Source of the DNA: Oscillospiraceae bacterium
GTDB lineage: Bacteria > Bacillota > Clostridia > Oscillospirales > UBA929
Direction: 5' to 3'
Assembly: GCA_009777255.1 (NCBI GenBank)
Contig: WRMG01000009.1
Coordinates: 1 to 40,757 of the forward strand
DNA: 40,757 nt
Every line of letters begins with the position of its first letter. Position 1 is the stretch's first letter. Below are positions 1 through 40,757 of the stretch, piece after piece. The translations under genes were made by a program, and so were the position numbers. Under the pieces are notes generated by a model that did no database searches, was not told where the DNA came from, and saw only the letters and a program-made list of their open reading frames with translations.

Positions 1-1
1 A

Positions 2-976
2 TCCATGTTCTCCGGCGTTTCCGGCTTACGCAACCACCAGATAAAAATGGACGTAATCGGTAACAATATAGCCAACGTAAACACCCAGGGCTTCAAAGCA
101 AGCCGCACCACTTTCAAGGAAATGTACAACCAGACGCTAAGCGCCCCGTCGCGCCCCTCCGAAGCATTGGGCGGCACAAACGCAATGCAGATCGGTCTTG
201 GCGTGTCCACAGGCTCCATCGACATGGTCTTCGGGACCGGCAGCACGCAGACTACCGACCGTATGCTTGACTTAGCGATTGAGGGCGACGGCTTCCTCGC
301 CGTAAATCAAGGCGAGATTACATACTACACCCGCTCGGGCAACCTCTACCGCGACGCTAACGGACTGTTGATAACGTCGGGAGGCATGTATCTACAGGGA
401 GTTATGTTCGATTTAACAGCTCAGATCCCTGATGGTGCTGACTACGATATTGAGGAAACTACCACATTCCCCGAGGACAATATATTCGGGGGGGACGTGC
501 CTTTCACTTACGTGGAACTTGATGATTATTTAGCAGACGCTCTGGGTGAGGAAGACCCCGGAGCACGCGCCGAATGGTTCGCGACAGAGGGTAATGTCGG
601 TATGATATTTATTCCCGACTCCTTTTCTAATATTTCTATAGGCAAGAACGGTATGATAAGCGGCATCAACGCATACGGCGACCTCATGGTTATCGGCGCC
701 ATCCCCCTGATCACCTTCGTCAATCCCGAGGGCCTTGACAGAGTCGGCGACAACCTGTACCTTCCGTCCAGCAACTCCGGTATCCCCGTCTGGCATGGCG
801 CCGGCGAAGGCACCGGCGCGGGCACCATAAAAGCCGGCGCGCTGGAAATGTCGAACGTAGACCTCTCCCGCGAGTTTACCGAAATGATTATCACCCAGCG
901 CGGATTTCAGGCAAACTCCCGTATCATAACCGTTTCCGACACGCTTCTCGAAGAGCTTATCAATCTGAAACGGTAA
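2..976 (+). CDS. flgE: Flagellar hook protein, FlgE-like (5' end outside window)
   Basis: Extracellular rod/hook-family protein exported by the flagellar type III apparatus. The N-terminal motif MFSGVSGLRNHQ, followed by DVIGNNIANVNTQGFK, is the flagellar rod/hook signature. The C-terminal coiled segment (NVDLSREFTEMIITQRGFQANSRII) is the matching conserved end. An ATG lies at position 5, but the codon before it (Ser) fits the usual hook start M-x-R-S-M-F-S-G, so the true start is probably just upstream of the window. About 324 residues are visible, short for FlgE, with a small acidic variable middle domain (roughly residues 140-200). FlgG or another rod protein is possible. FlgE is preferred because flbD and motAB follow, the usual clostridial order. 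A terminator follows at 1026-1057. Confidence 0.85.
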   Translation, partial: SMFSGVSGLRNHQIKMDVIGNNIANVNTQGFKASRTTFKEMYNQTLSAPSRPSEALGGTNAMQIGLGVSTGSIDMVFGTGSTQTTDRMLDLAIEGDGFLAVNQGEITYYTRSGNLYRDANGLLITSGGMYLQGVMFDLTAQIPDGADYDIEETTTFPEDNIFGGDVPFTYVELDDYLADALGEEDPGARAEWFATEGNVGMIFIPDSFSNISIGKNGMISGINAYGDLMVIGAIPLITFVNPEGLDRVGDNLYLPSSNSGIPVWHGAGEGTGAGTIKAGALEMSNVDLSREFTEMIITQRGFQANSRIITVSDTLLEELINLKR

Positions 977-1025
977 TCCGCAGGGGACGGCTTCCCATCC
1001 CTCTAACCCCTAACCCCTGTCCAAC

Positions 1026-1057
1026 AACCGCGGAAATTCATAGTTTCCGCGGTTTTG
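1026..1057 (+). terminator. Rho-independent terminator after flgE
   Basis: An 11-bp perfect stem (AACCGCGGAAA at 1026-1036 with TTTCCGCGGTT at 1044-1054) encloses a 7-nt loop and runs into a short T-run. It sits about 50 bp after the flgE stop and before the flbD promoter, so it should split the flagellar locus into two transcripts. The T-run is short, so termination may be partial. Confidence 0.75.
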
Positions 1058-1132
1058 TATCGTCCCCGCCGGATATTTTTCTCACCATTTTTCATCAAAA
1101 TTATTTTTTTGCCGCGCTTTTGAAAAAAAGTG

Positions 1133-1163
1133 TTGGCAAAACGGGTACCGTTTATGTTATAAT
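1133..1163 (+). promoter_or_regulatory. Probable sigma-A promoter of the flbD-flhB operon
   Basis: TTGGCA (1133-1138) and TATAAT (1158-1163) are separated by 19 bp, and TG at 1155-1156 makes an extended -10 that could compensate for the long spacer. The next gene, flbD, has an AAGGAGGGGGG ribosome binding site at 1187-1197. No sigma-28 (GCCGATAA-type) element was seen here. Confidence 0.6.
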
Positions 1164-1206
1164 AGCCTAGGGCGCTGTTTATCACTAAGGAGGGGGGATA
1201 TTAAAA

Positions 1207-1437
1207 GTGGTTTGTTTGTCAAGACTGAACGGCAAAACTTTTTTTGTCAATCCCGATCTTATCGAGTTTGTCGAGGAGACGCCCGACACCGTCATCACCA
1301 CGACGACCGGCAAAAGAATGGTCGTCGAGGAGTCGGCTTTGGATGTTCTCGAAAAAATAGTGGAGCATAAGCAGCGGATTTTTCTGGGGCTTCCCAAAAG
1401 GATACAGGACGACGGCATAACGTCGTTAAAAGGCTAA
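1207..1437 (+). CDS. flbD: Flagellar protein FlbD
   Basis: Small cytoplasmic FlbD-family protein of 76 residues, found between hook and motor genes in clostridial and spirochaete flagellar operons. Its role is poorly defined. The N-terminus CLSRLNGKTFFVNPDLIEF matches the family pattern (LTRLNG, then N and D-x-I-E), as does the central TTTGKRMVVEE segment. The start is GTG, 9 nt after a very strong ribosome binding site (1187-1197). It is the first gene after the promoter at 1133-1163. The ribosome binding site of motA overlaps its stop codon, so the two are probably translationally coupled. Confidence 0.85.
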   Translation: MVCLSRLNGKTFFVNPDLIEFVEETPDTVITTTTGKRMVVEESALDVLEKIVEHKQRIFLGLPKRIQDDGITSLKG

Positions 1438-1452
1438 GGAGGTGGTTTATCC

Positions 1453-2253
1453 TTGGACATCTTTACTCTGCTGGGAATGATACTGGCTTTTGCCTGTTGC
1501 GTATACGGCGTTATCTCCGGCGGCGGCCAATTAGGATGGGTTGTTGACATTCCCTCCATGGTTGTCACCGTCGGCGGCACTACCTGCGTTATGCTCGTGG
1601 GCTTCAAACTTTCCGATTTATCGCAGCTGGGTAAGCTGTACGGCAAGGCGATGAAGAACAGCCACTATGACGTTGTCGCCGGCATAAAGACTATAATCGA
1701 CCTCGCCAACGTAGCGCGTAAAGAGGGACTGCTGGCGCTTGAGGAGATCGTTAAGAGCGTGGACGAGCCTTTCCTGCAAAAGGGCGTTCTGCTGATCGTT
1801 GACGGCACCGACGCCGAGCTGGTCAAGGGTATAATGGAGGCTGAGATCGGCTCGCTGGAGGGCCGCCACTCCTCAAATATAGGCATACTGGAAACGATGG
1901 CGTCATTCGCGCCCGCGTTCGGTATGATAGGAACGCTGATCGGGCTTGTCAACATGCTGAAAAGCCTCGACGACCCGTCCGCGCTCGGCCCGGGCATGGC
2001 CGTCGCGTTGATAACCACGCTGTACGGCTCGCTGATAGCGAACATCGTCTGTAACCCCGTGGCAAGCAAGCTGAAAGCACATTCCGCCGAGGAGATCATG
2101 TTCAAGGAGATTATGCTGGAGGGGATGCTGTCCATACAGGCAGGAGAAAACCCCCGTATAATAGAGGAAAAGCTGTTCTCGTTCCTGCCCCGCAAAATAA
2201 AGGAGCAATCCCTTGCCGCCGCCGCGACCTCCAACATCGCCGAAAGGGAGTGA
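1453..2253 (+). CDS. motA: Flagellar motor stator protein MotA
   Basis: Inner-membrane stator subunit that forms the ion channel with MotB and pushes on the rotor. It has 266 residues, the usual length. Four membrane segments are visible: two near the N-terminus (about residues 2-20 and 28-50) and two around residues 150-205. The segment FAPAFGMIGTLIGLVNML, typical of MotA/PomA channel helices, lies near residue 155. The start is TTG, 8 nt after AAGGAGGTGG at 1435-1444, giving the typical N-terminus MDIFTLLGMILAF. motB follows 6 bp after the stop. Whether the coupling ion is H+ or Na+ cannot be decided from what I see. Confidence 0.95.
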   Translation: MDIFTLLGMILAFACCVYGVISGGGQLGWVVDIPSMVVTVGGTTCVMLVGFKLSDLSQLGKLYGKAMKNSHYDVVAGIKTIIDLANVARKEGLLALEEIVKSVDEPFLQKGVLLIVDGTDAELVKGIMEAEIGSLEGRHSSNIGILETMASFAPAFGMIGTLIGLVNMLKSLDDPSALGPGMAVALITTLYGSLIANIVCNPVASKLKAHSAEEIMFKEIMLEGMLSIQAGENPRIIEEKLFSFLPRKIKEQSLAAAATSNIAERE

Positions 2254-2259
2254 TAACCT

Positions 2260-3069
2260 ATGGCGCGCGAAAAAAAGCCTAAGGAAGCGCCGAAAGGCTG
2301 TCCCGAGTGGCTTGCCACTTACGGCGATATGGTAACGCTTGTTCTCACCTTCTTTGTCCTGCTGTTCGCGTTTTCTTCCATAGACGCGGAAAAGTGGAAA
2401 ACCGTCGTCAGCTCACTTACCGGCAACCCCTCCCTGTTTGACGGCTTGGACTATTCGCCGAACCCCGTCGCCGATCAGCCCTTTGCGCCCGGCGCCGAGA
2501 TAACCGAGGTTGTGCTTGAATATCTGATGACCAACGCGGATACGTGGGAAGAGCTTGAACAGATGCTGCGCGAGCTTATCAGCTCGGCAAACGCCGAGGG
2601 AACCAGTCTGGCGCAGATGGAGAGCAACGCCACGCAGATAAAGATAAATCTAAGCGGTGACGTGCTTTTCGACTCCGGCTCCGATGTTCTTAAGGCCGAA
2701 AATCTTAGCATATTAGAGGATATTATCGAGGAAATCAGGCCGTATCTGCCGATTATCGGCTTTATCGTGATAGAGGGGCACACCGACAACGTCCCCATCA
2801 ACACAGCAAGATTCCCCAGTAACTGGGAGCTTAGTCAGGGGCGTTCCGCCGCGGTGTGGCGGTTCCTGCGAAACGGCGTTTTGGCCGGCGACCCCGACTT
2901 CCCGCCGCGTATGTTCAAAATCGCCGGCTACGGCGAGGAGTGGCCCATCGACACAAACGCTACGCCGGAGGGGCGGCAGAACAACCGGCGCGTCACGTTC
3001 AGCATTGATAAAACCCCCGATCCGCTGTCCGACGAACCCCAAACCGTTTCGCCAGACGATATACCATAG
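2260..3069 (+). CDS. motB: Flagellar motor stator protein MotB
   Basis: Stator subunit that binds peptidoglycan and carries the ion-binding aspartate. It has 269 residues: a short basic N-terminus, one membrane helix (about 24-43) beginning GDMVTLVLTFFVLLFAF with the conserved Asp23, a linker, and an OmpA-like peptidoglycan-binding domain from about residue 130. The signature GHTDNVPINTARFPSNWELS is followed by GRSAAVWRFL and NNRRVTF. It follows motA closely. The stop codon lies inside the first palindromic repeat that fills the gap to fliL, so the last residues may have been altered by insertion of that repeat. Confidence 0.95.
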   Translation: MAREKKPKEAPKGCPEWLATYGDMVTLVLTFFVLLFAFSSIDAEKWKTVVSSLTGNPSLFDGLDYSPNPVADQPFAPGAEITEVVLEYLMTNADTWEELEQMLRELISSANAEGTSLAQMESNATQIKINLSGDVLFDSGSDVLKAENLSILEDIIEEIRPYLPIIGFIVIEGHTDNVPINTARFPSNWELSQGRSAAVWRFLRNGVLAGDPDFPPRMFKIAGYGEEWPIDTNATPEGRQNNRRVTFSIDKTPDPLSDEPQTVSPDDIP

Positions 3070-3167
3070 GCGCAAAGCGCCGGTCGGCGTTGACGCCGAA
3101 TGGTATATGATCTATCAAGTATAATGGCCGTTAAGGGCATTATACCATAGGCGTTGACGCCGAATGG
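3059..3167. repeat. Pair of REP-like palindromic elements between motB and fliL
   Basis: Copy 1 (3059-3108) has outer arms ATATACCAT and ATGGTATAT around two small hairpins (GGCGCAAAGCGCC at 3069-3081 and GGCGTTGACGCC at 3086-3097). Copy 2 (about 3141-3167) repeats the 13-bp TATACCATAGGCG (3060-3072 and 3141-3153) and the 18-bp GGCGTTGACGCCGAATGG (3086-3103 and 3150-3167) exactly, but lacks the first small hairpin. A further imperfect hairpin, ATAATGGCC/GGGCATTAT, lies at 3121-3143. The start of copy 1 contains the motB stop codon. Confidence 0.7.
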
Positions 3168-3205
3168 GCCTTATCCCCATAATCAACCGGAATGAAGGTG
3201 ACTGT

Positions 3206-3610
3206 ATGAAAGTGATTATCCGGCTCGCGCTCTTAGCTGTAATATGCGCGGTTTTGATACCGGCCCTCTCCGCCTGTGACGGCGAGGCCGACCCCAACAA
3301 CCCTGTCGTCTATGTGTACGAGGTCGGCGATGATTTCATCACCAACGTCAAAGGCGCTCCGACAATGCATCTGCGGTGCGAGGTGATTTTCCGGCTTACC
3401 AGCAAAAAGGCCGTTACCTCCTTTGCCGATGACAACGACATCATCCGCGATTCAGTTATCAAGGTTCTCAGGGAGCTGACGGAGGAGGACATTCTGAACG
3501 GCGACCTGAATGCAATCGCACAGGAGCTGGTCGATTCCGCCAACGAAGCCATGCAGACCGACGTGTTTTACTCCGCGACGTTTCCCACGTTCGCGGCAAG
3601 CAAGAGATAA
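3206..3610 (+). CDS. fliL: FliL family flagellar basal body-associated protein (predicted lipoprotein)
   Basis: FliL associates with the stator around the basal body and affects torque and swarming. The call rests on position between motB and fliM, size (134 residues) and the C-terminal pattern DSVIKVLRELTEEDI, which resembles FliL's conserved region. The start is ATG at 3206 with GAAGGTGA just upstream. An earlier in-frame ATG at 3164 has no good ribosome binding site and lies at a repeat junction. The N-terminus has two basic residues, a hydrophobic stretch and a lipobox (LSAC, Cys24), followed by an acidic DGEADPNN segment. This suggests lipid anchoring instead of the usual uncleaved transmembrane helix. 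Sequence similarity to FliL is modest. Confidence 0.75.
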   Translation: MKVIIRLALLAVICAVLIPALSACDGEADPNNPVVYVYEVGDDFITNVKGAPTMHLRCEVIFRLTSKKAVTSFADDNDIIRDSVIKVLRELTEEDILNGDLNAIAQELVDSANEAMQTDVFYSATFPTFAASKR

Positions 3611-3651
3611 CGCGGTTAATTACACCGTTCATCAAAAAGGGGGGATAAGCA

Positions 3652-4650
3652 TTGGCGGACGTACTGTCACAAAGTGAAATTGACGCCCTTCTTAACGCGT
3701 TAAGCTCCGGGGATGTTGACCCCGATGAGATGTCCGAGGACCCCTCTCTTAAAATAAAGGAATATGATTTCCGCACCGCCAACAGATTCTCCAAGGAACA
3801 GATCAGAACCTTCCACATAATTTATGACACCTTCTCCCGTCTGTTCACTTCGTATCTGTCCGGCACGCTGAGGGTAATGTGTTCGTCCGAGGTAATGTCC
3901 GTTGAAGAGGTAAAATATCAGGAGTTCGTCAACGCCATGCCCACCCCCATTGTTCTGGGCATTCTCAATATGCCGCCGCTGGTCGGCCCCACTATGCTGT
4001 CGATAACCCCCGACGTCGCCTATGTCATGATCTCGCGGCTTTTGGGCGGCTCGAGTCAATCGGGCTCTCTTGAAATAAACCGCACCTTCACCGAAATCGA
4101 GCTTGTTCTGCTCGAGCGCATAATACGCCAGTTTATCGGGCTGCTTGTCGAGTCGTGGGCGAAGATAATCCCCGTGTCCACCATGCTCGACCGTATCGAA
4201 ACCAGCCCCCAGTTCGCGCAGATCGTCGCCATGAACGAGACGATCGCGCTGATAACCCTAAGCGTCAAAATCGGCAATAACGAGGGCCTTATGAACTTCG
4301 TGCTGCCGCATCTGGCTCTCGAGCCCGTTTCAAAACAGCTTAATACCAAGCTGATGTTCTCCTCCGCCGACACACAGCGCCTCGCGCCGAGAACACAGGA
4401 CATCAAGACGCGGATTCAAACGACGCCCCTGCCGCTGACCGCCGTATTCGGCAACACCACCACAAGCGTAAAGGACGTTTTGGGGCTGCAAACCGGCGAC
4501 ATTATACAGATTGAACACCACACGCTCCAGCCCCTTACATTAAAGGTTGGACATTTGAATAAGTTTCGTGGTATAATCGGAATAAAGGATAATCATTACG
4601 CTGTAAAGATCACTGAATTGATCCGCGAGGAGGTTTCGGAACATGAGTAG
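3652..4650 (+). CDS. fliM: Flagellar motor switch protein FliM
   Basis: C-ring component that binds phosphorylated CheY and connects the FliG ring to FliN/FliY. It has 332 residues. The N-terminus [13 protein letters not shown] is the CheY-binding peptide, followed by [26 protein letters not shown]-type middle-domain sequence and a C-terminal SpoA/FliN-like domain (about residues 245-325). The start is TTG at 3652, 5 nt after AAGGGGGGAT. The gene overlaps fliY by 8 bp, so the two switch proteins are probably translationally coupled. Confidence 0.96.
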
Positions 4651-6082
4651 CGGTTTGTCACAAGAAGAAATTGATGCCCTTCTTCGCGGAGAAGTGCCCG
4701 CCGGATTCGGCGACGATGCTGCGGCGGCGGCCGAACCCGAGCCTGCCCCCGAAGCTCTGCCCGATATGCCCGGCTCCGCGGCGGATCACAGCTTCGGCTC
4801 TTCCGTTTCGCTCCCCGGCACAGAGGGGATGCTGACGGAAACCGAAATCGACACGCTGGGCGAAATCGGCAATATTAGCATGGGTACCGCCGCGACGACG
4901 CTCTTTACCCTGCTAAGCCACAAGGTTGAAATCACGACCCCAAAGGTGACGCTTACGAACATGCGCGCCATAGCGGAGGAGTATCCTCTGCCCTTTGTCG
5001 CCGTCGAGGTTAAATACACTTTCGGTCTTATGGGAACAAACATCTTGTTTTTACGCGAAGAAGATGTTAAAATAATTACTGACCTCCTTATGGGCGGCGA
5101 CGGCACAAACACATCCGCCGATCTCTCCGAGCTTCATCTGTCCGCGATCAGCGAGGTCATGAACCAGATGGTCGGCTCGTCCAGCACCTCGCTGGCCAAG
5201 CTGATGGGAATTTCTATCGACATCTCGCCGCCGCGCGCTTTCCAGGTCAATCTGGCGGGCGACGCCGCGAAGGTCTACGAGGACATCGACGAGATTTTCG
5301 TGCGTATCAGCTTCAGCATGGTGGTCGAGGGTCTGATTAACAGCGAGATCATGCAGGTCATGCCCTTACAGTTCGCAAAGGATCAGGTGGGCCGCCTTAT
5401 CAGCGGAGGCGCCGCGGAAGCCGCCGGAATGGCGCCCGCGCCCGCCGCTTCCCCCCCTCCTCCTCCTCAGCCCGCGCCGCAACCCGCACCGCAACCGCAG
5501 CCCGCGCCTCCTCCTCCTCCGCAACCGCAGGCTCCCCAAGGGTACGAAGCGCCCGCGCCGCAACCTCAACCCGCACCGCAGCCCTTCGCGCCCCAGCCGC
5601 AGCAACCGCCGTATCCCCCGCCGTACCAAGACCCTTACGGGGGCTACCCGCCGCAATATCCTCCCCAGTATCAGCAGCCATATCCCCCGCCTTACGCGCC
5701 ACAGCAACCACCGCCGCAATACGCGCCGCCACCGTATCAGCCGCCGCCACAGCAAATGGTTGACGTCCATCCCGCCAACTTCGGCACCTTTGACCAAAGC
5801 GGGTTCGGCGCAGCGGTCAGCGGCGAGAACATGGATCTGCTGCTGGACGTGCCGCTCACCGTATCCGTCGAGCTGGGCAAAAGCTCCAAATTTATCAAGG
5901 AGATACTCGATTTCAATATCGGCACTATAGTCGTACTTGATAAAATGGCGGGCGAGCTGGTGGATATAGTTGTAAACGGCAAGCTCATCGCAAAGGGCGA
6001 GGTGGTGGTCATCGACGACAACTACGGCGTAAGGATCACCGACATCGTCAGTCCCTCAAAGCGCATCGCTCCCGGCAAATAG
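4643..6082 (+). CDS. fliY: Flagellar motor switch phosphatase FliY (CheC-like plus FliN domain)
   Basis: C-ring protein that dephosphorylates CheY-P and replaces FliN in many Gram-positive bacteria. Order of parts: CheY-binding N-terminus ([12 protein letters not shown]), CheC-like domain (about 65-255), a low-complexity linker (about 262-375) and a SpoA/FliN domain (about 395-475, [18 protein letters not shown] onward). Both CheC phosphatase signatures are intact in the D/S-x3-E-x2-N form: DTLGEIGN and SAISEVMN. At 479 residues it is longer than typical FliY because of the Pro/Gln/Tyr-rich linker of more than 100 residues. It overlaps fliM by 8 bp and is followed 49 bp later by cheY, the substrate protein. 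Confidence 0.95.
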
Positions 6083-6131
6083 AACGCTGGGTAACTATAA
6101 TTTCCGGAACAGACCGGGAGGTATATAAAAC

Positions 6132-6494
6132 ATGGGAAACAGAATTTTGGTAGTTGACGACGCCGCGTTTATGCGCATGATGATCAAAGAGGTTCTCACA
6201 AAGAACGGCTTTGATGTCTGCGGCGAGGCCGAAAACGGCGCCGTCGCGCTGGACCGTTACAAGGAGCTGACCCCCGATTTGGTAATCATGGATATTACCA
6301 TGCCCGAGGTCAACGGTATCGACGCGCTTAAAAACATAAAAGCGTTTAACGCGGCGGCCAAGGTTGTCATGTGCTCCGCCATGGGGCAGCAGGCAATGGT
6401 TATCGAGGCTATCCAGTCCGGCGCGAAGGATTTTATTGTAAAACCCTTCCAGGCCGACCGTGTGGTCGAGGCGGTCAAGAAGGTGTTGGGATAA
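6132..6494 (+). CDS. cheY: Chemotaxis response regulator CheY
   Basis: Single-domain receiver (120 residues) that carries the phosphoryl signal from CheA to FliM/FliY. The acidic pair Asp9-Asp10 (LVVDDAAF), phosphorylation site Asp54 (VIMDITMPEVNG), Ser82 (MCSAMGQQ) and Lys104 (IVKPFQ) are all present. The ribosome binding site GGGAGG lies just before the start. It is placed between fliY and fliO, the standard Gram-positive location for the CheY that acts on the switch. No output domain follows. Confidence 0.95.
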   Translation: MGNRILVVDDAAFMRMMIKEVLTKNGFDVCGEAENGAVALDRYKELTPDLVIMDITMPEVNGIDALKNIKAFNAAAKVVMCSAMGQQAMVIEAIQSGAKDFIVKPFQADRVVEAVKKVLG

Positions 6495-6496
6495 GC

Positions 6497-7210
6497 GTGC
6501 TTATTCTGATTCTCACCTCTGAGCCCTCCGGGCTTAGAGCCGCCAACGGCTACATGGGCACCATTCTGGGCTTCGCGGCGTTTATAGCGCTGATCGTGCT
6601 GTCGTACCTTGTGCTGCGCTGGCTGTCCAAGCGCGCGATGGGAAACACCCGCCATATCCGCGTTATCGAGCGCATGGCCGTTACAAGAGACGCCGGACTG
6701 TGGCTTATCGAAATCGGCCGGCGGGTACTCGCCGTATCCGTGGCAAAGGACGGCATGAGACTCCTGTGTGAGCTATCCGCGCGCGAGATCGCCGATCTGC
6801 GGGAAGAACGGCCGCCCGAACCGGCTCCCTCTTTCGACGGGAATTCCTCTTTTTGGAAACGGTTTTCCCATAATATGAAAATCCAAATGAAGCTGCTGCC
6901 TAAAGACACTCCGCCCGCGCGCCCGTATGAACCCAATCCCGTCCCCGAACCAAGCCCGTTCGCGCTGGCTCTGCTGCGGGCGCAGTCCGAAAACGATAAG
7001 GACGGACTGATAAATCTTCTGAATACACTTCCCGACCCGAACTCCGAGCCCGACGACAGGGACGACGGACGCTCGGGTTCCGGCGGCGTTCAGGACTATA
7101 ACGCCGCTATAGAAAAGCTGAAACAAATGGGCGATCCGGACAACCGCAAAGTGGACGAGCTTTTCGACAGAATTTCCAAGCGCAGCGACCGATATTCCAA
7201 GAAAGGGTAG
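6497..7210 (+). CDS. fliO: Flagellar biosynthetic protein FliO (FliO/FliZ-like)
   Basis: Membrane protein that helps assemble the FliP/FliQ/FliR export gate. Start chosen: GTG at 6497, 2 bp after the cheY stop, giving VLILILTSEPSGL. A longer frame opens inside cheY but its N-terminus is a cheY shadow; ATG at 6554 is another option. The product is about 237 residues with one membrane helix (about 22-42), then a FliO-type domain (VIERMAVTRDAGLWLIEIGRRVLAVSV). The long hydrophilic C-terminal tail is rich in Pro, Asp and Ser. Identity rests on this domain and on the position directly before fliP. Confidence 0.85.
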   Translation: MLILILTSEPSGLRAANGYMGTILGFAAFIALIVLSYLVLRWLSKRAMGNTRHIRVIERMAVTRDAGLWLIEIGRRVLAVSVAKDGMRLLCELSAREIADLREERPPEPAPSFDGNSSFWKRFSHNMKIQMKLLPKDTPPARPYEPNPVPEPSPFALALLRAQSENDKDGLINLLNTLPDPNSEPDDRDDGRSGSGGVQDYNAAIEKLKQMGDPDNRKVDELFDRISKRSDRYSKKG

Positions 7211-7214
7211 TATT

Positions 7215-8033
7215 ATGAAAAAAACGGCTGTACTGCTTGTCGCTCTGCTTATTATTCTGCCGCTGATTGTCCCCGCGGCGCTGGCGACCGACCTGATCCC
7301 CTCCGAGCCCGAGACGGACCAGCGCAGCACCCTCTCCGATTACTTCCCGTTTAATTTACTGGGGCCTGATATGACGGTCGATGACGCGACTACCACCGTC
7401 GAGATTCTGGTCCTTCTTACTATACTGAGCCTTGCGCCCTCCATACTGATAATGGTAACGGCGTTCACCCGTATCGTTATCGTGCTGTCGTTTACGCGCA
7501 GCGCGATGGGTACACAGTCCATGCCGCCGAACCAGGTCATGGTGGGGCTTGCGTTGTTTTTAACGGTTTTTGTGATGTACCCCGTATACGAGGAGATAAA
7601 AACCGACGCGTGGGACCCCTATGCCGCCGAGGAGATCCAGCTCGACGAAATGCTCGAGCGCACGATGTTCCCCATACGCAAGTTCATGTACGAGCAGATA
7701 CGGCTCAAAAACCACGAGGAGGACCTGATAAACTTTATGAATATCGCCCGCCTCGACCCCTATCCCGAATCGTTTGAGGAAATCCCGACGCGCGTACTCA
7801 TCCCCGCGTTTATCACAAGCGAGATAAAAACCGGCTTTATCATCGGTTTTCTGATATATATTCCGTTTATCGTTATCGACATGGTGGTGGCGTCCGCGCT
7901 TATGTCAATGGGTATGATGATGCTGCCGCCCGTTATGATCTCCCTGCCGTTCAAGATAATGCTGTTTGTGCTTGTGGACGGCTGGAACCTGACCGTCGGC
8001 ACCCTTGTGGAAACCTTCAGGGGCCCCGGATAG
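7215..8033 (+). CDS. fliP: Flagellar export gate protein FliP
   Basis: Core subunit of the type III export gate in the membrane at the base of the flagellum. It has 272 residues with a cleavable-type signal sequence (about 1-24, ending AALA), a periplasmic loop, and the FliP signature FTRIVIVLSFTRSAMGTQSMPPNQVMVGLALFLT beginning near residue 80. The C-terminal helices carry FIIGFLIYIPFIVIDMVVAS and MGMMMLPPVMISLPFKIMLF. It starts 4 bp after fliO ends and is followed by fliQ and fliR. Confidence 0.97.
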   Translation: MKKTAVLLVALLIILPLIVPAALATDLIPSEPETDQRSTLSDYFPFNLLGPDMTVDDATTTVEILVLLTILSLAPSILIMVTAFTRIVIVLSFTRSAMGTQSMPPNQVMVGLALFLTVFVMYPVYEEIKTDAWDPYAAEEIQLDEMLERTMFPIRKFMYEQIRLKNHEEDLINFMNIARLDPYPESFEEIPTRVLIPAFITSEIKTGFIIGFLIYIPFIVIDMVVASALMSMGMMMLPPVMISLPFKIMLFVLVDGWNLTVGTLVETFRGPG

Positions 8034-8045
8034 CGAGGTGTATTT

Positions 8046-8318
8046 ATGAGCGAAGGCGCCATCTCCTCTTTAATACACATGGCCATAATGGAAATACTAT
8101 GGCTGTCCTTGCCCATGCTCGGGCTGGGGCTTGCCATCGGGCTTATCATCTCTATCGTACAGGCCACGACCCAGATAAACGAACAAACCATCGTCTTTGT
8201 CGCTAAAATACTCTCCGTATTCATAGGGTTGATTATTTTCGGCTCGTGGATGCTTGTAAGGCTTCAGGACTTTACACTGCGGCTTTACGAATCAGTCATC
8301 CCCATATTAAGGAGTTAG
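8046..8318 (+). CDS. fliQ: Flagellar export gate protein FliQ
   Basis: Small gate subunit of 90 residues with two membrane helices (about 12-36 and 50-75). The family motif LGLAIGLIISIVQATTQINEQT is clear. It lies between fliP (12 bp) and fliR (4 bp) with GCGAGG and similar purine-rich sites upstream of the start. Confidence 0.96.
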   Translation: MSEGAISSLIHMAIMEILWLSLPMLGLGLAIGLIISIVQATTQINEQTIVFVAKILSVFIGLIIFGSWMLVRLQDFTLRLYESVIPILRS

Positions 8319-8322
8319 ACAT

Positions 8323-9102
8323 ATGCCAATAACCGGCGATTTGGTAATATGGGTCACGCATTTTCTAATGCTTGTCGTAAGGATGTCCGCGCTGTTTATA
8401 ATATCGCCGGTTTTCGGGCGCGCGAACCTGCCCGCTTATGTAAAGGTTCTCATGTCCATTATGATCGCGTTTATCGCCTTGCAGTTTTATCCGCCTCCGC
8501 CGGAGCTGCCCCCCACTCTGCTGCATTTCGTACTGGCCGTGGCGGGCGAGCTGCTGATCGGGCTTTCTATCGGATATGTCACGACAATGTTTTTCGGTAT
8601 CGTATTCACCGCCGGCAACATTATCGACACGCAGATCGGCTTCGGCATGGTGCAGATATACGATGTTGCTACAAACGCCCAAATGCCCGTCGTGGGAACG
8701 CTGATGAACGTCGTTATAATCCAGTGTTTTCTGCTGACAAACGGACATCTCAGGCTTATCAGGCTGCTGTTCGCAACATTTGAGTATATCCCCGTGGGCC
8801 GCGTCGTCCTGACCCCCGAGCTGGGACAGCTTATGCTCGCCGGCTTCGTGCAAACCTTCGTCATATCCATAAGCGTCGCCATGCCTCTCGTTGCGTCGGC
8901 GCTGGTGGCCGAGGTCGGCCTCGGTATCGTCGTCCGCACCGCGCCGCAGATGAACATCTTCGCGCTCGGCCTGCCATTAAAGGTAATTCTTGGGCTTATC
9001 ATGCTGGCCGTCGTCGCCCCCGTTTTCATCCAGTTCACCAACTCGATCTTTGACCGCATGTTCGAGTTTCTGGCCGTCATCCTCCCCGTAATGGCCCCCT
9101 GA
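8323..9102 (+). CDS. fliR: Flagellar export gate protein FliR
   Basis: Gate subunit that completes the FliP5-FliQ4-FliR1 complex. It has 259 residues and is hydrophobic throughout, with about six membrane segments. It carries the typical N-terminal MLVVRMSALFIISPVFGR and the middle DTQIGFGMVQIYD. Start ATG with AAGGAGT upstream, 4 bp after fliQ. Confidence 0.96.
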   Translation: MPITGDLVIWVTHFLMLVVRMSALFIISPVFGRANLPAYVKVLMSIMIAFIALQFYPPPPELPPTLLHFVLAVAGELLIGLSIGYVTTMFFGIVFTAGNIIDTQIGFGMVQIYDVATNAQMPVVGTLMNVVIIQCFLLTNGHLRLIRLLFATFEYIPVGRVVLTPELGQLMLAGFVQTFVISISVAMPLVASALVAEVGLGIVVRTAPQMNIFALGLPLKVILGLIMLAVVAPVFIQFTNSIFDRMFEFLAVILPVMAP

Positions 9103-9160
9103 CCGCAACCTCCCCGTCCCCTATCTGTTCTCTGTTATCTGTAAAAGGTGGTGAGCTCCG

Positions 9161-10246
9161 GTGCCGGCACAGGAAAAAACCGAAAAAGCAACCCCTAAAA
9201 AGCGCGAGGATACGCGCAAAAAAGGTCAGGTGCTGAAAAGCGCCGAAATAAACACCGCCGTTATGGTACTCTCGCTGTTCGCCATTATCTTCGTCATGTC
9301 CGGCACGATCACCCGAAATATGCGTGAGTTTTTAACCGTCAGCCTTACCACAACGGTTCTCGACGGCGTCGGCGACATGGACGCCGCGAGAATCCACCAT
9401 CTTGTTATTGACGGCTTCGGCTGGATCCTCCGTATCGCGTGGCCGATACTGGCAGTCGCGGTTATCGCCGGTATCGCCGTCAATCTGGCGCAGGTCGGCT
9501 TCCTATTCTCAACGGAATCCATCAAGCCCCAATTCAACCGCATAAGCCCGCTTCAGGGCCTCAAGCGTATCTTCTCCATGCGCTCGGTCGTCGAGCTGCT
9601 CAAATCGCTGTTCAAAATCGGCGTCGTCAGCCTGATTGTCTACCTTGAGTATATGTCCGACATGGAGGTCTTTGAAAACATAATAGCCCTCAGTATCTCC
9701 GACGCCGCGGGCAAAATCTTCTCCATGTGCATGGCCGTCGGCCTGAAGGCCTGCCTCGCGCTTGTGGCGATGGGACTGGCGGACTACGCCTACCAGTGGT
9801 GGGAATTTGAAAAAAACATCAAGATGACAAAGCAGGAGGTCAAGGATGAATACAAGATGATCGAGGGCGATCCCAAAATCAAACAGGCTATCAAGCAGAA
9901 GCAGCGCGAAATGTCCCAGCGCCGCATGATGGCGGCAATCCCAAAGGCCGACGTCGTTATCACCAACCCCACGCACTATGCCGTCGCGCTGGAATATAAG
10001 GACAGCGAAATGGACGCCCCCGTCGTGCTGGCAAAGGGCAAGGATCTAGTGGCCCAGAATATAAAAAGAAAAGCCGCCGAATACGGGATCCCCATGGTGG
10101 AAAACAAGCCTATAGCACAAGCGCTTTATATGTCCGTTGACGTCGGGTCGGCAATCCCCGAGGAGCTGTTCGCGGCGGTGGCGGAAATACTGGCATATGT
10201 TTATCAAACTAAGGAAAACGCAGGCGCGGCCCGTTCAACCGCGTAA
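9161..10246 (+). CDS. flhB: Flagellar export switch protein FlhB
   Basis: Membrane export protein that switches substrate specificity from rod/hook to filament after self-cleavage. It has 361 residues: basic N-terminus EKTEKATPKKREDTRKKGQV, four membrane helices (about 30-210), then the cytoplasmic domain with the intact self-cleavage motif NPTH (269-272). The start is GTG after AAAGGTGGTGAG. In most clostridial operons flhA, flhF and flhG come next. Here the following gene, 19 bp on, is an ABC transporter ATPase. Confidence 0.97.
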   Translation: MPAQEKTEKATPKKREDTRKKGQVLKSAEINTAVMVLSLFAIIFVMSGTITRNMREFLTVSLTTTVLDGVGDMDAARIHHLVIDGFGWILRIAWPILAVAVIAGIAVNLAQVGFLFSTESIKPQFNRISPLQGLKRIFSMRSVVELLKSLFKIGVVSLIVYLEYMSDMEVFENIIALSISDAAGKIFSMCMAVGLKACLALVAMGLADYAYQWWEFEKNIKMTKQEVKDEYKMIEGDPKIKQAIKQKQREMSQRRMMAAIPKADVVITNPTHYAVALEYKDSEMDAPVVLAKGKDLVAQNIKRKAAEYGIPMVENKPIAQALYMSVDVGSAIPEELFAAVAEILAYVYQTKENAGAARSTA

Positions 10247-10265
10247 AATTATCAGGAGGGAAAAC

Positions 10266-11213
10266 ATGATTGAAGTACAGGGACTAACAAAATCCTACGG
10301 CAAAAACCGCGGCATATCAGACTTAACCTTTTCCATCGCCGAGGGCGAGATCGTCGGTTTCCTCGGCCCAAACGGCGCCGGTAAAACCACAACTATGAAC
10401 ATCCTCACGGGCTATCTCCCGCTCGGCGCCGGCAGCGCCAAGGTCGCGGGCATCGACATCATACGCGACCCGACCGGCGCAAAAAAACACATCGGATACC
10501 TGCCCGAGCATCCGCCGCTCTACCTCGGCATGACGGTCAGGGAATATCTCGACTTCGTGTGCGGGCTGAAGGGCGTTAAAACCGCGGACAGAAAGGCGCA
10601 TGTCGCCGCGATTGTTGATATGGTCGGCCTTTCCGACGTTTTCAGCCGCGTTATCGGACACCTGTCAAAGGGCTACCGCCAGCGCGTTGGTCTGGCTCAG
10701 GCGCTTGTCGGCGACCCCGACGTGCTTGTGCTGGACGAGCCGACGGTGGGCCTCGACCCCCGCCAGATCGTCGAGATACGCAACGTCATCAAGGACATGG
10801 GCAAAAGCCGCACGATAATCCTCTCAACCCACATTCTGCCCGAGGTGTCCGCGGTGTGCGAGCGCGTGCTGGTTATCTCCGACGGCGTCATCGTCGCCGA
10901 CGGCAAGCCCGAAACCCTTACGACGGCGCTGTCGAACGAGCGCGAGCTTATCGTCCGCGTCGCCGGCCCCAAGAATAACGTCCTGCAACTGTTAAGAAGT
11001 CAGGACGGCGTAAAGAGCGTAAATCACGTGGGCGATATGGAGCCCGGCAGCTCAGACTTCCTGCTGGAAAGCCAGCCCAACACCGACATCCGCAAGCCGC
11101 TGTTCAACCTCTTGGCCCAGGCGGGCTGTCCCATACTTATGCTGCGCCCGCAGAACGCGACGCTGGAGGAAGTATTCCTTAAATTGACGGCAAAGGAGGA
11201 GCCCGCACAATGA
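10266..11213 (+). CDS. Gld-type ABC transporter ATP-binding protein
   Basis: Cytoplasmic ATPase of an ABC exporter, 315 residues. It has Walker A GPNGAGKTT (34-42), signature LSKGYRQR (133-140), Walker B VLVLDEPT (153-160) and the switch histidine in STHILPE. The C-terminal extension (about 225-315) is as in GldA/CcmA-like proteins. Start ATG at 10266 with AGGAGGG at 10254-10260; a longer frame begins inside flhB and is not used. It is 19 bp from flhB on the same strand with no terminator visible, and overlaps the permease gene by 4 bp (ATGA). Sequence resembles the GldA family, but there is no reason to assume gliding in this organism. Confidence 0.9.
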   Translation: MIEVQGLTKSYGKNRGISDLTFSIAEGEIVGFLGPNGAGKTTTMNILTGYLPLGAGSAKVAGIDIIRDPTGAKKHIGYLPEHPPLYLGMTVREYLDFVCGLKGVKTADRKAHVAAIVDMVGLSDVFSRVIGHLSKGYRQRVGLAQALVGDPDVLVLDEPTVGLDPRQIVEIRNVIKDMGKSRTIILSTHILPEVSAVCERVLVISDGVIVADGKPETLTTALSNERELIVRVAGPKNNVLQLLRSQDGVKSVNHVGDMEPGSSDFLLESQPNTDIRKPLFNLLAQAGCPILMLRPQNATLEEVFLKLTAKEEPAQ

Positions 11214-13339
11214 CATCGGTTCTAAAAAGAGATTTCAGGGCGTATTTCACCTCGCCCATCGGTTATATTTACATCGGCGCGTATATCCTTGTGCTAAACC
11301 TTGTCTTTTATCTGGAAAACGCGCTCAGCCAGTCCGCGTCCGTGGCCGGAGTGTTCAGCTTCATGCTGATGGTCATGATGTTCACCACGCCGCTCTTAAC
11401 CATGCGCGTATTCTCCGAGGAATATAAACAGCGCACCGATCAGCTGCTGCTGACGACGCCCGTGCGCACCTTCGATATAGTAATGGGCAAATTCCTCTCC
11501 GCGCTGCTCGTCTTTGCCGTGCTGCTGGGGCTTACGCTGACATGGCCGCTCATCATCTCATTTCTGGGCGACCCCAACGCCGCCGAAATCTTCGGCAACT
11601 ACGCCGGCATCCTCTGTATCGGCGCCGCCTATATCGCCATGGGCATATTCATCTCATCGCTGACAGAGAATCAGGTGGTCGCCGCCATCGGCTCGCTGGG
11701 CCTGTTCCTCGGGCTTTACCTGCTCGAGATCATCGCCGCGTACTTTTTCAGCAGCGGCGCGCTTCCCCTTTGGATCATGTCGTCGATCAGGTTCATCTCC
11801 ATCATCGGGCGCTTTAACACCGTTTCCGTCGGCATACTCGCGCTGGGCGACATCGTGTTTTTCCTCAGCGTTTGCGCCGTGTTCCTGTTCCTGACGGCGC
11901 GCCGCTGGGACCGGCAGCGCGGCTTCAGTATCCTGATCACCGCTATCTTCATCGCCGGAATCGTGCTGGTAAATGTTCTGGCAAACCAGCTTACAACCCG
12001 CTTTTACCTGAAGCTCGACTTGACCGAACAGGGCATTTACACCCTGTCCGACGAAACCCTCAATGTCCTGCGCGGCTTGGACGAGGACGTCACAGTCACA
12101 GTCCTCGCCGAGGAATCCGTCTGGCGCGTGGACAGGCGCAGCCAGCTTGTCGAAACCCTTGAGCGTTATTCCGCCCATTCCGGCGGGCGCCTGAGCGTAA
12201 AATATATCGACCCGCTGCTAAACCCCCGTATCGGAGAGCAGTACCCCGCGCTCGAGGGCCTGACGGAGGGCGACATAATCATCGAATCCGCAAGACGCTA
12301 CACCTCGATCGCATGGCGCGACCTGTACGAGTGGGCCGTTGATTACAACACCTATTCCACCTACGCGTCCCAGCTGAAGGCCGAACAGCCCCTGACCTCC
12401 GCGCTGCTGTTCGCGCTCTCCGACAAAACCGCGCTGGCGGTGTTCCTCGAGGGCCACGGCGAGGATTCGACCGAGGCGCTCCAAGCCCTCTTTGAGCGCG
12501 CCAACTACAATTGCCAAACACTGAACCTCTCTCATGAGGAGCTGCCGCCCGACACCACCGTCGTCGTGTCCAACGCGCCGAAAAGCGACTTCACCGAAAT
12601 CGAGCTGGAACGCTTCGAGTCGTATCTCAACGACGGCGGAAACGCCATCATCATGTACAGCATAACAACCCCCGACCTCCCCCGCCTCGACCTGTACCTC
12701 GAGGAATGGGGTATCTCGGCGGAGCCGCATATGGTCATGGATTCACAGTACAATTACAACGCCCTGTTTGCCATCGCCGCCGTTGCCGGCCGCCCCGAGT
12801 CCCTGCCGTCAACACAAAATATCGACATTCAAAGCCGGTACGTCTTTTTAAGCGGCGCGCGCGTGATTACGGCCCTGTGGCCCACCGGCGAGCGCTACCA
12901 GCGCAAATCCGTTCCGATTGTCGCTTCAATGCCCGGCACCTCATACTCCAAGGATTTCAGCGACCCCGAGTCCATCGAAACCATGGAGCGGACCTCCGAG
13001 GACGCCATCGGCCCGTTTATACTGGCAATGATAACCACCGACACCAACACGGCGTCCCGCACCCCCTCCAATCTGGTTGTCACCAGCGCCAGCTTCGTCA
13101 GCGACATGGCGCTTGACCCCAGCGCGCCGTTCCTGAACTCACAGCTTATCGGCGCGATCGCCAGCGACTTCAACCCCTCCGGCAGCAGCGTCATCATCCC
13201 GGGCAAGGCGCTTGCCGGCACGGTTCTGACCATATTGGCGGGTCAGGCCCGCATGATTCTCATTCTCCTCGTCATCGTCATGCCGCTCCTTATCCTCGCC
13301 GCGGGCGTCGTGACATGGCGCAAAAGGAGGAGCCTATAA
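11210..13339 (+). CDS. ABC permease fused to GldG-like extracytoplasmic domain
   Basis: Single chain of 709 residues. Residues 1 to about 235 form an ABC-2/GldF-type permease with six membrane helices (YFTSPIGYIYIGAYILVLN, RVFSEEYKQRTDQLLLTTP). A further helix (about 238-262) is followed by TRFYLKLDLTEQGIYTLSDET, the start of a GldG-type ABC_transp_aux domain. A final helix near 680-700 anchors the C-terminus. GldF and GldG are separate proteins in Bacteroidetes. The gene overlaps the ATPase gene by 4 bp and the next gene by one base (TAATG). Substrate unknown; a cell-envelope role is inferred only from the family. Confidence 0.85.
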   Translation: MTSVLKRDFRAYFTSPIGYIYIGAYILVLNLVFYLENALSQSASVAGVFSFMLMVMMFTTPLLTMRVFSEEYKQRTDQLLLTTPVRTFDIVMGKFLSALLVFAVLLGLTLTWPLIISFLGDPNAAEIFGNYAGILCIGAAYIAMGIFISSLTENQVVAAIGSLGLFLGLYLLEIIAAYFFSSGALPLWIMSSIRFISIIGRFNTVSVGILALGDIVFFLSVCAVFLFLTARRWDRQRGFSILITAIFIAGIVLVNVLANQLTTRFYLKLDLTEQGIYTLSDETLNVLRGLDEDVTVTVLAEESVWRVDRRSQLVETLERYSAHSGGRLSVKYIDPLLNPRIGEQYPALEGLTEGDIIIESARRYTSIAWRDLYEWAVDYNTYSTYASQLKAEQPLTSALLFALSDKTALAVFLEGHGEDSTEALQALFERANYNCQTLNLSHEELPPDTTVVVSNAPKSDFTEIELERFESYLNDGGNAIIMYSITTPDLPRLDLYLEEWGISAEPHMVMDSQYNYNALFAIAAVAGRPESLPSTQNIDIQSRYVFLSGARVITALWPTGERYQRKSVPIVASMPGTSYSKDFSDPESIETMERTSEDAIGPFILAMITTDTNTASRTPSNLVVTSASFVSDMALDPSAPFLNSQLIGAIASDFNPSGSSVIIPGKALAGTVLTILAGQARMILILLVIVMPLLILAAGVVTWRKRRSL

Positions 13340-14748
13340 TGCCGCGCAGCCGCGTAATATTGATCAGCGTATGTATCCTCGCCGTGCTGGGCGCGGCGGT
13401 CGTGATTCTCGCGCTGACGGGCGGGGACGGCGCGGAACCGGCCGTCTCCCCCCCTCCCATTATCGACAACGCCGATTTGTTCGACCTCTTAAACCTCACC
13501 AACGCCGACGTCAAAAGCGTCTCCTTCTCCGGCGGCGGGCTGTCCTATACCGTCACCCGCGACTCCGACGGCGAGCTGACCATGGCGGCAAGCCGCGCGC
13601 TGTTTCCGTTCCAGCCGTCAGTCGTAACCAGCGTCTTTAACTCCGCGATCCGGCTCACCCAGCTGAAACGCGCCGCCGCAAACGCCGACGACGCGGCCCT
13701 CGCCGGCTTCGGACTTGACGACCCCGCCATGGTCTGGAACATCTCGCTCGCCGACGGCTCCGCCGTCCGGCTGGCGCTGAGCGAAAAACTGCTGGCGCGC
13801 TATGTTCACATCGTCGGTCAGCGCGACGTCTATATTCTCGAGGATTATCAGGCCGACAGATTATGCCGCCCGCTGGAGCAGTTCTATGACCTTTCGTTCC
13901 TGCCCGAATACATCACACCCGCGACCGAGGAGGAATACACCTGGGGCTGGTTTACCCGCTTCGCCTTAACGGCGCCCGGGCGCGAAATCGAAATCCGCCG
14001 CGCCGGAGCGGAGTTCTCCGAGGGCTACAAAATGTATCTGCCCGCCGAAACGGACATCAATCAGGGCGTCGCCGTCAACAGCTTCTTTATCCCTATCACA
14101 ACCGTCAAGCCGTCCGAGCTTGTCGAGATAAACCCCGCCGACCTGTCAAAATACGGGCTGGACAACCCCGTCCGCTTGGAGCTTAACGACGAAGAGGGCT
14201 GGTCCGGCACACTTTTAATCGGCAGAAAAAACGAAACAAACGACGGCCAATATGTCATGATTGAGGGCAAAAACGCCGTACTTCTTGACAAATCCGGCGA
14301 CTACATCTTTACCGAAACGCCCTATTTCCGCCTGCGCCTCGGCCTAATCTGGTCCCATAACATCGACACCGTGCGCTCGGTGGATTATCACCTCGACGGC
14401 ACCTCGCGCCGCCTTGTGCTGTCGCACGGCGACCCGTTCGGCGGCGACCTCGACGGCAAGGAACTCTCCGAAAGCGACACGCGCCGCCTTTATGCCTCCG
14501 TTTTAGGTATCTTTATCGACGGCGAAACCGACGCGGACATCCCCGCCGCGCCGCCGGAATACCGCTTCGTCATCACGCTGACAGACGGCGGCTCCCACAC
14601 GCTCGAGCTATACGCGCTGAACGAACGCCAATTCCTGTTCGTGCTAGACGGCGAAAACCAGCGGCTGATTACCTACAAAACAACGCTGACCACCAGCCTG
14701 CTGGACAAATTCGATCTGCTCGACCAAGGCATCGAACTGCCGCGGTGA
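13339..14748 (+). CDS. DUF4340-like protein of the Gld-type ABC locus
   Basis: Predicted membrane-anchored protein of 469 residues with one N-terminal helix (about 5-28) and a long outside domain. The sequence has repeated beta-rich segments, e.g. LADGSAVRLALSEKL and LNDEEGWSGTLLIGRKN, with LSKYGLDNPVRLEL, a pattern typical of DUF4340 proteins found next to GldG-like genes. Start ATG at 13339 overlaps the previous stop (TAATG), with AAGGAGGAG at 13324-13332. It is likely an accessory part of the same exporter. No enzyme motif was recognised. Confidence 0.75.
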   Translation: MPRSRVILISVCILAVLGAAVVILALTGGDGAEPAVSPPPIIDNADLFDLLNLTNADVKSVSFSGGGLSYTVTRDSDGELTMAASRALFPFQPSVVTSVFNSAIRLTQLKRAAANADDAALAGFGLDDPAMVWNISLADGSAVRLALSEKLLARYVHIVGQRDVYILEDYQADRLCRPLEQFYDLSFLPEYITPATEEEYTWGWFTRFALTAPGREIEIRRAGAEFSEGYKMYLPAETDINQGVAVNSFFIPITTVKPSELVEINPADLSKYGLDNPVRLELNDEEGWSGTLLIGRKNETNDGQYVMIEGKNAVLLDKSGDYIFTETPYFRLRLGLIWSHNIDTVRSVDYHLDGTSRRLVLSHGDPFGGDLDGKELSESDTRRLYASVLGIFIDGETDADIPAAPPEYRFVITLTDGGSHTLELYALNERQFLFVLDGENQRLITYKTTLTTSLLDKFDLLDQGIELPR

Positions 14749-14801
14749 TTGCCGCAAAATACCCACGGCGCGTCATTCCCGACGCGCCGTACACGGAATA
14801 T

Positions 14802-14833
14802 CGTAGGGCGCGATGTCTTCATCGCGCCCTACG
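14802..14833. repeat. GTAGGG-type palindromic repeat
   Basis: Perfect 14-bp inverted repeat CGTAGGGCGCGATG/CATCGCGCCCTACG around a TCTT loop. Similar GTAGGGG-started palindromes occur at 35706-35728 and, on the other strand, at 35770-35796, all in intergenic DNA. No T-run follows, so it is a weak terminator candidate and better described as a dispersed repeat. Confidence 0.65.
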
Positions 14834-15144
14834 GACGGAGATAGGCGTTCCCTATCGTTTCACCGCGTAAGGACGTACAGAACACTGTAAGAGCGCGAGG
14901 AGCAGAAGCGCGGAGTTACAGGTTACTAGTTACAAGAGGGGCGTTCTTCTAGCAACTTGTAACTATAACCCCAAATGGGTTAAATGTACATAAAATGCGC
15001 GGCCCCAGCGGCATTAGCTGTCGGGGGCGCGGTTTGATGGATATAGAGTATAAGCCAGTAATTTCAATGCTTCGCGGCGCTATTGTACATAAATTGTGCC
15101 GCGAAACCGCGTATTAACCCGGCCCTGCGGGGCCGCCCGCTTTA

Positions 15145-15198
15145 CCGAAAGAGGGCAAAGATAGGATTTTGCGCACCCAAATCCCGGCACTCTTTCGG
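15145..15198. other. Two-tier hairpin of unknown role
   Basis: Outer stem CCGAAAGAG (15145-15153)/CTCTTTCGG (15190-15198) encloses an inner stem GGATTT (15164-15169)/AAATCC (15179-15184). It lies about 115 bp upstream of the CDF promoter. It could be a small structured RNA, a protein site or a decayed element; no family was recognised. Confidence 0.35.
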
Positions 15199-15312
15199 AA
15201 AAGAGGGTGTCAGCCGTGGTTGGCGGGTGGTTTTTCAATGGGATTTATCTTTTCATGCGTTTGCCGTGTGGTAATCCATCTGCCGAAGGACTTATAACCA
15301 CGAAATTTTTTA

Positions 15313-15341
15313 TTGACATGGGCGTTTTGGCGTGATACAAT
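15313..15341 (+). promoter_or_regulatory. Sigma-A promoter of the riboswitch-controlled CDF gene
   Basis: TTGACA (15313-15318), 17-bp spacer, TACAAT (15336-15341) with TG at 15333-15334 forming an extended -10. Transcription would begin near 15348, exactly at the start of the riboswitch aptamer. Confidence 0.85.
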
Positions 15342-15347
15342 GGCCGT

Positions 15348-15436
15348 ATACTGAGCAGGCGATAAACCGGTTGCGGTTTGTGGGGCTGGGCCGCGGTTGC
15401 GCGGCAGCAGATAATGGCATCTGTGGGACAGAGTGT
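15348..15436 (+). promoter_or_regulatory. NiCo (czcD) riboswitch aptamer
   Basis: Leader RNA that binds Ni2+/Co2+ and raises expression of metal exporters. The conserved core is visible: GAGCAGGC (15353-15360) near the 5' end and TGTGGGACAG (15422-15431) near the 3' end, joining four helices. P1 ATACT/AGTGT (15348-15352/15432-15436), P2 ATAAACC/GGTTTGT (15362-15368/15375-15381), P3 GCCGC/GCGGC (15390-15394/15401-15405), P4 CAGAT/ATCTG (15408-15412/15419-15423). The layout matches what I recall of the crystallised NiCo aptamer. It precedes a CDF metal exporter, the classic partner of this riboswitch. Confidence 0.88.
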
Positions 15437-15464
15437 TGTTCCCGGGTGCTTTTTAATTTTTTTA
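15417..15464 (+). terminator. Riboswitch expression platform: intrinsic terminator
   Basis: GCATC (15417-15421) plus GGGA (15425-15428) can pair with TCCC (15440-15443) plus GGTGC (15445-15449), followed by TTTTTAATTTTTTT. This hairpin uses the 3' half of P4 and the conserved GGGAC core of the aptamer, so aptamer and terminator exclude each other. Metal binding should therefore block termination and switch the CDF gene on. Confidence 0.8.
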
Positions 15465-15478
15465 AGGGGGCGCTGCCT

Positions 15479-16357
15479 GTGAGTAAAACAAACGAACAGA
15501 TTGCCGTGCGCGTGTCGGTCAATACCATTGTCGTCAATGTCATACTGTCCGCGTTCAAGCTGTTCGCCGGTATCTTCGGACAGTCGGCGGCGATGGTGTC
15601 CGACTCGGTACACTCGCTGTCCGACGTTCTCAGCACCGGCGTTGTGATTGCCGGCGTTAAGCTGGCGAACCGGAAGCCGGACAAGGAACACCCCTATGGA
15701 CACGAGCGCTTTGAGAGCGTGGCCGCGATAATCCTGTCTGTCGTGCTGCTTGCCACGGGCGCGGGCATCGGCTGGTCGGCCGTCGGGAAGATAGCGGCGG
15801 GCAGCTACGGCGATATAGCCGTCCCCGGGACGATAGCGCTTGCCGCGGCGGTGGTTTCGCTTGTGGTTAAAGAGGCGATGTACTGGTATACGTGGGCGGC
15901 GGCGAAAAAAATCGACTCGAGCGTGCTGATGGCCGACGCGTGGCACCACCGCACGGACGCGCTGTCGTCTATAGGCAGCTTTGCCGGGATTCTGGGCGCG
16001 CGGCTCGGATTCCCCATATTCGACCCCATAGCGAGCGTTGTCATATGCCTGTTTATATTAAAAGCGGCGTTTGATATATTCCGCGACGCCGTCGGGAAAA
16101 TGACCGACAAGGCGGCGGACGATAAAACGGAGGAGGAAATGCGCCAAAGCATACTCTCCCATAAAGATGTTGCCGGAATAGATCTGCTGAAAACGCGGCT
16201 GTTCGGCGATAAAATATATGTGGACATTGAAATCGGCGTTGACGGGGCCATGACGCTGAACGACGCGCATGACGTGGCGCAGCGCGTCCATGATGTTATC
16301 GAGGAAAGGTTCCCTAAGATAAAGCATTGCACTGTGCATATAAATCCTGTGAAGTAG
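15479..16357 (+). CDS. Cation diffusion facilitator, predicted Ni/Co exporter
   Basis: Inner-membrane metal/proton antiporter of 292 residues. Six membrane helices in the first 200 residues are followed by a cytoplasmic C-terminal dimerisation domain ending KIKHCTVHINP. Metal-site motifs: HSLSD in helix 2 and HHRTD in helix 5, both H-x3-D, the four-ligand set seen in CzcD/ZitB-like carriers; the loop motif HPYGHERFES follows helix 2. The start is GTG at 15479 with AAGGGGG 8 nt upstream; longer frames run through the riboswitch and are rejected. The NiCo riboswitch in its leader makes Ni2+/Co2+ efflux the best guess, although the protein motif alone would also fit zinc. Confidence 0.92.
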   Translation: MSKTNEQIAVRVSVNTIVVNVILSAFKLFAGIFGQSAAMVSDSVHSLSDVLSTGVVIAGVKLANRKPDKEHPYGHERFESVAAIILSVVLLATGAGIGWSAVGKIAAGSYGDIAVPGTIALAAAVVSLVVKEAMYWYTWAAAKKIDSSVLMADAWHHRTDALSSIGSFAGILGARLGFPIFDPIASVVICLFILKAAFDIFRDAVGKMTDKAADDKTEEEMRQSILSHKDVAGIDLLKTRLFGDKIYVDIEIGVDGAMTLNDAHDVAQRVHDVIEERFPKIKHCTVHINPVK

Positions 16358-16419
16358 CCGCTATTTCCCGACGGTTTTTGCTTGAAGCCTGTCCCTCCGG
16401 TACTGTAGAATACTTGCAT

Positions 16420-16425
16420 TATAAT
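16420..16425 (+). promoter_or_regulatory. Possible -10 box before the P-type ATPase
   Basis: An exact TATAAT lies 21 bp before the ATPase start. No convincing -35 is found at the right distance, so an independent promoter is only possible; the gene may instead be read from the CDF promoter. Confidence 0.3.
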
Positions 16426-16445
16426 TATGCGGGGAGTGCCGGATT

Positions 16446-19028
16446 ATGGAAAAAACAGCTTGGCATACGCTGACGCTGAGAGAATGTATGCGCCGCCTTG
16501 ACGCGCGGGAGAGCGGGCTTGACGCGGGGCAGATAAGCGCGCGCCGCGCGGAACACGGCGACAACGAGCTGCCGCGGGGCAGGCGCAGGCCGTTGGTTTC
16601 TATATTGCTTGCCCAGTTCTCGGACCTGATGATATGGGTGCTGATGGCGGCGGCGGCGCTGTCGGCGCTGATGAGGGAGCCGGTGGATACCGCGATAATC
16701 ATGTTCGTTGTGATTGTCAACGCCGTGCTGGGCGCCGTTCAGGAGTCAAAGGCGGAGCATGCGCTGGAGGCGCTGAACAAAATGACGGCCCCGACGGCAA
16801 AGGTCATACGAGGCGGCGCCGTACATAAGATACCCGCGCGGGAGGTGACTGTCGGCGATATAGCCGTTTTGGAGGCGGGCGACAGCGTTCCCGCCGACAT
16901 AAGGCTTATTGAGTGCCACTCGCTTAAAGCGGAGGAGTCGGCGCTGACCGGCGAGTCTGTCCCTGTGGAAAAGCTGTGCGTTGATTTGAGTGACGCCGCC
17001 GCGCCGCTGGGCGACAGGTTGAATATGGTGTATATGGGCACGGCGGTTACATACGGGCGCGCGACGGGCGTTGTATGCGAGGTCGGCATGTCAACCGAGA
17101 TGGGAAGCATAGCCGGACAGCTTGCCCTGTCGGGGAGAGAGACGACGCCGCTGCAAAGAAAGCTCAATCAAATATCCCGCGCGCTGTCCGTCGGCGTGCT
17201 GTGCGTCGCGGCGGTGATATTCGGCATTTCGGTTTTAATGAAAGGCTGGGGCAGTATTCAGGATTCGTTTCTGCTCGCGGTTTCGCTGGCTGTGGCGGCC
17301 ATACCCGAGGGTATGGTCGCCGTTGTCACGATAGTTTTGGCGATGGGCACCCGCCGGATGGCGGCGAAGGGCGCCGTCATACGCAGGCTGCCCGCTGTGG
17401 AAACGTTGGGCTCGACGCAGGTTATCTGTTCCGACAAGACGGGGACGCTGACGCAGAACCGCATGACCGTGCGCGAAATCTTCAGCGCCGACGAGGATAT
17501 ACTGCGCGGCGCGATGCTGCACTGCAACGACGCCGCGCTCGGCGGCGGCGGTGTGACGGTCGGCGATCCAACCGAAACGGCGCTGCTGGATTATCTGCTT
17601 GACAAAAACTATATAAAAGCGGATAATATAAGGGGGCGTGTGCGCGCGGGCGAAATACCCTTTGAATCCGAGAGAAAGCTGTCAACGGTCGCCGTCAGGA
17701 CGGACGGCGGCATAAGGGTTTTCGTAAAGGGCGCGCCGGACACCCTTTTCAGCCGCTGTACGGCGGGCGATATACGCGCCGCCGCGGAGGCGAACGAGCG
17801 CATGGCGAACAGCGCGCTGCGCGTTCTCGCGTTTGCCTATAAAGATGTCGCGCGCGCGAACTTTAACGATGTCGCGGGAACGGAGAGCGGGCTGACCTTC
17901 TGCGGGCTTGCCGGAATGTACGACCCGGCGCGTCCCGAGGCGAAAGCCGCAGTCGCCGCGTGCCGCGAGGCGGGGATAGTCCCCGTTATGATAACGGGCG
18001 ACCATAAGGCCACCGCCGTGGCTATCGCCGGGGAGCTGGGGATACTGGGCGACGGCCGCCGCGCCGTCACGGGGCAGGAGCTGTCGCAGATGAGCGACGG
18101 CGAGCTGGAGAAGGAGGTCGCGCACATCGGCGTTTACGCCCGCGTCGCGCCGGAACACAAGACGCGCATAGTTTCGGCATGGCGGAAAAAGGGCAAAACG
18201 GTGGCGATGACCGGCGACGGCGTTAACGACGCGCCCGCGCTGAAAGCCGCAGACATCGGCGTCGGCATGGGGATCGCGGGCACGGATGTTTCAAAGAGCG
18301 TGTCGGATATGGTGCTGACCGACGACAACTTCGCCACGATAGTTTCGGCCGCGGGCGAGGGGCGGCGCATTTTCGACAACATACACAAAACGGTCAGGTT
18401 TCTGCTCTCGTCCAACGCGGGCGAGGTCATAGCCATATTAGCCGCCACTTTGCTTAACTGGAACCTGCTGGCGGCGATCCATATACTGTGGGTCAATCTT
18501 GTCACCGATTCGTTTCCGGCGCTGGCGCTGGGAGTCGAGCCGGCGGAGAGCGATATTATGACGCGCGAGCCTCGAGATCAAAAGGTGCCGTTCTTTACGG
18601 GACGGGAATGGGGCCGGATACTGACTGTGGGCGCGTTTGAGGCGCTGCTGACGCTGGGCGCTTATCTTTTGGTCGGCGGCGGCGTTTTGGGGACGACGAT
18701 GGCGTTTCTCACGCTCTCGCTGTCACAGCTGTTTGCCGCAGTGGGGTTCCAGTCCGAGCGTAGCAGCGTGTTTAACCTGAAGCTGAGGGAGCATCCCTTT
18801 TTATGGCTTTCGTTTTTCGGCTCCGCCGCGCTTCAGGTTTCGGTCGTTTTGATACCGCCGCTGCGCGATATTTTCCGGCTGGCGCCGCTTGACTGGCTGA
18901 ACTGGATGCAGGTTATAGCGCTGTGCCTGTGTATGCTGTTATTCATAGAGATACAGAAATGGGCCGCAAAGGCTGAAAGAAAGTTTATAAGCGGAGGGTT
19001 TTATGAAAAACGCACCCATAGACTATAA
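16446..19028 (+). CDS. P-type cation-transporting ATPase, P2A (Ca2+-type)
   Basis: Membrane pump of 860 residues. Order: N-terminal cation ATPase domain, helices M1-M2, actuator domain with TGES (ALTGESVPVEK), M3-M4, phosphorylation site DKTGT (Asp330), nucleotide domain with KGAPD, hinge TGDGVNDAPALK, then M5-M10. Calcium-site residues resemble SERCA: N and E in SSNAGE (M5) and N, T, D in WVNLVTDSFPA (M6). In M4 the usual PEGLP reads PEGMV, so the glutamate is kept and the proline is lost. The last 26 bp overlap the next gene. Ca2+ (or possibly Mn2+) export is inferred. It lies 88 bp after the riboswitch-controlled CDF gene. Confidence 0.9.
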   Translation: MEKTAWHTLTLRECMRRLDARESGLDAGQISARRAEHGDNELPRGRRRPLVSILLAQFSDLMIWVLMAAAALSALMREPVDTAIIMFVVIVNAVLGAVQESKAEHALEALNKMTAPTAKVIRGGAVHKIPAREVTVGDIAVLEAGDSVPADIRLIECHSLKAEESALTGESVPVEKLCVDLSDAAAPLGDRLNMVYMGTAVTYGRATGVVCEVGMSTEMGSIAGQLALSGRETTPLQRKLNQISRALSVGVLCVAAVIFGISVLMKGWGSIQDSFLLAVSLAVAAIPEGMVAVVTIVLAMGTRRMAAKGAVIRRLPAVETLGSTQVICSDKTGTLTQNRMTVREIFSADEDILRGAMLHCNDAALGGGGVTVGDPTETALLDYLLDKNYIKADNIRGRVRAGEIPFESERKLSTVAVRTDGGIRVFVKGAPDTLFSRCTAGDIRAAAEANERMANSALRVLAFAYKDVARANFNDVAGTESGLTFCGLAGMYDPARPEAKAAVAACREAGIVPVMITGDHKATAVAIAGELGILGDGRRAVTGQELSQMSDGELEKEVAHIGVYARVAPEHKTRIVSAWRKKGKTVAMTGDGVNDAPALKAADIGVGMGIAGTDVSKSVSDMVLTDDNFATIVSAAGEGRRIFDNIHKTVRFLLSSNAGEVIAILAATLLNWNLLAAIHILWVNLVTDSFPALALGVEPAESDIMTREPRDQKVPFFTGREWGRILTVGAFEALLTLGAYLLVGGGVLGTTMAFLTLSLSQLFAAVGFQSERSSVFNLKLREHPFLWLSFFGSAALQVSVVLIPPLRDIFRLAPLDWLNWMQVIALCLCMLLFIEIQKWAAKAERKFISGGFYEKRTHRL

Positions 19029-19770
19029 GCGATGGTACGACGCGGCGGATTCCCGCGTGTCCACGCGCAGGTTCGGCGGGGCGCCGGAGGCGGACGAGCT
19101 TGAGCGGCTGGAGCTGCTGGCGGCGGCTCTCGCGGGCGACGGCATAAGGATAAAAATCGCCGCAAGCACGCCTAAGCTCTTTTCCGGCCTGATGGCGAGG
19201 AGCATAAAAAATGCCGCGTATGCCGCGCTGCTTGTCGGAAAGGACGGCTCTCCCAATGTCCGCGCGGGGTACAAGGGCGAAGCGCTGGTGCTTGAGGCCA
19301 CGGCGATGGGGCTGGCCACCTGCTGGATAGCGGGGACGGTGAACCGGCGCGAGGCGCGCGGGATAGCGGCGCTTGAGGAGGGCGAGAGCCTGCTCGGGGT
19401 GATCGCCGTGGGAAAACCGGAGCAGCCGCTTGAGCGCATACCCGACGGCGAACGCAAGCGCAAACCGCTGGAAAAGCTGGTGCAGTCCGAAAAGGGCGCG
19501 TCGCTCGCGGATATTCTGCCGTGGCAGAACACCGCACTGAAATGCGCGCGCATAGCGCCGTCGGCCATGAACATGCAGCCGTGGCGGTTCGCGTGCGCCA
19601 AGGACGTTATCTGCATGGTCGCGTCGGGGATATTCGATAAAAGCGCCGAGCTGGACTTGGGTATCGCCATGCTGCACATAGATTTGGGGGCGGCGGTCGG
19701 GGGCGTCCGCGGCTCATGGGGAGTTGACGGCGCCGTGTGGGTGTTCTCCGTCGCTGATGCTGATGCGTAA
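19003..19770 (+). CDS. Nitroreductase-like flavoprotein
   Basis: Putative FMN-dependent oxidoreductase of 255 residues, resembling the TM1586-type nitroreductase fold (two half-domains in one chain). Features: DSRVSTRRFGG near the N-terminus (family start motif R-x-S-x-R-x-F), GYKGEALVLEATAMGLATCWIAG in the middle, and APSAMNMQPWRFAC near residue 190, the FMN/substrate contact region P-S-x-x-N-x-Q-P-W. Start ATG at 19003 with GGAGGG at 18992-18997, inside the end of the ATPase gene. The substrate is unknown. The start of the LRR gene overlaps its end. Confidence 0.8.
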   Translation: MKNAPIDYKRWYDAADSRVSTRRFGGAPEADELERLELLAAALAGDGIRIKIAASTPKLFSGLMARSIKNAAYAALLVGKDGSPNVRAGYKGEALVLEATAMGLATCWIAGTVNRREARGIAALEEGESLLGVIAVGKPEQPLERIPDGERKRKPLEKLVQSEKGASLADILPWQNTALKCARIAPSAMNMQPWRFACAKDVICMVASGIFDKSAELDLGIAMLHIDLGAAVGGVRGSWGVDGAVWVFSVADADA

Positions 19771-21505
19771 AAAAAGAAAAAAATTCGATATAAAAAGATT
19801 TATACGCACGGTGATAACATTGGCGGTGCTTGCCGCCGTGGCCGCCGGAGCGGTTATCGGCACGCCTATAGTTATCTCCGGCTACAGAAGGACCCAAGCC
19901 GAGCGCGCGATTGAGGCCGGCCGGCCGGAGCGCGCCATTGAGCTGCTGCTGCCTGAGCTTGACCGCACGCCCGGGGACACGGAGCTGAGGCTGGAGATAA
20001 TAGATTTATATATAGAAACAGGCAACTATTCCCGCGCGGAATATCTGCTTTATCACGGCTCGCTGGAAAGGGCGGGACAGGTCGAGCTGTACCGCCGGCT
20101 CAGCTATGTTTATGTACAGCAGGACAAGCTGCACGAGGCCGTGGCGCTTATCAGCGGCATGAACAACCCGAATATCCGGTCGGCGCTAGAGGCGGAGCGC
20201 CCGCCGCCGCCTGTTTTCGACCCGCCGCCCGGGGATTACCGCGAGGCGCTGACAATATCCGTCACGGTGCGCGAAGGCGATACATGCTATTTATCGCTGA
20301 GGGGCGAGGTGCCGTCGCTTTCGGACGGGTATTCGGAGCCGTTAATTCTGCCGCAGGGGATCACGGAGATAATGGCCGTGTCCGTTTCGCCCGAGGGGAT
20401 TGCGTCGGACTGGGCGGTCATGCGGTACCGTCTTGACGACGTGATCGAACCGGTTATTTTCGAGGACGCGGTTATAGAGAGAATCGCCCGGGAAATGCTG
20501 GACATACCCTCGGGGATTATAATAAGCGACAAATTGCAGACCATAACCGAGCTTGTGATTCCCGAGCCGATGAACTATAAGACGCTAAACGACCTCCGCC
20601 ATTTCTCGCGGCTTGAAACACTGAAGCTGGTCGGCAGCGGCGCGGCCGTGGATATTTCGGCGCTGGGATACCTGTACCGGCTGAAAACGCTGAGCCTTAC
20701 GCATTTCGGGATAGATTCGTTCTCGCTGGACTCGGTGGGGCAGGTCGAATGGCTGGAGCATCTTGACCTGTCCGACAATAATATTGTTATGCTCGAGCCG
20801 CTCGGGGCCTTGCTCTCGCTGAAAACGCTGGTGTTAAACGCGAACAACATACTTGACCTTACGCCGCTTTCGGGGCTTGTGTCGCTTGAAAGGCTGAGGC
20901 TCAATCAAAACGCCGCGGAGAGTACGCGCCCGCTGTCGGGCATGATAAATTTAGTTGAGCTGGAGCTGTCGGAAAATCTTATCAGCGCGCTGGTGGGGCT
21001 TGCGCCGATGAAAAAGCTGAGGACCTTGGATTTAAGCGTCAACTCTATCGGAAACGGGGAATTGGAGTATTTGGCCGGATTGCCGGCGCTGGAAACGCTG
21101 GACTTATCCATGAACCGCTCGCTGGGCGGCCTGTCGCCGCTGGGCGGAATAAGAAGCCTTGGGAGCCTTACCGCCAACAACTGCGCAATAGAGTCGCTTG
21201 AGGGGCTGGAGGAGCTTGACCGCCTGACATTTTTATCCGTTAACGAGAATCTGCTGGAGTCGTTCGAGGGCATACAGGCGGCGGAATCGCTGAAAACCCT
21301 GTGGGCAAACAAAAACGCGGTAACGACGCTCCAGCATATCTCGCTGCTGGAACAGCTTGAGGAGCTGCATATAGAGCATAACCAGCTGGTAAACCTGAGC
21401 CGGATAAGGGAACTCCCGTCGATCAAAAAGGTATACGCGTTCGGGAACCCCATAACTCAGACCGTAACGTTTGAGGAAGGCGTTGAGGTATACGTGGGGA
21501 GGTGA
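19763..21505 (+). CDS. Membrane-anchored leucine-rich-repeat protein
   Basis: About 580 residues. A basic start (RKKRKKFDIKRF) and one helix (about 14-38) suggest an N-in, C-out anchor. Next come TPR-like helices (AERAIEAGRPERAIELLLPEL), a chitobiase-C-terminal-like beta domain around FDPPPGDYREALTISVTVREG, then about ten leucine-rich repeats of the internalin type (LEHLDLSDNNIVMLEPLG, LKTLVLNANNILDLTPLS). The start is uncertain: ATG at 19757 or 19763 overlaps the nitroreductase stop, and a TTG at 19724 has no good ribosome binding site. A surface recognition or scaffolding role is inferred from the repeats; no catalytic motif was seen. Confidence 0.82.
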   Translation: MRKKRKKFDIKRFIRTVITLAVLAAVAAGAVIGTPIVISGYRRTQAERAIEAGRPERAIELLLPELDRTPGDTELRLEIIDLYIETGNYSRAEYLLYHGSLERAGQVELYRRLSYVYVQQDKLHEAVALISGMNNPNIRSALEAERPPPPVFDPPPGDYREALTISVTVREGDTCYLSLRGEVPSLSDGYSEPLILPQGITEIMAVSVSPEGIASDWAVMRYRLDDVIEPVIFEDAVIERIAREMLDIPSGIIISDKLQTITELVIPEPMNYKTLNDLRHFSRLETLKLVGSGAAVDISALGYLYRLKTLSLTHFGIDSFSLDSVGQVEWLEHLDLSDNNIVMLEPLGALLSLKTLVLNANNILDLTPLSGLVSLERLRLNQNAAESTRPLSGMINLVELELSENLISALVGLAPMKKLRTLDLSVNSIGNGELEYLAGLPALETLDLSMNRSLGGLSPLGGIRSLGSLTANNCAIESLEGLEELDRLTFLSVNENLLESFEGIQAAESLKTLWANKNAVTTLQHISLLEQLEELHIEHNQLVNLSRIRELPSIKKVYAFGNPITQTVTFEEGVEVYVGR

Positions 21506-21509
21506 CGGC

Positions 21510-22364
21510 GTGAATATCCTTATCACGGGACAGAACGGCTATATTGCCCGCCGCCTGCACGCGTATCTGCTCTCCGCGCGCCATGACGCAAGGCTTTTGG
21601 ATGTGCGCGGCGATAACTGGCGGCATACGGATTTCAGCGGCACGGACAGTATAGTACACCTCGCGGGTATCGTGCATAACGGCTCAAGCGATCCGGCGGA
21701 GTACCGCCGCGTGAACGCCGAACTCACCGCCGAGCTGGCGCGCAAGGCTCACGGCGGCGGGGTGCCGCAGTTTATATTTGTCAGCACGATGGCGGTATAC
21801 GGCACGGAGAGCGCGTTCGCGCCGCTTAATGAGATAACCGCGCGGACCCCGCTGCTGCCCAAAACGCTTTACGGCAAAAGCAAGCTGTCCGCCGAGACGG
21901 CGGTGTCCGAAATATACGGCGAAAGAGCCTGTATCGTACGCCCGCCGACCGTCTACGGCGAGAACTGCACGGGCAATTACCAAAAGCTGCGCGCGCTTGT
22001 CCTTAGAGCAAGGGTGATGCCGCGCTGTGAGAATAAGCGCGGCATGATATATATTGACAACCTCTGCGAGCTGTTCAGGCTTCTTATCGAGAACTCGGGG
22101 GCGGGCGTATTCCACCCGCAGGACGCGGAGCCGATTTCCACATACGGGCTGGCGCGGCTTATCGGCGAACGTCACGGTGTAAAGGTATTGACCTTGCCTG
22201 TGTTTTTTATGAAGGCGGCGGCAAAGGTTCTGCCGGATTTGAAAAGGGCGTTCGGCAGCCTGTCATACGCGCCGGAGCTGACAGGGTGCCCGTTCGGTGA
22301 TTACAGACTGTATAACACAGACGCGGCGGTCGGGAGGACGGAGCGGAAAGGGGGCGCCTTATGA
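21510..22364 (+). CDS. NAD-dependent epimerase/dehydratase (extended SDR)
   Basis: Nucleotide-sugar epimerase/dehydratase family, 284 residues. The Rossmann motif is ITGQNGYIARRL at the N-terminus (T-G-x-x-G-x-x-G pattern with Ala at the last position), and VSTMAVYG carries the catalytic Ser/Thr region. The YGKSK segment is the Y-x3-K catalytic pair, followed by RPPTVYGEN. Start GTG at 21510 after GGGGAGGTGA; the longer frame runs into the LRR gene and is rejected. It overlaps the next gene by 4 bp (ATGA). Shorter than a typical GalE (about 330), so the sugar substrate is not assigned. The neighbouring gene points to glycan synthesis. Confidence 0.85.
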   Translation: MNILITGQNGYIARRLHAYLLSARHDARLLDVRGDNWRHTDFSGTDSIVHLAGIVHNGSSDPAEYRRVNAELTAELARKAHGGGVPQFIFVSTMAVYGTESAFAPLNEITARTPLLPKTLYGKSKLSAETAVSEIYGERACIVRPPTVYGENCTGNYQKLRALVLRARVMPRCENKRGMIYIDNLCELFRLLIENSGAGVFHPQDAEPISTYGLARLIGERHGVKVLTLPVFFMKAAAKVLPDLKRAFGSLSYAPELTGCPFGDYRLYNTDAAVGRTERKGGAL

Positions 22365-24559
22365 AAAAAGACAGACGGGGCGTTTTGATTTGCGGCGCTT
22401 ATGGACACGGGAACATAGGCGACGACGCTATTTTAGAGGCCATAATGCGCCAGATGCGCGAAATTGAGCCGGACATGCCCGTTTGGGCGCTTTCCCGCGC
22501 GCCCGGGGAAACACGGGAGCGCTTAGGCATAGGAGCGGTTCACCCGTTCAACGTGTTCGGCTTCCTGCGCGTTATGCGAAAGGCAAAAATATACCTGAGC
22601 GGCGGCGGCAGCCTGATTCAGGACGCGACCAGCCGCAGGAGCTTATGGTATTACTTAACGTCAATAAAGCTGGCGAAAAAATGCGGCTGCCTTGTTGCGA
22701 TGTACGGGTGCGGGATCGGGCCGGTGTTGCGCGAGGGCGGGCGCAGGCGCACCCGCCGGATATTAAACAAGTATGTGGACGTGATCACGCTGCGCGAGGA
22801 CTCCAGCCTCGACGAGCTGAAACAGCTCGGCGTTGACGGGCCCGAAATAATTTTGGCGTCGGACCCGGCGCTGTCGCTTCCCTCCGCGCCGGAGGAGGAA
22901 GTGACTGCCGTGATGCAAGCCCACGGCATGGACCCGAACGGGCGCTATATCTGCTTCGCGCTCCGCGATTGGAAGGGGTTTTCCGAGAAAGCCGCCGTTT
23001 TTGCCGCGGCCGCCGACAGGGCCTATGAAAAACACGGGTTCACGCCGGTTTTTATAGCCATCAACCACCGCAGCGACGGCGACGCGGCCGACGCGGTGAC
23101 CTCAATGCTGACGGCGCCGTTCCATGCCATACGCGAGCCGCTGACCAGCGGGCTGGCTATCGGAATCATGTCGCGGATGGCGGTCGTTGTGGCAATGCGC
23201 CTGCACGGCCTTATATTCGCCGCCGGACGCGGCGTGCCGTTGATCGGCGTGGATTACGACCCCAAAGTCACCGCGTTCCTGCGGTACGCGGGCCACGAGA
23301 TGTACGCGCCGCTGCAAACGGTTGACGAAGCCGTTTTGAACGACTATATCGCGCGCGCCGCGGAGCAGGGCGGAAGCAAAGAGCTGGAGGAGAACACACG
23401 CCGCCTTGCGCGGCTGGGACGGCGCAATGTGGAAGCCGTGCGGAAACTCTACTTTTCGGCGCCGTGTCAGGCCCCACGGCAACCGGATTTCCGCAGAATC
23501 GCTATATTCCAAAGCGACCTGCGCGTGGGCGGGATACAGAAATCACTGGTGAATATCCTCAGCGGTATCGACTACAGCCGGTGCGCGGTTGACCTCTACC
23601 TCTTTGAGCGCGGCCGGTTTTTCGAGTTTCAGGAACACCCGAATCTCAGGGTGAGATACCTGAAGCCTTATCCGTATGTAAACCGGATTGTCTACTTTCG
23701 CCTGCTGCGGAAACTGATGAAGCCGCCGGGCGGCGGACAGGTCTACGATGTCGCGGTGGATTTCAACAGCTACCGCAACGAATGCGCCATAGGCGCGCTG
23801 GGCGTAGCGGCCAAAAAGCGCGTAATGTGGATTCATAACGACATTGAGCTTAAATTGAGAAATGAGCGCCGATACAGAATATTATGGCACTTTTTCAAGA
23901 AAAAGCTGCCCCTTTACGACGAGTTCTGCGCCGTTTCACCGGGGATTATAGACGGGTTCCGCCGCGCCTCGGGCGTTACGGACAAACCGGTAACCGCAAT
24001 CCCCAACCCAATAAATACCGAAGAAATTTTAATAAAAGCCGGAGAGCCGGCGGACTTTCCCGTCCAGCCGGACCCCGGCCACTACAATCTCTGCACAGTG
24101 GGGCGTATCTGCCACCAAAAGGGCTTTGATATTTTAATTGACCGCCTCGCGCGGGTAGTGCCGGAGCGGCCCGACTTGCGGCTGTATCTGCTGGGCGACG
24201 GCCCCGACCGCGAAAAACTGCAAAAGCAAATTGAAAGATTAAAGCTGGGCAAAGTGGTTACGCTGCTGGGATACAGGGCAAACCCATTTCCTTATCTGCG
24301 CCTGATGGACGGGTTTGCGCTCACCAGCCGCTACGAAGGGCAGGGCATAGTTATATGGGAGGCCAAATCGCTGGGCCTTGAGCTGTTTATAGACAAACAC
24401 CTTGAAAAATACAATCCTGGCGTCGAAGGCGTTGACGACATGGTAAAAGCGCTGATCGCCGCGAAAAAACGCGAGAAGGTTTACGACGCCTTGAAAGACT
24501 ACAACGAAAGCATCCGCAACGACCTGTTCAGGGTGCTGGAGCTGAATCAGTCGCCGTAG
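22361..24559 (+). CDS. Polysaccharide pyruvyl transferase fused to a glycosyltransferase
   Basis: One chain of 732 residues with two enzymes. Residues 1 to about 365 are a CsaB-type pyruvyl transferase (CGAYGHGNIGDDAILEAI, SGGGSLIQDATSRRS, MRLHGLIFAAGRGVPLIG). Residues about 376-732 are a GT4-type glycosyltransferase (SDLRVGGIQKSLVNIL, VGRICHQKGFDILI, DGFALTSRYEGQGIVIWEA). The segment at the GT active site reads S-R-Y-E-G-Q-G, the usual E-x7-E region. CsaB pyruvylates cell-wall polysaccharide to anchor S-layer proteins. The fusion suggests that the same protein builds and pyruvylates a wall glycan. The 3' end overlaps the convergent capA-like gene by 13 bp. Confidence 0.88.
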   Translation: MKKDRRGVLICGAYGHGNIGDDAILEAIMRQMREIEPDMPVWALSRAPGETRERLGIGAVHPFNVFGFLRVMRKAKIYLSGGGSLIQDATSRRSLWYYLTSIKLAKKCGCLVAMYGCGIGPVLREGGRRRTRRILNKYVDVITLREDSSLDELKQLGVDGPEIILASDPALSLPSAPEEEVTAVMQAHGMDPNGRYICFALRDWKGFSEKAAVFAAAADRAYEKHGFTPVFIAINHRSDGDAADAVTSMLTAPFHAIREPLTSGLAIGIMSRMAVVVAMRLHGLIFAAGRGVPLIGVDYDPKVTAFLRYAGHEMYAPLQTVDEAVLNDYIARAAEQGGSKELEENTRRLARLGRRNVEAVRKLYFSAPCQAPRQPDFRRIAIFQSDLRVGGIQKSLVNILSGIDYSRCAVDLYLFERGRFFEFQEHPNLRVRYLKPYPYVNRIVYFRLLRKLMKPPGGGQVYDVAVDFNSYRNECAIGALGVAAKKRVMWIHNDIELKLRNERRYRILWHFFKKKLPLYDEFCAVSPGIIDGFRRASGVTDKPVTAIPNPINTEEILIKAGEPADFPVQPDPGHYNLCTVGRICHQKGFDILIDRLARVVPERPDLRLYLLGDGPDREKLQKQIERLKLGKVVTLLGYRANPFPYLRLMDGFALTSRYEGQGIVIWEAKSLGLELFIDKHLEKYNPGVEGVDDMVKALIAAKKREKVYDALKDYNESIRNDLFRVLELNQSP

Positions 24560-25713
24560 AGCGGCCGCACCGTAAAGTCGTCGCCGATACTCACATCAAA
24601 GGATATATCGCGCAGATGGTTCAATATTCTGCCGACATCCCCGTCGTCCTCGGCGGGGATTGTTTTCAGGCTCCTTATCATATACGGTTTAAGCGAAACC
24701 GAAATCTCCTCGCCGAAGGTGACCGACGCGGTCATCGTGTCCTTGTTGCCGGTGGGGAAGATAAAGTCGCCTAAGCTGTAAATAATTGGTTTCCCGTTGT
24801 AAAACTCAATGCCCTGCAAAACATGCGGGTGCGAACCGATAACGCACGACGCGCCCGCGTCGATAAACTGCCTTGCCTTTGTGCGCTGCCACTCCTCCGG
24901 CTCGGGCGACCGTTCAACACCCCAGTGGACGTATACCACTACATGGTCGGCAGCTTCGCTTGCCTCGGCGATCTTGGCGACAAGCGCTCTCGGGTCATAC
25001 GCGGCGAACAGCCCCGGCCTCGTCTTTGTGGCGTACCAGCTAACGCTGGGCAGCACGTTCGACGCGGCGAGGAACGCGATTTTTATGCCGTTTACCTCGA
25101 AGATTTTATAGCCGCCGGCCTCCTCCAGATCGGCGCCGCCGCCGACATAGGCGATGCCGTTGGCGGTCAGATGCTCAAGCGTGTCCAAAAACGCCGCCTG
25201 CCCGAAATCCAGCGTGTGGTTGTTGGCGACGCTGACAATATCAACGCCTAAACCGGTCAGAAACGGGATATGCCCGGGGTCGCCGCGGAAGGTCCACTCC
25301 TTGTCCTCCATAGGCTCCCCGCGCGTGCTGAACGGGTTTTCCAGATTTACCATAAGTATATCGGACCGCGCTTTTATATCGTCGTCCTCCGAAAACACGC
25401 CGCCGAAGCCCTGACTCGCGTATAAGTTCCGTATGCCCCTGTCGATGAGGACATCGCCCGCGAATGTGACGGTAACAGACGGCACGTCGTCGCCGGGATC
25501 CTCCTGCGGCCCGCCGCTTGGCTCGGGACTGGAGGAGGGAGTTTCCGCCGGTATGGAGGGAACGGAGGGCGGCGGCGGCTTTGACGCCGGCTCCGCCAAC
25601 GCCGTCCCGTCAGGGACCGCCGGCACGGCGGCCTTTACGTTCAGGCACGCCGAAAGCGCGGCGGCAAGCAATACCGCAGCGAAGAATATAAGTATGCCTT
25701 TAACAGTCCTCAT
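24547..25713 (-). CDS. CapA family (PGA_cap) lipoprotein
   Basis: Extracytoplasmic CapA/PgsA-like metallophosphatase-fold protein, 388 residues. Signal peptide with lipobox LSAC (Cys at about residue 23), a Pro/Ser-rich linker (about 35-75), then VTVTFAGDVLIDRGIR, MVNLENPFS, SVANNHTLDFG, VVYVHWGVE and VIGSHPHVLQGIEFYNGKPIIYSLGDFIF-type motifs with the metal-binding D, N, H residues. Some homologues act in poly-gamma-glutamate synthesis; most have unknown roles. It is 7 bp downstream of the MBL gene on the same strand, so probably one transcript. Confidence 0.9.
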   Translation of the reverse strand: MRTVKGILIFFAAVLLAAALSACLNVKAAVPAVPDGTALAEPASKPPPPSVPSIPAETPSSSPEPSGGPQEDPGDDVPSVTVTFAGDVLIDRGIRNLYASQGFGGVFSEDDDIKARSDILMVNLENPFSTRGEPMEDKEWTFRGDPGHIPFLTGLGVDIVSVANNHTLDFGQAAFLDTLEHLTANGIAYVGGGADLEEAGGYKIFEVNGIKIAFLAASNVLPSVSWYATKTRPGLFAAYDPRALVAKIAEASEAADHVVVYVHWGVERSPEPEEWQRTKARQFIDAGASCVIGSHPHVLQGIEFYNGKPIIYSLGDFIFPTGNKDTMTASVTFGEEISVSLKPYMIRSLKTIPAEDDGDVGRILNHLRDISFDVSIGDDFTVRPLYGD

Positions 25714-25720
25714 TGTTTTT

Positions 25721-26536
25721 TTACACCCTCAGCTCCAATCCGTCATAAGCGACGGTTATGCCGTGCAGCCGCATTTTATCGTCTATCTGCGCGTGGCTCA
25801 GCCCGCCGCTGTGGGAAAAATGCGTGGCCACATAGCGTGTGCGGTTGTTCGAGCTTTTCTGCTGGAACATGCGCCGTTTTACGGTGATGTTGTCCTCCAT
25901 CGTCATATGGTTCGGCGTATCATTCTGTACGGGGTTGGTGCAATCCAGACTGACAAGGTTGATTGTTTTTTCCGCGAGATAATCCCATGTGTCCTCGGGG
26001 AAAAATCCGGTGTCGTTGCCGTACAGCATAACGCGCCCGTCCGATTCAATAAGATAAATATAAGCGCCGTCGCAGTGCCGCGCCTTCAGCGGCGTTATGA
26101 CATACCCGTCCGTTTCAAACGGGCGGAAAAGAAAAACCTCGGTAAATTCACAGCGTGCGCGCAGACGGCGCATGGTTTCCGAATCTATCGCCTTCTCAAA
26201 AGCCTCTTTCACCTGCCTACTGCCGAACAGCCTGATGCCTTCGCTCTGTTCGGCGTGCGGATGCAGCATATTCCTAAGCTCCGCGGGATAAAAATGCTCA
26301 TAATGCGCGTGGGTGATCAGAATATTCCTGACAAGCGACAGGTCCACCTTAAAGGTAAGCGCCTGTGAATATAAATCGGGCGGCATATCTATAAGCAGCA
26401 GCTTATCCACAATCATCGAGCTGCGGCGGCGCACGCTCTTTCCGCCCTCCTGACGCGCGTGGTGGCATACGTCACAGCGGCAAAAAACGCCGGGTACGCC
26501 CTCCGACGCGCCTGTTCCCAGATATTGTATCTGCAT
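25721..26536 (-). CDS. PhnP-like MBL-fold metallo-hydrolase
   Basis: Metallo-beta-lactamase-fold hydrolase of 271 residues resembling PhnP (cyclic phosphodiesterase). A Cys cluster FCRCDVCHHAR (Cys19, Cys21, Cys24) is like the structural zinc site of PhnP. The main metal motif reads ITHAHYEHF: His76, His78, His81 are kept, but the usual Asp of H-x-H-x-D-H is Glu80. Later metal ligands are probably in KARHCDGAY, GNDTGFF and ATHFSHSGG. Start ATG at 26536 with GGGAGG upstream. The natural substrate is unknown, and no other phn gene is present. Confidence 0.82.
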   Translation of the reverse strand: MQIQYLGTGASEGVPGVFCRCDVCHHARQEGGKSVRRRSSMIVDKLLLIDMPPDLYSQALTFKVDLSLVRNILITHAHYEHFYPAELRNMLHPHAEQSEGIRLFGSRQVKEAFEKAIDSETMRRLRARCEFTEVFLFRPFETDGYVITPLKARHCDGAYIYLIESDGRVMLYGNDTGFFPEDTWDYLAEKTINLVSLDCTNPVQNDTPNHMTMEDNITVKRRMFQQKSSNNRTRYVATHFSHSGGLSHAQIDDKMRLHGITVAYDGLELRV

Positions 26537-26552
26537 AAGAAACCTCCCGAAA

Positions 26553-27005
26553 TTATAACTGAGCGGCGGCTATTATCATTGCCGCGCATACGGCGAAAAC
26601 GCCGAACGGCCAAATCCGCCAAAAGGGCTTGATCACTGATTTCAGCGGGATACAGAGAACCGCGGCGGCCGCGGCGGTCACCGCCCCGAAAACAAACACC
26701 AGCGTCAGCAGGGGCTTTATCTCAGCCTTGAGATGCGCGTCGTCAAGAACCTTGAAATAAGAGGCCATCCCCGCGATGAGATACAGGGACGATAACGTGA
26801 TTGCCGCGCCCGCGATATGCTCGGCAAAGGTTTTCTTGCGCTTTACCGGAAGATTTATCGTCCTGAACTCCTGATTCGGGTCGTTAAGCGGCGGCACATG
26901 CAGCGGTATCATGCCGTCGGGCACCTCGCCGGTTTCCATGGCGCTGTAAAGCTCATCCAAATAAAGCTCTTCGGGGGTTTTTTCAATATTCTCGCTTTCA
27001 TTCAA
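26553..27005 (-). CDS. Small membrane protein of unknown function
   Basis: About 150 residues: an acidic, soluble N-terminal half (ENIEKTPEELYLDELYSAM) followed by three predicted membrane helices. Start chosen: TTG at 27005, which has GGGAGGTGATC correctly spaced upstream. The frame can be extended to GTG at 27014, but that codon overlaps the ribosome binding site itself. First gene of a leftward unit with the MBL and CapA genes; promoter at 27026-27054. No family recognised. Confidence 0.65.
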   Translation of the reverse strand: MNESENIEKTPEELYLDELYSAMETGEVPDGMIPLHVPPLNDPNQEFRTINLPVKRKKTFAEHIAGAAITLSSLYLIAGMASYFKVLDDAHLKAEIKPLLTLVFVFGAVTAAAAAVLCIPLKSVIKPFWRIWPFGVFAVCAAMIIAAAQL

Positions 27006-27025
27006 GGAGATCACCTCCCAATAGC

Positions 27026-27054
27026 ATTATACACCGAACCCCGGTAGATTTCAA
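27026..27054 (-). promoter_or_regulatory. Sigma-A promoter, leftward
   Basis: On the - strand, TTGAAA (27054-27049), 17-bp spacer, TATAAT (27031-27026). It would give a very short leader carrying the GGAGG site of the small membrane protein gene. Its -35 box directly abuts the -35 of the metA promoter. Confidence 0.75.
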
Positions 27055-27083
27055 TTGTTATTTATCAGCACCTATGATATAAT
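27055..27083 (+). promoter_or_regulatory. Sigma-A promoter of metA
   Basis: TTGTTA (27055-27060), 17-bp spacer, TATAAT (27078-27083) with TG at 27075-27076 (extended -10). The leader is only about 30 nt, too short for an S-box or T-box. Confidence 0.8.
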
Positions 27084-27118
27084 GAATTAACAAGACGAAC
27101 GAAAGGCTGTGACGCAAT

Positions 27119-28039
27119 ATGCCCATAAAAATATCAGACTCTCTGCCCGCGCGCGCCGTGCTTGACAGTGAGAATATCTTTGTTATGACCGAGCTGCGCG
27201 CCGCGCATCAGGATATAAGGCCGCTTAAACTTGTCATATTAAATCTCATGCCGACAAAAGTCACCACTGAGACACAGCTTTTGCGCTGCCTTTCAAACAC
27301 CCCGCTGCAAATAGAGGTGGATCTTTTGCAGACCTCGACATATAAATCCAAGAACACTGCCGAAGAACATCTGCTTAACTTTTACAAGACGTTCGACGAA
27401 ATAAAGAACAACAGATATGACGGAATGATAGTCACCGGCGCCCCCGTTGAAAATCTGCCGTTTGAGGAGGTCGCCTATTGGCCGGAGCTGCGCGTGATCA
27501 TGGACTGGACAAAAACGCATGTCCACTCGGCGTTCTTTATCTGCTGGGGAGCGCAGGCGGCGCTGTATCATTTCTACGGTGTGGAAAAACATCCGCTGGA
27601 GTCAAAAATGTTCGGCGTTTACGAACACAGGCTCTGCGCGCGCAACGTGCCGCTTTTGCGGGGGTTCGACGATGTGTTCCTTGCCCCGCACTCAAGCCAC
27701 GCGGCCGTCCGCTCAAGCGACATAGAGCGTATCGACGGCTTGAAGCTGCTGTCCGTGTCCGACACCGCCGGCGTTTATATAGCCATAAGCAACGACGGCC
27801 GGCGCATATTTGTAACGGGCCACTCGGAATATGACGCGGACACCCTGTCAAAGGAGTATTTCAGGGATATGGAGCGCGGTCTGGACATCCAAATGCCGCA
27901 TAACTATTTCCCCGGCGACGACCCAAAGAACCCGCCGCTTAACACATGGCGCTCACATTCGCAGATATTCTCAAACTGGCTGAACTATTATGTGTACCAA
28001 GAAACGCCTTATGACATACAAACGGTTGGAGTGATGTAG
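27119..28039 (+). CDS. metA: Homoserine O-acetyltransferase (MetA family)
   Basis: Activates homoserine for methionine synthesis in the cytoplasm. It has 306 residues and aligns without gaps to E. coli MetA numbering at the key sites: Cys142 ([10 protein letters not shown]) is the acyl-carrying nucleophile, and His235 and Glu237 ([11 protein letters not shown]) complete the active site. Residue 111 is Glu ([13 protein letters not shown]). In this family, Glu111 is linked to acetyl-CoA use and Gly111 to succinyl-CoA, so acetyltransferase activity is inferred. Start ATG with AAAGG upstream. The hydrolase gene begins at the base after its stop. Confidence 0.95.
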
Positions 28040-28981
28040 TTGCGTCCGGAAAAAAGACGGTTCAGCGCGCCCTGGTATGTTATAGTTATAATAGTTATAG
28101 GCACGGTACTCGGGCTGGGCGCCGTCTTTCACCAGTCCGCGCTACGCAACGACGCCGTCCGCTTTCCCGCGCCCGGAATAATCCCCCAAAACGGCGGCGG
28201 CACACACATCTACACAGCCGGCGGCAGAACCCGCGACGGTCAGCCGTCCGTTCTGCTGCTGGGAGGCTGGGGCACCGCCGGCCCCGTCGAGGATTACATG
28301 CCGCTGATGTCCAAGCTCAGGGCCGAGGCTAAGGTCATAGCCGTGGAGCGCCCGGGCTACGGCTACGCGCGGAAGGAGTTCTCCAAGCGCACGCTGGATA
28401 ACATGGTGGAGGAAATGCGCGCGGGGCTGGAGGAGCTGGGCGATCGCGGCCCGTATGTCGTCGTCGCGCATACGACCGCGGGGCTGGAGGCCATACATTA
28501 CGCCGCGCTGTATCCCGAAGAGGTGAGCGGCATCGTCTTTATAAACGCGCTGTCGCCCGGCGCGTATTACTATCAGCCGCGCAAATTTCTGGACTACCTT
28601 AAAGCCTATACTTATCCCATCCCGAAATACACGGGCATTTTCAGGCTGATAGGGGTATTCGGGCCTGAAACATTCGTGACAGGGCCGGACATTGATTCGG
28701 AGGCTTACACAGCCATGTTCAATAAAAACGTAATGTCGGGCGCCATGCGCGCCGAGCTGTCCATGCTGCGCAAAAACGCGACGACCGCGCTGCTGCACGG
28801 CGATCTGGAGGTCCCCTCCGCGGCGTTTGTGGACAGCAGGCCGTTTAACGAATCGAATCCCGAGCTTGTAAGGGTGTGGGGCGATTTCTTCGGCAACGTC
28901 GCCGAAACGGACGTCGGCTCATATATACACGGCTTTGAAACAGACATGGTGGCGGCTAAAATCCTCGAAATGGTCAGATGA
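28040..28981 (+). CDS. Alpha/beta hydrolase-fold protein, probably degenerate
   Basis: 313 residues with one N-terminal membrane helix (about 11-32) and an extracytoplasmic alpha/beta hydrolase fold (SVLLLGGWG, VERPGYGYARKEF, PEEVSGIVFINALSPGAY). The nucleophile elbow, normally G-H-S-x-G-G, reads AHTTAG, placing Thr145 where Ser is expected. Near the C-terminus the usual H-Y-I-H-x-x-x-P segment reads SYIHGFETD. Start TTG at 28040, directly after the metA stop, so translational coupling is likely. A link to methionine metabolism is not evident from the sequence. Function unknown. Confidence 0.75.
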   Translation: MRPEKRRFSAPWYVIVIIVIGTVLGLGAVFHQSALRNDAVRFPAPGIIPQNGGGTHIYTAGGRTRDGQPSVLLLGGWGTAGPVEDYMPLMSKLRAEAKVIAVERPGYGYARKEFSKRTLDNMVEEMRAGLEELGDRGPYVVVAHTTAGLEAIHYAALYPEEVSGIVFINALSPGAYYYQPRKFLDYLKAYTYPIPKYTGIFRLIGVFGPETFVTGPDIDSEAYTAMFNKNVMSGAMRAELSMLRKNATTALLHGDLEVPSAAFVDSRPFNESNPELVRVWGDFFGNVAETDVGSYIHGFETDMVAAKILEMVR

Positions 28982-28995
28982 CAGAATAACACCGC

Positions 28996-29042
28996 TCCCC
29001 GCGAAGGGGATATGTGTGCCGGGGGTTCGGGGGCGGACCCCC
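28996..29042. other. Two hairpins between convergent genes
   Basis: TCCCC/GGGGA (28996-29010) and a stronger GGGGGTTC/GGACCCCC (29021-29042, one wobble pair) lie between the hydrolase stop and the potD stop. Neither is followed by a T-run on either strand, so a terminator role is uncertain. Confidence 0.4.
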
Positions 29043-29057
29043 GCATTGCCTGCCTGC

Positions 29058-30095
29058 CTATCCGCTGATGAGCTGCGTCCAGAGGTCGGCGTAAAGCTGC
29101 CGCGTGAGCATACTTACATTGACAAACTCCTCGCAGCGGGCCAGAACATCGGCGCCCGGATAGATTATTTCATTGTATTTCAACTCGTCGTCAAGCGCCT
29201 CAAACGCCGACAAAACGGGCGTCGCGTAACATGTGACCTCGGCGTTTGCCAGCGCCGCCTTTGTGCTTGTCATAAAGTTGATATATTTCTCGGCGTTCTC
29301 TTTGTTCGCCGCGCCCTTTGGTATGCACATGGCGTCCACGAATAAATTCGTGCCCTCCTTGGGAACGGCAAACCTGAGCGCGGGGTTATCCTCAAGCATG
29401 GTGAAGTAGTCGCCGGCGTAATACGGGCCGAGCAAAGCCTCGCCGCCGCCCAGCTTGTCATAAATCTGATCCATGGTATACGCCTGCACCAGAGGCTTTT
29501 GCCGCTGAAGCAGCTCAAACGCGGCGTATATCTCGTCGGGGTTTTCGGTGTTCAGCGAAAACCCCAGATATTTCAGCGCGATACCGAACGTGTCGCGCGA
29601 GTTATCAAACATCAGCAGCTGGCCGGAATATCTGGGGTCGAACAGCGCGCCCCAGCTGTCAAGCGTTTCGGCTATCTCGTCGGAGTTGTAAATCAGCCCG
29701 ACGATCCCCCACATATAGGGAACCGAGAACTTATTCGAGGGATCGTAGCTGGGATTCTTCAGCTCGGGGTTGATGTCGCCGAAGTTGGGGATGTTGGCGA
29801 AATCAAGCGCCTCCAGCATATCCTCCTCAATAAGCCGCCCTATCATATAATCCGAGGGGAAAATAACGTCGTAGCTGGCGCCGCCCTGTTTAAGATAAGA
29901 GTACATCATCTCGTTGGTCTCAAAGGTTCTGTAATTCACTTTAATACCGGTCTGCTTCTCAAACTCCCTGTTCAAATCGGTGTCCATGTACTCGCCCCAG
30001 TTGTAAACATTCACAACGCCGTTCGGCGTGCCCGCGCAGCCCGCCAGAATAACTGCGGCCAGCAAGACCAACAGTGCCAGAAATACTTTTTTCAA
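29058..30095 (-). CDS. potD: Spermidine/putrescine-binding lipoprotein PotD
   Basis: Substrate-binding protein of the polyamine ABC importer, 345 residues. Signal peptide with lipobox LAGC (Cys about 20), then VVNVYNWGEYMDTDL, the typical PotD start, VIFPSDYMIGRLIEEDMLE and the hinge motif VPYMWGIVGLIYNSDE. Last gene of the leftward potABCD cluster; overlaps potC by 4 bp. Putrescine versus spermidine preference cannot be told from this. Confidence 0.95.
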   Translation of the reverse strand: MKKVFLALLVLLAAVILAGCAGTPNGVVNVYNWGEYMDTDLNREFEKQTGIKVNYRTFETNEMMYSYLKQGGASYDVIFPSDYMIGRLIEEDMLEALDFANIPNFGDINPELKNPSYDPSNKFSVPYMWGIVGLIYNSDEIAETLDSWGALFDPRYSGQLLMFDNSRDTFGIALKYLGFSLNTENPDEIYAAFELLQRQKPLVQAYTMDQIYDKLGGGEALLGPYYAGDYFTMLEDNPALRFAVPKEGTNLFVDAMCIPKGAANKENAEKYINFMTSTKAALANAEVTCYATPVLSAFEALDDELKYNEIIYPGADVLARCEEFVNVSMLTRQLYADLWTQLISG

Positions 30096-30892
30096 TGCTT
30101 TACCCTCCTGCTTTCTTTTCTTTGAGCTATATTTATTATTACTAAGAGTGTTAAAACGACTAAAAATAACAGAGTGGATATGGCGTTTATCTCGGGGCTT
30201 ACCCGTTTTCGCGTCATCGCGTATATCGTCATGGGCAAAGTCTGAACCGAGGAGCCCGCCGTAAAGTAGCTGATAACAAAGTCGTCGATACTCAGCGTAA
30301 ACGCTATCAGCGCCCCGGTGACAACCCCCGGCGTTATCTCCGGCAGTATAACCTTACAGAGCGCCCGGAACGGCGTCGCGCCAAGGTCAAGCGCCGCCTC
30401 GAAGAGATGCTTGTTAAGGCTTTTCAGCTTAGGCATTACCGATAGAATGACATACGGAACATTAAACGTTATGTGTGCCAGCAGCAAAGTGAAAAACCCC
30501 AGCTCAATGTTCGTGACCGACCTGATGAAAACAAACAGCAGCATAAGCGACACGCCCGTTATAACGTCGGGATTGACGGCGGGAATAATGCTGACCGTCA
30601 TAAAAAACTGCCTCACACGCCGCCGCATGGCGTGGAACCCGATCGCCGCCGCCGTGCCTATAACCGTCGCGAAGAACGCCGCCAGAAGGGATACAAGCAC
30701 CGTCGTGTAAAGAGAGTTCAGGATAAGCTCGTTCTTTAGCAGCTGCGAATACCAGTCAAGCGTAAACCCCGACCATACCGTCCGGCTTTTGCCGGCGTTA
30801 AACGAGAATACAATCATCAGCGCGATAGGGGAATAGAGGAATATCCCCGTAAGAACCATCAGTATGCGGCCTGTAAAGTATCTCTGATTCAC
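30092..30892 (-). CDS. potC: Spermidine/putrescine ABC permease PotC
   Basis: Inner-membrane permease of 266 residues with six helices. The EAA loop, which contacts PotA, reads EAALDLGATPFRALCKVILP. Typical PotC opening FLYSPIALMIVFSFNAGKS. Overlaps potB and potD by 4 bp each. Confidence 0.94.
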   Translation of the reverse strand: MNQRYFTGRILMVLTGIFLYSPIALMIVFSFNAGKSRTVWSGFTLDWYSQLLKNELILNSLYTTVLVSLLAAFFATVIGTAAAIGFHAMRRRVRQFFMTVSIIPAVNPDVITGVSLMLLFVFIRSVTNIELGFFTLLLAHITFNVPYVILSVMPKLKSLNKHLFEAALDLGATPFRALCKVILPEITPGVVTGALIAFTLSIDDFVISYFTAGSSVQTLPMTIYAMTRKRVSPEINAISTLLFLVVLTLLVIINIAQRKESRRVKH

Positions 30893-31698
30893 AACACCAC
30901 CGCGCTTTCCCCGCCGTCGCCGAAGCGGTTCATCACCGACATTGACAGCAGCACAATCACCATCATCACAAGAGAAATCGCGGCGCCCAGATACGGGTTA
31001 TACGCGTTGCCCGTGAACTGCATCTCTATAAGATCGCCCAGCATCAGGGTCTTGCCGCCGCCCAAAAGCCGCGAGATGATAAACGTCGAAACGCCCGGCA
31101 CAAACACCATGGTAATGCCGGAGATCACGCCCGGCACGGAGATCGGCAGCACCACGCGCATAAACGTCTTGGCCGAGTTCGCGCCCAGGTCGCCCGCCGC
31201 CTCCATCATTGATTTGTCCATTTTGTGCAGTACGGTGTGTATCGGCAGCGTCATAAACGGCAGGTAGTTATACACCATGCCCAGCACAACCGCCGCCTCG
31301 GTATTTATTATATGCACGTTCGGCAGCCGAAAAACATTTAACAGCTGATTAAGGAAGCCGCTGTTTTCCAGAATGGACATCCACGCGTAAGTCCTCAGCA
31401 GAAAGTTCATCCACATCGGCAGCATCAGAAGCATAAGCGCCGCAGCCGCCACGGCCGGTTTCTCGCGTGACATAACATATGCCAGGGGATAGCCTATCAT
31501 CAGGCAAATCGCGGTCGAGATAAGCGACAGCCACAGGGAGCGCCCGAACACGGGCGCGTATTTCATCATGTCGGAAAAGTTATCAAGCGTGACGCCGCCG
31601 TCGGCGCTCGTAAGAGAAAACCCGACAATCAAAACCAGCGGCACGACGACAAAAACAGCCATCCATCCCACATGGGGGAACGCGTAGCGGCGGCTCAC
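30889..31698 (-). CDS. potB: Spermidine/putrescine ABC permease PotB
   Basis: Partner permease of 269 residues with six helices. The EAA loop is [20 protein letters not shown], and the N-terminal part carries [16 protein letters not shown], typical of PotB. Overlaps potA and potC by 4 bp each, so all four subunits are translationally coupled. Confidence 0.94.
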
Positions 31699-32738
31699 GC
31701 CGTTTTCCCCTTGCGCATGATATGTATGTCAAAGGGCTTTACAGAGAGGCTCACGGCCGCGCCGACGGGCTGGCTGAGCGTAGAGTGGACCATCCAGCTG
31801 AAGCCGCCGGAATCCACCATCATCTCGTAATGCACACCCTTGAACGTAACCGAGCTTACCGTGCCGCTCAATTGCCCCCCGCCCTCGCCGACGGTCAAAT
31901 CCTCGGGACGGATGACGACGTCCACAGGCTCGTCTTTGTCAAAGCCCCTGTCCACGCACTCGAAACGTCTGCCTGAGAACTCGACGTCGCAGTCGCCTAT
32001 CATAACGCCGTCGATTATGTTCGACTCGCCGATGAAGTCGGCGACAAAAGCGTTTATGGGTTCGTTGTATATATCCTGCGGCGTGCCTATCTGCAAAATC
32101 TCGCCGTTGTTCATTACAACGACCGTGTCGCTCATGGTAAGCGCTTCCTCCTGATCGTGCGTGACGTATATGAACGTTATGCCGACCTGCTTCTGAATAG
32201 CTTTCAGCTCGGCCTGCATCTCCTTGCGCAGCTTGAGATCAAGCGCGCCCAGCGGTTCATCCAGCAGCAATACCTGCGGGCGGTTGACCACCGCGCGGGC
32301 GATGGCCACGCGCTGCTGCTGCCCGCCGGACAGCTGGTGTACGCGGCGTTTTTCATATCCGAGCAACCCGACAAGCGCCAGCGAATCGTTGACGCGGGTT
32401 TTAATCTCATCCTCACGCGTTTTGGCGATACGCAGCCCGAACGCGACGTTTTCATAAACGTTCAGATGCGGGAACAGCGCATACTTCTGGAACACCGTAT
32501 TGACCCTCCGCTTATACGGCGGAACGTCGTTAATCCTCACCCCGTCAAAAAACACATCGCCGGACGTCGGCGTTTCAAAACCCCCGATTATCCTGAGGGT
32601 CGTGGTCTTACCGCATCCGCTTGGCCCTAGAAGGGTGAGGAATTCTTGGTTTTTGATTGTTAAATTTATCGAATTAAGAATAACATCATCGTCAAACACC
32701 ATAACACAGTCTACAAGACGAATGAGGTCTTTGGACAT
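31695..32738 (-). CDS. potA: Spermidine/putrescine ABC ATP-binding protein PotA
   Basis: ATPase of the importer, 347 residues. Walker [10 protein letters not shown] (from 38), signature LSGGQQQR (135-142), Walker [14 protein letters not shown]-loop [10 protein letters not shown], and a C-terminal TOBE-type regulatory domain (about 270-345). First gene of the operon, with GGGGGATG upstream of the ATG and a near-perfect promoter at 32786-32814. Confidence 0.96.
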
Positions 32739-32785
32739 TTATCATCCCCCGTTTCGTTCGTGCGGTATTAAAGGGTACGAGAGAT

Positions 32786-32814
32786 AATATACAGTAATTT
32801 GTCGCGGGTGTCAA
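32786..32814 (-). promoter_or_regulatory. Sigma-A promoter of potABCD
   Basis: On the - strand, TTGACA (32814-32809), 17-bp spacer, TATATT (32791-32786). The transcript start would be near 32779, about 40 nt before potA. No riboswitch is visible in the leader. Confidence 0.85.
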
Positions 32815-32873
32815 CATAAATTTTTTAGCGCCGGTATACCCGTGTTATCCCCGATGTCGGTAAATGTCGCACC

Positions 32874-32899
32874 CCGAATGTTTCACGTGAAACATTCGG
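32874..32899. promoter_or_regulatory. parS: parS centromere-like site (ParB binding)
   Basis: The 16-bp sequence TGTTTCACGTGAAACA at 32879-32894 is the exact bacterial parS consensus. It is the centre of a longer perfect 26-bp palindrome (32874-32899). ParB/Spo0J binds parS and spreads to organise chromosome origin segregation. It lies between the divergent potA and malic enzyme promoters without overlapping either. parA and parB are not in the window. Confidence 0.93.
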
Positions 32900-32907
32900 C
32901 GGCCCCG

Positions 32908-32936
32908 TTGAAACTTTGCTCCCGCCGTGATATAAT
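32908..32936 (+). promoter_or_regulatory. Sigma-A promoter of malic enzyme-fumarase operon
   Basis: TTGAAA (32908-32913), 17-bp spacer, TATAAT (32931-32936) with TG at 32928-32929 (extended -10). It begins 8 bp after the parS palindrome ends, so ParB spreading could affect it. Confidence 0.85.
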
Positions 32937-32968
32937 GCCGGCAGGACTGAAAGGCGGGAAGAGGGAAT

Positions 32969-34144
32969 ATGAGCAGGAGTATAAACGAACTGGCGGCCGA
33001 GCTGCACGAGAAGCACGGAGGGAAGCTCTGTGTCGGCAGCAAGATACCGATTAACAGCCGCGAGGACTTGAGCCTGGCGTATACGCCGGGGGTCGCGGAG
33101 CCGTGCCGCAGGATACACGCCAATCCGGCGGACGCCTATAGATACACCTCAAAGGGGAATATGGTCGCCGTTGTATCCGACGGGTCGGCGGTTCTCGGGC
33201 TGGGCAACATCGGCGGGCTGGCATCGCTGCCGGTGATGGAGGGCAAGGCGATACTGTTCAAGGAGTTCGCGGGCGTGGACGCGGTTCCGCTGTGCCTGAA
33301 CACGCAGGACGACGACGAGATAATCGCGGTCGTCAAAGCTGTGTCGCCGACCTTTGGCGGCATAAATCTGGAGGACATCGCCGCCCCGCGCTGCTTTACG
33401 ATAGAGCGGAGGCTGAGGGAGGCTGGGCTGGGGATACCGGTGTTTCACGACGACCAGCACGGCACGGCCATATGCGTTTTGGCGGGGCTGATGAACGCCT
33501 CGAAGGTTGTGGGCAAGCCGCTTTCGGGCTTGACGGCCGCCGTTAACGGCGCGGGCGCAGCCGGTTCCGCCATAGCGCGGATACTGCTGAGGGCTGGCGT
33601 GAAGGATATAAGGCTGGTTGATATGAACGGGACGATCAACCGCGGCGAGCCGGACACAATGCTGAACTGGAACCATGAGGAGCTGGCGGCGATAACCAAC
33701 AGGGATAATATAAGCGGCGGACTGGCCGCCGCCGTCGTTGACGCCGACGTGTTTATCGGCGTTTCAAAGCCGGGGCTGCTGACCGGCGGCATGATTAAAA
33801 CAATGGCGGACAGACCGGTCATATTCGCCATGGCGAACCCGACGCCCGAAATCTTCCCCGACGAGGCGAAAAGCGCCGGGGCCGCTGTCGTCGGCACCGG
33901 CAGGAGCGACTTCCCCAATCAGATCAACAATGTGCTGGTGTTCCCGGGGATATTTAAGGGCGCGTTAAGAGCCAGAGCCGCCGACATAACCGATGAGATG
34001 AAGATGGCGGCCGCGGCGGCGCTTGCCGGTTATATACCGGAGGATGAGCTTACGCCCGAGAACATACTGCCGGACGCGCTGGATAAGAATGTGGCAAGCG
34101 TTATCGCGGACGCGGTGGAAAGAGCGGCGGGGGAACAGGGATGA
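32969..34144 (+). CDS. NAD(P)-dependent malic enzyme
   Basis: Oxidative decarboxylation of malate to pyruvate and CO2 (or the reverse), cytoplasmic, 391 residues, the short bacterial type without a phosphotransacetylase domain. Motifs: LSLAYTPGVAEPCR, GKAILFKEFAGVDAVPLCL (catalytic Lys), GGINLEDIAAPRCF (metal-binding Glu/Asp), FHDDQHGTAICVLAG, and the nucleotide site NGAGAAGSAIARIL. NAD versus NADP use is undecided. The start ATG follows GGGAAGAGGG. Overlaps fumarase by 4 bp (ATGA): adjacent steps in malate metabolism. Confidence 0.95.
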   Translation: MSRSINELAAELHEKHGGKLCVGSKIPINSREDLSLAYTPGVAEPCRRIHANPADAYRYTSKGNMVAVVSDGSAVLGLGNIGGLASLPVMEGKAILFKEFAGVDAVPLCLNTQDDDEIIAVVKAVSPTFGGINLEDIAAPRCFTIERRLREAGLGIPVFHDDQHGTAICVLAGLMNASKVVGKPLSGLTAAVNGAGAAGSAIARILLRAGVKDIRLVDMNGTINRGEPDTMLNWNHEELAAITNRDNISGGLAAAVVDADVFIGVSKPGLLTGGMIKTMADRPVIFAMANPTPEIFPDEAKSAGAAVVGTGRSDFPNQINNVLVFPGIFKGALRARAADITDEMKMAAAAALAGYIPEDELTPENILPDALDKNVASVIADAVERAAGEQG

Positions 34145-35583
34145 CGGAGATCAAGGCGAGGCTGATAACCGCCGCGGTCGGCGAGCTTATAATAGAAACG
34201 TCGTACCACCTGCCCGCCGATGTCCGCAAAGCGCTGCGCGAAGCCTATGAAAAGGAACACAGCGAGCGGGCAAGATATATACTGGGCGAGTGTATCAGGA
34301 ACTATCAGACGGCGGACAGGGGCGAATACCCGCTTTGTCAGGACACGGGAACGGCGCTGTTCTTTGTGGAGGTTGGCGAGGAGGTTTTTGTTGACGGCAA
34401 TTTGAACGAGGCGATAAATCTGGGAGTAAAAAATGCCTATGAAGTGGGATATTTGCGCAAATCTCTGGTTAATGACCCTATATTTGACAGAATAAATACG
34501 AAAAATAACACGCCGGCGGTTATATATATCAGGTATGTCAAGGGGAGCGATATTAAAATCAGCTTTCTTGCCAAGGGCGGCGGCGGCGAGAACTGTTCGG
34601 GATTGAGGATGCTGACGCCGTCGCGCGGGCCGGAGGGGGTAATCGGCGCGGTGGCGGATATTGTCAGGGAGGCCGGAGGCAAGCCGTGTCCGCCGACGGT
34701 TATCGGAGTGGGGATAGGCGCGACCGCCGACGAGGCGATGGTTTTGTCCAAATGGGCGCTGTTAAGGAAAATCGGAGAACGGCATCCCGACCCGCGTTAC
34801 GCCGACATGGAATTGAAGATTCTGGCTAAAATAAATGAGTCGGGTATCGGCCCGCAGGGCCTGGGCGGCGCGGCGTCGGCGTTCGGCGTTCATATAGAGG
34901 CGCGGCCGTGTCATATCGCGTCGATGCCCGTGGGGGTTTCCGTCAACTGCCACAGCCAGAGGCACGGAACGGTGACTGTCGGGGAAAACGGGTTTGTTGT
35001 TGAGAGGGAAGAGGAAATCGCCGATGAGCGTGAGGTTTGTGAGCCGGCGGGGAAGATAAAGAGGCTGAATATGCCGCTGACTGTGGATGATGTGCTGTCG
35101 CTGAGGGCGGGCGATATTGTTTCGCTTAACGGGGTTATTTATACCGCGAGGGACGCGGCGCATAAGCGGTTGGCTGAAGCGATAGGGGCAAATAAAAAAC
35201 TGCCCTTCGATATGGAGGGGCAGGGCATTTATTACGCGGGGCCGTCGCCGGAGAGGCCGGGGAAGCCGATAGGCTCGTGCGGGCCGACGACGTCGGACAG
35301 AATGGACGGGTTTACCGAGGATATTTTGAAACAGGGCGTTAGGGCGATGATAGGAAAGGGGCCGAGGTCGAGGGAAACGCTGGAGTTAATGCGAAGGTAT
35401 CCAGCGGTTTATCTGGCGAATGTGGGCGGGGCCGCGGCGGTCACGGCGGAAAAAATAAAATCCGCCGTGGTGGTTGCCTATGAGGAGCTGGGGCCGGAGG
35501 CAATCCGCAGGCTGGAGGTGGAGGATTTTATTTGTATTGTGGCTGCCGACAGCTACGGCAGCGATTTATATGGCAGCGGATGA
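34141..35583 (+). CDS. Class I fumarate hydratase, alpha and beta domains fused
   Basis: Iron-sulfur fumarase interconverting fumarate and malate, 480 residues. The alpha part (about 1-285) carries the probable [4Fe-4S] ligands Cys66 (LCQDTG), Cys183 (KPCPPTVIGVGIG) and Cys270 (SVNCHSQRHG). The beta part (about 295-480) has GDIVSLNGVIYTARDAAHKR and GSCGPTTSDRMDGFT. Many Clostridia encode these as two genes. The tartrate dehydratase family is related, but malic enzyme next door favours fumarase. The stop codon lies within the acceptor stem of a tRNA-Gln on the other strand: the last 13 bp are shared. Confidence 0.93.
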   Translation: MTEIKARLITAAVGELIIETSYHLPADVRKALREAYEKEHSERARYILGECIRNYQTADRGEYPLCQDTGTALFFVEVGEEVFVDGNLNEAINLGVKNAYEVGYLRKSLVNDPIFDRINTKNNTPAVIYIRYVKGSDIKISFLAKGGGGENCSGLRMLTPSRGPEGVIGAVADIVREAGGKPCPPTVIGVGIGATADEAMVLSKWALLRKIGERHPDPRYADMELKILAKINESGIGPQGLGGAASAFGVHIEARPCHIASMPVGVSVNCHSQRHGTVTVGENGFVVEREEEIADEREVCEPAGKIKRLNMPLTVDDVLSLRAGDIVSLNGVIYTARDAAHKRLAEAIGANKKLPFDMEGQGIYYAGPSPERPGKPIGSCGPTTSDRMDGFTEDILKQGVRAMIGKGPRSRETLELMRRYPAVYLANVGGAAAVTAEKIKSAVVVAYEELGPEAIRRLEVEDFICIVAADSYGSDLYGSG

Positions 35584-35644
35584 AGGACTTGAACCCTCGC
35601 AAACTGAGTCAGAGTCAGTCGTGCTACCATTACACCAATCCGCT
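35571..35644 (-). tRNA. tRNA-Gln (anticodon CUG)
   Basis: A complete cloverleaf on the - strand. Acceptor stem AGCGGAT/ATCCGCT (7 bp), D-arm with TAATGGTAG loop, anticodon stem ACTGA/TCAGT with loop CTCTGAC giving anticodon CUG, T-arm GAGGG-TTCAAGT-CCTTC, discriminator G and an encoded CCA. It reads the codon CAG. The 3' end overlaps the fumarase stop codon and the three codons and one base before it. Promoter at 35656-35684. Confidence 0.95.
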
Positions 35645-35655
35645 AAAGCATGCTC

Positions 35656-35684
35656 ATTTTAGCATAGAGTGTTTGCTTTGTCAA
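35656..35684 (-). promoter_or_regulatory. Sigma-A promoter of tRNA-Gln
   Basis: On the - strand, TTGACA (35684-35679), 17-bp spacer, TAAAAT (35661-35656), about 10 bp before the mature tRNA 5' end. Confidence 0.85.
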
Positions 35685-35705
35685 GATTAAAATGGAGATA
35701 TTTAT

Positions 35706-35733
35706 GTAGGGGCGGTTATAAGCCGCCCTTTTT
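35706..35733 (+). terminator. Terminator of the malic enzyme-fumarase operon (GTAGGG-type)
   Basis: GGGCGG (35710-35715)/CCGCCC (35723-35728) stem with one extra wobble pair, followed by TTTTT on the + strand. It begins with GTAGGGG, like the palindromes at 14802 and 35770. As it lies beyond the tRNA gene, a fumarase transcript ending here would contain the full antisense of tRNA-Gln. Confidence 0.7.
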
Positions 35734-35769
35734 GTGCGCGGGGTGGTGGGTTTGCGGGGTTTGTGCGGC

Positions 35770-35796
35770 GGGACGCCCGGGTGCGCGTCCCCTACG
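35770..35796. repeat. GTAGGG-type palindrome at the end of the M23 gene
   Basis: GGGACGC (35770-35776)/GCGTCCC (35785-35791). Read on the - strand, the element begins CGTAGGGGACGC and its TAG is the stop codon of the M23 peptidase gene. Inverted with respect to the copy at 35706. Confidence 0.55.
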
Positions 35797-36610
35797 GTTC
35801 GGGGAGATAATCCAGCGGGTCTATGGGTTTGCCGTTTAGCTGAAGCTCCAGATGCAGGTGGTTTACCTCGCGGCGTTCACCCTCGGCCGTCTGTCCGACG
35901 CCGCCGATGACCTGACCGGCCGTTACCTGCTGAGAAACGGTCACTGTGGGTTTTTTCATCAGGTTGGAATAATAGCTTGTATATCCGCCCGCGTGGTCGA
36001 TAACAACGGTCGTGCCGAGAAACACATGGTCATAGATGTCCTTGACCACCCCGTCGGCTATCGCCAGCACCTGTGTGCCCAGCGCGGATTCGATGTCCAG
36101 CCCGAGGTGTACCCTCCAGTCGCCCATTGTCTTGTTGTACACAAGGTCGTCGCTGGAAAAAGCGTTGACCATCGCGCCTTTAACGGGCCAGACAAAGACG
36201 CTTACCGGCTTGGGCTCGGATGAGGGCGAGGGTTCGGGCGGCGCCTGTGAGGTCGGGGTCGAGTCGGGCGCCGGTGAGCTGTCGGGTTCGGGGGCCGCAG
36301 GCGTATCCGGCGGCGCGGTCGGGATAGACGTTACCGCCGCCACGGGCAGGTCGTCGAGCGTTAACATGCTGTCCAGCGAGGGACGGGGAGTCGCGCTTGG
36401 GATTGCCGGCATGGGAACTCTGTCCAGCGCCGGATCGCTCTCCGCGTTGAGGGGGTTTGACAGGTAGCCCGGCGCCTCGGGCTCTCTGTCCGAAAAGAAG
36501 AGCATATATCCCGAGACGCCGATCGCGGCAATACACAGTATGAGGATGATGTAAAACCCTTTCCCCGCCAAGAAGTCGATGATGCCGCCTTTACTTTTTT
36601 TGTTACTCAT
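35792..36610 (-). CDS. M23 family (LytM) peptidase, SpoIIQ-like
   Basis: 272 residues: basic start, one membrane helix (about 18-38), a Pro/Ser/Thr-rich linker (about 65-135), and an extracytoplasmic LytM domain (about 138-270). Zinc residues are complete: His168 and Asp172 (RVHLGLDI) and His251/His253 (NHLHLEL). The stretch VYNKTMGDWRVHLGLDI resembles SpoIIQ of Clostridia, which joins SpoIIIAH in the engulfed forespore channel. The Bacillus subtilis SpoIIQ has lost a zinc ligand; this one has not. A sigma-A-like promoter precedes it, so a vegetative cell-wall role is also possible. Confidence 0.82.
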   Translation of the reverse strand: MSNKKSKGGIIDFLAGKGFYIILILCIAAIGVSGYMLFFSDREPEAPGYLSNPLNAESDPALDRVPMPAIPSATPRPSLDSMLTLDDLPVAAVTSIPTAPPDTPAAPEPDSSPAPDSTPTSQAPPEPSPSSEPKPVSVFVWPVKGAMVNAFSSDDLVYNKTMGDWRVHLGLDIESALGTQVLAIADGVVKDIYDHVFLGTTVVIDHAGGYTSYYSNLMKKPTVTVSQQVTAGQVIGGVGQTAEGERREVNHLHLELQLNGKPIDPLDYLPEP

Positions 36611-36655
36611 TGGTAAAAAACACCTCCGGTCGTAGTATTGACAGCCGGAAGTGTT

Positions 36656-36685
36656 AATATACAGGATTTGTTAATTTTGTGTCAG
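36656..36685 (-). promoter_or_regulatory. Probable promoter of the M23 peptidase gene
   Basis: On the - strand, CTGACA (36685-36680), 18-bp spacer, TATATT (36661-36656). The -35 overlaps the murC stop codon. Followed by GGAGGTG before the ATG. No sigma-F-type sequence was recognised. Confidence 0.55.
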
Positions 36686-38034
36686 CTTTGGATACGCGCG
36701 AGGTTTCTGCCCACCGTGCCTATGCTTCCCGCGCCCATGGTGAGGATAAGGTCGCCGTCGCGGGCCAGCTCCGCGAGCGCCCGCTCAAGGCCGTCGAGCG
36801 TGGGATAAAACGCGGCGCCCGGTATGGCGTCGGCGAGTGCTTTTGCCGAAATGCCAGTCGGTTTCTCGCGGGCGGCGTATATCTCGGTGATCAGCACCTT
36901 GTCGGCTTTAAGCGCGCTTATAAAATCGTCGAAGAGCTTGGCGGTGCGCGTGTAGGTGTGCGGCTGGAACGCGAGGACGACGCGGCTGTACCCCATTTCG
37001 CGGGCGGCGGCCAGCGTGGCCTTTACCTCTGTGGGGTGATGCGCGTAGTCGTCCGCTATGTCCGCGCCGTTATAGCTGCCCAGACGCTCAAAGCGGCGCC
37101 CCGTGCCGCGGAAGCTCTCAAGGCCTTTTTTCACGGCGGCGCCGGATATGCCGAGGATACGCGCGGCGCCCGCGGCGGCCAGAGCGTTCATAACATTGTG
37201 CGTTCCGGGGACGTTAAGCGCGACCTCGGTATATTTCTCTCCGTCCGCCCAAATCTCAAAGGACGGGATACCTTTGCTGAATGACAAATTTTTACAGAAT
37301 ATGTCAAAACGGCTGTCCGCGCCGAAGGTTTTGTGGGGGATGTTCTTTACGGCGGCGGCGGCGTTTTCGTCGGTTCCGCTGATAAGAACGTGTTCTGACT
37401 TGCTTGCGAACGCTGAAAACGACGCGATTATGTCGTCGATGCCGGAGAAAAAATCCAGGTGGTCCGGCTCTATATTTAGAATGACTGAAATTGTTGGTGA
37501 TAAATGTAAAAAAGAGTTGCAATATTCACAGGCTTCTGCGATAATAATATTGTCAGCGCCCAAACGGTGTCCCGCCGCTATCGCGGGGAGATGGCCGCCC
37601 AGCATAACGGTCGGGTCCAGCTCCGCCGCGAGCGCGATATGAGCCGACATGCCGGTGGTAGTCGTCTTTCCGTGGGTGCCTGAGATACACAGCGCGTTTT
37701 TGTATTCCTCCATTATCACGCCCCACGCCTGCGCGCGTTCTATAACGGGGACGCCGCGCGCTCTGGCGGCCGCGACTTCGGGGTTATCCTCCCTGGCGGC
37801 GGCGGTGCGGATAAGGATGTCACAGCCGGTGATGTTTTCGGCGCTGTGGCCGATAACGACGCTGAACCCCTTTTCCCGCAGATTATCCACGGCTTCGCTC
37901 TCCTGCATGTCCGAGCCCGAGATATTAAAGCCCTTGCTTCGCAGAACCTCGGCAAGCGCGCACATGGACACGCCTCCGATACCTACCATGAATATGTTGT
38001 TTGCGTTTTTAATGGTCTGTTTATAATCTGGCAT
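36682..38034 (-). CDS. murC: UDP-N-acetylmuramate--L-alanine ligase MurC
   Basis: Cytoplasmic ATP-dependent ligase that adds L-Ala to UDP-MurNAc in peptidoglycan synthesis, 450 residues. Motifs: IFMVGIGGVSMCALAEVL (N-terminal UDP-binding), SGTHGKTTTT (P-loop), NIEPDHLDFF, NVPGTHNVMNALAA, DDYAHHPTEV. Start ATG at 38034 with CGGAGGACAG upstream; the open frame runs 66 codons further but that part covers the promoter region and has no similarity. The M23 gene follows downstream. Confidence 0.96.
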   Translation of the reverse strand: MPDYKQTIKNANNIFMVGIGGVSMCALAEVLRSKGFNISGSDMQESEAVDNLREKGFSVVIGHSAENITGCDILIRTAAAREDNPEVAAARARGVPVIERAQAWGVIMEEYKNALCISGTHGKTTTTGMSAHIALAAELDPTVMLGGHLPAIAAGHRLGADNIIIAEACEYCNSFLHLSPTISVILNIEPDHLDFFSGIDDIIASFSAFASKSEHVLISGTDENAAAAVKNIPHKTFGADSRFDIFCKNLSFSKGIPSFEIWADGEKYTEVALNVPGTHNVMNALAAAGAARILGISGAAVKKGLESFRGTGRRFERLGSYNGADIADDYAHHPTEVKATLAAAREMGYSRVVLAFQPHTYTRTAKLFDDFISALKADKVLITEIYAAREKPTGISAKALADAIPGAAFYPTLDGLERALAELARDGDLILTMGAGSIGTVGRNLARIQS

Positions 38035-38072
38035 TACTGTCCTCCGGTAAAAAATGGTTGTTTCTATAATAA

Positions 38073-38078
38073 TTATAC
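38073..38078 (-). promoter_or_regulatory. Likely -10 box for murC
   Basis: TATAAT on the - strand about 40 bp before murC, within an AT-rich 102-bp divergent region shared with spoVG. No single convincing -35 can be chosen; TTGCCT lies too close for this box but fits a second, weaker TTATAG box. Low certainty. Confidence 0.3.
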
Positions 38079-38136
38079 AGCAAAACAGGCAAAATAAAAC
38101 CGCGAAATATAGAAATACAAATTGGAGGTTTTTTGA

Positions 38137-38436
38137 ATGAACATCACCGATGTAAAAATCCGCAGCGTTAATCTCACGGGAAGCATGAAAGCGGTGGTTT
38201 CGGTCACGATTGACAACGAGATCGCCATTCATGACATGAAGATTATCGAGGGGCCCGAACGGCTGTTTCTGGCCATGCCGTCACGCAAGATGTTCGACGG
38301 CAGCTTCCGTGACATTGCCCATCCGATAAACGCGGCCGCGAGGGAAAAGCTGGAAAAAACCGTGCTGGCGAAATTCGAGGAGATGAAGGAAACGGCGGCG
38401 CATGCCAACGAGCCCGAGGAACCGAAGTTTGAGTGA
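38137..38436 (+). CDS. spoVG: SpoVG family regulator
   Basis: Small RNA/DNA-binding regulatory protein of 99 residues, needed for normal septation and sporulation control in Bacillus and for virulence gene control in others. The family start MNITDVKIRSVN and KIIEGPERLFLAMPSRKM, followed by FRDIAHPINAAAREKLE, are nearly canonical. GGAGG lies 8 nt before the ATG. SpoVG is widespread in Firmicutes including non-spore-formers, so it is not proof of sporulation. Confidence 0.96.
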   Translation: MNITDVKIRSVNLTGSMKAVVSVTIDNEIAIHDMKIIEGPERLFLAMPSRKMFDGSFRDIAHPINAAAREKLEKTVLAKFEEMKETAAHANEPEEPKFE

Positions 38437-38445
38437 GTTTTATTT

Positions 38446-39522
38446 ATGAAAAGCATCAGGCGCTTGATTTGCGCGGCGCTCGTTACGGCTGTTTTAGCGG
38501 GGGCGCCGCTGCCTGCCATTGCGGCCGACGTCTATCACTACGGTGTGGGCGGCGCCTATCTGTTCCCCTGCACTTACAGTTATATGCCGATGCTGTCGGC
38601 GGGAGAGCTGATGGTGCCGGTGAATCTGCTGCTGCACAGCGGGCTGGGGCTTAGCAGCACGTTTTCGGAGAGGAATGACTATTACACATTCTATTATACC
38701 GAGCGGCCGGGGCAGTATCTCACCTTCTACATGAACAAATCGGGTTCGTATGACCTGAGATGGAGCTATAATGATAAATCGCTTTTAAGGAAGAACGGCA
38801 TATATTACGTGCCGCTTCTTTTTGTCGCCGAGCGGCTGGGGTTCAACGCGAGTACGTTCCAGACGCGGTACGGGACGGTGACGCGCGTTTCGCTTGCCGA
38901 CGACACGAGAACCGACGAGGAAGTCGGGCGGATGATCAGCGACGGGCTGTCGGGGGAGCTGGAAAACTACCGGCTGGCGAACGGGGTGCAGCCGCCGGAG
39001 CCGAAAGCGCCGCCCAACGTATATCTGGGGTTTGACGCGGAAACGGACGGCGATATATCGGGTGTGCTGGAGCTGCTTGGCGCCGAGGGCATTACCGCCA
39101 CGTTTTTCATAACGCCCGAGTTTGCCGGACACGTCGGCGTAAGGGATATAATCGTGCGCGGGCACGCGCTGGGCATACGGCTTGACGGCGGCGAGGATTT
39201 GGATATGCTCACATATACCAATGAGCTGCTCAGGCTGTCCGCGCTGACACAGACAAGGCTTTTGCTGCTGCCCGAGGATACCAGACTGAAATATGATATA
39301 TTGGAAACGGTCGGGTATCGCCTGTGGCAATGGGAGCTGGACGGGCATAGCCCGAACATATTCAGGACGATCGACAACGCGAGAAACGCGAGCTATGTCA
39401 GGTTCGGGTGTGACGATGAGTCAGTCGAGGCGCTGAACGAGCTGCTGGGGCAGCTGAAAACGCTTGACACGGAATATTATGCCGTGAGCGAGGCGCAGCC
39501 GCCGCCCGAGTGGTCGTCATAG
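38446..39522 (+). CDS. Secreted polysaccharide deacetylase-fold protein, catalytically degenerate
   Basis: 358 residues with a Sec signal peptide (cut probably after AIAA, about residue 27). Residues about 30-150 resemble a copper-amine-oxidase-type stalk domain (ELMVPVNLLLHSGLG, KNGIYYVPLLFVAERLGF). Residues about 190-350 have a NodB-like fold (NVYLGFDAETD, GITATFFITPEFAG, RGHALGIRLDGGEDLDML). NodB motif 1 (T-F-D-D) reads GFDAETD (195-201), and the H-x3-H of motif 2 is replaced by RLDGGED, so the metal triad is missing. It starts 9 bp after spoVG. A binding role is possible; function unknown. Confidence 0.78.
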   Translation: MKSIRRLICAALVTAVLAGAPLPAIAADVYHYGVGGAYLFPCTYSYMPMLSAGELMVPVNLLLHSGLGLSSTFSERNDYYTFYYTERPGQYLTFYMNKSGSYDLRWSYNDKSLLRKNGIYYVPLLFVAERLGFNASTFQTRYGTVTRVSLADDTRTDEEVGRMISDGLSGELENYRLANGVQPPEPKAPPNVYLGFDAETDGDISGVLELLGAEGITATFFITPEFAGHVGVRDIIVRGHALGIRLDGGEDLDMLTYTNELLRLSALTQTRLLLLPEDTRLKYDILETVGYRLWQWELDGHSPNIFRTIDNARNASYVRFGCDDESVEALNELLGQLKTLDTEYYAVSEAQPPPEWSS

Positions 39523-40164
39523 AGGCTTGGATTTTATACGGGCGTAGCGGCGGGGATAGCCGCCCGGGGTCATGTCGGTCTTGCGGATGATGACCACGGA
39601 GTGAGTTCTGCCGTTTGACAGCGTGTACCGTTTTAGCTCCTCCAGTTCGCCTTTCAGCACGGCGACGGCGGATTTTGCCTCGGTTATTTCATCGTCGCAG
39701 TCGTTTTCCTTCATTGCGAGCAGACGTCCGCCGATACGCAGAAACGGCAGCGCCAGCTCGCATAAAATATTCAGGCGGGCGACGCCGCGCGCCGTGACAA
39801 AGTCAAAGCCGTCGCGCCAGCCGTTTTTCAGGGCCAGCTCCTCGGCGCGGCCGTGGACGCAGTCTACGTGTGAGAGGTCCAGCTCGTCGCAGATCAGTCG
39901 GAGAAACTCAACCTTTTTGTCCGTTGCGTCTAACAGAGTCAGGCGCATTTTTGGTTCGCCGAGCCTTATCGGTATGCCGGGGAAGCCCGCGCCGGAGCCG
40001 AGGTCCAGCACGCGCGCGCCCGTGAAATTGAACAGCGTTAACAGCTGCGCCGAATCCTCGAAATGCCGGACCCAAATACTGTTGGGGTCCTCCACGGAGG
40101 TCAGGTTCAGCTCTTCGTTTTGGGTCAGCAGCAGCTCAAGGTATTTTTCCAGTTTATCGCGCAT
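39517..40164 (-). CDS. rsmG: 16S rRNA (guanine527-N7)-methyltransferase RsmG
   Basis: SAM-dependent methyltransferase (GidB), 215 residues. SAM site VLDLGSGAGFPGIPIRL, NLTSVEDPNSIWVRHFEDS near the N-terminus, and FDFVTARGVARLNILCELA. Overlaps the convergent deacetylase-fold gene by 6 bp and follows mnmG by 11 bp, the classic gidA-gidB pair found near the origin in many bacteria. The usual following parA/parB genes are replaced here by the convergent gene. Confidence 0.96.
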   Translation of the reverse strand: MRDKLEKYLELLLTQNEELNLTSVEDPNSIWVRHFEDSAQLLTLFNFTGARVLDLGSGAGFPGIPIRLGEPKMRLTLLDATDKKVEFLRLICDELDLSHVDCVHGRAEELALKNGWRDGFDFVTARGVARLNILCELALPFLRIGGRLLAMKENDCDDEITEAKSAVAVLKGELEELKRYTLSNGRTHSVVIIRKTDMTPGGYPRRYARIKSKPL

Positions 40165-40175
40165 AAAAACCTCCG

Positions 40176-40757
40176 CTATTTGTATGCTTTTGAGTATATC
40201 ATAAGCGCCGTTATGTCGGCGGGAGAAACGCCGGGGATTCTTCCCGCCTGTCCGTATGTTGCGGGGCGGGACGCGCCGAGCTTGACGGCGGCTTCGTACG
40301 ACAGCCCGGGCACGGCCCTGTAGTCGGGGCAGTCGGGGAGCTTCAGGTTTTCCATCTTGGACATGTTGTTAAGCATGGTCTGCTGGCGGCGGATATATCC
40401 CTCGTATTTCACGCGGATCTCCACCTGTTCGCGGACGGCGCGCGGCAGCTCCGGCTGACCGCCGACGGCCAGATCGTCATAGGAAACCTCGGGGCGGCGC
40501 AGCTTTTCGATCAGGCGCGAGCGCTCAAGGCGCTTTATCTCGCCGTCTATCTGCTCCAGCTTCAGGTTAAGGCGGTCTATACGGTCTTTTTCGACCAAGC
40601 CCAGCTCGTATCCCAGCGGCATAAGGCGTTCGTCGGCGTTGTCGTGGCGGAGCAGCAGCCGGTATTCCGAACGGGATGTCATCATGCGGTACGGCTCGTT
40701 GGTGCCGCGCGTCACCAGATCGTCAATCAGCGTGCCGATGTAAGAGCTGGAGCGCGG
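40176..40757 (-). CDS. mnmG: tRNA uridine modification enzyme MnmG, C-terminal part (runs off window)
   Basis: The C-terminal 193 residues of MnmG (GidA), which with MnmE makes the cmnm5 modification at U34 of tRNAs. Reading continues without stop to the right edge (SSSYIGTLIDDLVTRGTNEPYRMM), so the gene begins beyond 40757; an in-frame GTG at 40715 is internal. Family motifs: RMMTSRSEYRLLLRHDNAD, YEGYIRRQQ, and the C-terminal ASRPATYGQAGRIPGVSPADI. Confidence 0.96.
   Translation of the reverse strand, partial: PRSSSYIGTLIDDLVTRGTNEPYRMMTSRSEYRLLLRHDNADERLMPLGYELGLVEKDRIDRLNLKLEQIDGEIKRLERSRLIEKLRRPEVSYDDLAVGGQPELPRAVREQVEIRVKYEGYIRRQQTMLNNMSKMENLKLPDCPDYRAVPGLSYEAAVKLGASRPATYGQAGRIPGVSPADITALMIYSKAYK

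Follow-up and report, generated by a model that had tools for sequence, protein, structure and literature searches.

The leader of a cation diffusion facilitator (CDF) exporter gene in an Oscillospiraceae bacterium is, with high confidence, an ON riboswitch that belongs to the NiCo (czcD) class and works by transcription attenuation; by analogy with that class it would bind metal and thereby permit read-through into the gene. It lies in a stretch of 40,757 nucleotides (contig WRMG01000009.1) of a gut-type Clostridia genome, referred to as the window. An aptamer, a terminator that overlaps it, the gene behind them and a conserved arrangement of these parts are all found, and the leader is an ordinary member of the NiCo/czcD class in front of a textbook target gene. 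It adds to the class a clean member whose lineage, within the Clostridia, is uncultured. The positions of its parts and of the genes that follow are collected in the table.

The first-pass annotation, made from the letters alone, had placed the leader in this family and proposed a search with the Rfam covariance model. That search returned a match to RF02683, the NiCo model, of 55.9 bits (E 2.7e-10) over the full model (1-96), well above the curated cut-off of 37 bits, which confirms the assignment and excludes chance as the source of the match. Apart from it, Rfam matches nothing in the window but a tRNA, and the assembled sequence of the genome (64% complete) contains no second NiCo match. 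Most relatives score higher (60-88 bits). Both core segments named earlier stand where they had been placed, GAGCAGGC at 15353-15360 and TGTGGGACAG at 15422-15431. The four helices of the family are borne out as well, since P1-P4 form at -33.4 kcal/mol when the aptamer is folded on its own (15348-15433) and the model match spans them all.

In an alignment of 44 NiCo sequences, every invariant column is kept in the window copy, including the GA-CAG 5' strand, the GGG between P2 and P3, the CA before P4 and the GGGAC before P1, and 19 of the 25 consensus pairs change on both sides. P1 is weak in the window copy, with three of its four pairs formed and an A-A in place of the fourth. By comparison with the solved Eba riboswitch (PMC7689651), the GGG strand presumably corresponds to G45-G47 and the GGGAC strand to G87-G88, the residues that would make up the two halves of the metal site. 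The NiCo family as described (RF02683; Furukawa et al. 2015; Erysipelotrichaceae structure PDB 4RUM, per PMC7689651) shares with the window the aptamer fold, the conserved G strands, a terminator laid over P4 and the metal site, the position in a leader and a metal exporter as target. The window copy differs in its short leader, in which the -10 box lies right against P1 and the model's upstream letters ACAGUACAA are absent, in a P1 that is one pair shorter and in a short P4 loop.

Table. Features of the NiCo leader and the genes behind it (window coordinates).
Feature	Position	Strand	Basis
Promoter TTGACA-17-TACAAT, TG before -10	15313-15341	+	11 of 12 consensus letters
NiCo (czcD) aptamer, helices P1-P4 around a junction	15343-15433	+	RF02683, alignment
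P1	15351-15353/15429-15431	+	aptamer-alone fold
P2, main helix	15362-15369/15374-15381	+	aptamer-alone fold
P3	15390-15395/15400-15405	+	aptamer-alone fold
P4	15407-15412/15419-15424	+	aptamer-alone fold
GGG strand linking P2 and P3, one presumed half of metal site	15388-15390	+	unchanged in all 44 homologues
GGGAC strand linking P4 and P1, presumed second half of metal site and 5' arm of terminator	15425-15429	+	invariant in 44 of 44
Intrinsic terminator hairpin over P4 3' strand, GGGAC and P1 3' strand	15416-15450	+	fold
Terminator T runs (TTTTT AA TTTTTTT)	15450-15454, 15457-15463	+	sequence
Shine-Dalgarno-like AAGGGGG	15464-15470	+	sequence, 8 nt before GTG
CDF exporter, 292 aa, GTG start at 15479	15479-16357	+	Pfam, TIGR01297
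P2-type cation ATPase, SERCA/PMR1-like	16446-19028	+	TIGR01116/TIGR01522 above 600 bits, below equivalog cut-offs

The terminator hairpin has 15 pairs and one bulge and folds at -19.2 kcal/mol (z = -4.5 against shuffles). Its stem has the extent given in the table if the terminal G-U pair is counted and runs from 15417 to 15449 without it, the latter being the span that had been predicted together with its reuse of P4 and GGGAC. Because the hairpin takes up the 3' strands of P4 and P1 along with GGGAC, it excludes the aptamer. The full leader (15348-15464) folds into the terminator form (-46.8 kcal/mol in all), and folds of the growing chain favour the aptamer as far as about 15436 and, once 15448 is reached, the terminator. 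The naked fold favours the terminator form over the aptamer form by 13.4 kcal/mol, so that any advantage of the aptamer must come from metal and from kinetics. In the class, transcription terminates without metal and reads through with it (PMC7689651, PMC7917058); the ON-switch proposed from the first pass agrees with the overlap found here, the direction being that of the known mechanism. RNA polymerase would thus start at about 15348, and P1-P4 would form before the 3' arm of the terminator exists. Enough metal on both G-rich strands of the junction would lock P4, GGGAC and P1 and block the terminator, the polymerase would read through and the CDF exporter would be made, which would then bring the metal level down again. 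Without metal, the stabler hairpin would strip P4 and P1, and transcription would halt in the T runs.

This architecture recurs in relatives. Among 47 NiCo hits collected from the order and class of the window, 46 have the 3' strand of P4 and GGGAC paired to an arm that lies downstream, ahead of a T run, the sole exception having Ns in its T run, so that nearly all members of this set have a terminator that overlaps the metal-binding strand. A first, loose shuffle control was uninformative, with 45% of controls passing. A stricter test separated the two: 42 of 46 NiCo hits passed, as against 66 of 2300 controls made by shuffling the letters that precede the T run. In one locus (L010, 1597-1660) the NiCo terminator carries a long extra hairpin inside its loop and folds at -40.6 kcal/mol.

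Transcription had been predicted to start at the first base of P1, which is plausible with a margin of about 2 nt. Between the end of the -10 box (15341) and the start of P1 (15350/15351) lie 8 nt, and from the spacing of the TTGACA-17-TACAAT promoter a start at about 15348, at P1 or 1-2 nt before it, is plausible. For comparison we took the 22 leaders that lack the 5' element described below and have a recognisable promoter. The -10 box lies 5-8 nt before P1 in seven of them (the window included, and two near-identical), and since six other short leaders share this geometry, a start within 2 nt of P1 is reasonable. Leaders with the 5' element mostly have their -10 box about 40 or 60 nt before P1. 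The window copy, judged by its leader sequence, belongs to the short-leader subset of NiCo.

The CDF exporter was rightly named as the target. Its gene stands directly behind the terminator and encodes both CDF domains (Pfam Cation_efflux, 3e-48; ZT_dimer, 1.3e-23; TIGR01297, 237 bits). By sequence it has the same fold, dimerisation domain and A-site positions as YiiP/FieF (PDB 5vrf, 3h90) and the MamB/MamM models. Mapped on YiiP, all four A-site ligands are present, as H-D-H-D (HD-HD) where YiiP has D-D-H-D, whereas at the zinc C-site, H,H,H,D in YiiP, the window protein and its clade have D,E,H,N. The P2-type ATPase gene begins about 90 nt past the CDF stop. No terminator-like site was found in this gap, a weak promoter-like site lies at 16382 before the ATPase, and transcripts from the riboswitch promoter may run on into the ATPase gene. 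A CDF-ATPase operon as a conserved unit was considered and set aside, the arrangement occurring in no related locus. Upstream (11210-14748) lie a fused GldF-GldG-like ABC permease/auxiliary protein and then a DUF4340 protein, and further downstream (19724-21505) a protein with TPR and leucine-rich repeats, possibly of the surface or envelope.

The metal that is sensed, Co/Ni or Fe(II), cannot be read from sequence. The first-pass annotation held that the riboswitch allows Ni/Co to be assigned to a transporter whose own sequence would suggest zinc, and neither half of this argument is supported. The family also responds to Fe(II) and its cognate metal is disputed, and NiCo RNAs in the class precede CDFs with HD-HD and with ND-DD sites as well as P-type ATPases, one of which was checked and matches P2-type models. 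As for zinc, HD-HD does not specify it: this is the commonest CDF quartet, is common to zinc and iron clades and has little power to predict the metal (PMC5703985). An attempt to assign the metal from the transporter itself, by mapping HD-HD, the second shell and the C-site, was likewise given up, the signatures of iron clade 2 and of zinc both being found only in part. Six NiCo copies (L017, L018, L118, L121, L123, L124) stand upstream of ND-DD CDFs, which are manganese-type, an observation that bears on the ligand debate.

The switch may therefore be the same and its Ni/Co name misleading, with Fe(II), perhaps also Mn(II), as the metal relevant in the cell and the CDF as an iron exporter. 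We consider this reading evenly poised. A review (PMC7689651) gives anaerobic affinities of Eba RNA, measured by Xu and Cotruvo, of 61 nM for Ni, 120 nM for Co, 93 nM for Zn, 400 nM for Fe(II) and 11 uM for Mn. It reports that several of these metals activate in E. coli, states that only Fe(II) and Mn(II) are available enough in cells to bind, and calls the cognate metal unclear. Metalation calculators put the occupancy of the RNA at 74.6% for Fe(II), 0.01% for Co and zero for Zn (PMC9434800), and further literature describes the NiCo/czcD family as Fe(II)-responsive or its ligand as debated. The genes that NiCo RNAs precede in the class, ND-DD CDFs and P2-type ATPases among them, favour Fe(II) too. 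The best specific models for the window protein are those of MamM and MamB, the magnetosome iron CDFs, although at 192.9 and 188.6 bits it stays far below their equivalog cut-off of 350 and is not assigned to either. Similarly, the iron-linked CDF clade 2 has the HD-HD quartet too, but the signature of that clade combines it with Asp14, Asn18 and His22 (PMC5703985), and the window protein, with T14, D18 and H22, agrees at one of the three positions. Against Fe(II) stand the responses in Clostridium of Furukawa et al. 2015, which, as cited in PMC7689651, were to Ni/Co and not to Mn or Zn.

A zinc-responsive switch for a zinc exporter, as HD-HD might suggest, is improbable: HD-HD does occur in clades shown to transport zinc (PMC5703985) and Zn(II) binds Eba RNA in vitro at the affinity given above, but the zinc C-site ligands of YiiP are altered throughout the clade of the window protein, the calculated availability of Zn leaves the RNA unoccupied and, in the citation just mentioned, Zn drew no response. 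Returning to Fe(II), we tentatively put forward that the short-leader NiCo RNA may act as a sensor of Fe(II) overload in an anaerobic host and that the HD-HD CDF may export Fe(II), a proposal somewhat more open to doubt. If the Fe(II)-sensor reading is true, the whole CDF clade, mostly NiCo-linked in Clostridia, would consist of exporters of iron rather than of zinc or cobalt. The NiCo-linked clade is in any case a good subject for the question of Co/Ni against Fe(II).

NiCo was found in 20 of 146 genomes of the order of the window and in 51 of 391 of its class. It stands shortly upstream, on the same strand, in 51 of the 80 closest CDF homologues from other species, which makes this one CDF clade largely NiCo-linked. 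Among the same-family and same-order relatives searched, the closest CDFs (71% identity in G009, 67% in G021) both have NiCo. Of two genomes from the same genus, G001 lacks NiCo as well as a close orthologue, its CDF being a distant one (32%), and the search of G002 found neither NiCo nor a relative of the window CDF. Three more distant family members (G004, G005, G007; 57-59%) have the CDF and lack NiCo. This pattern of presence and absence suggests that riboswitch and exporter tend to travel together. The G009 locus (same family; L015/L129) resembles that of the window in its CDF, in a NiCo with overlapping terminator and in a promoter near P1, and differs in a shorter P2 and in its core, UUGAACAGAC as against CUGAGCAGGC in the window.

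Upstream of 20 NiCo-less CDF homologues, a search for other metal riboswitches found no metal-responsive family, only tRNA and rRNA. Two CDF homologues without a NiCo match (L052, L069) seem to retain P4/GGGAC and the terminator with the rest of the aptamer gone, and two others (L089, L090) seem to retain weaker fragments of the terminator side or of the 3' element described below, in each case as if the aptamer had been lost. That the window copy too is a decayed aptamer, followed by a terminator or attenuator that acts constitutively, is highly unlikely: its score is below average, its P1 is weak and the remnants in L052 and L069 offer a precedent, but it keeps all the invariant columns and strong P2-P4 helices, and none of promoter, terminator and gene is missing.

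Two further conserved elements flank other NiCo leaders. A 5' element, CUCUUUGCACUGCAU (also written CTCTTTGCACTGCAT), occurs near the predicted 5' end in 69 of 98 NiCo leaders and in 11 of 923 control stretches, and sits 15-60 nt upstream of the aptamer (L101, L104, L107, L110, L115, L031, L082 and others). Its exact 14-mer is present in 14 of 291 class genomes, in 10 of these beside a NiCo hit by position. It lies outside the Rfam model and is absent from the window leader. A 3' element, AGUGCCAUAGAGCUAUC (also written AGTGCCATAGAGCTATC), occurs between the terminator and the start codon in 27 of 98 NiCo leaders and in 1 of 244 controls, in the same set of loci (L101, L104, L107 and others). 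The two are complementary (GCACU with AGUGC, CUCU with AGAG). A conserved long-range helix of CUCUUUGCACU with AGUGC-CAU-AGAG was considered and rejected: the two sequences match as complements, but the 5' strand shows almost no variation and hence no covariation, and the window lacks the helix. Judging from their complementarity, it is possible that in the leaders that carry both elements these form an outer helix, one that would arise only after read-through.
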